NCBI GenBank assembly: GCA_022823775.1
Contig: JAJEHI010000135.1
Coordinates: 1 to 64,000 of the forward strand
Length of the DNA: 64,000 bases
Source: Defluviicoccus sp.
Lineage (GTDB): Bacteria; Pseudomonadota; Alphaproteobacteria; MPNO01
Direction of reading: 5' to 3'
Of this stretch, positions 1 through 64,000 are shown piece by piece. Below the pieces are notes generated by a model. That model searched no databases. It had not been told where the DNA came from and saw only the letters and a list, made by a program, of their open reading frames with translations. Position 1 is the first letter of the stretch; each line of letters opens with the position of its first letter. A program made the translations under genes and the position numbers.

Positions 1-136
1 GGCCGGACGCCGGTCAGCGCAACGGGGTTCGCAGCCATGCCATGTGGATGCCACGCCGACCGGCAAAAGGAAAGCGCCCCGGATTTGCCGGACCCCGGGC
101 CGTGCTCTATATCCGATGCCACGCGAACGGGAGCCC

Positions 137-583
137 ATGGATTTGTCCGGCGCAATCGAACAGATCGAGAGCATCGACGAAGCGAAGCGCAACATCGTCG
201 AGGAGTTCGCCTTCCTCGGCGACTGGGTGCAGCGCTACGAATATATCGTCGATCTCGGCAAGGGCCTCGACGGGCTCGACGAGGCGGAGAAGGTGGACGA
301 CCGGCTGGTGCCCGGCTGCCAGTCCCGCGTCTGGTTCTACGCCGACCGCGACGGAACCAGGCTCCGCTTTCGGGCGGACAGCGACGCGATCATCGTCCGG
401 GGGCTGATCGCCCTTCTGCTCCGGATTTATTCAGGCCGCACGCCGGAGGAGATCCTTGCGACTCCCCCGTCTTTCTTCGAGGCGCTCGAGCTCGGCTCGC
501 ATCTGAGCGGCAGCCGCGCCAACGGCCTGCACGCCATGGTCAAACGCATCCACGAGCTCGCCTCGGCCACGGCGGACGTCTAG
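137..583 (+). CDS. sufE: SufE family Fe-S assembly sulfur acceptor
   Basis: SufE accepts persulfide sulfur from the cysteine desulfurase SufS and stimulates Fe-S cluster assembly in the cytoplasm. The 148-residue product has the family's usual length and the sulfur-accepting cysteine in VPGCQSRVW (Cys61). I chose ATG 137 because it follows a GGGAG purine run and yields MDLSGAIEQI, a normal SufE beginning. ATG 116 (7 residues longer) is possible, and an in-frame ATG at 44 would add an unconserved-looking tail. No other suf genes lie in the window. The stop overlaps the convergent PaaK-like gene by 4 bases. Family call confident; start moderately so. Confidence 0.9.
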   Translation: MDLSGAIEQIESIDEAKRNIVEEFAFLGDWVQRYEYIVDLGKGLDGLDEAEKVDDRLVPGCQSRVWFYADRDGTRLRFRADSDAIIVRGLIALLLRIYSGRTPEEILATPPSFFEALELGSHLSGSRANGLHAMVKRIHELASATADV

Positions 584-1869
584 CCCCGCAGGTCCTGAAA
601 CCGGGGCGCCTTGACGCTGGTCTCGAAATCGCGGGCCAGGGTGCCGAGCGGCAACACCTCCACATCGGGCCGGATCTCGAAGGTTCCGCGCACCGCGGTC
701 GCTACCTCCCGCGAAACCGTGTCGTCGTCCATTCCCCGTTTGACCTCGATCAGCAGCCGCAGGACCTCCCGGTCGTCCTCCGTGACGAGTTCCACCCGGA
801 AATCGGTGACCGCGGGCCGGCGGAACATGAAGTCCTCGAACTCCGCGTGGTTCACGTTGATGCCGCGGATCTTGAAGAAACCGACCGTCCGGTGGGCGTG
901 CCGCATGACCGGGAACACGGAGAACGGTCCTTCGAGCGACGTCTCGTTTCGAATGCTGACGATGTCGCCGGAGCTCCAGCGCAGGAACGGCGTCGCGTTG
1001 TTGATAAAGAGCGGCGTGATGACCATCAGGCCGTCTTCGCCTTCGGGCAGGGCGCGGCCGGTCTCGGGATCGACGACCTCGAAGACCGCCTGGTCGGTCC
1101 AGATGTGGAACCCTTCCTCGACCTTGCTGTCGGCGCCCAGGATGCCGATCTCGGTCATGCCGAAGAGGTCGCGCACCTCGTCCACCCCCCACATGCGCTC
1201 GAGCTTCTCCCGCTTGGCCGCCGACAGCGCCTCCGCGCCGACCAGCAGCTTGCGCACCGGCCCGCCCGCGAGGTCGATGCCCCTGGCCTCCGCCAGGTTG
1301 GCGAGATGGAGGCCGTAGCTCGGCATGCCCATCCACAGCGTCGGCCGCAGCCGGGACAGCAGGTCGAGCTGCATTTCCGACGGCATCGTGTTGCCGGCGC
1401 CCGCCCAGACGATGCCGATGCCGGCGTCGTTGGCGGTACGGGACCACAACTGTCCCGCCGGATGCACGCCGAAGGGAAAGGACATGTGGCACAGATCGCC
1501 CGGCTCGACGCCCGCGCAAACCCAGCAGCGGACGAGCTGAAGGAAGCTGTAACGCATGTCTTCCGCCGTCCGCGGGTAGTAGATCGGAACCCCGGTCGCG
1601 CCGCCCGAGCGCCAGTACTCGGCGATTTCGCGCCGCTCGCAGGCGACCATCATGTCCTCGAACGAATCGGCCGGGATCTCACGCAGGGCTTCCTTGTCGA
1701 CAATCGGGATTTTTGCCCACTCGTCGGGATCGTCGAGCCGGTCGGGATCGATGCCGTCCAGCCTGCCGGCGTAGAACGGCGCGCGTCTCGCCTGCGCGAA
1801 GGCAACGCGCCTGCGGCGGCTCTGGATCGCTTCGATTTCGTCCTTCGACGAAGGCAGCTGGAGGTCCAT
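580..1869 (-). CDS. PaaK-like phenylacetate-CoA ligase family (adenylate-forming) enzyme
   Basis: The 429-residue protein resembles PaaK-type ligases, which activate an aryl or related carboxylate with ATP and transfer it to CoA. Visible motifs are the glycine-rich phosphate loop SGGATG (residues 88-93), the adenylate motif LFGMTEIG (about 235-242) and a SSGDIV stretch near residue 300. The C-terminal region RGINVNHAEFEDF matches the small lid domain. Length is normal for PaaK. No phenylacetate pathway genes are nearby, so the substrate is unknown. It lies divergent from the aminotransferase gene (103 bases apart) and converges on sufE with a 4-base overlap. Confidence 0.8.
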   Translation of the reverse strand: MDLQLPSSKDEIEAIQSRRRRVAFAQARRAPFYAGRLDGIDPDRLDDPDEWAKIPIVDKEALREIPADSFEDMMVACERREIAEYWRSGGATGVPIYYPRTAEDMRYSFLQLVRCWVCAGVEPGDLCHMSFPFGVHPAGQLWSRTANDAGIGIVWAGAGNTMPSEMQLDLLSRLRPTLWMGMPSYGLHLANLAEARGIDLAGGPVRKLLVGAEALSAAKREKLERMWGVDEVRDLFGMTEIGILGADSKVEEGFHIWTDQAVFEVVDPETGRALPEGEDGLMVITPLFINNATPFLRWSSGDIVSIRNETSLEGPFSVFPVMRHAHRTVGFFKIRGINVNHAEFEDFMFRRPAVTDFRVELVTEDDREVLRLLIEVKRGMDDDTVSREVATAVRGTFEIRPDVEVLPLGTLARDFETSVKAPRFQDLRG

Positions 1870-1972
1870 CGATCGTCTCCGCCCGTTGCGGCGGCGATCC
1901 TAGAAGAAGTCCGGCGCAAATCGAATATCGGGATTGCGGTCGGGGCGCCCGATGTGATTCCCTAGGCGCGGC

Positions 1973-2833
1973 ATGACGGCAAAATCTCTTACCTGGCACG
2001 ACGGGGCCTGGCACGAGGGCAACCCGCCGCTGCTCGGACCGATGGATCACAGCTGGTGGATGGCCTCCAGCGTGTTCGACGGCGCCCGGGCGTTCGGAGG
2101 TCTCGCCCCCGACCTCGATCTCCACTGCGCGCGCGTGGTGCGTTCGGCCGAGACTTTCGGGATCGTTCCGGAGATCGAAGGCCCCGCCATCGAGGCGTTG
2201 TGCTGGGAGGGGATCGGCCGTTTTCGCGCCGATGCGGAACTCTATATCCGGCCCATGTTCTACTTCACCGGCGGTTTCGTCGTGCCGGATTACGACGCGG
2301 CGAAGTTCCTGCTCACGATATTCGAGTCGCCCCTGCCCCCCTGGCGCGGTTTGACGGCCTGCCTGGTGCCGTTCCGGCGTCCTGCTCCCGAAACGGCGCC
2401 GACCCACGCGAAGGCGTCCTGCCTCTACCCCAACGTCGTGCGCTGCATGAGGGCGGCGCGGGAGAAGGGATACGACACCGCGATGGTGCTCGATCCCGAC
2501 GGCAACGTGGCGGAGTTCGCGACCAACAACCTCTTCATGGCGAAGGACGGGACGGTCAAGACGCCGGCCGCGAACGGGACGTTCCTCGCCGGCATCACGC
2601 GCTCGCGGGTGATTGCCCTCCTGCGCGGCGCGGGCGTGCGCGTCGAGGAGACGACGCTGTCGGTCGAGGAAGTGATGGGCGCCGACGAGGTGTTTCTCTC
2701 CGGCAACTATTCCAAGGTCCTGCCGATCGCCAGGGTCGAGGACCGGGATTACCCGGAAGGACCGATGGCCCGCCTGGCCCGCCGGCTCTATTTCGAGTTC
2801 GCCGAACGCGAAGGCCGCCGCCGGGCCGCCTGA
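1973..2833 (+). CDS. ilvE: Class IV PLP aminotransferase, branched-chain amino acid type
   Basis: Fold-type IV PLP aminotransferase, probably moving the amino group between glutamate and branched-chain 2-oxo acids. The Schiff-base lysine is in THAKASCLYPN (Lys147), and the PLP-nitrogen glutamate is in VAEFATNNLF (Glu181). SSVFDGARAF near residues 32-41 is the typical N-terminal substrate region. At 286 residues it is close to the usual 290-310. D-amino acid transaminase and 4-amino-4-deoxychorismate lyase share the fold; the FDGARAF region and length favour the branched-chain type, but substrate is not settled. It converges on lysS with a 3-base gap. Confidence 0.78.
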   Translation: MTAKSLTWHDGAWHEGNPPLLGPMDHSWWMASSVFDGARAFGGLAPDLDLHCARVVRSAETFGIVPEIEGPAIEALCWEGIGRFRADAELYIRPMFYFTGGFVVPDYDAAKFLLTIFESPLPPWRGLTACLVPFRRPAPETAPTHAKASCLYPNVVRCMRAAREKGYDTAMVLDPDGNVAEFATNNLFMAKDGTVKTPAANGTFLAGITRSRVIALLRGAGVRVEETTLSVEEVMGADEVFLSGNYSKVLPIARVEDRDYPEGPMARLARRLYFEFAEREGRRRAA

Positions 2834-2836
2834 CGC

Positions 2837-4420
2837 CTACTCCGCGGCGATGGACTCGCCCGAGAGCACGCGGCGCATCAGCGCGACCGTCTCCGCGATA
2901 CCGTAGAGCGCGACGAAAGAGCCGAACCGGGGGCCCTGGCTCTGGCCCAGCAGCACCTCGTAGAGCGCGCGGAACCAGTCGCGGAGGTTTTCGAAGCCGC
3001 GTTCCTTGCCGACCCGGTAGACCTCGTTCTGAACGGTTTCCGCGTCCGCGTCCGGTGGCAGCCCTTCGAGCGCATCGGCGAGCTCTCCGATCGCCGTCCG
3101 TTCTTCCCCGTTCGGCGGGCGGTAGGTCTTGTTGGGCCTGACGAAGTCCCGGTAATAGGCGATCGCGTGTCCAACCAGGCGGTCGAGAAGCGGCGCGGTC
3201 TCCGGCGTCGCGTCCGGCGCGTAGCGGGTGATGAAACCCCACAGCATCGCCTTGTCCTCGGCGTTGCAGACCGAGGCGAGGTTGAGCAGCAGCCCGAAAC
3301 CGACATGCCCTTCCGCGGGCGGCGGATCGCCGGCGTGGATGTGCCAGGCCGGGTTGTCCATGCGTTCGGCTCCCCCCTGGCCGGGGAATTTCTCCAGCCA
3401 GCCCATATAGTCGTCGACCTGGCGCGGGATGACGTCGAAATAGAGCCGCTTCGCCTTCCTGGGCGAGCCGTACATGAACAGCGCGAGGCTCTCCGTCGGC
3501 GCGTAGGAAAGCCATTCCTCCACCGACAGGCCGTTGCCGCGCGATTTCGAGATCTTCTCCCCCGCCTCGTCGAGGAAGAGCTCGTAGGTGAAACCCTCGG
3601 GAGGCCTGGCGCCCAGCAGCCGGCATATCTGGCCCGACAGCTTGACCGAATCGATAAGGTCCTTGCCCGACATCTCGTAATCGACGCCGAGCGCGACCCA
3701 GCGCATCGCCCAGTCCGCCTTCCATTGCAGCTTGCAGTGCCCGCCCGTGACCGGAACCTCGACCTTCCGGCCGTCCTCCGCCTCGTAGGTAATGGTGCCC
3801 GCTTCGGCATCGCGCGCGACCACGGGCGCCTGCAACACCCGGCCGGTCTCGAGGCAGATCGGCAGGAACGGGCTGTACGTCGCCCGGCGTTCCGGCCCCA
3901 GCGTCGGGAGGATCACATCGGCGATGCGTTCGTAGTCGGCGAGGATGGCGAGCAGCGTCGAATCGAAAGCGCCCGACCGGTAGCACTCGGTCGCGCTCTT
4001 GAACTCGTAGTCGAAGCCGAACCCGTCGAGAAAGCCGCGAAGACGCGCGTTGTTGTGGTGGCCGAAGCTCTCATGCGTGCCGAACGGGTCGGGGATCGCG
4101 GTGAGCGGCTTGCCCAGGTGGCGTTCCACCATGTCCGCGTTCGGAATGTTCTCCGGAACCTTGCGCAGCCCGTCCATGTCGTCCGAAAACGCGAACAGCC
4201 GGCTCGGCATGTCCGACAACTCGGCCAGCGCCCGCCGCACCATCTGGGTGCGCACGACCTCGCCGAACGTGCCGATATGCGGCAGTCCCGACGGGCCGTA
4301 GCCGGTTTCCAGCAGGACGTAGCCCTTCTCGGGAACCGCGCCGCCGGTCCGTTTCAGGACCTTGCGCGCCTCTTCGAACGGCCACGAACGCGGTTCTTTG
4401 GCTGGCTTCTGCCTGCTCAT
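2837..4420 (-). CDS. lysS: Lysyl-tRNA synthetase, class I
   Basis: Charges tRNA-Lys with lysine in the cytoplasm. This is the class I (Rossmann-fold) enzyme, unrelated to the class II LysRS of most bacteria. The HIGH-like motif HIGTFGEV starts at residue 48 and the KMSKS-like loop KISKSRGN at 289. The 527-residue length fits class I LysRS, with a C-terminal helical anticodon-binding region. This form is typical of archaea and a subset of bacteria that includes many alphaproteobacteria, supporting the host assignment. It lies divergent from the helicase gene with a 65-base gap that must hold both promoters. Confidence 0.93.
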
Positions 4421-4485
4421 CGCGGGGCCTGCTTAGGTTTCCCGTCGTCCGGCGTCAATCGGCGACCGTGTAGTATAGTCGGGAT

Positions 4486-7218
4486 ATGGCATCCGCCGAC
4501 CTCTTTGGCGACCGGGAGGGCCATCCCGTTCTGGTCGCCAATATCCGGGAATCCCTGATCCTCGACGCCGAAGGAAAGGCGCGGACGATTCGGCACCGCG
4601 ACGCCGCCGCCGTGCTCGCCACGGGGACGGTTCCCGTCGTCTGCCACCGCAAGGTCCTGGCGCAAAGGCTGGGTGCGAGGCCGTTCCGGGCCTGCGATCT
4701 GCTCGAACTGTTCGCGTTCGTCCGCCCGGCGGCGCCCTGCCTCCCGACCGCGGGCGGACTCGCCGACGCGCTGGATCTCCCCCGGCCGGAGGGGCTGGCC
4801 GGGGAAGCCGCCACCCTCGCGCGGGCGGCCCGGATGCTGCTCGACGAGCTCGACGCCGAACGCGATCCGGACGCGGCGGGCATCGCCTCCTTCATGGCGG
4901 GCGCCGGCTGGCCGTGGGCGGGGGCGGTTCTGGCCCGGCTCGGCGGCGCGGCCCCGATCCCGTCGGACGCGTCGGGCCTTCGCGTCTGGAGCCGGCTGCC
5001 GGAGGTCGCGGAACACGCGCCTCAGCCGCAGCCCGGGAACGCGCCCGTGGAGCCCGGCGAAGCGAGACGCCGCCTCGCCGACCTGCTCGGCCCGACGGCC
5101 GAAGACCGTCCGGGCCAGGCCGATTTCACCTCCGCGCTGACCGCGGCATTCGTCCCGCGCGACCGCGAGGGCGCGCCCGCCGTCGCGATCGCCGAGGCCG
5201 GTACCGGCGTGGGCAAGACGGTCGGCTATATCGCGCCGGCGAGTCTCTGGTCGGAACGGAACGGCGGTCCGGTCTGGATCAGCACGTTCACCCGCAACCT
5301 GCAGCGCCAGATCGACGCCGAACTCGACCGGCTTCACCCCGATCCCCACGTGAAGCACCGACGCGTGGTGATACGGAAGGGCCGGGACAACTATCTGTGC
5401 CTTCTGAACCTGGAGGAGGCGCTGGGTCGGGGGGGCGCGGACAGCGCGGACGACATCGCGCTCGGTCTGGTCGCGCGCTGGACGGCGGCCACCCGGGACG
5501 GCGACATGATGGGCGGCGATTTCCCCGCGTGGCTCGCCGACCTGCTGGGGCCGCGCAACACGCTGGGTCTCGCCCACCGGCGCGGCGAGTGCATCTATTC
5601 GGCCTGCGGGCACTATCACAAGTGCTTCATCGAACGCACCGCGAGACGTGCGCGGCGGGCCGACATAGTGGTCGCGAACCATGCGCTGGTGATGACCCTC
5701 GCCGCCGTGGGCGGGGCCGACGACCGGTTCGTGCCCGGCCGCGTGATCTTCGATGAGGGCCACCATGTCTTCGATGCCGCCGACGATGCTTTCGCGGTAC
5801 GGCTGGGCGGCCTGGAGGGTGTCGACCTCAGGCGCTGGCTGCTCGGCGCCGTGGACACGCGCGGACGCCGCGCGCGCGGGCTCGCCCGCCGGATCGAGGA
5901 CGCCGCCACGATCGACGACGCGCTCGGCGAGGCGCTGGCGGAAACCGTGAAGGCGGCGAGGACCCTGCCGGCCGCCGGCTGGAACGCGCGGCTGGCGTCC
6001 GACTCCCCGCGCGGTCCCGCGGAAACCTTCCTCGCCGCGGTTCGCCGGCAGGTCTACTCCCGGGCGAGGGACACGAGCATCCCCTACGATCTCGAAGCCG
6101 AGACCCGGCCCCCCGTGCCCGGGCTGATCGAGGCGGCCAACGCGCTCGAAAACGCGCTCGGCGCGCTGATCGCTCCCGCCCGGGCGATCGCGGCGCGGCT
6201 CGACGCCCTGCTCGACGAGGAGGCGGACCATCTCGACACGCCGGCCCGCAACCGGTTCGACGCCGCCGCGCGCGGTCTCCGGATCCGGATCGAGGGCCAG
6301 CTGGAGAACTGGCGCTCCATGCTCCGGGCGCTGGACGACGCCACGCCCGAGGCGTTCGTCGACTGGTTTTCCGTCAGCCGCTACCAGGGGCGCGACATCG
6401 ACGTCGCGATGCACCGCCATTGGCTCGATCCGCTGCTGCCCTTCGCGGAAACGGTCGTGGCGCCGGCTCACGGCGTTGTCGTCACCTCCGCCACCCTGCG
6501 CGACGGGACCGGCGACGTCGAGGCCGATTGGCGCGCGGCCGAGATGCGCACCGGCGCCCGGCATCTCGCATCGCCCGCCATCCGGGTCGAGGCGCCGTCG
6601 CCCTTCGACTACGCCCGGCTCGCACGGGTATTCGTCGTCACCGATGTCCGCAAGGACGATGTCGACCGGGTCGCCGGCGCCTACCGCGCGCTGATGCAGG
6701 CATCCGGCGGCGGCGCGCTCGGCCTCTTCACCGCGATTTCACGCCTGCGCGCGGTGTACGAGAGAATTGCCGTCGACATGGAAAATGCCGGGTTTCCGCT
6801 GCTCGCCCAACATGTCGACACGCTCGATACCGCGAGTCTGGTGGACATTTTCCGCGCCGAGTCGGACACCTGCATGCTCGGCACCGACGCGGTGCGCGAC
6901 GGAGTCGACGTTCCGGGGCGTTCGCTCAGGCTGATCGTGTTCGACCGTTTGCCGTGGCCGCGCCCCACCATCCTTCACCGCGAACGGCGCAAGGCGTTTC
7001 CCGACATCCGCTACGACGACATGCTGGCCCGGCTGCGGCTCAAGCAGGCCTTCGGCCGGCTGGTGCGCAAGGCCGACGACCGCGGAGTATTCGTCCTGCT
7101 CGACCCGATGATGCCGTCGCGCCTCCTCGGCGCTTTCCCGCCCGAGGTCCCGGTAGAACGTGTCGGCCTCGCCGACGCCGTCTCCGCCACCCGGTCTTTC
7201 CTTTCGTCCGCAGGTTGA
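4486..7218 (+). CDS. DinG/XPD-type ATP-dependent DNA helicase with N-terminal extension
   Basis: Superfamily 2 helicase of the DinG/Rad3 group. Walker A EAGTGVGKT is at residues 237-245 and the DEGH box (FDEGHH) at 423-426. Four cysteines between them (305, 369, 374, 380) are placed like the 4Fe-4S ligands of XPD and DinG. A C-terminal QAFGRLVRKADDRG stretch corresponds to helicase motif VI. About 235 residues precede Walker A; the part around DLLELFAFVRP (71-81) resembles the linker of exonuclease/DinG fusions, but I see no clear set of acidic DEDD residues, so it may be a degenerate exonuclease domain (inference). A TATAGT hexamer ends only 6 bases before the ATG. Zinc/Fe-S role and DNA repair function follow from the family. 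Confidence 0.88.
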   Translation: MASADLFGDREGHPVLVANIRESLILDAEGKARTIRHRDAAAVLATGTVPVVCHRKVLAQRLGARPFRACDLLELFAFVRPAAPCLPTAGGLADALDLPRPEGLAGEAATLARAARMLLDELDAERDPDAAGIASFMAGAGWPWAGAVLARLGGAAPIPSDASGLRVWSRLPEVAEHAPQPQPGNAPVEPGEARRRLADLLGPTAEDRPGQADFTSALTAAFVPRDREGAPAVAIAEAGTGVGKTVGYIAPASLWSERNGGPVWISTFTRNLQRQIDAELDRLHPDPHVKHRRVVIRKGRDNYLCLLNLEEALGRGGADSADDIALGLVARWTAATRDGDMMGGDFPAWLADLLGPRNTLGLAHRRGECIYSACGHYHKCFIERTARRARRADIVVANHALVMTLAAVGGADDRFVPGRVIFDEGHHVFDAADDAFAVRLGGLEGVDLRRWLLGAVDTRGRRARGLARRIEDAATIDDALGEALAETVKAARTLPAAGWNARLASDSPRGPAETFLAAVRRQVYSRARDTSIPYDLEAETRPPVPGLIEAANALENALGALIAPARAIAARLDALLDEEADHLDTPARNRFDAAARGLRIRIEGQLENWRSMLRALDDATPEAFVDWFSVSRYQGRDIDVAMHRHWLDPLLPFAETVVAPAHGVVVTSATLRDGTGDVEADWRAAEMRTGARHLASPAIRVEAPSPFDYARLARVFVVTDVRKDDVDRVAGAYRALMQASGGGALGLFTAISRLRAVYERIAVDMENAGFPLLAQHVDTLDTASLVDIFRAESDTCMLGTDAVRDGVDVPGRSLRLIVFDRLPWPRPTILHRERRKAFPDIRYDDMLARLRLKQAFGRLVRKADDRGVFVLLDPMMPSRLLGAFPPEVPVERVGLADAVSATRSFLSSAG

Positions 7219-7291
7219 CCGGGACCGGCGGCCGGAAGAGATTGGGGCCCGACCACTCGGCGCCGGGGCGTCCAGACCGACATAAGATGCG

Positions 7292-8401
7292 ATGAACGAA
7301 GGACCGCTCGCGGTTTACCGCGCCCGCATTCGCGGGGGCGCGTTGAAACCGGACCCCGACCAGGCGCTCGCCGCCGAGAAGCTCCAGAGCCTTCACAACG
7401 CGCTCGCGGGGTATCGTCCCGACACGGGCGAGGGCGGATGGCGGGCGCGTCTCGGCCTCGCGCGCCGGCGCGGAGACGCGCCGCAGGGGCTTTACATGTT
7501 CGGCGGCGTCGGGCGCGGTAAGACCATGCTCATGGACATCTTTTTCGACGGCGCCCAGGTGGCGCTCAAGCGGCGCATCCATTTCCACGCGTTCATGCTC
7601 GAGGTCCAGGACCGCCTGCACGCCCTTCGCAAGGACCGGCGCGCCGATCCGCTGACCCGGCTCGGGGGCGAAATCGCCGACGAGGCGTGGCTCCTGTGCT
7701 TCGACGAGTTCCAGGTCGAGAATATCGCCGATGCCATGATTCTCGGCCGCCTGTTCGAGGCGCTTCTGGCGAAGGGCGTCGTGGTGGTCGCGACCAGCAA
7801 CGTGGCGCCCGGCGACCTCTACAAGGACGGGCTGCAGCGCGACCGCTTCGAGCCCTTTATCGAGCTGATCCGCGAAAGGCTCGACCTTCTGGCGCTGGAG
7901 GGGGCGGTGGATTACCGGCGCCTCAGGATCCGCGACCTCGCCGTCTATCACACCCCGCTGGGACCGGCCGCCGACAGGGCGCTCGAAGAGTCATTCCTGG
8001 CGCTCACCGAGGGGGCGGCGGCATGCCCGGCGGAGATTCCCGTTCTGGGGCGGGTGGTGCACGTGCCGCGCGCGGCGAGGGGCGTCGCGGCGTTTACCTT
8101 CGAGGCGTTGTGCGGCCGCCCGCTCGGCGCCGCCGACTATCTGGCGCTCGCGCGGAACTTCCACACGCTCGTGCTGGACGGCGTTCCCAGGCTCCACGCC
8201 GCCCGTGCGGACGAGGCCAGGCGCTTCGTCAACCTCGTCGATGCGCTCTACGAGAACAAGGTGAAGCTGGTAATGTCGGCGGAGGCCCCGCCCGACGGGC
8301 TTTACCCCGCGGGAGACGCGGCTTTCGCCTTCAAGCGGGCGGTTTCGAGGCTGCACGAAATGCAGTCCGCCGCCTATCTCGCCGCGGACCATCTCGACTG
8401 A
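7292..8401 (+). CDS. zapE: ZapE (AFG1-like) cell division ATPase
   Basis: AAA-type ATPase of the ZapE/AFG1 family; in E. coli ZapE acts at the FtsZ ring, and the mitochondrial relative AFG1/LACE1 is linked to turnover of respiratory proteins. Walker A GGVGRGKT lies at residues 71-78 and Walker B LLCFDEF ends with Asp138-Glu139. Length 369 is typical. The gene lies 73 bases after the helicase and 108 bases before mdh. ZapE next to mdh-sucCD is, from memory, a frequent arrangement in Rhodospirillales. Confidence 0.92.
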
Positions 8402-9475
<1,074 letters not shown>

Positions 9476-9498
9476 CCTGGCGCCGCGCGGGGTCGAGG

Positions 9499-10668
9499 AT
9501 GAACATTCACGAATACCAGGCCAAGCAGCTGCTGTCCCGCTACGGCGTCGCCGTGCCGCGCGGCAAGGTCGCCTACACCGCCGCCGAAGCGGTCGACGCG
9601 GCGAATGAGCTGGGCGGCCCCGTCTGGGTGGTCAAGGCGCAGATCCACGCCGGCGGCCGCGGAAAGGGCGGCGGAGTCAAGGTCGTCCGGTCGATAGAAG
9701 AGGTGCGTGACGCGGCGCAGGCGATGATCGGCATGAACCTCGTCACCCATCAGACCGGGCCGGAAGGGCGGCAGGTCAAGCGGGTCTATATCGAGGAAGG
9801 CTGCGACATCGCGCGCGAGCTCTATCTCGGCATGCTGGTCGACCGGGAAACCGGCCGGCTGACCCTGATGGCCTCGACCGAGGGCGGCATGGAGATCGAG
9901 CGAGTCGCGGCCGATACGCCGGAGCGGATCCTGACCGTCGACATCGATCCGGCGACCGGCATCCAGCCCCATCACGCGCGCCGGATCGCCTTCGGCCTCG
10001 CGCTCGAGGGCAGGCAGGTGGGCGCCGCGGTCAAGTTCATCATGGGCATCTACGAGGCCTTCGTCGGGCTCGACGCCTCGATCGTCGAAATCAACCCGCT
10101 GGTGGTGACCGGCGCGGGCGAGGTGGTCGCGCTGGACGCCAAGATGTCATTCGACGACAACGCGCTGTTCCGCCACTCCGACGTGATCGAGCTGAGGGAC
10201 GAGGACGAAGAGGACGCGATGGAGCGCGAGGCGCTCAAGCACGACCTCAACTACATCAAGCTCGACGGCAATATCGGCTGCATGGTCAACGGCGCCGGGC
10301 TCGCCATGGCGACGATGGACATCATCAAGCTGCACGGCGGCGAGCCGGCCAACTTCCTCGATGTCGGCGGCGGCGCCTCGCGGGAGCGGGTGACGGCCGC
10401 GTTCAAGCTGATCCTGTCCGATCCCCATGTCGAGGGCATTTTGGTCAACATTTTCGGCGGCATCATGCGGTGCGACGTCATCGCCGAAGGCGTGGTCGCC
10501 GCGGCCCGCGAGATCAATCTCAACGTGCCCCTGGTGGTCCGCCTCGCCGGCACCAATGTGGAACTCGGCAAGAAACTTCTGGCCGATTCCGGTCTTCTGA
10601 TCATATCGGCCGACACGCTCGCCGAGGCCGCGGAGCGCGTCGTCCACGCCGTCGAAGAGGCCGCCTGA
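9499..10668 (+). CDS. sucC: Succinyl-CoA synthetase (ADP-forming) beta subunit
   Basis: Beta subunit of succinate-CoA ligase, converting succinyl-CoA to succinate with substrate-level phosphorylation. The 389-residue protein starts [10 protein letters not shown] and has an ATP-grasp fold with [12 protein letters not shown] near residues 50-61. The C-terminal [14 protein letters not shown] region matches the CoA-ligase domain. The stop overlaps the sucD start in TGATG, indicating translational coupling of the two subunits. Confidence 0.96.
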
Positions 10669-11543
10669 TGGCCGTCCTCGTCAATTCCGGCACCAGGGTC
10701 ATCTGCCAGGGTTTCACCGGGGCTCAGGGAACCTTCCATTCCGAGCAGGCGATCGCCTACGGCACCAGGATGGTGGGCGGCGTGACGCCCGGGAAGGGCG
10801 GTACGAAGCATCTCGACCTCGACGTGTTCGATACCGTGGCCGAGGCGGTCGAGAAGACCGGCGCGGACGCTTCCGTGATCTACGTGCCGCCGCCGTTCGC
10901 CGCGGACGCCATCCTGGAAGCGATCGAGGCCGGAATGGCGCTGATCGTCTGCATCACCGAGGGCATTCCGGTGGTCGACATGGTGCGGGTCAAGCGGGTC
11001 CTGAACGGCTCCCGGTCGCGCCTGATCGGGCCGAATTGCCCCGGCGTGATCACCCCCGACGAGTGCAAGATCGGCATCATGCCGGGCCATATCCACCGGC
11101 GCGGCAGGATCGGCATCGTCTCGCGCTCCGGAACGCTCACCTACGAGGCGGTGGCGCAGACCACGGCGGAGGGGCTGGGCCAGTCGACCTGCATCGGGAT
11201 CGGCGGCGATCCGGTCAACGGCACCGATTTCGTCGATTGTCTCGAAGCCTTCCTCGCCGACGACGAGACCGAGGGCATCGTCATGATCGGCGAGATCGGC
11301 GGCGGCGCCGAGGAAGACGCCGCCTCCTTCATCGAGCAGTCGAAGACCAGGAAGCCGGTGGTCGGTTTTATCGCAGGGGTAACCGCCCCGCCGGGCCGCC
11401 GGATGGGCCATGCCGGCGCCATCATCTCTGGCGGCAAGGGCGCGGCGGGAGACAAGATCGAGGCCTTCAGGAAGGCCGGCATTACGGTCGCGGCTTCTCC
11501 GGCCGCCATCGGTCGGACGATGGCCGAGGCGATGCGCGGCTGA
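10668..11543 (+). CDS. sucD: Succinyl-CoA synthetase alpha subunit
   Basis: Alpha subunit of succinate-CoA ligase, carrying the CoA-binding Rossmann domain and the phosphohistidine. Residues 1-20 read [10 protein letters not shown] then [10 protein letters not shown], the usual start; the phosphorylated histidine is His248 in GRRMGHAGA. Length 291 is normal. ATG 10668 shares a base with the sucC stop. 81 bases separate it from the sucA ATG. Confidence 0.96.
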
Positions 11544-11624
11544 AGCTTCGTTTGCCGCCGCCCCGGTGCGGTCGGCCCTTTCGGCGTTGTAGTGGACGCG
11601 GATCGAAGAACCGAGCCAAAGCCT

Positions 11625-14495
11625 ATGACAAGAACCGCCGATACCGGCTTCCTCGCAAGCGCGAACGGACCGTTCGTCGAAGAGCTCTATGCCAGGTTCG
11701 TTGCCGATCCCGCCTCGGTCGATCCCGATTGGGCGGCGTTTTTCTCCGACCTTCGAGACGAAGCGCCCGAAGTCCTCAAGGCCCTGAAAGGCGCGAGCTG
11801 GGCCCCCCGGGACACGCGCGTCATCGACAACGGCTCGAGCGATGCGGCGACCAACGGCGGCGCTGCCGCGCAGACGGTTCCGCCGGTGGCGGACGGGACG
11901 GGTTTGCGCCGCGCGACGCGGGATTCGATCCAGGCGCTGACCCTGATCCGGTCCCACCGGGTACGCGGCCATCTCTATTGCGACCTCGACCCGCTCAAGC
12001 TGGAGAACCCGGCGCCGCACAGCGAGCTCGATCCCGAGAGCTACGGCTTCGCGGAAGCCGATTACGACCGCCCGATCTACGTGAACACGCTCGGTTTCGA
12101 ACGCGCCACCCTCCGCCAGATCGTCGATAAGCTGCGCCGGACCTATTGCGGCACCGTCGGCGTGGAATACATGCACATCACCTCCGCCGAGGAGAAGATC
12201 TGGATCCAGGACCGCATCGAGGCGATCCACAACCAGACCGACTTCACCGAGCGCGGCAAGGAGACCATCCACGAGCGCCTGGTGGAGGCGGAATCCTTCG
12301 AGAAGTTCCTTCATGTCCGCTACCCCGGGACCAAGCGCTTCGGGCTCGACGGCAGCGAATCTCTGATCCCCGCCCTGGAACAGATCCTCAAGCGCGGGTC
12401 CCAGCTCGGGGTCGAGGAGGTCGTGCTGGGCATGCCCCATCGCGGGCGGCTCAACGTGCTCGCCCATGTGATGCACAAGCCCTACGCCGCGATCTTCGCC
12501 GAGTTCCGGGGCATGTCCTACCAGCCCGAGGAGGTCGGCGGCTCCGGCGACGTGAAGTACCATTTGGGCGCATCCGCCGACCGCGAATTCGACGGCATCA
12601 AGGTCCATCTGTCGCTGGCCGCCAACCCGTCCCATCTCGAGGCGGTCGATCCGGTGGTGGTCGGCAAGGTTCGCGCCAAACAGCGCCAGCGCGGGGATCG
12701 CGAACGCAGGCGCGTGCTCGGCATCCTGATGCACGGCGATGCGGCGTTCGCGGGCCAGGGCATCGTGGCGGAGACCTTCGGTCTCTCGGATATCGCCGGT
12801 TACCGGACCGGCGGGACGATCCACCTGGTCGTCAACAACCAGATCGGCTTTACCACCAACCCGTCGGCGACGCGCGCCTCGCGCTACCCGACCGAGATCG
12901 CCAAGTCCGTGCAGGCGCCGATCTTCCATGTCAACGGCGACGACGTGGAAGCCGTGATCCATGTCGCGCGGATCGCGACCGAATTCCGCGACACCTTCCG
13001 GAAGGACGTGGTCCTCGACATCTGGTCCTATCGCCGCTTCGGTCATAACGAGTCCGACGAGCCGGCATTTACCCAGCCGGTGATGTACAAGGCGATCGCC
13101 GACCGGCCGTCCGTCGCCTCGGTATACGGCGAGCGGCTGGTCGAGGAGGGCCTGCTCACCGACGACGACGTGGAGCGCGTCGCCCGGGACTGCCGGCAGC
13201 GGCTCGAGGACGCCTTCGAGGCCGCGAAGGGCTACAAGCCCAACAAGGCCGACTGGCTCGAGGGGGAATGGGCGGACCTTACCACCGCGCCGTCGCTGGA
13301 AGAGCGCCGCGGCAAGACCGCCGTGACACGCGAAGCGCTCGACACGGTCGGCCGCGCGCTCACCGCGATCCCGGACGGCTTCAATCTGAATCCCAAGCTC
13401 AATCGCTTCATCGACGCGCGAAAGGCGATGTTCGAGACCGGCGAGGGGGTCGACTGGGCTACCGCCGAGGCGCTCGCCTTCGGGACGATCCTTGCCGAGG
13501 GTTACATGGTACGCCTCAGCGGCCAGGACTGCCGCCGCGGGACCTTTTCGCAGCGCCATTCCGTGCTGATCGACCAGGAGACCCAGGAAGCCTACACGCC
13601 GCTCGCCCACATTTGCGAAGGCCAGGAGCGGCTCGCCGTGCGCGACAGCCCGCTGGCCGAGGCCTCGGTGCTGGGCTTCGAGTACGGCATGTCGCTCGCC
13701 GATCCCAACATGCTGGTGCTGTGGGAGGCGCAGTTCGGCGATTTCGCCAACGGCGCCCAGTTCATCGTCGACCAGTTCATTTCTTCCGGCGAGACCAAGT
13801 GGCTGCGCATGTCCGGGCTGGCGATCCTCTTGCCGCACGGTTACGAGGGCCAGGGGCCGGAACACTCATCGGCGCGGCTGGAGCGCTATCTCCAGCTCTG
13901 CGGCGAAGACAACATGCAGGTGTGCAACATCAGCACACCCGCCAACTATTTTCACGCGCTGAGGCGGCAAATCCACCGCAGCTTCCGCAAGCCGCTGGTC
14001 GTCATGACGCCGAAGTCGCTGCTCCGGCACAAGCTCTGCGTTTCCCGCCTGGACGACATGTGCGCCGGCAGCTCGTTCCGGCGCGTTCTGCCGGAGCCGG
14101 GTCCCGTGGTGCCGGACGGCGAAATCCGCCGTGTCGTCCTGTGCACCGGGAAGGTGTTTTACGACCTCCTCGCGGCACGCGAGGAACGGGGGATTCGCGA
14201 CATTGCGCTGGTCCGGGTCGAACAGCTCTACCCGTTCCCCAATATCTCCCTCGGGACCGAGCTTGCGCGCTATCCCGCCGCCGAGGTCGTCTGGTGCCAG
14301 GAGGAGCCCCGCAACATGGGGGCGTGGACGTACATGGATCGCCGGATCGAAGAACTTCTGGCGACTCTCGACGTGCGGGCGGACAGGCCGGTCTATGCCG
14401 GACGGCCCGAGGCCGCGTCCACCGCGACGGGGCTTGCCGCCCAGCACGCCCGCGAACAGAAGGCCCTGACGGACGAGGCGCTGGCCCCCGCCTAG
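11625..14495 (+). CDS. sucA: 2-oxoglutarate dehydrogenase E1 component
   Basis: Thiamine-diphosphate-dependent E1 of the 2-oxoglutarate dehydrogenase complex; decarboxylates 2-oxoglutarate and passes succinyl to the E2 lipoyl arm. I chose ATG 11625 because [20 protein letters not shown] matches the usual N-terminus; GTG 11592 would add 11 residues. The 956-residue product carries the E1 regions [11 protein letters not shown] and GHNESDEP, the latter part of the ThDP site. It precedes sucB by 35 bases in the TCA run. Confidence 0.95.
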
Positions 14496-14530
14496 AGCCG
14501 GCGCAAGGCGGCCGGCGGAGAGAGGAGACG

Positions 14531-15721
14531 ATGGCAACCGAGATCGTGGTACCCGCGCTCGGCGAATCGGTGACCGAGGCGACGGTTTCCAAGTGGCTCA
14601 AATCGGCCGGCGACGCGGTCGCGATCGACGAGCCCCTCGTCGAGCTGGAGACCGACAAGATCACCCTGGAAGTGCCCGCCGCCGCCGCCGGAGTGCTCGG
14701 CGCGATCGAGGTGGCCGAGGGCCAGACCGTCGAAGTGGGAGCCGTACTGGGCTCGATCGAGGCGTCCGGCGGGAGTGGCGCGCCGACTCCGCGTCCCGCC
14801 GCCCGACCCGAGGCGCCGCCGCCCGCGGCCAAACCGTCGCTGTCGCCCGCGGTACGCAAGCTGGTGGACGAGCACGGGCTCGACCCCACGGCAATCGCCG
14901 GAACCGGAAAAGGCGGGCGGCTGACCAAGGGCGACGTGCTGGCACATCTCGCCGCCGCATCCGGAGCTCCCGACGATCCGGCGCCTTCCCCTCCCCCGAC
15001 CGCCGAGCCGGCGCCGGCCGGTGCGCGCGAGGAGCGCGTGCCGATGACCCGGTTGCGCCGGCGCATCGCCGAAAGGCTCAAGGAAGCGCAGAACACCGCG
15101 GCCATGCTGACGACCTTCAACGAGGTCGACATGTCGGCGGTCATCGAGATGCGCGCGCGCCTCCGCGATGCCTTCCAGGAGAAGCACGGCGTCCGGCTCG
15201 GGTTCATGAGCTTCTTCGTCAAGGCCGTCATCGTGGCGCTCAAGGAGGTCCCGGCGGTCAACGCCGAGATCGACGGCACCGACATCGTCTACAAGAACCA
15301 CTACGACATCGCGGTCGCCGTCGGCACGGAGCAGGGGCTGGTGGTGCCGGTCCTGCGCGACGCGGATGCGCTCTCCTTCGCCGGTATCGAGGCGGGCATC
15401 GCCGACCTCGGCAGCCGCGCGCGGGATGGCAGGCTCACCATGCAGGAGCTGACGGGCGGGACCTTCACCGTCACGAACGGCGGCGTCTACGGTTCCCTGT
15501 TGTCCACGCCGATCCTGAACCCGCCCCAGTCCGGCATCCTCGGGATGCACAAGATCGAAAAGCGCGCCGTGGTTCTGGACGGCGAGCTGGCGGTGCGCCC
15601 GATGATGTATCTCGCGCTCTCCTACGACCACCGGATCGTCGACGGGCGCGAGGCGGTGACGTTCCTCGTCCGCGTCAAGGAATGCATCGAGGATCCCGAG
15701 CGCATCATGCTCGAAGCCTGA
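14531..15721 (+). CDS. sucB: Dihydrolipoamide succinyltransferase (E2 of 2-oxoglutarate dehydrogenase)
   Basis: E2 core of the 2-oxoglutarate dehydrogenase complex. Domain order is one lipoyl domain (residues 1-77, lipoylated Lys43 in ETDKITLE), an Ala/Pro linker, the E3/E1-binding domain (about 104-140, [14 protein letters not shown]), a second flexible linker and the catalytic domain ending in YDHRIVDG with His367 and Asp371. The 396-residue length fits. The start is preceded by GAGGAGA. The stop lies 10 bases before the lpdA GTG. Confidence 0.95.
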
Positions 15722-15731
15722 AGGGCGCGCG

Positions 15732-17147
15732 GTGTCGGGAGAGCGTTACGATCTGATCGTCATCGGCGCCGGGCCCGGCGGCTATACCGCCGCGATCCGC
15801 GCCGCTCAGCTCGGCTTTTCCGTCGCCTGTATCGACAAGCGCGCGACCTGGGGCGGAACCTGCCTCAATGTCGGCTGCATCCCGTCCAAGGCGCTGCTCG
15901 AATCCACGGAACGCCTCGTCGATGCGCGGGATCATCTCGGGGATCACGGGATCGCGGTCGGGGGCCTCTCCTTCGACCTCTCTCGGATGCTTGCCCGGAA
16001 GGACAAGATCGTCGGCGACCTGACCGGGGGAATCGCCTTCCTGTTCAGGAAGAACGGGGTCGACGGCATTACCGGCCGCGCGCGCATCCTTCGCCCCGGC
16101 CGGGTCGAGGTCGCCCCGGTCGACGGAACGGGAGAGCCCAGGGTCCTGGAGTGCGACCGCATTCTGGTCGCGACCGGCTCGGAGCACGCCGAACTCGAAG
16201 GGCTCGCCATCGACGAGACGGGCATCCTTTCGTCGACCGGCGCGCTCTCCCTGCAGGCCGTTCCGGGCCGCCTTGTCGTGGTCGGCGGCGGCTATATCGG
16301 GCTCGAGCTGGGTTCCGTCTGGCAGCGGCTGGGCGCGAAGGTGACGGTGATCGAGTATCTGGACCGCGTCCTGCCGGGGATGGATGGCGAAGTCTCCGCG
16401 CAAATGACGCGCTTGCTCGAACGGCAGGGCATGACGTTCAGGACCGCCACCAAAGCGATCGGAGCAGAGAGGCGGGGAGATTCGCTGCGGGTCGCGCTTG
16501 AGCCGGTCGACGGCGGCGGCGGCGAAACCGTCGACTGCGACGCGGTTCTGGTCGCGGTCGGCCGGCGGCCCTTCACGGACGGTCTTGGGCTGGAGGAGGT
16601 CGGGGTCGGGCATGACGATCGCGGGTTCGTCTCCGTCGACCGGCGTTTCGAGACCAACGTGAAGGGAATATTCGCCGTCGGCGACGCGGTCCCGGGTCCC
16701 ATGCTGGCGCACAAGGCCGAAGAAGAGGGCATCGCCGCCGTGGAAACGATGGCGGGCCAGGCGGGGCACATCAACTACGACGCCGTCCCGGGCGTCGTCT
16801 ACACCGCGCCCGAGGCCGCTTCCGTCGGAAGGACCGAGGAAGAGTTGAACGACCTGGAACGTCCCGTGAAGGTCGGCAGGTTCCCGTTCTCCGCCAACGC
16901 CCGCGCCCGCGGCAAGGGGATCGGCGACGGCTTCGTGAAGATCCTGGCGGATGCCGAAACCGACGCTGTCCTCGGCGCCCATATCGTCGGACCCGAGGCC
17001 GGCACGATGATCGCCGAGCTCGCTCTCGCGATCGAGTTCGGCGCATCGTCGGAAGACATCGCGCGCACCTGCCACGCCCATCCGACGCTGAACGAGGCCG
17101 TCAAGGAAGCCGCGCTCGCGGTCGCGGGTCGCCAGATCCATCTTTGA
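15732..17147 (+). CDS. lpdA: Dihydrolipoamide dehydrogenase (E3)
   Basis: FAD enzyme that reoxidises lipoamide for the 2-oxoglutarate and probably other dehydrogenase complexes. FAD loop GAGPGG is at residues 12-17, the redox disulfide is Cys44/Cys49 in GGTCLNVGC, and the active-site pair is His450/Glu455 in HPTLNEA. The 471-residue product starts with GTG, giving MSGERYDLIVIG. Last gene of the mdh-suc run, convergent with xerC across 19 bases that include the perfect palindrome GACGCCGGCGTC at 17157. Confidence 0.95.
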   Translation: MSGERYDLIVIGAGPGGYTAAIRAAQLGFSVACIDKRATWGGTCLNVGCIPSKALLESTERLVDARDHLGDHGIAVGGLSFDLSRMLARKDKIVGDLTGGIAFLFRKNGVDGITGRARILRPGRVEVAPVDGTGEPRVLECDRILVATGSEHAELEGLAIDETGILSSTGALSLQAVPGRLVVVGGGYIGLELGSVWQRLGAKVTVIEYLDRVLPGMDGEVSAQMTRLLERQGMTFRTATKAIGAERRGDSLRVALEPVDGGGGETVDCDAVLVAVGRRPFTDGLGLEEVGVGHDDRGFVSVDRRFETNVKGIFAVGDAVPGPMLAHKAEEEGIAAVETMAGQAGHINYDAVPGVVYTAPEAASVGRTEEELNDLERPVKVGRFPFSANARARGKGIGDGFVKILADAETDAVLGAHIVGPEAGTMIAELALAIEFGASSEDIARTCHAHPTLNEAVKEAALAVAGRQIHL

Positions 17148-17166
17148 GGGGCCGCCGACGCCGGCG

Positions 17167-18117
17167 TCAGCCCCGCGCGCGCGGATGGGCGTCGTTGTAA
17201 ACAGCGACCAGCCGCGCCGTGTCCACCTCGGTGTAGCGCTGCGTGGTGGATAGCGAGGCGTGGCCGAGGAGTTCCTGTATCGCGCGCAGGTCGCCGCCCG
17301 CCTGCAGCAGATGGGTCGCGAAGCTGTGGCGGAGCGCGTGCGGCGTCGCGGTTTCCGGCAGGCCGAGAGCGCCGCGGATCCTGCGCAGCTCGCGCTGAAC
17401 GACCCCCGCGTTGAGCCGCCCGCCCCGCGCTCCGAGGAAGAGGGGCCCGCCCGGGACGAAATAGGGGCATGCTTGCTTGTACGCAGCCACCGCCTCCCGC
17501 ACTGCCGGCAGAATAGGGACGATGCGTTCCTTGCCGCCTTTCCCCAGCACTCTCAGCGAGTCGCCGGACGGCGCCTGATCCTCGTTCAGGCTCAGGGCCT
17601 CGTCGATGCGGAGACCGGCGCCGTAGAGCAGCAGGAGGAGCGCCGTATCGCGCGCGGCGACCCACGGCTTCTTGCGCGTCGTGTCTCCCGCCTGCGCGAC
17701 GATCGCGAGCGCGTCCCCGGCGGCGACGGGTTTCGGAACGCTGTGCGGCAGGCGGGGCGTTCTGACCGCCCCGATCGCATCGTTGCGCGCCCGATCGGTC
17801 CGCTCCAGAAAGCGGAAGAAGCCGCGAAGAACCGAAAGGGCGCGCGCCGTGGAGCTGCGCGCCCGGTCGTTCATCGCCCGCTGTGCGAGATAGGATCGGA
17901 AGTCGTTGTGTCCGAGCCCTTCGAGCGCGGCGAGGTCGGCGAACCCGCCCAGGTGTTCCGCGAGGAAGTCGAGAAAGATCTTGAGGTCGCGCATATAGGC
18001 CGCGGCCGTATGGACCGAGACCCGGCGCTCGGTCTCCAGCCAGCTCTGCCAGGCGGCGATCGCCTCGGCGAGGTCGGGCGCGGCCGCGAAGCGGTCTAGC
18101 GCCGGCGGCGCGGCCAT
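17167..18117 (-). CDS. xerC: Tyrosine recombinase XerC
   Basis: Site-specific recombinase resolving chromosome dimers at dif. The full catalytic set is visible in the 316-residue product: Arg170 (GAGLRIDEAL), a lysine in GKGGKER (191-197), His260 and Arg263 (HALRHSF), His286 (LGHAS) and nucleophile Tyr295. Residues 15-105 are the SAM-like core-binding domain. The start ATG 18117 lies 22 bases inside the upstream DUF484 gene. The DUF484-xerC pairing, also seen in E. coli, favours XerC over XerD. Confidence 0.92.
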   Translation of the reverse strand: MAAPPALDRFAAAPDLAEAIAAWQSWLETERRVSVHTAAAYMRDLKIFLDFLAEHLGGFADLAALEGLGHNDFRSYLAQRAMNDRARSSTARALSVLRGFFRFLERTDRARNDAIGAVRTPRLPHSVPKPVAAGDALAIVAQAGDTTRKKPWVAARDTALLLLLYGAGLRIDEALSLNEDQAPSGDSLRVLGKGGKERIVPILPAVREAVAAYKQACPYFVPGGPLFLGARGGRLNAGVVQRELRRIRGALGLPETATPHALRHSFATHLLQAGGDLRAIQELLGHASLSTTQRYTEVDTARLVAVYNDAHPRARG

Positions 18118-18797
18118 CTGTCGATCGCGACCTCCAGCACGCTGCCAAGGAAGTCGAGGAGGTCGGTCCCCTGATCCGCCGTAAATCCGTCCGCCGCCGA
18201 CGAACCGAGAGCGAGCAGGAAGCGGCCCCGCCGGGTTCCGAGACGGATCACGGCGAGCGATTCGACCAGCGAGAAGCGGTCGCCCAGAACGCCCCGGTCG
18301 CTTTCCGTCGCCCGGCCCAGGCGGACTTCCTCGCCCGGGCGGATCAGCTTGTCGATCGCGTCCGCCGGGAGCGCCATGAGGTCCCCGTGTCCCGACTCGG
18401 GCTCGCCCTCGACGATCAACGATGCCGCCGTGGTCGAAAACAACACCGGAAACTGCGAGGCGACCCGCTGGGCCAGCGCGTTGAGAGAACTCTGTCTGAG
18501 GACCAGCAGAACCGCGTCCTGGGTCCGTGCGGCCGTCCGCGCACGGTCCTCGGCGGCGAGCAATATCTCGCGCTCGCGCACCTTCTGGCGTTCGAGGCTG
18601 CGCCTCAGACCCTCGAGAATACGGTGGCGCAGATCGACCACACCCGGGACGGTTTCCGCGTTGCCCGTGTCCCGCGCGATCAGCAGGTCGATGTTCCGGT
18701 CGAGGAAATCGGGGTTGGCGATGAGCCATTCGCGGACGGATTCCGCGTCAAGCCCGGGACGCGGGACGATTTTCCGGTCGTCGACGGCCTTGGACAT
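18096..18797 (-). CDS. DUF484 family protein (GAF-like)
   Basis: DUF484 proteins (E. coli YigA type) have a GAF-like fold and no proven function. The N-terminal stretch VREWLIANPDFLDRNIDLL (about 20-40) is the family hallmark, followed by a helical segment rich in Arg, Glu and Gln (about 60-100), probably coiled coil, then the GAF-like domain. I chose ATG 18797 (233 aa); a TTG at 18812 would add five residues and overlap fsa. Its 3' end overlaps xerC by 22 bases, so the two are likely co-expressed. Confidence 0.85.
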   Translation of the reverse strand: MSKAVDDRKIVPRPGLDAESVREWLIANPDFLDRNIDLLIARDTGNAETVPGVVDLRHRILEGLRRSLERQKVREREILLAAEDRARTAARTQDAVLLVLRQSSLNALAQRVASQFPVLFSTTAASLIVEGEPESGHGDLMALPADAIDKLIRPGEEVRLGRATESDRGVLGDRFSLVESLAVIRLGTRRGRFLLALGSSAADGFTADQGTDLLDFLGSVLEVAIDRWPRRRR

Positions 18798-18801
18798 CGA
18801 C

Positions 18802-19464
18802 TCACGCGCCAAGGATGGACTGGCCGGTCCCGGCCCAGTCCGCCAGGAAGGCGTCGAGGCCCTTGTCGGTCAGCGGATGGTTGAACAATTGGCGAATAAC
18901 GCCGGGCGGGATGGTTGCCACGTCCGCGCCGATCTTGGCGGCTTCGGCGACGTGGTTGGGGCTGCGTACCGAGGCCACCAGTATCTCCGTCGTGAATTCC
19001 TCGTAATTGTCGTAGATCATGCGGATATCCGCGATCAGCCCCATCCCGTCGCGGCTGATGTCGTCGAGGCGGCCGATGAACGGCGATACGAACGCCGCGC
19101 CCGCCTTGGCGGCAAGGATAGACTGGCTCGGCGAGAAGCAGAGGGTGACGTTGACCATCACCCCGTCGTCGGCCAGCACCCGGCACGTCCTCAGGCCGTC
19201 CGGCGTCAGCGGCACCTTGACGGTGACATTGCCCGCGAGCTGGGCGAGCTTGCGGCCCTCCGACAGCATCGTCGAATGATCGGTCGCGGCGACTTCGGCG
19301 CTTACCGGACCGTCGACGATCTCGCAGATTTCCCGAATCACCTCCAGGAAGGGCCGGCCCGATTTCGCGACCAGGGAAGGGTTGGTGGTTACGCCGTCGA
19401 GAAGCCCGGTCGCGGCGAGCTCGCGGATTTCGTCAACGTCCGCCGTGTCGACGAAGAACTTCAT
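18802..19464 (-). CDS. fsa: Transaldolase-like fructose-6-phosphate aldolase
   Basis: Small transaldolase-family protein of 220 residues, the length of FSA/TalC rather than of full transaldolase. The Schiff-base lysine is Lys83 in [12 protein letters not shown], and the N-terminus [13 protein letters not shown] is characteristic. Members act as fructose-6-phosphate aldolase or as transaldolase; sequence alone does not decide. Heads the leftward fsa-DUF484-xerC run with a 4-base gap to DUF484, and is divergent from priA across 65 bases. Confidence 0.9.
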
Positions 19465-19529
19465 GCGGTTCCCTTCCTGACGGGCGACGCTGCGTGAACG
19501 CCTCGGAACGAGGCACTAAAGTGTAATTC

Positions 19530-21740
19530 ATGAAACCCGGGCTTGTCAGGACGCCGTCGCGAATCGTCTCGGATCGAGCCGCGGTCCTGATCCCCCTGCC
19601 GGTCGCGGGGGCCTATGACTACCGGGTTCCCGAAGGCATGGAACTCGCGCCCGGCCAGTTCGTCCGTGTACCGCTCGGCGTCCGCGAGGTGACCGGCGTC
19701 GTATGGGGCGCGGCCGAGGGCGACATCGACGAAACCAAGCTGCGCGACATTGCCGGCGTGCTGGAGATTCCCCCGCTCCCCGCCGACCTCCTGCGGACCG
19801 TCGCCTGGACCGCGTCCTACACGATGACGCCGCCCGGCGCGGTATTGCGGATGGCGATGAGCGTGCCGGAAGCGCTCGATCCTCCGCGGGTGGAGACCGC
19901 CTATGTCGTCGCCCCGGCCGCGGCGTCGGACGGGGTGCGTATGACCGATGCCCGCAAGCGCGTTCTGGATTTTCTTGCCGACGGTCGTGCCCGGAAGGCG
20001 GCGGAGATCGCGCGGGCGACGGGAACCGGCGCGGGCGTGGTGCGCGGTCTCGTCGGTCGCGGCCTCGTGCGGGCGGTCTCGGTCGAGCCCGCGATGGACG
20101 TCCCGCGGCCCGACTGGCGGCGGCGCGGCCCGTCGCTGACCCCTTCGCAGGAGAGCGCCGCGACGCGGCTTCGGGGACAGATCGCCGCCAACGCCGAGGA
20201 CAAGGTGACTCTGCTCGACGGGATTACCGGCTCGGGCAAGACGGAAGTCTATTTCGAGGCGATCGCCGCCGCGCTCGCGCGCGGCCGGCAGGTGCTCGTT
20301 CTGCTGCCGGAAATCGCGCTCACCGTCGATTGGTTGCGGCGATTCGAGAACCGGTTCGGCGCGCCGCCGTTCCATTGGCATTCCGACGTCACCGGCGCGC
20401 GGCGGAGGGAAACCTGGCGCGCGGTGTCGACCGGTAGAGCGCGCGTCGTGGTGGGGGCCCGTTCGGCGCTTTTCCTGCCGTTTTCCGACCTTGGGCTGAT
20501 CGTCGTCGACGAGGAGCACGACGGCAGCTTCAAGCAGGAGGACGGGGTCATCTACAACGCCCGCGACATCGCGGTCGTGAGGGCGCACCACGCGGCGTGC
20601 CCGGTCGTGCTCGCCTCCGCCACGCCCACGCTCGAAACCGTGGTCAACGTGGAGCGCGGCCGTTACGAGAGAATCGTTCTTCCCGAGCGTTTCGGCGGCT
20701 CGGCGATGCCCCGGATCGCCGCGATCGACATGCGCCGGGAGTCGCTCCCGTCCCAGACCTGGCTGTCGCCCAGCCTTCGCGACGCGGTGACGCGGACGCT
20801 CGGCGCGGGCGAGCAGGCGCTTCTCTTCCTGAACCGCCGCGGCTACGCGCCGCTCACCCTGTGCCGAGCCTGCGGCCACCGGATCGAGTGTCCCAACTGC
20901 AGCGCATGGCTGGTGGACCACCGGTTGGCCCGCAAACTGCAATGCCACCACTGCGGCTTCGCGGCCAGGCCGCCCGGAGCCTGCCCGAAATGCGAGGCCG
21001 ACGATGCGTTCGTCGCCTGCGGGCCGGGTGTCGAGCGCCTGTCCGAAGAAGCCGACGAGGCCTTTCCCGGCGCGCGAACCGCGCTGATGTCGAGCGACGC
21101 GCTGCGAAGCGCTGCCGCCGCGGAAGAGCTGATCGGAGGAATCAGGAGGCACGACTACGACATCGTCATCGGGACCCAGCTCGTCGCCAAGGGGCACAAC
21201 TTTCCGGACCTCACCCTGGTCGGGGTGGTCGATGCCGATCTCGGGCTCGACGGCGGCGATTTGCGCGCCGCCGAGCGCAGTTTTCAGGTGCTGCACCAGG
21301 TCGCGGGACGCGCCGGGCGGGGTTCCCGGCCCGGCCGTGCGCTGATCCAGACCTACAATCCCGATCACCCCGTCATGGCGGCCCTCGTCGCCGGCGATCG
21401 CGACGGATTCCTCGCCAGCGAATCGCGGGCGCGCGAAGCCCACGGAATGCCGCCCTTCGGCCGCCTTGCCGGCATCGTCGTCTCGGGACGCAGCGAGGCG
21501 GCGGTCGATACGGCGTGCCGCGCCCTCGGCCGTGCCGCGCCGCGCGGCGGAGAGATACGCGTTCTCGGCCCCGCGCCCGCGCCCCTGGCGCTCATCCGCG
21601 GCCGGCACCGCCGCCGTTTCCTGGTCAAGGCTCCGCAAGGGGTCCGCATCCAGCCCACGATCGAGCGCTGGCTGCGCCAGGTCCCCATGCGGCGCGGGGT
21701 CCGCATCCATGTCGACATCGACCCCTATACATTTCTGTGA
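19530..21740 (+). CDS. priA: Primosomal replication restart helicase PriA
   Basis: Superfamily 2 helicase that reloads the replisome at stalled forks. The N-terminal 3'-DNA-binding domain covers about residues 15-110, Walker A GITGSGKT is at 231-238, and the DEEHD box follows about 90 residues later. Eight cysteines in the CRACGHRIECPNC and CHHCGFAARPPGACPKC stretch form the two zinc sites. The 736-residue length is normal. The Anbu cluster begins 58 bases downstream on the same strand, so read-through is possible. Confidence 0.94.
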   Translation: MKPGLVRTPSRIVSDRAAVLIPLPVAGAYDYRVPEGMELAPGQFVRVPLGVREVTGVVWGAAEGDIDETKLRDIAGVLEIPPLPADLLRTVAWTASYTMTPPGAVLRMAMSVPEALDPPRVETAYVVAPAAASDGVRMTDARKRVLDFLADGRARKAAEIARATGTGAGVVRGLVGRGLVRAVSVEPAMDVPRPDWRRRGPSLTPSQESAATRLRGQIAANAEDKVTLLDGITGSGKTEVYFEAIAAALARGRQVLVLLPEIALTVDWLRRFENRFGAPPFHWHSDVTGARRRETWRAVSTGRARVVVGARSALFLPFSDLGLIVVDEEHDGSFKQEDGVIYNARDIAVVRAHHAACPVVLASATPTLETVVNVERGRYERIVLPERFGGSAMPRIAAIDMRRESLPSQTWLSPSLRDAVTRTLGAGEQALLFLNRRGYAPLTLCRACGHRIECPNCSAWLVDHRLARKLQCHHCGFAARPPGACPKCEADDAFVACGPGVERLSEEADEAFPGARTALMSSDALRSAAAAEELIGGIRRHDYDIVIGTQLVAKGHNFPDLTLVGVVDADLGLDGGDLRAAERSFQVLHQVAGRAGRGSRPGRALIQTYNPDHPVMAALVAGDRDGFLASESRAREAHGMPPFGRLAGIVVSGRSEAAVDTACRALGRAAPRGGEIRVLGPAPAPLALIRGRHRRRFLVKAPQGVRIQPTIERWLRQVPMRRGVRIHVDIDPYTFL

Positions 21741-21798
21741 GGATTCGCACTATTCGTCGGTGGCATCGGGCGGCGTGGCGACGGTACGGAGGGAGCCG

Positions 21799-23211
21799 GT
21801 GACGCGATTCTTCGACGAAATGAGCCTGCCGGACGGGGAGGTGCGCGGCGCCTACCGGGCGCTGGCCCAATGGCTCGAGGACACCCCCGTCGAGCGCCTC
21901 AAGTCGAAGCGCGACGAGGCCGAGATGCTGTTCCGCCGTCTCGGCATAACCTTTCTGGTCTACGGCCAGGAGGGCGGCGCGGAGCGGCTGATCCCGTTCG
22001 ACATCATCCCGCGGATTTTCTCCGCCAGGGAATGGGAACATCTGTCCGCCGGGCTGATTCAGCGCGTGCGCGCGCTCAACATGTTCGTCCACGACATCTA
22101 TCACGAGCGCGAAATCATCCGCGCCGGCGCGCTGCCCGCCGAGACCCTTCTGGCCAACGCCCTGATCGAACCGCACATGCACGGTCTCGACGTGCCGCGC
22201 GACGTCTATGTCCACGTCGCGGGGATCGACATCGTCCGCGTCGCCGAAGACCGGTTCTACGTGCTGGAGGACAATCTCCGCTCGCCGTCCGGCGTCTCCT
22301 ACATGCTGGAGAACCGCAACACGATGATGAGGCTGTTCCCCGACCTGTTCGCCAGCGTCGACGTGCAGGCGGTCGAGCACTACCCCCAGGAGCTCCTGCG
22401 CAACCTCCGCGCCACGGCCCCGGCGGGCGTGGACGATCCCACCGTGGTCGTGCTCACCCCCGGCTCCTACAACAGCGCCTATTTCGAGCACGCCTTCCTC
22501 GCCGACCAGATGGGGGTCGAGCTGGTCGAGGGGCAGGACCTCACGGTGCGCGACGGCCAGGTGCTGATGCGGACCATCGAAGGCCTCAAGCGGGTCGACG
22601 TGATCTACCGACGGATCAACGACGAATTCATGGACCCTCTGGTCTTCCGCCCGGATTCGACGCTTGGCGTGCCGGGAGTCCTGTCGGTCTGCCGCGGCGG
22701 CCGAGTGACGCTCGCGAACGCGTTCGGCACCGGCTTCGCCGACGACAAGTCGATCTACCCGTTCGTGCCGGACGTCATCCGCTTCTATTTGAGCGAGGAG
22801 CCGATTCTCGAGAATGTCGAGACCTACGTGCTGCGCAAGCCCGACGATCTTGCCTATACGCTGGAACATCTCCCGGACCTCGTGGTCAAGGAGGTCCACG
22901 GTTCCGGCGGTTACGGCATGCTGGTCGGCCCGATGAGCACGGCCGGGGAGCGCGAGGCCTATCGCGCCCGGATACTCGACTGCCCCGAGAATTTCATCGC
23001 CCAGCCGACGCTTGCATTGTCGCACTGCCCGACATTCGTCGACGAAGGCATAGCGCCCCGCCACGTCGACCTCCGCCCCTATGTGCTGAGCGGGGAGACG
23101 GTCAGCGTCGTTCCTTGCGGGCTGACCCGCGTCGCGCTGACCGAGGGCTCGCTGGTGGTGAACTCCTCCCAGGGCGGCGGGACCAAGGACACGTGGGTGC
23201 TCGATTCATGA
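21799..23211 (+). CDS. Circularly permuted ATP-grasp protein (DUF404/DUF407)
   Basis: Predicted ATP-dependent carboxylate-amine ligase of the circularly permuted ATP-grasp family, which is regularly encoded beside alpha-E, transglutaminase-like and Anbu genes. Recognisable ATP-grasp segments are YVLEDNLRSPSGVSYM (about 152-167) and VKEVHGSGGYGMLVGP (about 364-379), the latter the glycine-rich loop. The start is GTG 21799, preceded by GGAGGGAG; the 470-residue product then begins VTRFFDEMSLPDG, typical for the family. The stop overlaps the next ATG in ATGA. Substrate unknown. Confidence 0.88.
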   Translation: MTRFFDEMSLPDGEVRGAYRALAQWLEDTPVERLKSKRDEAEMLFRRLGITFLVYGQEGGAERLIPFDIIPRIFSAREWEHLSAGLIQRVRALNMFVHDIYHEREIIRAGALPAETLLANALIEPHMHGLDVPRDVYVHVAGIDIVRVAEDRFYVLEDNLRSPSGVSYMLENRNTMMRLFPDLFASVDVQAVEHYPQELLRNLRATAPAGVDDPTVVVLTPGSYNSAYFEHAFLADQMGVELVEGQDLTVRDGQVLMRTIEGLKRVDVIYRRINDEFMDPLVFRPDSTLGVPGVLSVCRGGRVTLANAFGTGFADDKSIYPFVPDVIRFYLSEEPILENVETYVLRKPDDLAYTLEHLPDLVVKEVHGSGGYGMLVGPMSTAGEREAYRARILDCPENFIAQPTLALSHCPTFVDEGIAPRHVDLRPYVLSGETVSVVPCGLTRVALTEGSLVVNSSQGGGTKDTWVLDS

Positions 23212-24173
23212 CCATGCTCGGCCGCACCGCGAACCAGCTCTACTGGATGGCGCGCTATATCGAGCGGGCCGAGAACATGGCCCGGCTGATCGACGTCGCC
23301 AACCGGATGGTGCTGCTCGACGTTCCGGGCCAGGCGCACGAGTCGGTATGGGGTTCGACGCTGGAGGTGGCGGGCTACCCCGAGGATTTCGTCACCTTCG
23401 GAGGGCAGATCTCAAGCTCCGGCGTCGTTTTGTTTCTTGCCTTCGACGACGGATTTCCGTCCAGCATCTTTTCCTCCATTCGCGCGGCGCGCGAGAACGC
23501 CCGGGCGCTCAGGGTGTCGATCACCAGCGAGATGTGGGAGAGCATCAACACCACCTGGCTGGAACTGCGCGACTACGACAGCAGGACGCTGTTCAACGGC
23601 GGCGTGCGGGACTTCTGCGACTGGGTGAAGGAGCGCACCCATTCCTTCCGAGGCGTGACCGATGCGACGATGCTGCGCGACGAAAGCTACGCGTTCCTCG
23701 ATATGGGTCTCGCCGTCGAGCGCGCGGACAACACGGCCCGGCTGCTCGATTCGAAATACCATGTATTGCTTCCCAGGGACGAACATGTCGGCGGTTCCGT
23801 CGACTACTACCAGTGGGGTGCCGTTCTGCGCTCGCTGAGCGCTTTCCGCGCCTATCACAAGATCTACTCCGACGTGATCGAGCCGCGCCGGGTGGCGGAG
23901 CTGCTGCTGCTGCGGGGCGACATGCCGCGCTCGCTGATGGCGTGTTTCGACCGCATCGCGGGCCAGCTCGAGTCGCTGTGCCAGGGGCGGCCGCAGGAGT
24001 GCCAGCGGATCGCCGGCGAGATTCATGCGAGCCTGCGCTTCGGCCGGATCGACGACATTTTCCGCCAGGGGCTGCACGAGTTTCTGACCCGGTTCATCGC
24101 GCGCAATGCCGACCTCGGCGCCCAGATCGAGCACGACTTCATGATGCTGCAACGGTCCAGGATCCCCGTTTGA
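23208..24173 (+). CDS. Alpha-E domain protein (DUF403)
   Basis: All-helical 321-residue protein with the family opening MLGRTANQLYWMARYIERAE. Alpha-E proteins are genomic partners of circularly permuted ATP-grasp enzymes, sometimes fused to them; function is unproven, perhaps as a scaffold or carrier. Here it is a separate gene with 4-base overlap (ATGA) to the ATP-grasp gene upstream and a TGATG overlap to the transglutaminase gene downstream. A second ATG six bases into the gene (MLGRT) is an alternative start. Confidence 0.87.
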   Translation: MTMLGRTANQLYWMARYIERAENMARLIDVANRMVLLDVPGQAHESVWGSTLEVAGYPEDFVTFGGQISSSGVVLFLAFDDGFPSSIFSSIRAARENARALRVSITSEMWESINTTWLELRDYDSRTLFNGGVRDFCDWVKERTHSFRGVTDATMLRDESYAFLDMGLAVERADNTARLLDSKYHVLLPRDEHVGGSVDYYQWGAVLRSLSAFRAYHKIYSDVIEPRRVAELLLLRGDMPRSLMACFDRIAGQLESLCQGRPQECQRIAGEIHASLRFGRIDDIFRQGLHEFLTRFIARNADLGAQIEHDFMMLQRSRIPV

Positions 24174-24994
24174 TGCGGCTTTCGATCGTCCACCGCACGG
24201 CCTACCAGTACGATGCCGCGGTCTCGTTCGGGATCCAGTATTTGCGCCTGACGCCCTACGCCAACGCCTCCCAGCGGGTGATCCGCTGGACCGTCGAGGC
24301 GCCGGGGAAGCTGACCCGCTGGACCGATGCGTTCGGCAATTCGTGCGACACGCTGATCTTCGACGATCCGGGCGACCGGATCGAGATCGTCGCCGCGGGC
24401 GAGGTGGAGACGAGCGACACCACGGGCGTTCTGCCCGACGAACAGGGCGGCGTCCCGGTGGAGACCTATCTCCGCCCGACGCCGCTTACCGATGCCGACG
24501 AGACCGTCGCGGATTTCGCGGCGCCCCACGCCGAGGCCGTGTCGCGCGACCGCCTCGATGGCGCGCACCGGATCGCCACCGCGATCCGCGACCGGATCGA
24601 CTACCGCGAAGGCGCCACCGACGTACAGTCCTCCGCTTCCGAGGCGCTGCGAAACGGCTACGGCGTCTGCCAGGATCACGCGCACGTCTTCATCGCGGTG
24701 TGCCGCGCGCTGCATATCCCGGCACGCTATGTCAGCGGCTATCTCCATGTGGCGGACCGGGACGCGCCGGCGCCCGCGGGCCATGCGTGGGCGGCCGTCT
24801 GGATAGAAGGGCTGGGGTGGGTCAGTTTCGATGTCGCCAACCGCACCTGCGGCACCGAGTGCTATGTCGGCACCGCCGTCGGCCTCGATTACGAAAGCGC
24901 CTGTCCGATGCGCGGTATCCGCGAAGGCGGAGAGTCGGCGGAACGGTTGAGCGTCTCGGTGGATGTCAGGGAAAAGCGGCGACCCGCATCCTGA
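24173..24994 (+). CDS. Transglutaminase-like cysteine peptidase family protein
   Basis: 273-residue protein with a bacterial transglutaminase-like N-terminal domain (about 1-100) and the papain-like transglutaminase core. The triad is intact: Cys166 (GYGVCQDHAH), His204 (AGHAWAAVW) and Asp220 (WVSFDVAN). Such proteins may act as peptidases or acyl transferases. The start ATG shares a base with the upstream stop and 44 bases separate it from the Anbu gene. Substrate unknown. Confidence 0.88.
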   Translation: MRLSIVHRTAYQYDAAVSFGIQYLRLTPYANASQRVIRWTVEAPGKLTRWTDAFGNSCDTLIFDDPGDRIEIVAAGEVETSDTTGVLPDEQGGVPVETYLRPTPLTDADETVADFAAPHAEAVSRDRLDGAHRIATAIRDRIDYREGATDVQSSASEALRNGYGVCQDHAHVFIAVCRALHIPARYVSGYLHVADRDAPAPAGHAWAAVWIEGLGWVSFDVANRTCGTECYVGTAVGLDYESACPMRGIREGGESAERLSVSVDVREKRRPAS

Positions 24995-25038
24995 ACCGGT
25001 CCGCATATCGATTTTCCGTCCGGGAGAACACCCAACCG

Positions 25039-25770
25039 ATGACATATTGCGTCGGTATTTTGCTCGATGAAGGGCTTGTGCTTGCCGCCGATACGAGAAC
25101 GGCGGCCGGCGTCGACCACGTAGCCTCGTTTCGTAAGCTCACCGTCTTCTCCGAACCGGGCGAACGTATGATCGCCCTGATGTCCGCCGGCAACCTCGCG
25201 ACCTCGCAGTCCGTGGTTTCGGTGGTTAGCGAGCGCCTCGGCACCCGCGAAGGCCAGGACAGCATCTTCGAGTCTTCGAGCATGTTCAACGCCGCGAGGA
25301 TCGTCGGATCCGTGCTCAGGGAAGTGATGGAAACGGATGCCGAGACGGTGCGCGCATCGGGAGCCGATCCCTGGACGAGCTTTCTCGTCGCGGGCCAGAT
25401 AACCGGCCGCCCGCCGCGTCTCTTCCAGATCTACGAGGCGGGAAACTTCATCGAGGCAACGCCCGAGACCCCCTTCCTGCAGATCGGCGAGACCAAGTAC
25501 GGAAAGCCGATCCTCGACCGGGTCGTGCGCTACGGCATGCCGCTGGCCGACGCGGCCAAGGCGGCGTTGATCTCGTTCGATTCGACGATGCGCAGCAACA
25601 TCTCGGTCGGGCCGCCCATCGATCTCATGGTCTATCGGCGCGACGCGTTCGACGGAGGAACCCGGATCGAGGTAACGGCCGACGACGCCTATCTCCGCAG
25701 GATGCGGCAGGCGTTCAGCGACGGGATTACCGCTCTGTTCGAGAGTATCGAAGCGCCGCCGGTCGCCTGA
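25039..25770 (+). CDS. Anbu proteasome-like protease
   Basis: Anbu (ancestral beta subunit) is an Ntn-hydrolase related to proteasome beta and HslV. The 243-residue product begins MTYCVGILL: removal of Met would expose the catalytic Thr directly, with no propeptide, as reported for Anbu. Asp18 (AADTR) and Lys33 (FRKL) match proteasome Asp17 and Lys33 positions closely. It ends the ATP-grasp/alpha-E/transglutaminase run, an association typical of Anbu. I recognise no partner unfoldase in the window. The natural substrate of Anbu is not established. Confidence 0.88.
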   Translation: MTYCVGILLDEGLVLAADTRTAAGVDHVASFRKLTVFSEPGERMIALMSAGNLATSQSVVSVVSERLGTREGQDSIFESSSMFNAARIVGSVLREVMETDAETVRASGADPWTSFLVAGQITGRPPRLFQIYEAGNFIEATPETPFLQIGETKYGKPILDRVVRYGMPLADAAKAALISFDSTMRSNISVGPPIDLMVYRRDAFDGGTRIEVTADDAYLRRMRQAFSDGITALFESIEAPPVA

Positions 25771-25785
25771 GCCCGGGCCGCGCCG

Positions 25786-25813
25786 TTGACAATGCCGGCT
25801 TCGCGGCTATAGT
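25786..25813 (+). promoter_or_regulatory. Sigma-70-type promoter for rplU-rpmA
   Basis: TTGACA at 25786-25791 and TATAGT at 25808-25813, spaced by 16 bases, lie about 95 bases before the rplU ATG in the only sizeable gap between Anbu and the ribosomal genes. This is the best housekeeping promoter match that I found in the window. Confidence 0.7.
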
Positions 25814-25868
25814 CCCGCCTTCGCTCAGCGCGGGTCTACTGCACCGTTTCCGCTCAGGTTGCGGAACG
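25814..25868 (+). promoter_or_regulatory. Structured rplU leader with two hairpins
   Basis: The predicted 5' leader holds CCCGC/GCGGG (25814-25818 with 25830-25834) and a second stem, CGTTTCCGC with GCGGAACG (25845-25853 with 25861-25868, one T bulged). They could be an autogenous L21 regulatory site or merely GC-rich background. No known RNA family was matched. Confidence 0.35.
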
Positions 25869-25906
25869 CACGATCCGGGCCGGGCTTTCTCTAATCGGTC
25901 GGAACG

Positions 25907-26278
25907 ATGTTTGCAGTCGTACGTACAGGCGGGAAGCAATACCGCGTCAGCAAGGACGATGTGATCAAGGTCGAGCGCCTGGAGGGCGAGCCCGGCGCCG
26001 CGATCGAGCTGGATCAGGTCCTTATGCTCGACGACGGAAAGGGACCGACCGTCGGAAGCCCCCTCGTGGACGGCGCCCGCGTCGCCGCGACCGTGCTCGA
26101 CCAGACCCGGGCCGACAAGATCGTCGTCTTCAAGAAGAAGCGCCGCAAGAACTACCGGCGCAAGCACGGCCACCGTCAGCACCAGACGGTGCTTCGCATC
26201 ACCGATATCCTGTCCGGGGGCTCCGCGACCGGCGCCGATGCGCCCGAAGACAGCAAGGGCGAAGAGGAGAATTCGTAA
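25907..26278 (+). CDS. rplU: 50S ribosomal protein L21
   Basis: Ribosomal protein bound to 23S r[17 protein letters not shown] is the standard start, and the basic [16 protein letters not shown] segment (about 77-92) is the RNA-binding hallmark. The acidic tail after residue 105 makes it slightly longer (123 aa) than E. coli L21, common in alphaproteobacteria. Its stop overlaps the rpmA start (TAATG). Confidence 0.97.
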
Positions 26279-26535
26279 TGGCGCACAAGAAAGCCGGCGG
26301 CAGCTCCCGCAACGGCCGCGATTCGGCGGGCCGGAGACTTGGAGTCAAGAAGGCCGGCGGACAGGCGGTGATCCCCGGAAATATCATCATCCGCCAGCGC
26401 GGCACCAAGTACCATCCGGGCGAGAATGTCGGCCTCGGCAAGGACCACACGATCTTCGCCACCGCCGCCGGCCGGGTCGCGTTTCGGCGCCGCGCCAACA
26501 AGCGGGTCCACGTTTCCGTCGATACCGCCCAATAG
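26278..26535 (+). CDS. rpmA: 50S ribosomal protein L27
   Basis: Ribosomal protein L27, near the peptidyl transferase centre. [16 protein letters not shown] is diagnostic and the 85-residue length normal. There is no cleavable N-terminal extension of the Firmicutes kind. 30 bases precede obgE; the acetyltransferase gene often found between rpmA and obgE in alphaproteobacteria is absent. Confidence 0.97.
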
Positions 26536-28688
<2,153 letters not shown>

Positions 28689-28700
28689 AGGGAGGGCAGG

Positions 28701-29984
28701 GTGGCAACCCAGGACGTTGTCGACCGGGCCGATACCGACGCCCTGATGGAACGTCTGGCGCGCGATGCCAAGGCGGCGGCGCGGGCGCTCGGCGAGCACG
28801 GTGCCGGGGACAAGAACCGGGCTCTCCGAGCGGCGGCGCGGCGGATCAGGTCGAGCGAGAACGCGCTGCTCTCGGCCAATGCGGAGGATCTTGCGACCGT
28901 CGATAAGACGCGCCTGTCAGAGGCCTTCGTCGACCGGCTCAAGCTGACGCCGGCCCGGATCGAGGCCATGGCGGCGGGAATCGAGGCGGTGGCGGCGCTC
29001 GACGACCCCGTCGGCGAGGTAATGGCGGCCTGGGACCGTCCGAACGGACTCCACATAGAACGGGTCCGAGTTCCGCTGGGCGTGATCGGGATCGTCTACG
29101 AGTCGCGGCCCAACGTGACGGCGGATGCCGGCGCGCTCTGTCTCAAGTCGGGAAACGCCGCCATCCTTCGCGGCGGATCGGAGAGCTATCGTTCCTCGAA
29201 GGCCATCGTCGATTGCCTGCAGGCCGGGCTGGAGGAGGCGGGATTGCCCACGGCGGCGATCCAGACGGTGCCCACGACCGACCGTGCGGCGGTCGGCGCG
29301 ATGCTGACCATGTCCGACCTGATCGACATCATCGTCCCGCGCGGCGGGAAGTCGCTGATCGAACGGGTCCAGCGCGAGAGCCGGATACCGGTCATCGCTC
29401 ATCTCGACGGCAACTGCCATGTCTATGTCGAGCGCGGCGCCGATCCCGAGACCGCGCGAAGCGTCGCCTTCAACGCCAAGATGCGAAGACCCGGAATCTG
29501 CGGCGCGGCGGAGACGCTGCTCGTCGACCGCGCCGTCGCGCCCGACATCCTGCCGCCGATCCTCGACGACCTCGCCCGGGCCGGATGCGAGTTGCGCGGC
29601 TGCGACGAGACGCGGGCGCTCGACGGCCGCGTGGTGCCGGCCGAGGACAGCGACTGGGATACCGAGTATCTCGACGCGATCATCGCGGTGAAGCAGGTCG
29701 ACGGTCTCGACGATGCCATCGCCCATATCAACACCCACGGTTCGCACCATACCGACGCGATCGTCACCGCCGACGAAGCCGCGGCCGAGCGTTTCCTCGG
29801 CGCGGTCGATTCCGCGATCGTCCTTCACAACGCCTCCACCCAGTTCGCCGACGGCGGAGAGTTCGGCATGGGGGCGGAAATCGGCATTTCGACCGGGCGG
29901 CTCCACGCGCGGGGGCCGGTCGGGGTAGAACAGCTCACCACCTTCAAATATGTGGTGCGCGGGTCCGGGCAGGTCCGGCCCTGA
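28701..29984 (+). CDS. proA: Glutamate-5-semialdehyde dehydrogenase (gamma-glutamyl phosphate reductase)
   Basis: Second enzyme of proline synthesis; reduces gamma-glutamyl phosphate with NADPH. The catalytic cysteine is in [12 protein letters not shown], at about residue 268. Length 427 is normal. Start is GTG 28701 after GGAGGG. The stop codon TGA at 29982 overlaps a candidate CTG start for nadD. Confidence 0.95.
29969..29983 (+). promoter_or_regulatory. Candidate nadD ribosome site and CTG start overlapping the proA stop
   Basis: GCAGG at 29969-29973 lies seven bases before CTG 29981, which shares two bases with the proA TGA. The reading frame continues openly into NadD and supplies the N-terminal residues ([20 protein letters not shown]) that are missing if GTG 30032 is used. 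CTG starts are rare, so this is a proposal. Confidence 0.4.
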
Positions 29985-30031
29985 CGCTTTACACGTCGAT
30001 TCGCCGCGGTCTGGACGCGCCGGGGCTCAGG

Positions 30032-30649
30032 GTGGGTTTGCTGGGCGGGTCGTTCAATCCCGCCCACGACGGCCATCGCCACATCTCGATTCTGGCGCTC
30101 AAGCATCTCAGGCTGGACGAGGTGTGGTGGATGGTCTCGCCGCAGAATCCGCTAAAGCCGACCGCCGGAATGGCCCCTTTCGAGGAGCGTCTGGCGAGTG
30201 CCGAAGCGCTCGCCGAGCACCCCGCGATTTCGGTGACCGACATCGAGCTGCGGCTCGGCACGCGCTATACCGCCGACACGCTTGCCGCGCTCGACTTCTG
30301 CTTTCCGCGCATGCATTTCGTCTGGATCATGGGCGCGGACAATCTGGTGCAGATCGCGCAATGGAAGAGATGGACCAGGATCTTCAACCTGGTCCCGATC
30401 GCCGTGTTCGACCGCGCGCCCTATTCCTTCGACGCGCTGGCCGGAAAGGCGGCGCAGGCATTCTCCAGGTTCAAGTCGCGGCCGCAGGATGCGCACAAGC
30501 TGGCGGAGGCGAGGCCGCCCGCGTGGACGTTTTTCCACACCCGGCTGCACCCGGCTTCGGCGACCGAAATCCGCGCGGGAAGGACGCTGGACCGGGCCTC
30601 CCGTAACGCGGGCACGGCAGCGGTCCGTCGGTCCGTCGGCTTGACCTAA
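30032..30649 (+). CDS. nadD: Nicotinate-nucleotide adenylyltransferase
   Basis: Adenylates nicotinate mononucleotide in NAD synthesis. GGSFNPAHDGH is the nucleotidyltransferase loop with the HxGH-like motif, and SATEIRAG near the C-terminus corresponds to the usual ISSTEIR. GTG 30032 is the closest conventional start (205 aa) but leaves only two residues before the first strand and has a poor ribosome site. Relatives normally have 10-25 more residues; a CTG at 29981, overlapping the proA stop in CTGA and preceded by AGG at 29971, would restore them (222 aa). No ATG lies between. The gene is followed by a foreign-looking TauD/TRAP cassette instead of rsfS. Confidence 0.85.
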   Translation: MGLLGGSFNPAHDGHRHISILALKHLRLDEVWWMVSPQNPLKPTAGMAPFEERLASAEALAEHPAISVTDIELRLGTRYTADTLAALDFCFPRMHFVWIMGADNLVQIAQWKRWTRIFNLVPIAVFDRAPYSFDALAGKAAQAFSRFKSRPQDAHKLAEARPPAWTFFHTRLHPASATEIRAGRTLDRASRNAGTAAVRRSVGLT

Positions 30650-30663
30650 CAGTAGCGCGAATT

Positions 30664-30681
30664 GCGCCTCCGAGGAGGCGC
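30664..30681 (+). repeat. GC-rich palindrome after nadD
   Basis: GCGCCTCC-GA-GGAGGCGC is a perfect 8-bp inverted repeat 14 bases after the nadD stop. It has no T-run, so an intrinsic terminator is doubtful; it sits at the left edge of the TauD/TRAP cassette. Confidence 0.5.
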
Positions 30682-30739
30682 GTGCTAGCCTTCGATCGCC
30701 TCGGAAACGGGCTTCCGAACGGAAGATTGGAGGTAAGAC

Positions 30740-31618
30740 ATGGCGCAGCTTGCCGAGCGGAGCCGCCCCGAACCGGCGGAAAGCGAAATCGAGGTCCTTC
30801 CGATCGAACCCACGATCGGCGCCGAAATACGCGGCGTCGACCTTTCCCTGCCGCTCTCCGACCCGACCGTCGCCGCCATCCACGACGCGCTGATGGACCG
30901 CAAGGTCGTTTTCTTCCGCGACCAGAACATCACGCCCGAACAGCATCTCGCCTTCGGCCGCAGGTTCGGCGAAGTCAGCGTCCACCCCTTCGTTCCGCAT
31001 CTCGAACACCTTCCCGAAGTCATCGTGCTCGACAACCACAAGGACAACCCGGTGTTCTCGACCGATATCTGGCATTCGGACGAGACGTTCCGCGAAGAGC
31101 CCCCGATGGGCTCGATCCTTCGCTGCGTCACTATCCCGCCGGTCGGGGGCGACACGATGTGGGCCGATATGTGCGCGGCTTACGAGGGCCTGAGTGACCG
31201 CATGCAGAGCTTCCTCTCGAGCCTCGAAGCGATCCACGACTTCAAGAATTTCCGCCACAAGTTCGACCATATGGAACCGCGCGCCCGCCACGCGAAGCTC
31301 GCCGAGATGGAGATCGAGCTCCCCAACCCCGCCCACCCCGTGATCCGCACCCACCCCGTCACCGGACGCAAGGCGGTGTTCGTGAACGAGCAGTTCACCA
31401 TCGGCATCAAGGACATGCGGAAGGACGAGAGCAGGGCGCTGCTCGAGTTCCTGTTCACCCTGCCGCGTATTCCGGAATATCAGTTCCGGTTCAGGTGGGA
31501 GCCGGATTCGATCGTCTTCTGGGACAACCCGTCGACCCAGCACTATGCCGCCAACGACTACTATCCCGTCAGGCGCACCATGCAGCGGGTGACCATCAAG
31601 GGCGGCAGGCCGTTCTGA
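30740..31618 (+). CDS. TauD/TfdA family Fe(II)/2-oxoglutarate dioxygenase
   Basis: Non-haem iron dioxygenase coupling 2-oxoglutarate decarboxylation to substrate hydroxylation. Iron ligands are His112 and Asp114 (WHSDETF) and His268 (STQHYAAND); Arg279 and Arg283 in VRRTMQR correspond to the 2-oxoglutarate and substrate-carboxylate/sulfonate arginines of TauD. At 292 residues it is of normal length. A good ribosome site (GGAGG) precedes ATG 30740. It lies 37 bases before a TRAP transporter, so it probably acts on an imported acid or sulfonate; the exact substrate cannot be read from sequence. TfdA-, TauD- and AtsK-like activities are all possible. Confidence 0.87.
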   Translation: MAQLAERSRPEPAESEIEVLPIEPTIGAEIRGVDLSLPLSDPTVAAIHDALMDRKVVFFRDQNITPEQHLAFGRRFGEVSVHPFVPHLEHLPEVIVLDNHKDNPVFSTDIWHSDETFREEPPMGSILRCVTIPPVGGDTMWADMCAAYEGLSDRMQSFLSSLEAIHDFKNFRHKFDHMEPRARHAKLAEMEIELPNPAHPVIRTHPVTGRKAVFVNEQFTIGIKDMRKDESRALLEFLFTLPRIPEYQFRFRWEPDSIVFWDNPSTQHYAANDYYPVRRTMQRVTIKGGRPF

Positions 31619-31655
31619 CCGACACAACCGCCAACCGACGAATGGGAGGGAACAG

Positions 31656-32693
31656 ATGAGCGTGATGCGCGGAATTGCGGGCGTCGCGGCACTCGCGGTG
31701 CTCGGCGCGGTTTCTCCGTTCGGGTCTTCGGGTCCGGCCGAAGCGCAGGAGATCACCCTGCGCGTGCACAATTTCAACTCGCCCAAGGCTATCGCCAACC
31801 GCCTCTTCATGCGGCCCTGGGCGAAGGAGATCGAGAAGAAGTCGGGCGGCAAGGTGAAGGTCCAGGTCTTCCCGGCGATGCAGCTCGGCGGCAAGCCATC
31901 GGATCTTTACGGCCAGGCGCGGGACGGGGTGGTCGATATCGTCTGGACGCTTCCCGGCTACTCGCCCGGCCGCTTTCCGTTGACCGAGGTGTTCGAGCTG
32001 CCCTTCGTCGCCGGCGACGCGGTGGCGACCAGCCAGGCGTTGACCGAGTTCCACGGCAAGTGGATGAAGGACGAGTACAAGGACACGCAACCTCTCGTGT
32101 TCCATGCCACGGCTCGGGGTCACATCCACACCGCGAAGAAGCCCATCCGGAAGCTCGAGGACCTGAAGGGCATGAAGATGCGCGCGCCTTCGCGGGCGAG
32201 CGCCGCGATGCTGAGAGCGCTCGGCACGGTCCCGGTCGGCATGCCGATTCCCAAGGTGTACGAGGCGTTGTCGCGGGGCGTGGTGGAGGGAACCTGGATT
32301 CCCTGGACCATCATGCGTCCGTTCCGTCTTCACGAGGTGACCAAGTATCACACCGAGGTCGCGCTCTCCTGCGCGCTCTTCCTGATGACGATGAACAAGA
32401 AGCGATACGACGGGCTGCCGGCCGACATCCGCAAGATCGTCGACGACAGTACGGGAATGGCGCTCGCCAGGCGGCTCGGCCGGATGTGGCAGGACGATGA
32501 GAAGCCCGGACGCGCGCTCGCGGTCAAGCGGGGAGACCAGATCCTGGCCCTCAGCGACGCCGAGCGCGAGCGCTGGAGGAAGATCACCCAGAAGGTCGTC
32601 GACGCCTGGATCGAGAAGGTCTCCAAGAAAGGACATGACGGCAAGGCGCTGGTCGCCGACGCGAAGCGGCTGGTCGCCAAGTACAGCAAGTAG
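31656..32693 (+). CDS. TRAP transporter substrate-binding protein (DctP family)
   Basis: Periplasmic solute receptor of a TRAP transporter. A signal peptide covers residues 1-30, with likely cleavage at AEAQE. The mature domain has DctP features such as the MQLGGKPSDLYGQARDGVVD stretch and MKMRAPSRAS with the conserved ligand-binding arginine. Length 345 is normal. ATG follows GGGAGGGA. It forms one unit with the two permease genes downstream (17-base gap to the small permease). Ligand unknown. Confidence 0.88.
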   Translation: MSVMRGIAGVAALAVLGAVSPFGSSGPAEAQEITLRVHNFNSPKAIANRLFMRPWAKEIEKKSGGKVKVQVFPAMQLGGKPSDLYGQARDGVVDIVWTLPGYSPGRFPLTEVFELPFVAGDAVATSQALTEFHGKWMKDEYKDTQPLVFHATARGHIHTAKKPIRKLEDLKGMKMRAPSRASAAMLRALGTVPVGMPIPKVYEALSRGVVEGTWIPWTIMRPFRLHEVTKYHTEVALSCALFLMTMNKKRYDGLPADIRKIVDDSTGMALARRLGRMWQDDEKPGRALAVKRGDQILALSDAERERWRKITQKVVDAWIEKVSKKGHDGKALVADAKRLVAKYSK

Positions 32694-32710
32694 GACCGAG
32701 GCTCCGGCGG

Positions 32711-33250
32711 GTGATCGCCGATCGCGGGGAAGCCGGGCCGGGAGGTCCGGCTTCCGGGGTCCCGGACTCCCGGCTCGGCGCATGGGTAGAAGGCGTGAGC
32801 CGCGCCGCCGCGCTGGCCGGCGGGCTGCTGCTGATCGGGGTCATGGCGATGACCGTGATCAGCGTGATCGGGCGCTATGCGTTCAATGCGCCGATTCCGG
32901 GCGATTACGAGATCGCCGAGCTCGTCTGCGGCGTCGCGGTGTTCGCCTTTTTCCCGTACTGCCACATGCGGAACGCCAATATCGTCGTCGAGTTTTTTAC
33001 CGCCCCGTTGTCGGCGCGGCGCAAGACGATGCTGGACACGGCGCACAATTTCGCCTTCACCGCGGTCGCCGCGCTGATCGCCTGGCGGCTTTTGGTGGGC
33101 GGCCTGCACAAGCTCGCCGATGAAGAGACCACCCTGTTCCTCGACATCCCGATCCACTGGGGCTACTTCCCGGCGCTCGTGGGTGCGGTGCTGCTTACCG
33201 TGGTCTGCGCCTGGGTGCTCTACCGTCATATCCGCGCGCTCGCCCGATGA
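32711..33250 (+). CDS. TRAP transporter small permease (DctQ family)
   Basis: Small membrane subunit of a TRAP transporter with four predicted transmembrane helices in 179 residues (about 38-60, 70-90, 105-125, 148-170). The GTG start yields a 30-residue cytoplasmic tail; a later GTG would trim it. Stop overlaps the DctM start in ATGA, as normal for Q/M pairs. Confidence 0.85.
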   Translation: MIADRGEAGPGGPASGVPDSRLGAWVEGVSRAAALAGGLLLIGVMAMTVISVIGRYAFNAPIPGDYEIAELVCGVAVFAFFPYCHMRNANIVVEFFTAPLSARRKTMLDTAHNFAFTAVAALIAWRLLVGGLHKLADEETTLFLDIPIHWGYFPALVGAVLLTVVCAWVLYRHIRALAR

Positions 33251-34563
33251 GCAATATCGAGTTCGGCGCGCTCCTGTTCGGTGTCTGCCTGGTCCTGATC
33301 GCATTCCGGATGCCCGTGGGTGTCGCGATGTTCGTGGTGGGCGGGTTCGGTTTCGTCTCGCTCGCCGGGTGGTCCGCGTTTCTCAACCTTCTCAATACGG
33401 GGCCGTTCGGGCGGGTTTCGAGCTACACGCTCTCGGTGTTGCCGCTGTTCCTGTTGATGGGGCAATTCGCCACCCAGGCCGGGCTGAGCCGCTCGCTGTT
33501 CGAGGCGGCCCGCGCCTGGGTCGGACACCGGCGCGGAGGGCTCGCCATTTCGACGATCTGCGGATGCGCGGCGTTCGGCGCGATCTGCGGCTCGTCGATC
33601 GCGACGGGGGCGACGATGGCTTCGGTGGCCCTGCCCGAGATGAAGCGCTACGGCTACTCCGGCGCGCTGGCGACCGGCACGCTCGCCGCCGGCGGCACGC
33701 TAGGCATTCTGATTCCGCCCTCGGTGATCCTGGTGATCTACGCGATCATCACCGAGCAGTCGGTAGGCAAACTGTTCCTGGCGGCATTGATCCCGGGCAT
33801 CATCGCGACCGTCGGCTATTCGGCCGCAATCGCCTGCTATGTCCGGCTGAACCCGGAAGCGGGCCCGGTCGCGCCGTCCGTCCCGTTACGCGAGAGGGTG
33901 CGGAGTCTCGGCGCGGTATGGCCGGTCGCGGCGATTTTTCTCCTCGTCATCGGCGGCATCTATCTCGGCGTGTTCACCCCTACCGAGGGCGCGGCGATCG
34001 GCGCCGCGGCGACCGGGCTGGTGGCCATCGTTTTCGGCCGGCTGAGCTGGGAGAGCTTCGTCTCCAGCCTGCTGGAGACGGCGCAGGCCACCGCGATGAT
34101 CTTCATCATTCTGATCAGCGCCGAGATCTATAACGGGTTTCTCGCGCTGTCCCAGATACCGGTGGAGCTCGCCGACCTGCTCGGGGAATCGGGCCTTTCG
34201 CCGATGTCCATCCTGGTCGGGATTCTCCTGGTCTATCTCGTGCTGGGCTGCGTGATGGACAGTCTGGCGATGATCCTGCTTACGGTGCCGGTGTTCTTCC
34301 CGCTGGTGACGGGGCTCGATTTCGGCTTCACCGAGGAAGAGATCGCAATCTGGTTCGGGATCCTCGCGTTGATCGTCGTCGAGGTCGGACTGATCACTCC
34401 GCCGATCGGCCTAAATGTCTACGTGATCAATTCGCTCGCCGACGGCGTCCCGCTCGGCGACTCGTTCCGGGGCATCGTGCCGTTCCTGCTGAGCGACTTC
34501 GTCAGGGTCGCGATCATCCTGGCGGTCCCGGCGACCTGCCTGTGGCTGCCCGGGCTGGTCTGA
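33247..34563 (+). CDS. TRAP transporter large permease (DctM family)
   Basis: Large membrane subunit carrying the transport path, about 12 predicted helices in 438 residues. Family features include GSSIATGATMASVALPEM near residue 117 and the ITPPIGLNVYVIN segment near the C-terminus. Last gene of the TauD/TRAP cassette; the next gene on the strand is rsfS after 307 bases. Confidence 0.9.
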   Translation: MSNIEFGALLFGVCLVLIAFRMPVGVAMFVVGGFGFVSLAGWSAFLNLLNTGPFGRVSSYTLSVLPLFLLMGQFATQAGLSRSLFEAARAWVGHRRGGLAISTICGCAAFGAICGSSIATGATMASVALPEMKRYGYSGALATGTLAAGGTLGILIPPSVILVIYAIITEQSVGKLFLAALIPGIIATVGYSAAIACYVRLNPEAGPVAPSVPLRERVRSLGAVWPVAAIFLLVIGGIYLGVFTPTEGAAIGAAATGLVAIVFGRLSWESFVSSLLETAQATAMIFIILISAEIYNGFLALSQIPVELADLLGESGLSPMSILVGILLVYLVLGCVMDSLAMILLTVPVFFPLVTGLDFGFTEEEIAIWFGILALIVVEVGLITPPIGLNVYVINSLADGVPLGDSFRGIVPFLLSDFVRVAIILAVPATCLWLPGLV

Positions 34564-34589
34564 ACCGCGACCGCCCGATCGCGACGCGG

Positions 34590-34613
34590 GTCGGCGCCCA
34601 TGTCGGCGCCCAT
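34590..34613 (+). repeat. Tandem 12-bp direct repeat
   Basis: GTCGGCGCCCAT occurs twice head to tail without mismatch, starting 27 bases after the DctM stop. Confidence 0.8.
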
Positions 34614-34643
34614 TGCGGTTTCGCGCGGTGGCCCCTATTCTTC

Positions 34644-34659
34644 TCTTGCGGCCGCAAGA
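34644..34659 (+). repeat. 16-bp perfect palindrome TCTTGCGGCCGCAAGA
   Basis: Self-complementary over 16 bases, 80 bases after the DctM stop. It could form a hairpin in the 3' end of the TRAP transcript or be a protein-binding site; no T-run follows. Confidence 0.55.
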
Positions 34660-34858
34660 AAGCGGACCGCGCGTCCCAGAGGGGCAGATTGAGGGTCGAG
34701 GAAGTCCACAGGTTGGTGGAAATAGAGCCGCCGGCACGGAACTTCTCCCACACGCGAATTCGGCAGGATTCGGCGATAGGCCGGTGCGTCCGACACGATC
34801 CGGGGCCGCCGCTCGCCGCGACGGAGCGCGGGCCGGTGACGGCCCGGCATCGCCGAGA

Positions 34859-34873
34859 CAGGAGCGCACCATA
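34859..34873 (+). promoter_or_regulatory. Ribosome site and ATA start candidate of rsfS
   Basis: CAGGAG at 34859-34864 is ideally spaced (six bases) before ATA 34871, which opens the RsfS reading frame. No ATG, GTG or TTG lies in frame within the 80 bases upstream. Confidence 0.5.
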
Positions 34874-35254
34874 GCGACCGAAGAACCGGCCAACCCGGAC
34901 GCTACCTCCCTGATCGACGTCATTCTGACGTGTCTGGAGGATCTAAAGGCGATCGATGTCGCGAATATCGACCTGACAGGCAAGTCGTCGATCGCCGACA
35001 ATATGGTCGTTGCCACCGGCACTTCGAGCCGGCAGGTCTCATCTCTCGCGGAACGTCTGCTGCATCGCCTGAAAGACCGGGGGCTGGTCGGGCTGAAGCC
35101 CGAAGGTCTGCGCCAGGGGGACTGGGTGTTGATCGACGCCGGCGACGTCATCGTTCACCTGTTCCGCCCCGAGATTCGCGAGTTCTACAATATCGAGAAG
35201 ATGTGGGGCGTGGCGTCGGAGTCCGGGGGCCGATCGTCGGGTGCCGGCGGTTGA
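34871..35254 (+). CDS. rsfS: Ribosomal silencing factor RsfS
   Basis: RsfS binds L14 on the 50S subunit and blocks subunit joining under starvation. The conserved core is present: LTGKSSIADNMVVATGTSSR, then GDWVLIDAGDVIVHLF and REFYNIEKMW near the end. The natural beginning (TEEPANPDATSLIDVI) has no standard start codon; ATA 34871 sits behind a strong CAGGAG and gives 127 residues. Alternatives are GTG 34784 (156 aa) or ATG 34613 (213 aa), both adding Arg/Pro/Gly-rich sequence unlike RsfS. The gene normally follows nadD; here 4.2 kb intervene. rlmH follows after 21 bases. Confidence 0.85.
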   Translation: MATEEPANPDATSLIDVILTCLEDLKAIDVANIDLTGKSSIADNMVVATGTSSRQVSSLAERLLHRLKDRGLVGLKPEGLRQGDWVLIDAGDVIVHLFRPEIREFYNIEKMWGVASESGGRSSGAGG

Positions 35255-35275
35255 TCCGTCGCGGGGACGCGTCCG

Positions 35276-35746
35276 ATGCGGCTCATCATCGCCTCCGTCG
35301 GACGATTCAGGGACGGCCCGGAACGCACGCTGTTCGACAGCTACCGCCGCCGCATCCGCTGGGACGTGGAGTTGCGGGAAGTCGAGGCGAAGGGGCGGCG
35401 CGCGCGCGCCGAAACGATTCGCCGCGAGGCCGATCTGTTGGCCTCTCGTATTCCGGCCGGCGCCCATGTGATCGCGCTCGACGGGTCGGGCAAGGCGCTG
35501 TCGAGCGAGAGATTTGCGCGGCACCTGGGCGACATGCGGGACAGCGGCCGGCGCGAGGTCGTATTCCTGATCGGAGGAGCCGAAGGCCTTTCCTCCCGCC
35601 TGGTCTCGGATGCGGATCTTGTGCTCGCCTTCGGGGCGGCAACCTGGCCGCATCTTCTGGTCCGCGCGATGCTGATCGAACAGATCTTCCGCGCCCAGGA
35701 AATCCTCGCGGGGCATCCGTACCATCGCGGCGGCAAGGGCGGGTGA
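35276..35746 (+). CDS. rlmH: 23S rRNA (pseudouridine1915-N3)-methyltransferase
   Basis: SPOUT-class methyltransferase for pseudouridine 1915 of 23S rRNA. MRLIIASVGR at the start, the SAM-binding FLIGGAEGLS near residue 97 and the C-terminal HPYHRG are diagnostic. Length 156 is standard. The stop overlaps a GTG start (GTGA) of the EnvC-like gene. Confidence 0.94.
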   Translation: MRLIIASVGRFRDGPERTLFDSYRRRIRWDVELREVEAKGRRARAETIRREADLLASRIPAGAHVIALDGSGKALSSERFARHLGDMRDSGRREVVFLIGGAEGLSSRLVSDADLVLAFGAATWPHLLVRAMLIEQIFRAQEILAGHPYHRGGKGG

Positions 35747-36969
35747 CCGCCGGACGGATGGCTCGCCTGGCCCGTATCTTCGGGTTGGCGGCGGCGCTGG
35801 CTTCGCTTTTCGCGGTATCCGCGGCGGCGGAGACGATTCCGGCCGGAGACCCGCTGGAACGGGCCAAGCGGGCGCTCGAGCGCGCGATGGCGAACCCCGC
35901 CGCGCCCGAACACGAGGCGGAGGCCGAACAGCGGGCGTTGAGCGCCCTGAGGCAGCAACTGGTGACGGTTGCCGCTTCCATACTCGAACTCGAAGCCCGA
36001 CTTATAGACCTGGAAGAGGTGATCCCCGGGCTGGAAGCCCGGGAGCGCGCCGCCGCGAAGGTCTTGGCGGAACGGCGCGACGACCTGCCGCGGCTGCTGT
36101 CCGCGTTGCACAGGCTCGCACGCCGTCCCGAGGTTCCCTTCCCGGCCGCGTCGGGCGATCCCGACGACATTCTTCACGGACGCATTCTTCTGAAGGCGAC
36201 GATGCCCGCGCTGGAACGGGAAGCGCGCGCTCTGGCGGAGAATTTGCGCAAGCACGCCTCGCTCCGGAACCGGATCGCAAGGCAACGCAGCCTTCGCGGC
36301 CGGGCAATCCGGAGACTCGACGAGGAACGGCGCGTGCTTGCCGCCCTCATCGAGATTCGCTCCGAGCGGCTTCGGAGGCTCGGCGGGCCAGGCGCGGATC
36401 CGTGGGACGGGTCTGGGGATCCGGTTAGCCGGATCGAGAGTATCGAGGAGCTGATCGACCGCCTCGCGCACGCGAGGGAGAGGACGCGGCTGCGGCCCGG
36501 GGACATGGCGGGAATTTCGCCGCCGGGCGCGGGTCCCGACGCCACGATCGCCGCGACCGGCAAGGGTTCGCTGGACGATGTATCCCGGATGCCCGCCGCC
36601 GGCCCCGTCGTCGGCCGGTTCGGGAAGCCCGTCGGGAACGGCTGGACCTCCCGGGGCAGCGCGATCGGGACCCGCTCCGGGGGCCAGGTGGTGGCGCCCC
36701 GTTCCGGAAAGGTGGTGTTCGCCGAGCCGTTCCTCGACTACGGCGAACTCTTGATAATCGACCACGGCGGGGGATATCATATGCTGCTGGCGGGCCTCGA
36801 ACGAGTGGACGCTCGCGTCGGCGATGAGGTGGTTTCCGGAGAGCCCATCGGACTCATGGGGTCGGGCTCCGGAACGCCGCATCGCCTCTACATCGAACTG
36901 CGCCGCGGCGGCCGGCCTGTCGACCCGTTGCCCTGGCTGACGGAAAACAGCGACAAGGTGGGCGGATGA
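35743..36969 (+). CDS. EnvC-like murein hydrolase activator with degenerate M23 domain
   Basis: Exported coiled-coil protein with a C-terminal LytM/M23 domain, expected to activate periplasmic amidases during septum splitting. A signal peptide (ending near SAAAETIP), a long helical region with Arg/Glu/Leu repeats (about 40-275) and the LytM domain (about 300-400) follow in order. The metal-binding histidines of active M23 peptidases are missing: the usual HxxxD and HxH places read GSAIGTRSGG and LYIELR, fitting a non-catalytic activator. I chose GTG 35743 for its GTGA overlap with rlmH (408 aa); ATG 35758 is possible. Stop overlaps ctpA in ATGA. Confidence 0.85.
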   Translation: MTAGRMARLARIFGLAAALASLFAVSAAAETIPAGDPLERAKRALERAMANPAAPEHEAEAEQRALSALRQQLVTVAASILELEARLIDLEEVIPGLEARERAAAKVLAERRDDLPRLLSALHRLARRPEVPFPAASGDPDDILHGRILLKATMPALEREARALAENLRKHASLRNRIARQRSLRGRAIRRLDEERRVLAALIEIRSERLRRLGGPGADPWDGSGDPVSRIESIEELIDRLAHARERTRLRPGDMAGISPPGAGPDATIAATGKGSLDDVSRMPAAGPVVGRFGKPVGNGWTSRGSAIGTRSGGQVVAPRSGKVVFAEPFLDYGELLIIDHGGGYHMLLAGLERVDARVGDEVVSGEPIGLMGSGSGTPHRLYIELRRGGRPVDPLPWLTENSDKVGG

Positions 36970-38258
36970 TGCGAGCCTCGACATTGGCAGCGGCTGCTGC
37001 CGTTCTTCTACTGACCGCCCCGGTTCCGGCCGCCGCGCAGTCGAACACGACGGATACCTACCGCCTTCTCAACCTGTTCGGCGACGTCTTCGAGCGGGTG
37101 CGCGCCGATTATGTCGAGGATGTCAGCGACGAGGAGCTGATCGAATCCGCGATCAACGGCATGCTGACCTCGCTCGATCCGCATTCGAGCTATCTCAACG
37201 CCAAGAATTTCCGCGAGATGCAGGTCCAGAGCCGGGGCGAGATCGGCGGGCTCGGGATCGAGGTGACGATGGAAAACGGCCTCGTCAAGGTGGTTTCGCC
37301 GATCGACGACACGCCTGCCTATCGCGCCGGCCTGAAGTCCGGCGACCTGATCACTCATCTCGACAGCGAAGCGGTCCTCGGGCTCACCCTGTCCGAGGCG
37401 GTCGAGCGGATGCGCGGCCCGCCCGACACCGACATCATGCTCACGGTCCGGCGCGCCGACCGCGAGCCCTTCGACGTCACGATCACCCGCGCCGTCATCA
37501 AGATTCAGTCCGTGCGATCCCGCGCCGAGGGCGATATCGGCTATGTCCGGATCATTTCGTTCAGCGAGCAGACCCTGGGCGGGGTCGAACGCGCGATGAC
37601 GAAGCTTCGCGCCGAGATCGGCGGAGGGCTGACGGGGCTGGTTCTCGATCTCCGCAACAATCCCGGCGGGTTGCTGGAACAATCGATCAAGGTGGTCGAT
37701 TTCTTCCTCGACCGCGGCGAGATCGTATCCACCCGTTCGCGCCGTCCCGACGACGCGCAGCGCTTCAACGCCAAGCCCGGGGACGACGCCGACGGCCTGC
37801 CCATCGTGGTGCTGATCAACGGCGGGTCGGCCTCGGCCTCCGAAATCGTCGCCGGCGCGTTGCAGGATCACCGCCGCGCCATCGTCATGGGCACGCGCTC
37901 CTTCGGAAAGGGTTCGGTGCAGACGATAGTTCCGCTGGAAGGGCACGGCGCGATCCGGCTGACCACGGCGCAGTATTACACCCCGTCCGGTCGTTCGATT
38001 CAGGCCAAGGGCATCGAACCGGACATCGTGGTGGAGCAGGCCCGGGTCGAGGTCATCGACGAAGACGGAAGGCGGCGCGAGGGCGATCTCCGCGGCGCGT
38101 TGCGCAATCCGAACGAACAGGGTCGGACGGACGAACGCGGGGGCGAAGCGGCGAAGGCCGAGGAAGAAACCGACGGGCGGCCGCAGGATTACCAGCTTTC
38201 GCGGGCCCTCGACCTGCTGCGCGGCCTCGCTCTGTTCGACAACAAGGCCACGAACTGA
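36966..38258 (+). CDS. ctpA: S41 carboxy-terminal processing protease
   Basis: Periplasmic tail-specific serine protease. A signal peptide covers residues 1-25, a PDZ domain about 90-165, and the peptidase domain carries the Ser/Lys dyad: Ser290 in NGGSASASEI and Lys315 in SFGKGSVQT, 25 residues apart as in E. coli Prc. Length 430 fits CtpA. Placement directly after an EnvC-like activator and before rppH is a recurrent alphaproteobacterial order and suggests envelope or division work. Confidence 0.93.
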   Translation: MMRASTLAAAAAVLLLTAPVPAAAQSNTTDTYRLLNLFGDVFERVRADYVEDVSDEELIESAINGMLTSLDPHSSYLNAKNFREMQVQSRGEIGGLGIEVTMENGLVKVVSPIDDTPAYRAGLKSGDLITHLDSEAVLGLTLSEAVERMRGPPDTDIMLTVRRADREPFDVTITRAVIKIQSVRSRAEGDIGYVRIISFSEQTLGGVERAMTKLRAEIGGGLTGLVLDLRNNPGGLLEQSIKVVDFFLDRGEIVSTRSRRPDDAQRFNAKPGDDADGLPIVVLINGGSASASEIVAGALQDHRRAIVMGTRSFGKGSVQTIVPLEGHGAIRLTTAQYYTPSGRSIQAKGIEPDIVVEQARVEVIDEDGRRREGDLRGALRNPNEQGRTDERGGEAAKAEEETDGRPQDYQLSRALDLLRGLALFDNKATN

Positions 38259-38278
38259 GAACATGGCGGCGTCGGCGG

Positions 38279-38812
38279 ATGGCCGGGGCCACGCCCCCGC
38301 CCGACGGGTACAGACCCTGCGCCGGGATCGTCCTGTTCAACCGTAACGGCCGGGTCTTCGCGGGTCGCCGGAGCGATACCCGGCCCCCCGCCTGGCAATT
38401 TCCGCAGGGCGGGATCCGCCGGGACGAGGCGCCGGAGGCGGCCGCCCTCAGGGAGCTGGCCGAGGAGACCGGCACCGACCGGGCCGTCATCGTCCAGGCC
38501 ATGGAGGGCTGGCTGACCTACGATCTGCCGGGCGATCTGCGGGCGCGGATGTGGGGCGGGCGCTACCGCGGGCAGGCGCAGAAATGGTTTCTCGCGGGCT
38601 TCACCGGCGAAGACGGGGATATCGATATCCGGGCTGGCGACCCGCCGGAATTCGACGCCTGGCGATGGATGGAGCTGTCCGAGGTGGCCGCGCAGATCGT
38701 GCCGTTCAAGCGCGAGGTCTATGGCGCGCTCGTCGCCGCGTTCTCGGACCGCATCGTACGCGAAACCGCCTCGGGATCTAATGCGCCCCGCGCGCCAGCA
38801 TCGACATCCTGA
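38279..38812 (+). CDS. rppH: RNA pyrophosphohydrolase (Nudix)
   Basis: Removes pyrophosphate from the 5' end of mRNAs, starting RNase E-dependent decay. The Nudix box spans residues 44-66 and fits the consensus (Gly44, Glu50, Arg58-Glu59, Glu62-Glu63). YRPCAGIVLFN at the start and WQFPQGGI are typical of RppH. The 177-residue protein has a slightly long C-terminus, whose last 35 bases overlap the 3' end of the convergent ferritin-like gene. Confidence 0.92.
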   Translation: MAGATPPPDGYRPCAGIVLFNRNGRVFAGRRSDTRPPAWQFPQGGIRRDEAPEAAALRELAEETGTDRAVIVQAMEGWLTYDLPGDLRARMWGGRYRGQAQKWFLAGFTGEDGDIDIRAGDPPEFDAWRWMELSEVAAQIVPFKREVYGALVAAFSDRIVRETASGSNAPRAPASTS

Positions 38813-39593
38813 ACTTCAAGAGCACCCAGAACACGGCCGCCGCGGGCTTCGAAATCCAGCGCCGCGTTTTGATCCCGACGGCGTGGCACACCATGTCCAC
38901 GCTGCGCTCGAGAATCCCCGGCGTGCAGCACGACAGCGCGCGATTGCCGTAGGCGCCGCTGTTGCGCCGCCTGTCATAGGGCCGGTCGCCTCCGTTCGCG
39001 GCGTAATAGGCATAGGCGAGCTCGTCGTCCTCGGTCTCCCCGATTCGCGACACCGCCACGCGGAAACGGCTCCAGAATCCCAGCGCCTCGCGGTCCAGAT
39101 AGCGCTTCATGTGCGTGTGAAAGAGACAGTAGTGGGCGAACTCATCCTCCGCGATCCGGCGGCAGATCTCCTTCAGTACCGGCTCGTCGGTCGCCTCCGC
39201 GAGCGCGCTGTAATAGGTGTTCGTCCCGGTCTCGACCATGCAGCGCGCGACCAATTCCCCGCTGCGGCTGCCGCGTACGGAATCGCTCGCGCCCAGCGGG
39301 AGCCTGAAGCCCTCGCGGAAACGCGCGAAACTGCTCTCGAAGTCGAACTCCGGGTCGGCCATCCTGGCCCAGCGGCCGAGCGCGACGCCGTGCTGGACCT
39401 CTTCCTCGGCCCAGCCGTCGACCGCGACCTTCATACGCGGATCGTCGTGAAAGACGCCGTTCAGATAAGCCCGATAGTCCTCGGCGTTGTACTCGACAAG
39501 GCTTGCCGCCTTGACGATCGGAACAATGTCCGGATCGACCCGGCCCGGGTCGAATTCATCCCAAGGAATATCGGCAAGGGTCCATCCTGCCAT
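38778..39593 (-). CDS. Ferritin-like di-iron protein
   Basis: 271-residue helical protein with a complete carboxylate-bridged di-iron set: Glu34, Glu65-x-x-His68 (EEEVQH), Glu121 (MVETGTNTYY) and Glu151-x-x-His154 (EDEFAHY). This two-ExxH arrangement is that of desaturases, ribonucleotide reductase R2 and related oxidases rather than of storage ferritins. The specific reaction is unknown. Expression is leftward from a TTGACA-bearing upstream region with AGGAGG before the ATG. The C-terminus (about 240-265) is hydrophobic and may contact the membrane. Confidence 0.75.
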   Translation of the reverse strand: MAGWTLADIPWDEFDPGRVDPDIVPIVKAASLVEYNAEDYRAYLNGVFHDDPRMKVAVDGWAEEEVQHGVALGRWARMADPEFDFESSFARFREGFRLPLGASDSVRGSRSGELVARCMVETGTNTYYSALAEATDEPVLKEICRRIAEDEFAHYCLFHTHMKRYLDREALGFWSRFRVAVSRIGETEDDELAYAYYAANGGDRPYDRRRNSGAYGNRALSCCTPGILERSVDMVCHAVGIKTRRWISKPAAAVFWVLLKFRMSMLARGAH

Positions 39594-39639
39594 CCCGACA
39601 CCCCTCCTGATGTTACTCGCCTTCTGTAGACATCCAATA

Positions 39640-39672
39640 GCTAGGAAATCATCCCGAATCTCGATATGTCAA
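39640..39672 (-). promoter_or_regulatory. Tentative promoter of the ferritin-like gene
   Basis: On the minus strand TTGACA is exact (39672 down to 39667), 74 bases before the ATG. No good -10 follows at 16-18 bases (best TTTCCT), so the site may need an activator or be chance. Confidence 0.3.
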
Positions 39673-39837
39673 GCCGACAGCCCGGCATCGACCGGTTCCG
39701 CGGGCCTGGCGGCGGTTCGAAAGGGGCTTACAAAGATGAGTTGACGGGCCGGAGACCCGCGGCATTTCTTCCGTCATGCCCAGAATAAGTCCACTGCTGT
39801 CCGGTTTAGACTCAGATGCCGATTCCGCCCCCACGTC

Positions 39838-39873
39838 GTCATGGCCGGACTCGTTCCGGGGGCCAGCCATGAC
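39838..39873. repeat. REP-like palindrome, GTCATGGC/GCCATGAC type
   Basis: Outer arms GTCATGGC and GCCATGAC are perfect, with an inner stem CCGGA-CTCGT-TCCGG. Confidence 0.65.
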
Positions 39874-39925
39874 GATACGGGGCGGTGGCGGAGGTCGCCC
39901 GCACCGCCCGCGCGTGTCCCAGGCT

Positions 39926-40012
39926 GTCGCCCCGGCCTTGTGCCGGGGTCCAGAGCAACCGGGCCGACGCCCGGGCCTGTGATCCTGGACCCCGGCGCAA
40001 GGCCGGGGCGAC
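39926..40012. repeat. 28-bp inverted repeat pair (27 of 28 matching)
   Basis: Arms 39926-39953 and 39985-40012 are reverse complements apart from one base, with a 31-base loop. Each arm is itself a hairpin of CCCCGGC and GCCGGGG type. The transcript on either strand would form a very stable structure. Confidence 0.8.
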
Positions 40013-40090
40013 AAGGGGGGGCCGAGCGGCAGTGGGGAACGACAACGGGAAGTGCGGGCGTGCCGCGACCCGTGTCCCGATCCGGTCGAT

Positions 40091-40131
40091 GGGTCGGAAA
40101 GCCGCCTGAACCAACGGCTTGAACCCGACCC
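40091..40131. repeat. Stem-loop GGGTCG...CGACCC
   Basis: Outer arms GGGTCG and CGACCC with an inner AGCCG/CGGCT stem; next to the right arm of the long inverted repeat. Confidence 0.5.
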
Positions 40132-40269
40132 AGCCTGCTAAACCGGACGGCAGTGGAACAAGTCCGGGCACGACGGTGCGGGATGGCGCGCTCGAGCCTT
40201 CTTTGTAGGCCCGGTTCGAAAGAAAGCGAACTTGTCGAAGGAAGATGGCGCGCGGGTGCGGTCGTGCCA

Positions 40270-40683
40270 TCAGGCGCGGGTACTTGCGATCGCCGTGCGC
40301 AGCGCCTCGGCGGCGGCCAGCCGTTTGCGGGCTTCCCGGGCGGCCCCTTCATCGGCGGCGCGCTCGAGCGCTTCCCCCGCCTCGGCGACGCGGCGGTCGG
40401 CGTCCGCCTCGTCCGCGTCCTCGAGGGGAACCGCGTCTTCCGCCAGAACGGTGCAGCGCTCCGGCTGGACTTCCGCGACCCCGCCCGCGACGAACACGCG
40501 CCGGTCCACCACGCCGTCCCGCCAGATCGATATGACGCCCGGCCGCACCGTGGAAATCATCGGCGCGTGACCCGGCAGAACGCCGAAATCGCCCTCGCTG
40601 CCGGGCACGACGACCATCTCGACAGGGACGGAAAGCAGCAACCTTTCGGGCGAGACCAGCTCGAATTCGACGGTGTCGGCCAT
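40270..40683 (-). CDS. atpC: F1 ATP synthase epsilon subunit
   Basis: Central-stalk subunit, also inhibitory in many bacteria. MADTVEFELVSPERLL opens the beta-sandwich domain and GDFGVLPGHAPMI (about 31-43) is the conserved loop. 137 residues with a C-terminal helical pair rich in Ala/Glu. Last gene of the atpHAGDC order, 30 bases after atpD, followed by the palindrome region. Confidence 0.94.
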   Translation of the reverse strand: MADTVEFELVSPERLLLSVPVEMVVVPGSEGDFGVLPGHAPMISTVRPGVISIWRDGVVDRRVFVAGGVAEVQPERCTVLAEDAVPLEDADEADADRRVAEAGEALERAADEGAAREARKRLAAAEALRTAIASTRA

Positions 40684-40713
40684 TACATGCGATCCCGGCT
40701 TCGCGCGTTCCGG

Positions 40714-43064
<2,351 letters not shown>

Positions 43065-43088
43065 GGGGTCGGGTTCCGCGCGAGGTAG

Positions 43089-44620
<1,532 letters not shown>

Positions 44621-44621
<1 letters not shown>

Positions 44622-45181
44622 CACGCGGCCCCTTTCATCGATATCTGCAGCTTGTCGAGCTTGGTCCTGAGCGAGGAATCGACCATGCGCGAGCCGACCT
44701 TGACGACCAGCCCGCCGAGAATGCCCGGATCGACACGGGCGTCGATCGACACGTTGGCGCCGACCGAGCGCATCAGCGCGCTCTCGAGGGCGGAACGCTG
44801 GGAGTCGCTGAGCGGCCGGGCCGAGGTCACCTCCGCCGTCATCTCGCCCCGTCGTTCGGCCAGCAGTGCGCCGTAGACTTCGATCATGCCGGGCAGGGCG
44901 AACAGCCTCCGGTTGCGCGCGACGACGTTGACGAAGCGGCGCGTGAGGTCGCCGATGCCCGCGCGTTCCATCACGGCGTCGACCGCCGCCGCCTGCTCGT
45001 CCCGACCCACCACCGGGCTGGTCAGGACCCGCGCGAGGTCGGGCGCCTCGCGGATCATCGTCCGCAGGCCGGTCAGGTCGCCCCGGACCTCGTCGAGCGC
45101 ATCCTGCTCATCGGCGAGTTCGAACAGGGCATGGGCGTATCGGCCGGGAAGGCCGGACACGTCTATCGGTGTTGCGGACAC
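44621..45181 (-). CDS. atpH: F1 ATP synthase delta subunit
   Basis: Peripheral-stalk subunit at the top of F1. [13 protein letters not shown] near residue 14 and the C-terminal [20 protein letters not shown] are family signatures; 186 residues. Starts with GTG 45181 without a clear ribosome site. A TAGATA hexamer ends five bases before that GTG, so either the true promoter lies further up or the message is nearly leaderless. First gene of the operon; the Fo genes are elsewhere, as is usual in alphaproteobacteria. Confidence 0.95.
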
Positions 45182-45318
45182 GTATATCTAACCCCGACCG
45201 TATCGACGGCAACTCTTTGAAAGACAACGCATTTCGGTTATCGAGGCACCCGGCCCGGACGCCCGTTTTCGAAGGCAGCGCTTGGTATCACACCCGATAA
45301 GAGCTTGCAACCCGGCGG
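45182..45318 (-). promoter_or_regulatory. Intergenic region expected to carry the atp operon promoter
   Basis: 136 bases between the ABC permease stop and the atpH start, both genes reading leftward. Candidates on the minus strand are TTGCCG with TAGATA 16 bases later, and TTGTCT with a CGATAC-like -10; neither is convincing. Confidence 0.3.
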
Positions 45319-45329
45319 CTAGCCGCCGG
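45312..45329. repeat. 18-bp perfect palindrome across the permease stop codon
   Basis: CCGGCGGCTAGCCGCCGG is fully self-complementary and contains the TAG stop of the ABC permease. It may end or stabilise the pyr/ABC transcript. Confidence 0.6.
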
Positions 45330-46101
45330 CGGTCGCGTACTGGATGTCGCCGCGCGTCGCCCAGCCGGTGAGGCGGCTGTCGAGAACCGCGAAGATCGCG
45401 TACATGCCGATCGCCATGGCGGCGATGACGATCAACCCCGCGATCATCAGCGACATGTTGAAGTTCGAGCTCGCGACCAGCATCAGGTGCCCGATCCCGT
45501 CGCCGCCCGCCACGGTCTCGGCGATGACGGCGCCGACGAAGGCGAGCGTGATCGCGATCTTCAGCGAGGCGAAGAGATAGGGCAGCGAGCGCGGGATGCC
45601 CACCTTGATCACGATGTCGCGCTCATGCGCGCCGAGCGCGCGCAGCACGTCGCGCAGCTCCGGTTCGATGGTCGCGAGCGCGACCGCCACGTTCACCACG
45701 ATCGGGAAGAAGCAGAGGATGAAGGCGGTGATCGTCGCCGTCGTCAGGCCGATGCCGAACCAGACCATCAGGATCGGCACCACCGCCACCTTGGGGATGC
45801 TGTTGAAGGCGACGAGCAGGGGGTACAGCGCCGCGTAGACCGGCTTGGAAATGCCGATGAAAACGCCGAGTACGATGCCGAATACGACCGCGATGCCAAA
45901 GCCCAGCAGCGTCGCGATCAGGGTCGGGACCGCGTTGTGCCAAAGCGCCACGCGGAACTCCCAGATCGCGTAGAACGACGAGCTCGCTGTCGGCAGCACC
46001 ACCGCGGGCACGTCGAACAGGCGCACGCCGATTTCCCAGATGACGATGCACGCCAGCGTTACCAGCCAGGGCGACAGCCGTTCGACGGTCTTGCTACTCA
46101 T
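45319..46101 (-). CDS. ABC importer permease (SsuC/ThiX type)
   Basis: Inner-membrane permease of 260 residues with about six predicted helices. The EAA-like cytoplasmic loop, ALGAHERDIVIKVGIPRSLP (about 155-175), contacts the ATPase. The family imports sulfonates, taurine, nitrate or pyrimidine-like solutes together with NMT1-type receptors. The start overlaps the ATPase stop by eight bases. The ligand is probably set by the linked receptor and pyr genes (inference). Confidence 0.86.
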   Translation of the reverse strand: MSSKTVERLSPWLVTLACIVIWEIGVRLFDVPAVVLPTASSSFYAIWEFRVALWHNAVPTLIATLLGFGIAVVFGIVLGVFIGISKPVYAALYPLLVAFNSIPKVAVVPILMVWFGIGLTTATITAFILCFFPIVVNVAVALATIEPELRDVLRALGAHERDIVIKVGIPRSLPYLFASLKIAITLAFVGAVIAETVAGGDGIGHLMLVASSNFNMSLMIAGLIVIAAMAIGMYAIFAVLDSRLTGWATRGDIQYATAGG

Positions 46102-46900
46102 CGTCGGATCTCGCGATGTTTATGTGATGGCGGAGCTCCTGGACGAGCTCCACGGTCTCGCGCCGGTACATGTGCTCGAGCGTGCGCGGGCGTTCCATCT
46201 CGATGTCCCGTTCGAGAATCATCCGCCCCGGCCGCGCGCTCATCACGAACACCTTGTCCGCGAGATATACCGCTTCCCGCAGGTCGTGGGTGACCAGCAT
46301 CACGGTGCATTTGCGATTCATGTAGAGGGTCTGGAGCACGTCCCAGAGCTCTTCGCGGGTGAACGCGTCGAGCGCGCCGAACGGCTCGTCGAGCAGCAGC
46401 AGATCGGGCTCGTGCACCAGGGCGCGGCACAGCTGGGCGCGCTGCTGCATCCCGCCGGACAGCTGCCATGGCGCGCGGTCCCCGAACCCTTCCAGGCCCA
46501 CCGTCGCCAGCAGCTCGTCCGCCAGCGCCTCGTATTTCGCCTTTTCCCTGCGGAACTGCTGGCGGTGCGGCTCGACGATCTCGAGTGGGAGAAGCACGTT
46601 TTCCCGGGTCGAGCGCCACGGCAGCAGGGTCGCGTTCTGGAACGCCATGCCGACGATCTTGAGCGGCCGGTCGACGACCTGCCCGGCGACGGAGACACGG
46701 CCCTTGTTGGCCCGGATCAGCCCCGCGACCACCTTGAGCAGGGTCGACTTGCCGCAGCCGCTCGGCCCCACCAGCGCGATGAAGTCGCCCCGTTCCATCG
46801 TCACGCTGGCGCCCTGGAGCGCCAGCGTTCCGGAATCGTCCTCATCGCCCGCGCTGTTGCGGTAGATGAGGTCGACCTCGTCGATTTCGATGAAAGCCAT
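46094..46900 (-). CDS. ABC importer ATPase
   Basis: Nucleotide-binding subunit of 268 residues beginning MAFIEIDEVDL. Walker A GPSGCGKST (about 45-53), signature LSGGMQQR (about 147) and Walker B LLLLDEPFGALD (about 166-177) are intact. The SsuB/TauB-like group fits the permease and NMT1 receptor beside it. 52 bases after the receptor gene. Confidence 0.88.
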   Translation of the reverse strand: MAFIEIDEVDLIYRNSAGDEDDSGTLALQGASVTMERGDFIALVGPSGCGKSTLLKVVAGLIRANKGRVSVAGQVVDRPLKIVGMAFQNATLLPWRSTRENVLLPLEIVEPHRQQFRREKAKYEALADELLATVGLEGFGDRAPWQLSGGMQQRAQLCRALVHEPDLLLLDEPFGALDAFTREELWDVLQTLYMNRKCTVMLVTHDLREAVYLADKVFVMSARPGRMILERDIEMERPRTLEHMYRRETVELVQELRHHINIARSDDE

Positions 46901-46952
46901 CGATCGCCTGAACGAAAGGGAAGGGGCGGGCGCGCGGCCCGCCCCTGCGACC

Positions 46953-47981
46953 CTATTTGTGGATGAAGCGTTCGGACTGCGGCGGCAAGAAGCCGTCGAG
47001 CCACATGTCGGCGGCTTTCGGCGGCTCCTTGATGCCATAGGCGTCCGCCGCCTGGTCGATCGAGCGCTGGAGTCTGGCCATGTCGATCCCGCCATAGCCG
47101 TTCTTGCGCACGTTCGGCGTCAGCACGCAGCACTTGATGCCGAGCCTCAGCCGGTCGGCCTCGACCGCCTCGTTGAGCAGCGGCTCGAACTTCTTGGCGG
47201 ACGAAAGCGCCAGCTTGGGCTTCTGCACCATGTCGCGGGTCGCCTTGATCGTCGCGCGGACGAAACCGCGCACCGCGTCGGCGTTCTTGGCGAGGAAATC
47301 GGGCCGCACCGCGACGCCGTTGGCATAGGACTCCATGCCGTAGTCGCCGTACATGAAGAAGGTGACCTCGTCTTCCTTGATACCGGCCGCCTTGAGGTTG
47401 AGCATCGAGGAGAACACGTGCCCCGAGATCGCGTCGACCTGGCCCTTGATGAGCATCGGCTCGCGCAGGCGCGGGTCCATGTTCTTCTTCTTCACCGCGT
47501 TGGGGTCTATGCCGATGGCCTTGGCGAAGGCGGGGAACAGCTTGTAGCTGGCGTCGAACACCGGAGCGCCAAGCGTTTTGCCGACGAGCTGCTTGGGATG
47601 CGTGATGCCCGACTTCTTCAGCACGAAGATGGAGAAGGGGGGCTGCTCATACATCATCATCACGCTCTTGATCTCGTTGCCCTTGTTCTGGGCGTTGTAC
47701 TGGATCAAGGCGTTGATGTCGGCGAGGCCGATGTCGTGGGTTCCGCTGACGAGCTTCTTGACCGCGTCGGCCGAGCCGCGGCCGGCGTCGATCTTCACGT
47801 CCAGGCCTTCGGCCTTGTAGTAGCCCTCGTACTGGGCGATGAAAATCAGCCCGTGAGTCGACTGCGGAATCCAGTCGAGCGTGAGCCGGATCTTGGTCGC
47901 CGCCGATGCGCCGAAGCTCCCGACCGCGATCGCGGCGGAAACCGCGGCCGCGAGCGCGACCGAGCTGAGCTTGCGTGTCAT
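46953..47981 (-). CDS. ABC transporter substrate-binding protein, NMT1/THI5 family
   Basis: Periplasmic receptor of 342 residues with a signal peptide ending near FGASA-ATKIR. LTLDWIPQSTHGLIFIAQYE (about 34-53) is the NMT1/THI5 hallmark, shared with receptors for hydroxymethylpyrimidine, riboflavin, taurine and related compounds. A strong ribosome site (GGGGAGAGGAAACAG) precedes ATG 47981. No TPP riboswitch signature is visible in the 215-base leader region, which argues against a thiamine-precursor role. Location behind pyrE suggests a pyrimidine-ring ligand (inference). Confidence 0.83.
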   Translation of the reverse strand: MTRKLSSVALAAAVSAAIAVGSFGASAATKIRLTLDWIPQSTHGLIFIAQYEGYYKAEGLDVKIDAGRGSADAVKKLVSGTHDIGLADINALIQYNAQNKGNEIKSVMMMYEQPPFSIFVLKKSGITHPKQLVGKTLGAPVFDASYKLFPAFAKAIGIDPNAVKKKNMDPRLREPMLIKGQVDAISGHVFSSMLNLKAAGIKEDEVTFFMYGDYGMESYANGVAVRPDFLAKNADAVRGFVRATIKATRDMVQKPKLALSSAKKFEPLLNEAVEADRLRLGIKCCVLTPNVRKNGYGGIDMARLQRSIDQAADAYGIKEPPKAADMWLDGFLPPQSERFIHK

Positions 47982-48052
47982 CTGTTTCCTCTCCCCTTAT
48001 GGGCTGGCACGAACAGAGAGATTACCGCCCTTTCGCGCAAAAACGAACCGCT

Positions 48053-48078
48053 CCGGAACGCGCGGACGCACATTCCGG
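48053..48078 (-). terminator. Possible weak terminator or attenuator between pyrE and the ABC genes
   Basis: On the minus strand CCGGAA...TTCCGG forms a six-bp stem with a 14-base loop, followed 9 bases later by TTTTT. The distance to the T-run makes termination doubtful. Confidence 0.25.
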
Positions 48079-48196
48079 CGCGAAGCGGCTACCTTCCGTC
48101 ACGGGAACATTACAGCAGCGGACCGCCGGATGAACACCGCCCGGGCGATGCTTTTTTCGTTGCGCCGCGCTGCGCGTGCCGCGCCGCCGCTTCGCT

Positions 48197-48892
48197 TCAG
48201 CCGGCGAGCCGGGAGGCGCCGCCATGCGCCGCGGACCAGGCGACCGGATCGTTCATGAACCGTTCCACCTCGTCGAGCGTCGCGGCGTCGAAATAGGCGT
48301 GCTTCTTGCACACCGCGAGCACGTCCCACCAGGTGGCGAGCGACAGCATCTTCATGTCCATCCGCTCCAGCAGCTCGTGGGTCTGCGGGAAGATGTCGTA
48401 GTGGAAGATCACGAAGGTGTGGTTGACGATCGCGCCCGCCTCGCGCAGCGCCTGGCAGAAGCGGATCTTGCTCTGCCCGTCCGTGGTCAGGTCCTCGACC
48501 AGGATGACGCGCGAGCCGGCCTCGAAATCGCCCTCGATCTGGGCGTCCCGGCCGAACCCCTTGGCCTGCTTGCGCACATATTGCATCGGGAGCATCAGCC
48601 GGTCGGCGATCCAGGCGGCGAACGGGATGCCGGCGGTCTCGCCGCCCGCCACCGCGTCGATGGTCTCGAACCCGACCTCGCGGACGATCGAGGATGCCGC
48701 GAAGTCCATCAGCGTCTGGCGCACCCTCGGGAAGGAAATCAACCGCCGGCAGTCGATATAGACCGGGCTCGCCCAGCCCGAGGTGAACCGGTAGGGGTCG
48801 TCCGCGCGGAAACGCACCGCCTCGACCTCGATCAGCATCCGCGCCGTCATCTCGGCGATCTGCGATTCGTCCGGAAACGCCGTCGGCAGCAT
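48197..48892 (-). CDS. pyrE: Orotate phosphoribosyltransferase
   Basis: Joins orotate to PRPP to give OMP. The PRPP loop reads [13 protein letters not shown] (about 123-135), a form typical of alphaproteobacterial PyrE, and [14 protein letters not shown] (about 37-50) binds orotate. 231 residues from ATG 48892, preceded by AGGAGAGG. It lies 44 bases after pyrC; a 215-base gap separates it from the ABC receptor gene. Confidence 0.93.
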
Positions 48893-48936
48893 CCGTTCCT
48901 CTCCTCGGTCGCCCTCGCTCCACGCGCCCGGCCGGC

Positions 48937-49992
48937 TCATCTGAGGCCGGAGACGATCCTCCAGGAGACCGGCGTGTCCGGCTCGAAAGCCCGCACCGTG
49001 TCGTCCCCCACCGCCACCGCCTGTCCTAGCGTTTCGGAACCTACTCCCTTTTCGAGGACGATGCGGTCGGAATTCGGCTCCATGCGATAAAATTCGGCGC
49101 CCGCGCGGGACACGAAACCCTCGAGCCGGTCGAGCGCGCCCTCCTCGTCGAAAACCTGCGCGACGCATTGCAGCGCGTTCGGAGCATTGAAGATTCCGGC
49201 GCAGCCGCAATCCGTCTCCTTGTCGCGGCGCGGATGGGGCGCGGAATCGGTGCCCAGGAAAAAGCGCGAATCGCCCGAGGTCGCCGCCGCCCGGAGCGCG
49301 AGGCGGTGACGTTCCCGCTTCGCCACGGGGAGGCAATACATGTGCGGCCTGATTCCGCCCCGGAAGATGGCGTTCCGGTTGATCATCAGGTGATGCGGCG
49401 TGATCGTCGCGCCGAGCCCGCGCTCGACCGACCGCACGTAATCGACGGCCTCGGCCGTCGTGACGTGTTCGAGGACGACCCTCAGGCCGGGAAAGTCGCG
49501 CCGCATCGGATCCAGCACGCGTTCGATAAAGATCGCTTCCCGGTCGAACACGTCGACCTCGGGATCCGCAACCTCCCCGTGGACGAGGAGCGGCATGCCG
49601 ATCCTCTCCATCTCCGTCAGCGCCGGGCGGATCGCTTCCATGCGGGTTACGCCGAACGCCGAGTTGGTGGTGGCGCCGGCGGGGTAGAGCTTCACCGCGC
49701 GGAACAGGCCGCTCTCGAACCCGGCCCTGATATCGTCCGGCTCGGCGGCGTCGGTCATGTAGGCGGTCATCAGCGGCTCGAAGGGGTGGCCGTCCGGCAG
49801 GGCGGCCCGGATGCGCGCGCGATAGGCCTCCGCCTCGGCCGGGGTTCGCACCGGCGGGACCAGGTTGGGCATCACGATCGCGCGGCCGAAAACCGCCGCC
49901 GAGAAGCCCACGATCGCCTCCAGCATCGCTCCGTCGCGGAGATGAAGGTGCCAGTCGTCGGGGCGCGCGATGTCGATCCGTTCGGCGGTCAC
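48937..49992 (-). CDS. pyrC: Dihydroorotase (class II, PyrC type)
   Basis: Zinc enzyme interconverting N-carbamoyl-aspartate and dihydroorotate, reversible in vivo. Metal ligands are visible: His pair in [10 protein letters not shown] (about 12-21), the carboxylated lysine in [10 protein letters not shown] (about 101), histidines in LVHGEV and LEHVTT, and Asp in FLGTDSAPH. 351 residues, the length of the E. coli-type enzyme. Its ATG overlaps the stop of the M20 carbamoylase gene by four bases. Confidence 0.94.
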
Positions 49993-51266
49993 GGGGGGTC
50001 CATCAGCGCGCGATACAGAAGATCGGCGCCCTTGAGGAAATCGTCGATATCCATCGCCTCGTTCGGGTTGTGCGAGCCGTTATGGTTGCGGATGAAGATC
50101 ATGGCCGACGGGATGCCGGCCGAGGCGAACAGGACCGCGTCGTGCCCCGCGCCGCTCAGGATCGTCCGCTCCGGCAGTGACAACGCCCGAGCGTGCTGCA
50201 GCAGCCTGTCGACCCAGCGCCGATCCATGACCGCCGGTTCCGCGTCGACCCTTCGGTCGAAGTTGAACATCACCCGGCGTTCGGCGGCGATCCGGTCGCA
50301 CTCGCTTCGCATCAGCTCGTAAAACCCTTCGAGGGTCGCCGTGTCCTCGCTTCGTACCTCGAAGCTGAAATCGACCTCGCCCGCGATGCGCGATACCGAA
50401 TGCGCGCGCCCGTCGGTCTCGACGATCCCCGTGGTCACCACGATGTCGTGCCCCTTGTCGAGCCAGTCCTGCCAGTGATTGTCCAGCGCGTGGATCAGCG
50501 CGGCGGTCGCCATGACAGGATCGTTCCTGAGCCCGCGCGGGACCGCGCCCGAGTGCCCCGCCTCGCCGATGCAGCGGATCCTGCGGTGCCGCAGGTTGCC
50601 GCGGATCGAGGTCACCACGGCGGTCGGCAGGCTGTCGGCGACCAGGATCGGGCCCTGCTCGATATGGAGCTCGATATACCCCGCGATGTCGGCCGGATCG
50701 ACCAGCGGCGTGCCCGCCTCGATCGCGTCCACCGCGGCCCCGTTGCGCTTCATCGCCTCGCCCAGGGTCCCCGTACCGTCGCGATGCACCGAGGCGAGAT
50801 CGGCCTTCCGCAGGCGCCCGAACAGGGCGCTCGATCCGACGCAGGACTTGCCGTACCAGGCGCTTTCCTCGCCGCGGAGCGCGATCACCCGGACCGGTCG
50901 TTTCGGCTCCGCGTGCTCCAGCCGCGCGCGCACGAGGCCGAGCAGCCCCGCGACCACCCCGGCGGCGCCGTCGAAATTCCCGCCCTCGGGTACCGAATCC
51001 ATGTGCGATCCGCAGGCAGTATAGGGCGTCTTCCCCGTCTGGCCGGGCAGGGAGATCAGGAGGTTGGCCGCCCTGTCCGTAGCGGTCTCAAGCCCGAACC
51101 TCCGCGCGACGTCGACCAGGATTTCGAACGCCGCGTTCTCGCCCGCGCCGAAGCTTTCCCGGGACACCCCGCGCCGCGCCGCCGTGCTCTGGCGCAGCGT
51201 GTCGAAAATCTCGACGGCGAGCGAACGCAGCTCTCCTCGCGCGGACTGGAGCGTTGTTTCGGTCAT
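49989..51266 (-). CDS. M20 family N-carbamoyl amino acid hydrolase (hydantoinase/carbamoylase)
   Basis: Zinc amidase of 425 residues in the group of N-carbamoyl-L-amino acid hydrolase, beta-ureidopropionase and allantoate amidohydrolase. Metal ligands: His88 and Asp99 ([19 protein letters not shown]), Glu133/134 ([11 protein letters not shown]), His in HIEQGP (about 203) and His in [10 protein letters not shown] near the C-terminus. It is wedged between pyrD and pyrC with 4-base overlaps on both sides, so it is co-translated with them. Given these partners N-carbamoyl-aspartate (ureidosuccinate) is an attractive substrate, but that is inference; N-carbamoyl-beta-alanine or another ureido acid is possible. 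Confidence 0.85.
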
Positions 51267-52201
51267 CGCAGGGGGTCGACCCATTCCATGTCGGTCTCGT
51301 CCGCCTCCTCGACCGAAAGCGCGCCCACCAGGTCGGTCACGCGCTCGTAGCCGCGGCGCAGGCAGTAGCTCTCGATTCCTTCCAGCACCGAAATCATCGC
51401 GGTCGGGTGGACGAAGGTCACGGTTCCCACCTGGACCGCGCTCGCGCCGGCCAGCATGTACTCGATCGCATCCTCCGCCGTCGCGATCCCGCCGCAGCCG
51501 ATTATCGGGACATCGACGGCGCGCGCGCATTGCCAGGTCATACGGAGCACGATCGGGCGGATCGCCGGTCCGGAAAGGCCGCCGGTCACGCTGCCGAGCC
51601 TGGGGCGCTGGCTCTCGATGTCGACCGCCATGGCGAGAAAGGTGTTGGCGACCACCAGCGCGTCGGCGCCCGCCGCCTCGACCGCGCGGGCGATCTCCGC
51701 GATGTCGGTGACGTTGGGGGAAAGCTTGACCCAGAGGGGAAGCGACGTGCGGCGCCGGATCGCGGCCGTGGCCCGCTCCGCCGAGGCGGCTTCGTTGGCG
51801 AAGGCCTTGCCGTCCTCTTCCAGGTTGGGGCAGGAGATATTGGCTTCGATCGCGGCCACGCCCGGCAGACTCACCTCGTCGGCGAGGCTTGCGAAGCCGT
51901 CGACGGTGGGCGCCGATATGCTCACCACGAGAGGGGTGGAATAGCGCGTATAGGTCGGCAGCGTCTCCTCGTGGAAATAGGGCATGCCCTTGGACGGGAT
52001 TCCGATCGAGTTCAGCATTCCTTCCGGCGTTTCGCAGACCCTGGGCAGCGCGTTGCCCACCCTGAGCTCGCGCGTGATGGTCTTGATCACCATCGCGCCG
52101 AGCCGCTCGAAATCGACCGCCTTGTCGAGCCCGTCCGCGAACGTGCCCGAGGCCGGCATGACCGGGTTGGCGAGCCGGACCCCGCCGATCTCGACGTTCA
52201 T
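51263..52201 (-). CDS. pyrD: Dihydroorotate dehydrogenase, class 1B catalytic subunit
   Basis: FMN flavoprotein interconverting dihydroorotate and orotate. Both family signatures fit: KTITRELRVGNALPR (40-54) and IIGCGGIATAEDAIEYMLAG. Cys124 in NISCPN is the class 1 catalytic base, and the adjoining pyrK makes it class 1B (NAD-linked). The usual NxxGLQNPG segment reads NSIGIPSKG (64-72), a divergence in the FMN/substrate region. 312 residues from ATG 52201, two bases after the pyrK stop. Confidence 0.88.
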   Translation of the reverse strand: MNVEIGGVRLANPVMPASGTFADGLDKAVDFERLGAMVIKTITRELRVGNALPRVCETPEGMLNSIGIPSKGMPYFHEETLPTYTRYSTPLVVSISAPTVDGFASLADEVSLPGVAAIEANISCPNLEEDGKAFANEAASAERATAAIRRRTSLPLWVKLSPNVTDIAEIARAVEAAGADALVVANTFLAMAVDIESQRPRLGSVTGGLSGPAIRPIVLRMTWQCARAVDVPIIGCGGIATAEDAIEYMLAGASAVQVGTVTFVHPTAMISVLEGIESYCLRRGYERVTDLVGALSVEEADETDMEWVDPLR

Positions 52202-52203
52202 GT

Positions 52204-53052
52204 CTACCAAGAGATCGCCTCCTGCAGGTCGAACACCGGCCCGTCCCAGCATACCCGGCGATGGGCGACGCCGCCGTCGACGCGGAACTCGCGCACGCAA
52301 CAGAAGCACATGCCGAGCCCGCAGGCCATCTGCTGTTCCAGCGCGACTTGCCCGGGGATGCCGAACTCCCGCCCGAGCCGCTGGAGCAGCAGCAGGAGTC
52401 GGTTGGAGCCGCAGGTGAAGAAGGCGTCCGCCATTCCGTCGGCGATCAGCCCGCGCAGCACGCGCTCCAGCCGCGCGGGGCCGCTGGTGCCCCCGGCATC
52501 GGTGACCTCGATGACGTCGGCGCCGACCGCCCGGAAGCGCTCGCCCGAGATCATCACGGCGGGCGACCGCGCGCTGAGCACCGCCGTCACCCCCATCCCG
52601 TTCGCGGCCGCGAGTTCGGCGAGCGGCGCGAGCGTGGCCAGCCCGACCCCCCGGCCGACCACGACGATCCGCCGCCAGTCCGGCTCCAGCGCGAAACCCA
52701 CGCCCAGCGGTCCGAACAGGTCGAGCCGGTCGCCCGGCGCCAGGGTCGCCAGCGCCCGGGTCCCGCTTCCCGTCACCTTGTAGAGGAACGCGACGGTGCC
52801 GGCCTTGGGGTCGGCTTTGTAAACGCTCATGGGACGGCGGAAGAAGGGACCGTTGGGTCCGTCCTTGGGGCACAGCATGTGGAAGAACTGGCCGGCCGCG
52901 ACCGACGTCGCCAGCGGGTCCGCGGTCGCGACGATGTGCATGTATTCGGCGTTGACCGCCTCGTTCTCGATCACCTCGCAGTCGAACTCGGCCGCGGCGA
53001 TCGAATACGCCGTCGCATGGTGGGGCTCGGCGCCCGGATCGGGGGACTTCAT
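52204..53052 (-). CDS. pyrK: Dihydroorotate dehydrogenase electron transfer subunit
   Basis: FAD and 2Fe-2S subunit passing electrons between PyrD-FMN and NAD(H). The FAD site RRPMSVY (72-78) and four cysteines, 244, 249, 252 and 268 (MACGLGMCFCC and RVCWDG), match the PyrK cluster. 282 residues including an N-terminal tail of about 18. First gene of the leftward pyr run; 82 bases of divergent spacer face the MBL gene. Confidence 0.9.
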   Translation of the reverse strand: MKSPDPGAEPHHATAYSIAAAEFDCEVIENEAVNAEYMHIVATADPLATSVAAGQFFHMLCPKDGPNGPFFRRPMSVYKADPKAGTVAFLYKVTGSGTRALATLAPGDRLDLFGPLGVGFALEPDWRRIVVVGRGVGLATLAPLAELAAANGMGVTAVLSARSPAVMISGERFRAVGADVIEVTDAGGTSGPARLERVLRGLIADGMADAFFTCGSNRLLLLLQRLGREFGIPGQVALEQQMACGLGMCFCCVREFRVDGGVAHRRVCWDGPVFDLQEAISW

Positions 53053-53134
53053 TTTGCCGTTCGCGCGGTCCTAAAATCCCATGCTAACGCAATTTTTCAC
53101 CGCTTTGTACGGCATCGCAAAGAAGGGGCGGGAC

Positions 53135-53998
53135 ATGGCGACGGTGACGGTCGGCGAGCTTGAGATCGCGCGCGTGCTCGAGGACGACACCCCGGTGTTC
53201 GATCCCGGGGCGATGTACCCCGACTCCACGGCGGACGATTTCGAGCGGGAACGCGACTGGCTCATGCCCCGGTTCTTCGACGAGGAGCGATGGCTGCTCG
53301 AATCCTGCATGCAGAGCTATGTCTTTCGGACGGGCGATCGCGCCGTTCTGGTCGACACCTGTGTCGGCAACGACAAGCCCGGTCGGCGGCGCGAATACTG
53401 GTCCCACCGGCAATGGCCCTATCTCGAGAATCTGGCCGCCGCCGGCTACGCGCCCGAAGATGTCGACCTCGTCCTCATAACCCATCTCCATGTCGATCAT
53501 GTCGGCTGGAACACGCGCTGGGTCGACGGGCGGTGGGAGCCGACTTTTCCCAACGCGCGATACGTCTTCACCGCGACCGACCTCGAGGCCCTGGAGGCCA
53601 AGCACGCGGGTGGCGACGGCCAGTACGTCAATGTCTACGAGGACAGCGTGAAGCCGATCCTCGATGCCGGGCTCGCCGATCTCGTCGCGCCCGACCATGT
53701 CGTGGAGGACGGCATCCGGTTCGAGCCCGCCCCGGGCCACACTCCGGGCCAGGTCAATATCCGCATCTCGTCGGACGGCGAGGAAGCGCTGGTTACCGCC
53801 GACGTGATCCACCATCCGATACAGGCGCGCCATCCCGGCTGGAACAGCCGGGCCTGCGAGCACCGGCCCACCGCGATCTCGACCCGCCGCGCGGTCTTCG
53901 AGGAGGTCGCGGCAAACGATACCCTGGTGCTGCCGGCGCATTTCGAACCCTGCCGCCTGCGCCGGGAGCACGGGGCGTTCCGTTTCCTGTTCGACTGA
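53135..53998 (+). CDS. MBL-fold metallo-hydrolase
   Basis: Metallo-beta-lactamase fold enzyme of 287 residues. The HxHxDH motif is THLHVDH (His117, His119, Asp121, His122); GHTPG and the final PAHFEPC supply the remaining ligands. ATG 53135 follows GGGGCGGGA; an upstream ATG at 53081 adds a hydrophobic stretch with no ribosome site. Resembles the lactonase/quorum-quenching-like branch, but the substrate cannot be named. Followed after 47 bases by a dehydrogenase gene, perhaps in one unit. Confidence 0.82.
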   Translation: MATVTVGELEIARVLEDDTPVFDPGAMYPDSTADDFERERDWLMPRFFDEERWLLESCMQSYVFRTGDRAVLVDTCVGNDKPGRRREYWSHRQWPYLENLAAAGYAPEDVDLVLITHLHVDHVGWNTRWVDGRWEPTFPNARYVFTATDLEALEAKHAGGDGQYVNVYEDSVKPILDAGLADLVAPDHVVEDGIRFEPAPGHTPGQVNIRISSDGEEALVTADVIHHPIQARHPGWNSRACEHRPTAISTRRAVFEEVAANDTLVLPAHFEPCRLRREHGAFRFLFD

Positions 53999-54045
53999 TT
54001 GGCGTCTATAAATCGGCCGGTTTCAATCTTGCTCCGGGGAGCGCC

Positions 54046-55113
54046 ATGTCCGAGCCTACCGTCTTCGTCTTCGCCAACGCCGATCCGGAGGGGCGCAGCA
54101 ACCGCCGGCTGGAAGAGGCGGGCTGCCGGCTGACCTACGGCGACGAGGCCTGGCACACGCCTGGCTGCGTCTACGAGGACGACATGGCGGCGAAGGCCGC
54201 CGAAGCGGTCGCGATGACCGGCACCTCGATCCGCAGCTCGCCGGTCAACCGGCGCATCATCGAAGGCGCGCAGCGGCTCCGCATCATCGCCAAGTGCACC
54301 GTCGGCACCGACGACATCGACGTCGAGGCGGCCACGGATTTGGGCGTCATGGTGACCCACGCGCCGACCCAGGCGAACTGGGGCGGCGTCGCCGAAGGAG
54401 CCATGGCGATGATCCTCACCATGCTCAAGCGCAACCGGGAGAAGGACGCCCACGTCAAGGGCGGCGGGTGGAAGCACGAATCCTTGAGCGGAATCTATCT
54501 CGGCCGCCGCGAGGAGGATGGCTATGCCGGGCTCACCGTCGGGATCGTCGGTTTCGGCCGCATCGGCGGGCGCATGGTGGAGCTCCTCAAGCCGTGGGAC
54601 GTGCGCCTGATCGTCTGCGACCCCTTCGTCGAGGAAGAAAAATTCGCCCGTTACGGCGTCGAAAAGGTGGACCTCGACACGCTGTTGCGCGAGTCCGACA
54701 TCGTCACGCTGCACCCGACGCTGAACCCGACCTCGCGCGGCATGATGGGCGCGGAACAGTTCCGGGCGATGAAGAAGACGGCTCTGTTCGTCAACACCTC
54801 GCGCGGCGGCACGCAGGACGAGGTGGCGCTCGCCGACGCCGTCGAGGCGGGCGAGATCGCCGGCGCCGCGCTCGACGTGTTCCTCGACGAGCCCATGGAC
54901 CGCGACTCCAAGCTGCTCCGGATGGGGAACGAGGTGCTGCTGTCGCCGCACATGATCTCCCACAACCAAGGCGGCGGCCTCGGCCCCGGAATCGAATGGG
55001 CGGCGGAAGCCGTGCTCACCGCGCTCAGGGGAGAAGTGCCGGAAAACGTCTTCAATCCCGATGTGCTGCCGCGCTGGCGCGAACGCTTCGGCGGCAACGC
55101 GCTGATCGTCTGA
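54046..55113 (+). CDS. D-isomer-specific 2-hydroxyacid dehydrogenase family protein
   Basis: NAD-linked dehydrogenase of the D-3-phosphoglycerate dehydrogenase family, 355 residues. The nucleotide loop VGIVGFGRIGGRM lies near residue 165, and the catalytic residues are Arg in VNTSRGG, Glu in DVFLDEPMD and His in SPHMISHN. No regulatory ACT domain, so biosynthetic serine-pathway SerA is less likely than a catabolic hydroxyacid or phosphonate-type enzyme. ATG is preceded by GGGGAG. Substrate unknown. Confidence 0.82.
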   Translation: MSEPTVFVFANADPEGRSNRRLEEAGCRLTYGDEAWHTPGCVYEDDMAAKAAEAVAMTGTSIRSSPVNRRIIEGAQRLRIIAKCTVGTDDIDVEAATDLGVMVTHAPTQANWGGVAEGAMAMILTMLKRNREKDAHVKGGGWKHESLSGIYLGRREEDGYAGLTVGIVGFGRIGGRMVELLKPWDVRLIVCDPFVEEEKFARYGVEKVDLDTLLRESDIVTLHPTLNPTSRGMMGAEQFRAMKKTALFVNTSRGGTQDEVALADAVEAGEIAGAALDVFLDEPMDRDSKLLRMGNEVLLSPHMISHNQGGGLGPGIEWAAEAVLTALRGEVPENVFNPDVLPRWRERFGGNALIV

Positions 55114-55119
55114 GATACG

Positions 55120-55211
55120 CCCTTCGATACGCGGCTTCGCGGCTACTCAGGGTGAGGGCGGCAGTTTAGGCTCCTCATCCCGAGTAGCCCCCGGAGGGGG
55201 CGTATCGAGGG
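55120..55211. repeat. 37/38-bp inverted repeat, GAGTAGCC...GTATCGA type
   Basis: Arms 55120-55156 and 55174-55211 are imperfect reverse complements around a 17-base loop, with shared blocks CTCA, GAGTAGCC and GCGTATCGA. It resembles extragenic palindromes frequent in alphaproteobacteria and fills the gap before a small membrane-protein gene, where it could end upstream transcription. Confidence 0.7.
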
Positions 55212-55219
55212 ACGGCCCC

Positions 55220-55429
55220 ATGAACCGGACCCTGCTGCTCTGTCTCCTGCTCGGCGGCCTGCTGGCCGCCGCGATCGTCACCGCCGTCTGGATGTGGGAG
55301 GTCGCGGGGGATGCGCCGATCGGGATCGTCGGCTTTCTGGCGATGGCGGCGGGCACGATCGCGAGCCTCGCGCTCGGGATCGGCCTGATGCGGCTGGTCT
55401 ACCGGAGCGAGCGGGAGGACGACGAGTGA
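55220..55429 (+). CDS. Small two-helix membrane protein, unknown
   Basis: 69-residue protein with two hydrophobic segments (about 4-26 and 34-60) and a charged YRSEREDDE tail. I do not recognise a family. ATG 55220 has only a weak purine-rich ribosome site inside the right arm of the inverted repeat (GAGGGACGG). Frame and TM pattern look like a real gene, but it could be spurious. Its stop lies three bases from the convergent Ldh2 gene. Confidence 0.5.
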   Translation: MNRTLLLCLLLGGLLAAAIVTAVWMWEVAGDAPIGIVGFLAMAAGTIASLALGIGLMRLVYRSEREDDE

Positions 55430-55432
55430 GCC

Positions 55433-56488
55433 TCAGCCCGCGACGATCGCCGGCATCGCGACGCCGAGCCCTTCGGCCGTCTCGGCGAGGCGGTTCCATG
55501 TGCCCGCGGGCAGCGGGATGCCGCTCTCCAGCCGCTCCGCCATGACACGGTTGCCGCGCTCGCCGGGCACCCTGACCTCGTCCTGTCCCCTGGCCGCGGG
55601 CAACGACTTGAGCGCTTCGACAAGCGTGTCGATGTCCCGGCGGTAGCGCGCCGGCTCGGTAAAGGCGGCGATGTCGACGGCGAGCGCGAACCCGTTCTGG
55701 CCGTGGCGCCAGTCGCCCTCCGGCCCGAGAGCGGCGGCGATCAGCGGGTTCCCCACGAGCACGCCGGTGAGGCATTCGAACATCAGGGAAAGACCGGCTC
55801 CCTTGGCTCCGCCGAGAGGGGTCAGGAATCGCGCCGCAACGGCATCGGTGGTGGGTTCTCCGTCCTCGGTAAGCGCCACGCCCGGTTCCAGCGCCGTCCC
55901 GCTGTCGCGCGCCAGCATGATCTGGCCCATCGAGCCTGTCGATGTGGACATGTCGAGCAGGATCGGTTCTCGCTCCATACCCGGAACCGAGATGGCGATC
56001 GGGCTGGTGGCGACGCCGCGCGCCCGCGCGCCGTGCCAGGCCATGTTCGGCTTGGACGAGCCGAAGACCAGGCCGATCATGTCCTGCCGCGCGGCCCGGA
56101 GCGGGAACCAGCCGATCGCCGCCATGTGGGTCACGCGGCGCACGACGCAGACGCCGATCCCCGCCTTGCGCGCCTTGTCGATGGCGATGTCCATGCCGCG
56201 CGACATGCCCACCGGGCCGAAGGCGCGGTCGGCGTCGATGACGGCCGCGGCGGGGAGGTCGGCGAGGACCGCGATGTCCGGCCGCGGGTTGAACTCGCCG
56301 CTGCCGACGCGCCCGACATAGCCCGGCACGCGCAGCACGCCGTGGCTGTCGATGCCGCGCAGGTTGGCCCAGACCAGCACCTCCGCGACGGTCGCCGCAT
56401 CCTCCTCCGGCGTACCGGCGGCGGCGAAGACGGAGGTGACGAAGGATTCCAGGTCCGACGCGCGAACCCGCCGTGGCCCCTCGCTCAT
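55433..56488 (-). CDS. Ldh2-family NAD(P)-dependent oxidoreductase (malate/L-lactate/ureidoglycolate dehydrogenase type)
   Basis: 351-residue member of the malate/L-sulfolactate/ureidoglycolate dehydrogenase family, which lacks a Rossmann fold. IDSHGVLRVPGYV (about 46-58) with the SHG motif, GPEGDWRHGQNGF and a C-terminal RVPGERG segment are typical. The usual SNHFGAAGYY segment reads THMAAIGWFP and the TGTNPI region reads GVATSPIAI, so the substrate pocket differs from well-known members. Possible 2-hydroxyacid oxidation fits the nearby hydroxyacid dehydrogenase, by inference only. Confidence 0.83.
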   Translation of the reverse strand: MSEGPRRVRASDLESFVTSVFAAAGTPEEDAATVAEVLVWANLRGIDSHGVLRVPGYVGRVGSGEFNPRPDIAVLADLPAAAVIDADRAFGPVGMSRGMDIAIDKARKAGIGVCVVRRVTHMAAIGWFPLRAARQDMIGLVFGSSKPNMAWHGARARGVATSPIAISVPGMEREPILLDMSTSTGSMGQIMLARDSGTALEPGVALTEDGEPTTDAVAARFLTPLGGAKGAGLSLMFECLTGVLVGNPLIAAALGPEGDWRHGQNGFALAVDIAAFTEPARYRRDIDTLVEALKSLPAARGQDEVRVPGERGNRVMAERLESGIPLPAGTWNRLAETAEGLGVAMPAIVAG

Positions 56489-56504
56489 GCCGGAAAATGC
56501 GCGC

Positions 56505-57614
<1,110 letters not shown>

Positions 57615-57655
57615 TCGTACGACTCCCCCTGTTTCGCGTTCGGCCTCGGGCGATC

Positions 57656-59200
57656 CTAGCCCAACACGTAGCGCCCGTCTCCGTCTCTCCCGAGCCGGCC
57701 CTCGGCGTAAAGCGCCTCCAGCTCGCGGACGATCTCCCGCCCGTCGTCCGAGCCCGCCGCCTCCATCAGCTCGTGGAAATGCTTCGGGCCTTCGGCCAGC
57801 GCGTCCGCCGCTGGCAGCCCGCGCCCCTCGTCCGCGGACGGCGGCTTGGGCGGCTCGGGCACGGTGAATTCCTGCGCGGCCAGCCTGCCGAACGGGACGG
57901 TCAGGTCGAACCCCGCCTTGGCGCCCGCCCGCTCGCCCTGCAGCGAGGGGTCGAGCGGCACCGCCCGGAAGCCCGACGACACGACGATGTCGCGGTCGGC
58001 CTGGAACCGGGTGGCGAGCGCCCAGTCGAGCTGGGAATCGGAAAAGATGTCGATGTCGGCGTCGGTCACGAAGACGTGCTTCACATCGGCGTTGGAGCCG
58101 AAGACGGCAGCGATCGCGTTGCGGACCTCGCCCGGCACCCGCTGGCGGAGCGAGACCCGGGCGTTGTACATCCCGCCGCAGGACGCGGTGACGTGGATGC
58201 CGACCGGCTCGCGCACCGCCGTCTCCAGCGCCTTCCAGAGCGAGACCTCGGTCTTGAGCGCGCAGATCTGGGCGGTGTCGGTCGTGTCCATGTAGCGCCC
58301 GCCGATGGTCACCGTCTGGAACAGCGCGTCGCCGCGGCGTGCGATGGCGGTCAGACGGAACACCGGGTTCGACTTGAGCACGCCGTAATAACCGACATAT
58401 TCGCCGTACGGGCCCTCCGGCTCCGACCAGCCGGCCGGATCGAGATAGCCTTCGAGCACCATCTCCGCGTCGGCCGGGACCAGGAGGTCGCTGGTCACGC
58501 ATTTCACGACCGGCACGGGCGCGCCGCGCACGCCGCCCAAGAGCGCCAGCTCGTCCTGCGGCGGCACCAGGCTCAGGCTGGCGATGGCGTCGGACGGGTG
58601 CGCGCCGACGACGATGGCGACCGGCAGGGGCTCGCCGCGGGCATGGGCGCCGCCATAGATCGCGCGGAGGTCGCTCGGCGCGTTGAGGTCGATCCCCGCC
58701 TCCCGGCGGCCGCGCAGCATGAGGCGGCGCATCCCGATATTGGTGAACCCGGTCGCGGGATCGCGCGCGAAATCGAGCCCCGCGGAGATATAGGGCGCCC
58801 CGTCGAGGGCGTGCTGGAGATGGACCGGGAGCGCGGTGAGGTCGGCATCGTCGCCTTCAAGCACGACCTCCTGCACCGGCGCCCGGTCGCGGGCGACTTC
58901 GATGGGCGGAATCGGCGTGGCGAGACGGTCGAGGAGCGCTGGCAGGAGCTCGCGGGCGTCGATCCCGAGCGCGAGCGCGAGCCGCCGGCGGCTCCCCATC
59001 ACGTTGCCCACGAGCGCCGCCCCTTCCGGCCCGGCGTTACGGAACAGGACCGCGTTGGGATTGCCGTCGAGCCGCTCGGCCACGGCGGAGAGCGGGACCG
59101 GCTCGGCAACCACCTCCGCCTCTCCCGCCTGGACGAGCCGATCGACGAGGCGGGCGAGGCGGAACCGGTCGAAGTCGACGGTAGAAACGGTGTCTGGCAT
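57656..59200 (-). CDS. UbiD family decarboxylase
   Basis: Prenylated-FMN-dependent decarboxylase family protein of 514 residues. The catalytic set is present: Arg159 (NIGMRR), Glu262 and Glu267 (SEPEGPYGEY), spaced as in Fdc1. UbiD itself acts in ubiquinone synthesis, but relatives decarboxylate many aromatic or unsaturated acids, and this one lies in a catabolic-looking neighbourhood without ubiX or ubi genes. ATG 59200 begins MPDTVSTVDFDRF. The final 60 residues (about 450-514) are helical and look like an added domain. Substrate unknown. Confidence 0.86.
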   Translation of the reverse strand: MPDTVSTVDFDRFRLARLVDRLVQAGEAEVVAEPVPLSAVAERLDGNPNAVLFRNAGPEGAALVGNVMGSRRRLALALGIDARELLPALLDRLATPIPPIEVARDRAPVQEVVLEGDDADLTALPVHLQHALDGAPYISAGLDFARDPATGFTNIGMRRLMLRGRREAGIDLNAPSDLRAIYGGAHARGEPLPVAIVVGAHPSDAIASLSLVPPQDELALLGGVRGAPVPVVKCVTSDLLVPADAEMVLEGYLDPAGWSEPEGPYGEYVGYYGVLKSNPVFRLTAIARRGDALFQTVTIGGRYMDTTDTAQICALKTEVSLWKALETAVREPVGIHVTASCGGMYNARVSLRQRVPGEVRNAIAAVFGSNADVKHVFVTDADIDIFSDSQLDWALATRFQADRDIVVSSGFRAVPLDPSLQGERAGAKAGFDLTVPFGRLAAQEFTVPEPPKPPSADEGRGLPAADALAEGPKHFHELMEAAGSDDGREIVRELEALYAEGRLGRDGDGRYVLG

Positions 59201-59353
59201 CGCAGCGGCCTCCCGATCGGGCGCGGTACCGCCATTGTGAGGCCCCGCGCCGCGGAAGATCAATCGGCGCGGGCCGGGACCTTTCCCCGCCCCACCGTTT
59301 CGGCATCGGGCGAAATCCTCTAGACTCCGCGAAGTCCCGATCGGGGAGGCAGA

Positions 59354-60079
59354 ATGGCCAACGTCACCGAGATCGCGCCCGACATCTTCCGGCTGTCGGC
59401 CTTCAATCCGCAGGCGAACTTCCAGTTCAACAGCTTCCTGGTGCGCGACGAGGAGCCGCTGCTCTACCACACCAACCTGCGCGGTTTCTTCGACGAGATC
59501 CGCGAGGCGGCGGCCAGCGTGCTCGACCCGTCGACCATCCGCTGGGTCGGCTTCAGCCATTTCGAGGCCGACGAGTGCGCGACGCTCAACGACTGGCTCG
59601 CGCTGGCGCCGCAAGCCCAGGCGGTGTGCAGCTTCGTCGGCGCGCGCACCTCGGTCGGCGATTTCGCGATCCGACCGCCCCGGGTCCTCGACGAGGACGA
59701 GCGGATCGAGACCGGCAGCCACCGGTTCCGCGTGATCGAGACCAAGCACGTGCCGCACGGCTGGGACGCGAGCCTCCTGTTCGACGAGGCGACGAGGACG
59801 CTGTTCTGCTCCGACCTGTTCGGCCACAACGGCGACGTCGAGCCGCTCTACGAGGGCGACATCATCGCCCGGACCGACGCCTATAACTCGGCGCAGAAGG
59901 AAGGGCCGATGTCGCATTCCGTCCCCTGGACGCGCGAGACCGGGCCCATTCTCGAACGGCTCGCCGGGCTCGGCCCGGAGACGCTGGCCTGCATGCACGG
60001 TTCGAGCTATGCCGGGGCGGCACCGGAAGCTCTGCGCGCGTTCGGCGACATGCTTGAGCGCCTGTACGGAGGGAACTGA
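59354..60079 (+). CDS. Stand-alone flavodiiron-type beta-lactamase-fold (ODP) protein
   Basis: 241-residue MBL-fold protein with the di-iron ligand pattern of flavodiiron proteins: His69-x-Glu71-x-Asp73 (SHFEADE), His135 (HVPHGWD), Asp154 (FCSDLFG) and His215 (CMHGSSY). The spacings (61, 18 and 60 residues) agree with the flavodiiron consensus. The flavodoxin domain that feeds electrons in those enzymes is absent. It may sense or reduce O2, NO or peroxide with an outside electron donor. Start follows GGGGAGG; msrB follows after four bases, suggesting an oxidative-stress unit. Confidence 0.84.
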
Positions 60080-60083
60080 GCCC

Positions 60084-60509
60084 ATGGCGACCGAAACCAA
60101 GGCGGATCGGGTCGAAAAGACCGACGAGGAATGGCAGGCGCAGCTGACGCCGGAGCAATACGCCGTTACTCGCCAGCACGCCACCGAACGGCCGTTCTCC
60201 GGCGAGTACAACGACTGCAAGGACGCCGGCACCTATGTTTGCGTCTGCTGCGGTCAGAAGCTGTTCGACTCGAAAACCAAGTTCAATTCCGGCACCGGCT
60301 GGCCGAGCTTCTACCAGCCGCATGACGCCGGCGCGGTCGGGATCACCACCGACCGCAGCCTGTTCATGGTCCGCACCGAGGTTCATTGCGCGCGCTGCGA
60401 CGCCCATCTCGGTCATGTGTTCCCCGACGGCCCGATGCCGACCGGACAGCGCTACTGCATCAATTCCCTCTCTCTCGAGCTCGACCGGGAGGAGGGCGGC
60501 GACGGCTGA
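60084..60509 (+). CDS. msrB: Peptide-methionine (R)-S-oxide reductase
   Basis: Repairs methionine-R-sulfoxide in proteins. Catalytic Cys125 is in RYCINSLSL, and two CxxC pairs (Cys53/56 and Cys102/105) form the zinc site. Cys55 is an additional cysteine in the first pair. 141 residues from ATG 60084, preceded by GGAGGG. The final codons lie 29 bases before the acyl-CoA dehydrogenase-like gene. Confidence 0.93.
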
Positions 60510-60538
60510 ACGCCGCGCTCCCCGACAAGGCTCGTTTC

Positions 60539-61726
60539 ATGGCGACTCCCGAACCGCTGAAGCCGCGCGAGATCGACTGGGTGGCACGAGCGAGAGAAGC
60601 GGCCCCGCTGATCGCTTCCCACGCCGACCGGACCGAGCGCGAAGGCAAGGTGACGCCCGAAGTCATGGCGGCGATGCACGAGGGGGAGCTGTTCCGGCTC
60701 TGCCTGCCGCGCTCGATGGGAGGCGGCGAGGCGTCACCGATGACCATACTGGGCGTGGTCTCGACCGTCGCCGCGGCGGACGCCAGCACCGCGTGGTGCC
60801 TCGGCCAGGGGCTCGGCTGCTCCCTGTCGGCGGCGTTTCTTGCACCGAATGTCGCGCGCGACATTTTCGGCGCGCCCGATTCGGTCCTCGCGTGGGGACC
60901 GTTCAACAAGCGCGAGCGCGTGGTCGAGGCCGATGGCGGCTATCGGCTGTCCGGCCGCTGGTCCTATGCCAGCGGGATCCGCAACGCGACCTGGTACGGC
61001 GCGCATTCCCCGGAGACCGGACCCGACGGGGCGCCGCTCAAGCTCCCCGACGGGCGTCCGCGCATCCGGAGCTTCCTCTTCCCCGCCGCGTCGGCGACGG
61101 TCGATCCGGTCTGGAACACGATGGGGCTCCGGGGAACCGGCAGCGACGACTACGCGGTCGACGACCTTTTCGTCCCCGAGGCATGCACCTTCGTGCGCGA
61201 CCACGAGCCGGACCGGCGCGAGAGCGGCCCGCTCTACCGGATCGCGCTCACCGCGTTTTACGGGATGACGTTCGCGAGCGTCGCGCTCGGCATCGCGCGG
61301 GCGACGCTGGACGAGTTCATCGCGCTCGCCGCCGCCAAGACCGCGAGCCACACCAGCGCCGCGCTTCGCGAGGGCACCGCGGTCCAGTCCGACGTGGCGC
61401 TCGCGGAAGGGCATCTCGGCGCCTCTCGGGCCTACCTTCTGGAAACGATGGAAGAACTCTGGCATGTGCTGGGACGCGGCGACGCGCTCGACCTCGACCG
61501 GCGCGCGCGGCTCCGCATCGCCTGCGCCTACGCTTCGGGCCGGGCGCGCGAGGTGGTCGCGATGGCCTATCACCGGGCGGGCGCGACCGCGATCCACGCC
61601 ATTAACCCGTTCGAGCGGCGTTTCCGAGACATGAATACCGTGTCGCAGCAGATCCAGGCCGCACCCTCCAACCTCGAACATGCCGGGATGGCGATCCTGG
61701 GGCTCGAGCCCGGCGGGCGGGTCTAG
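60539..61726 (+). CDS. Acyl-CoA dehydrogenase-like flavoprotein (hydroxylase branch)
   Basis: 395-residue protein with the acyl-CoA dehydrogenase fold: N-terminal helical domain with FRLCLPRSMGG (about 52-62), a middle beta domain with GYRLSGRWSYASG (about 134-146) and a C-terminal four-helix bundle. No catalytic glutamate in the classical place is evident, and the sequence looks closer to the HpaB/DszC-like monooxygenases of this fold. It lies upstream of the molybdenum hydroxylase gene (12-base gap), so the two may act on one substrate; that is inference. Confidence 0.8.
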   Translation: MATPEPLKPREIDWVARAREAAPLIASHADRTEREGKVTPEVMAAMHEGELFRLCLPRSMGGGEASPMTILGVVSTVAAADASTAWCLGQGLGCSLSAAFLAPNVARDIFGAPDSVLAWGPFNKRERVVEADGGYRLSGRWSYASGIRNATWYGAHSPETGPDGAPLKLPDGRPRIRSFLFPAASATVDPVWNTMGLRGTGSDDYAVDDLFVPEACTFVRDHEPDRRESGPLYRIALTAFYGMTFASVALGIARATLDEFIALAAAKTASHTSAALREGTAVQSDVALAEGHLGASRAYLLETMEELWHVLGRGDALDLDRRARLRIACAYASGRAREVVAMAYHRAGATAIHAINPFERRFRDMNTVSQQIQAAPSNLEHAGMAILGLEPGGRV

Positions 61727-61738
61727 GCCGAATTTCCG

Positions 61739-64000
61739 GTGAGCGCCCACGACGGCCTTCTGGGCAAGCCGCTCGTCCGGATTGAGGACCCGCCGCTGGT
61801 CACCGGGCGCGGCCGTTATGCCGGCGACATCGACTTCCCCGGCCAGCTTCACATGCGGATGGTGCGCTCGCCGCACGCCCACGCCGAGATCGGCGAGATC
61901 GACGCCGCGCCAGCGCTCGCGCTGGAGGGCGTGCACGCGGCCTGGTCCGCCGCCGACATCGCCGATGTCCCGCCGATCGACTTCCGCTCCGACCGCCAGG
62001 TGGAGGCCCTCAGGCCGTTTCGTCAGCATGTGCTGGCACGAGACCGCGCGCGCTATGTCGGCGAGCCGGTGGCGGCGGTGTTCGCCGAGACCCCTTATGT
62101 CGCCGAGGACGCGGCCGAGCTCGTCGAGGTGGAATACGACCCGCTGCCGCCCGTAACCCAAGCCGACGGGGAGCCCGGCGAGTTCGCGTCCGGTGTCGGC
62201 ACCGAAGCCACGCTGCTCACCCATACCTACGGCGATGCGGAGGCCGGGTTCGCGAATGCCCATGCCGTCGTCTCCCTCGACCTCCGGACCGGGCGTCATT
62301 CCGGCGTTCCGATGGAGACGAGGGGCGCGATCGGTGTCTACGACGCCGAGAGCGGCCGGCTGGAGCTCCACGGCGCGGCCAAGGTCCCGCACCGCAACAA
62401 GGAAACCCTGATCCGCATGCTGGGGCTGGCGCCCGAGCAGGTCCATCTGTTCGAGAGCCATGTCGGCGGCGGATTCGGGATCCGCGGCGAGCTCTATCCC
62501 GAGGACCTGCTGGTGCTGCTGGCCGCGCGGCGTTTCGCACGCCCGGTCAAGTGGATCGAGGATCGCCAGGAGCACCTGATGGCGGCCAACCAGGGCCGCG
62601 AGCAGCGCCACAGGGCACGCCTCGCCGTCGACGAGGAGGGCCGCATTCTCGCCCTGGAGACCGAGATCTGGCACGACCAGGGCGCCTATCTCAGGACCCA
62701 CGGCGTAAGCGTGCCCAACCGATCGATGTGCTCGCTGCCCGGTCTCTACCGCGTGCCGGCGTTCCGGGCGTCCTGCCACGTGCGGCTGACCAACAAGGCG
62801 CCCGCCGCGACCTACCGCGCGCCGGGACGGTTCGAATCGAGTTTCGTCCGCGAGCGGCTGATGGACGCCGCGGCGCATCGCCTCGGTATCGATCCGGTCG
62901 AGATCCGCCGGCGCAACCTGATCGCCCCGCACGAATTGCCCTATACCGTCGCCTACGACGAGCCCTATGCCGAGACGCTTCCCCTCGACAGCGGCGACTA
63001 CCCCCTTCTGCTGCGGAGGGCGCTCGAGGCGGTCGGCTGGGACGAGCTCCGGGCCGATCTCGCGCGGCGCCGAAACGCGGGCGAGCTGGTGGGCGCCGGC
63101 ATCGCGACGTTCCTCGAGGAGAGCGGCCGCGGCCCCTCCGACGGCGCGAGGATCGCGGTGGACGGGGACGGTCGGGTCGAGGTCGTCACCGGCGGCGCCT
63201 CCGTCGGGCAGGGTTTCGCGACCGCGATGGCGCAGATATGCGCCGCGACCCTCGGCGTCGACTATGGCGGCATCGCGGTCGTGCACGGGCAGACCGACCG
63301 GATTCCCTACGGCATCGGGGCGCATGCCGCCCGCGCGACGGTGATGACGGGAAGCGCCGTGCACGCGACAGCGCTCGCCGTACGTGGCAAGGCGCTCGCG
63401 GCGGCGTCCGAGCTGCTGCAAACGCCGGCCGAACGCCTGACGATCCGCGGCGGGATCGTGCAGGCGGAGGCCGGCGGCCCGTCGGTCTCGCTCGGCGAGA
63501 TCGTGCGGGCGCTCGGCGCCGACGCGCTTGCCGCGGAGGAGTTCTACGAAACCTCGCAATGCACCTTCCCCTACGGCGCCCACGTCGCGGTCTGCCGCGT
63601 CGATGCCGGCACCGGCGCGGTCACGGTCGAGCGATTCATGATCGCCTACGATGTCGGGCGAGCGGTCAACGCCGCGACGCTCAGGGGCCAGCTGGTCGGC
63701 GGCTGCGTCCAGGGGATCGGCGGCGCGCTTTACGAGGAGTTCGTATATGACGAGGCTGGCCAGCCGCTCGCCGTCAGCTTCGCTGACTACCTGCTGCCGA
63801 CCGTCGCGGAAATCCCCGCCATCGAGTGCTTGGTGACCGAGGATGCGCCGAGCCCGCGCAACCCGCTCGGCATCAAGGGCGGCGGCGAGGGCGGCATCAA
63901 CGGCGTCGGCGCGGCGATCGCGGGCGCGGTCGACGAGGCCATCGGCATGCCGGGCGCGATCGACCGCACGCCGATTGTGCCGGAGAGGGTGCTCGCCCTC
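61739..64000 (+). CDS. Xanthine dehydrogenase-family molybdopterin-binding subunit (partial, runs off the end)
   Basis: Molybdenum-cofactor large subunit of the XDH/CO-dehydrogenase/aldehyde oxidase family; open to the last base of the window (754 codons), missing perhaps the last 20 or so residues. It begins with GTG and MSAHDGLLGKPLVRIEDP. GGGFGIRGE near residue 242 and YRAPGR (about 362) are cofactor/active-site regions, and the base Glu717 is in LGIKGGGEGG. The active-site loop is not the AYxCSFR of true CO dehydrogenase, so CO oxidation is unlikely. The FAD and 2Fe-2S subunits are not seen upstream; they may follow beyond the window. Confidence 0.86.
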   Translation, partial: MSAHDGLLGKPLVRIEDPPLVTGRGRYAGDIDFPGQLHMRMVRSPHAHAEIGEIDAAPALALEGVHAAWSAADIADVPPIDFRSDRQVEALRPFRQHVLARDRARYVGEPVAAVFAETPYVAEDAAELVEVEYDPLPPVTQADGEPGEFASGVGTEATLLTHTYGDAEAGFANAHAVVSLDLRTGRHSGVPMETRGAIGVYDAESGRLELHGAAKVPHRNKETLIRMLGLAPEQVHLFESHVGGGFGIRGELYPEDLLVLLAARRFARPVKWIEDRQEHLMAANQGREQRHRARLAVDEEGRILALETEIWHDQGAYLRTHGVSVPNRSMCSLPGLYRVPAFRASCHVRLTNKAPAATYRAPGRFESSFVRERLMDAAAHRLGIDPVEIRRRNLIAPHELPYTVAYDEPYAETLPLDSGDYPLLLRRALEAVGWDELRADLARRRNAGELVGAGIATFLEESGRGPSDGARIAVDGDGRVEVVTGGASVGQGFATAMAQICAATLGVDYGGIAVVHGQTDRIPYGIGAHAARATVMTGSAVHATALAVRGKALAAASELLQTPAERLTIRGGIVQAEAGGPSVSLGEIVRALGADALAAEEFYETSQCTFPYGAHVAVCRVDAGTGAVTVERFMIAYDVGRAVNAATLRGQLVGGCVQGIGGALYEEFVYDEAGQPLAVSFADYLLPTVAEIPAIECLVTEDAPSPRNPLGIKGGGEGGINGVGAAIAGAVDEAIGMPGAIDRTPIVPERVLAL

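Follow-up and report, generated by a model that had tools for sequence, protein, structure and literature searches.

The spacer between atpC and a predicted di-iron gene in Defluviicoccus sp. (contig JAJEHI010000135.1) contains a block of nested palindromes, which raises the question of what this block is, how it came to lie there and whether it has any role beside an ATP synthase gene. The window that we have analysed is a stretch of 64,000 nucleotides, and in the initial annotation the block was suggested to be either a REP cluster or a non-autonomous mobile element. The two descriptions apply together rather than as alternatives, the block being a REP-carrying miniature element inside a REP. 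Specifically, it is very probably a miniature inverted-repeat transposable element (MITE) of an ISRel1/ISRm22-like insertion sequence (IS) of the IS4 family, inserted into the loop between the arms of a CGTC-type REP and carrying REP cargo that may seed landing sites.

The Locus

Both genes are on the minus strand and are separated by 676 bp, with the block beginning 94 bp past the atpC stop codon, on the atpC strand. The features are as follows.

38778-39593, minus: predicted ferritin-like/di-iron gene, downstream neighbour of the block; weak family matches only
39713-39770, plus: leader-like module before the host REP; a similar stretch lies ahead of other REPs
39714-39723: left copy of GGTTCGAAAG, exact direct repeat read from the sequence, possible outer duplication
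39771-39782: host REP palindrome, left arm CCGTCATGCCCA; 10/12 complementary to the right arm
39783-39791: target duplication (9 bp), left copy GAATAAGTC
39791-39809, plus: left terminal inverted repeat CCACTGCTGTCCGGTTTAG, by terminus match
39792-40155: predicted 364-bp miniature element, from paired termini, flanking duplication and a terminus as in the complete IS at locus L065
39829-39882: shrunken type B REP pair (CGTCATGGCCGG...) in the element
39925-40013: intact inverted type A REP pair (TGTCGCCCCGGCCTTGTGCCGGGGTCCA...) in the element; arms of 29 nt with 1 mismatch, and a detector score of 27
40073-40137: the element's right shoulder, which has a stem of its own; kept at L095 and in Defluviicoccus elements
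40138-40156, minus: right terminal inverted repeat CCACTGCCGTCCGGTTTAG, by terminus match
40156-40164: target duplication (9 bp), right copy GAACAAGTC; 1 mismatch to the left copy
40165-40176: host REP palindrome, right arm
40213-40222: right copy of GGTTCGAAAG, exact direct repeat read from the sequence
40270-40683, minus: atpC (Pfam PF02823), upstream neighbour of the block, same strand

The family matches of the di-iron gene product are weak (encapsulin-associated ferritin-like, E 1.5e-7, under the cut-off), and no PDB relative better than E 0.005 was found for it. The ferritin-like gene adjoins atpC in many Alphaproteobacteria, with 15 of the 23 fetched loci that have the gene also containing atpC.

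Outside the outer inverted repeat of the block lies the exact 10-bp direct repeat GGTTCGAAAG, which the initial annotation had missed. Removal of one copy together with the enclosed DNA leaves 177 bp, near the spacer length of the congeners, and the stretch so bounded resembles an outer insertion; the resemblance is only suggestive, since REPs elsewhere are also preceded by a leader module of this kind. An inverted GGGC(T/C)TACAAAGA is found just inside the GGTTCGAAAG copies (39714-39736, 40200-40222). A direct-repeat scan across the whole window returned just scattered similarities of coding DNA.

Structure of the Block

The outer inverted repeat spans 39771-39809 and 40138-40176 (39 nt, 82% complementary; 37 bp had been reported) and is made up of two components that had not been separated before, namely palindrome arms of 12 nt and the element end of 19 nt, which a 7-nt loop separates. 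All three inner palindromes described at the outset are present. In the strongest, 39925-39953/39985-40013, the arms are 29 nt with 1 mismatch, where 28-bp arms with a single difference had been given; the next, 39829-39848/39863-39882, has arms of 20 nt that are 80% complementary, and the third corresponds to a stem at ∼40091-40132 in the right end, seen in the predicted folds. Computational folding, which had been suggested as a check, gave a block much more stable than shuffles on the strands tested: -269 kcal/mol for the minus strand as RNA (z -12.7) and z -9.9 for the plus strand as DNA, with 0 of 100 shuffles equally stable in either case. Four open reading frames cross the block and none has a Pfam match, in keeping with the claim that no protein is encoded. 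An Rfam search of the block gave matches only far under gathering scores, neither an intrinsic terminator nor a sigma-70 promoter was found within it, and a search for plasmid-borne copies gave no match.

The terminal inverted repeats match at 18 of 19 positions. We have written the ends as 5'-CA...TG-3', as in IS4Sa; with CC...GG ends the element would be 39791-40156. Properties by which a MITE is recognized are found, as the element is short, non-coding and multicopy, is bounded by terminal inverted repeats and a target-site duplication, and has an autonomous relative with the same ends. The IS4-type terminal repeats, the gene-less content, the 9-bp duplication and the position in a REP loop can be read directly from the sequence, while the tie of the window element to an IS runs via its terminus and its lineage siblings, the window's own shoulders being without a direct match to IS ends.

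Copies in the Genome and a Complete IS with the Same Ends

When the block is compared with its own genome, 185 pieces match at E ≤10, a number in which overlapping and palindromic self-matches are counted, and the similarity is modular. The terminus CCACTGCTGTCCGGTTTAG has 64 matches at ≤3 mismatches in the 4.8 Mb of the genome, whereas the reversed pattern has 1, and in 41 own loci read with their flanks there are 56 termini at ≤4 mismatches. Absence of further copies, named in the initial annotation as part of what would refute it, does not hold, as many copies exist. Intact type B pairs of ∼110 bp are found at the sibling loci L004, L005 and L095, the right shoulder and end are 92% identical to L095 over 86 bp, and the left end is almost identical at L128, a locus from a Defluviicoccus MAG.

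A complete IS of 1261 bp lies between one pair of the same termini at L065 (783-2043). Its transposase of 380 aa matches DDE_Tnp_1 and DUF4372 in Pfam and the IS4 family in NCBIfam (NF033592, E 6.5e-73), with D122, D184 and E289 as read from the sequence and the YREK motif YKQRWQIELFFKWIK at 282. The spacing D(60-110)D(100-150)E, the YREK motif, the 5'-CA end (CACTGCTGT) and direct repeats in the range of 8-10 bp agree with subgroup IS4Sa, for which Table 1 of PMC2266710 gives 5'-CA------T ends and 8-10 bp direct repeats; the IS is a candidate member of IS4Sa. It is found in the context GTGGATGGCCGG-AACAAGT-[IS]-AACAAGT-CCGGCCATGACG, which puts it into a REP-like palindrome at the loop.

Insertion Geometry

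A GTDB scan for exact termini yielded at least 114 stretches. From the matches listed we took 30 paired elements of less than 1.5 kb which, with 7 from the own genome, make a sample of 37, of which 36 have both flanks (L148 is without a right flank, and the own pairs L067 and L084, which came from another terminus query, are outside the 37). In 23 of 36 elements the 7-mers that adjoin the two termini repeat each other directly with ≤1 mismatch, compared with 221 of 1997 random pairings; they are inverted in 6 and neither in 7. G is present at -8 in all 36 elements and C at +8 in 35, so that with 5'-CA ends the duplication becomes 9 bp of the form G-N7-C, exact in 18/36. Outside the duplication palindromic arms (≥6/8 complementary) flank 29 of 36 elements; 15 bases further out the count falls to 0/36. 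Since the palindromes differ between genera, we infer that the transposase reads symmetry and not one sequence.

At the six loci with inverted 7-mers (L066, L068, L092, L118, L199, L205) it is as if the element had taken the place of the interior of a REP pair; such elements look as if they were recombination hybrids, or as if each end had attacked another loop. Some Tepidamorphus elements (L133, L271-L286; 282-287 bp) lie outside REPs, with duplications such as TCCGGAT and CACAGAC, and REP loops are therefore preferred but not obligatory. Two identical 143-bp elements with identical flanks are found 285 bp apart in Rhizobium bangladeshense (L106, 4225-4367 and 4653-4795). By eye they have no REP pair, and they could be a minimal element that was tandemly duplicated or an assembly effect. 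Of the 114 listed terminus stretches, 12 (L117, L123, L129, L130, L141, L143, L153 and L214 among them) carry no Alphaproteobacteria class label, 5 being labelled only 'Pseudomonadota'; those outside the phylum lack a palindrome beside the terminus and look fortuitous.

REP Pairs as Cargo

Elements of the own genome hold one or two inverted REP pairs (one in the 283 bp of L095, two in the 483 bp of L092), and the 364-bp window element holds one intact pair and one shrunken pair. In order to score such cargo we used a detector that looks for two stem-loops, mutual inverted copies of one another and 10-130 nt apart, in elements of 200-700 bp, with the two identical Rhizobium elements excluded from the scoring. 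Cargo was detected in 20 of 27 elements (5/6 own and 15/21 others among the scan matches listed); in the controls it was detected in 0 of 270 shuffles and in 1 of 211 segments drawn at random from these loci. Grouped by the sequence between terminus and cargo, the detector-positive elements fall into seven lineages: Defluviicoccus and like (the window's included), Tepidamorphus, Caenispirillum, Marinicaulis, Kiloniellaceae and two unplaced Alphaproteobacteria. The clustering also includes L126, L131 and L208, which the detector missed but in which REP-like pairs are visible by eye; the seven lineages rest on the detector-positive members. Six shoulders, all within the 14-member lineage of the window, match IS ends at E ≤1e-3. 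One Tepidamorphus genome has a multicopy element of 282-287 bp with both termini in 14 of the 16 copies fetched (from 24 matches listed in that genome), and its cargo palindromes are unlike those that serve as insertion sites. Lengths of 276-293 bp recur across unrelated lineages.

CGTC REPs as described by Di Nocera et al. (2013; PMC3733652) have a CGTC tag, a 9-bp stem starting with AT, a 5-nt loop and a CCA tail, the published criteria also admitting a TGTC or CCTC tag, a stem of 8-9 bp and a loop of 4-5 nt. The palindromes of the element show the tag, stem, loop and tail, repeated, in the form CGTC-ATGCCCGGA-CTTGT-TCCGGGCAT-CCA. The host palindrome of the window is CGTC-type on both sides and lacks the combination of one CGTC end with one CCA end; its form suggests the collapse or recombination of a REP pair. 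The type B stem-loop has 95 genome matches at ≤3 mismatches (control, 0). A hand count over these 95 palindromes finds a G-C swap at one stem position on both sides in 26 and on one side in 6, so that the stems are kept, although two sub-types or gene conversion would yield an equal count.

Occurrence in Congeners and Beyond

The di-iron gene is present in three of four congeners (89-95% identity; the fourth has no match to the gene). In these three it follows atpC with a spacer of ∼160-185 bp in which neither a REP nor a terminus was found. A stretch beside the di-iron start that contains TTGACA is conserved in all the congener spacers compared. Termini are nonetheless common in the four congeners, with 13 to 109 matches. 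The element family is therefore widespread in the genus, and the window copy is not shared with these three congeners; the block is probably a neutral insertion. Further out termini are patchy, with some in 16 of 61 genomes, own included. Of 385 genomes of the class just 1, the own, has the exact pair of termini at 266-296 bp, and class-wide presence of that form is rejected.

Alternative Explanations

The reading that comes closest in plausibility, only slightly short of evenly balanced in our judgment, accepts the element as described and holds that its REP cargo is neither selected nor useful, having accumulated as mosaic debris through crowded spacers and inverted-repeat recombination. Inverted flanking 7-mers in 6/36 elements, the nested and chimeric clusters that contigs 66 and 73 contain, an abundance of free REP pairs and the hybrid direct repeats of ISRm22, which are put down to recombination in PMC1525189, would all be accounted for in this way. 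However, cargo elements form multicopy families with intact ends (14/16 in Tepidamorphus), and cargo is found in 7 unrelated lineages. The free pairs bear on the question of spread as well: 17 of 20 that were fetched have no terminus-like sequence at ≤6 mismatches and 3 of 20 do and, since free pairs without ends are common, the miniature elements are not the sole route by which REPs spread.

Retention of the block because its hairpins stabilize or end the atp operon mRNA is unlikely. The position on the atpC strand just past the stop codon and the very stable fold are what one would expect of such a role, as is the observation that REPs lie mainly downstream of genes in many genomes (PMC3733652), but the block has no T-run terminator, the same element family occurs at many other loci, and absence of the block from the spacer of three congeners argues against a conserved role at atp. 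Still less credible, indeed highly improbable, is that the block is a REP cluster (BIME/REPIN) mobilized by a RAYT transposase, for which the initial annotation had proposed a search. Head-head REP pairs, in the block and free in the genome, are what suggest it. Yet Y1_Tnp was detected in 0 of 5 genomes of the genus (draft assemblies) compared with 5 of 14 control genomes, the tags are CGTC/TGTC and not GTAG, and the block is bounded by IS4-type termini and by a duplication. With no Y1_Tnp in the five genus genomes, RAYT is rejected as the mover.

A Possible Self-Seeding Cycle

Returning to the miniature element of an IS4-family IS, we envisage that an IS of the same family would supply the transposase in trans and so move the element, and that this transposase may sense the symmetry of a REP palindrome, with G-N7-C at its axis, above any one sequence. 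The element would bring its inverted REP pairs along as cargo. As each insertion would then use up one REP and bring in two or more, new landing sites would be seeded. Where it now lies the block, if transcribed, would add strong hairpins to the spacer that separates atpC from the di-iron gene.

A second IS of the genome has used such cargo sites. It has a similar terminus (CCACTGGTGTCCGG...), and the assembly contains four of its ends of each kind. All of them lie close to contig edges, a position to be expected of near-identical multicopy DNA, and one end has the same sequence over 120 bp in its four copies. A search for its transposase gene found none in the assembly, which holds only the ends of this IS at contig edges. 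Seven of the eight junctions (contigs 60, 118, 122, 123 start, 131, 137 and 186) cut a REP inside a miniature element, with an element terminus 70-316 bp away, and the eighth (contig 123 end) cuts a REP pair near which no such terminus was seen. As background, 40 of 95 type B palindromes have a terminus no more than 400 bp away and, because eight junctions amount to about four insertions, we claim use of these sites and not a preference for them, which is not significant.

That REP-targeting IS4 miniature elements repeatedly took up CGTC-REP pairs, each insertion supplying targets, is a tentative proposal that we regard as possible but still short of probable. If it is true, CGTC REPs, which are without a known dedicated transposase, gain a vehicle, and a site-specific transposon would be spreading its own target. 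The link of such elements to a nameable transposase family makes the question of what mobilizes CGTC REPs testable. For annotation, it would explain many alphaproteobacterial palindrome blocks without a regulatory story.

Relation to Known Systems

REPINs are inverted REP pairs that occur as miniature repeats. The inverted pairs are alike here, but there is no RAYT and no GTAG tag, and IS4-type termini lie outside the pair. The nearest named transposases are those of ISRel1 (Rhizobium etli) and ISRm16 (Sinorhizobium meliloti), 47% and 42% identical to that of L065; both are complete elements, unlike the gene-less element of the window. ISRel1 ends in TTAAACCGGACAGCAGTGC, with only one end of the fetched copy matched, and the terminus of ISRm16 differs (GCAGGGCTGTCCGGGGAAA). 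A further comparison is with a target of IS1111, which we take to belong to the IS110 group. In Coxiella burnetii the miniature element QMITE2 has a REP that is the target of IS1111 (PMC5896051; review, PMC10969869), so that it resembles our element in being a miniature element with a REP serving as an IS target; there the REP is of the GTAG type and the targeting IS is not described as the parent of QMITE2, while here the termini are those of the targeting IS family.

As reported by Di Nocera et al. (PMC3733652), alphaproteobacterial CGTC REPs occur mainly as head-head dimers without a known mover, the mobilizer being left open; in the present case the pairs travel in a miniature element and the host REP is CGTC-tagged on both sides. 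In the open-access literature searched, no miniature element was found that belongs to a REP-targeting IS and also carries REP pairs, and for this reason the cargo is taken as new. Thus the new part looks to be the REP-pair cargo, insertion of IS4 elements at REP axes having already been published. Indeed, all 10 of 10 copies of ISRm22 (S. meliloti; IS4 family, subgroup IS4Sa) are described as inserted into REPs at the axis of the palindrome, and hybrid direct repeats flank some of them (PMC1525189; subgroup, PMC2266710). By that published description the window element is like ISRm22 in being an IS4-family element in a REP, and unlike ISRm22, which is a complete IS with reported 6-bp repeats, in being gene-less, in having a 9-bp duplication and in carrying REP pairs.
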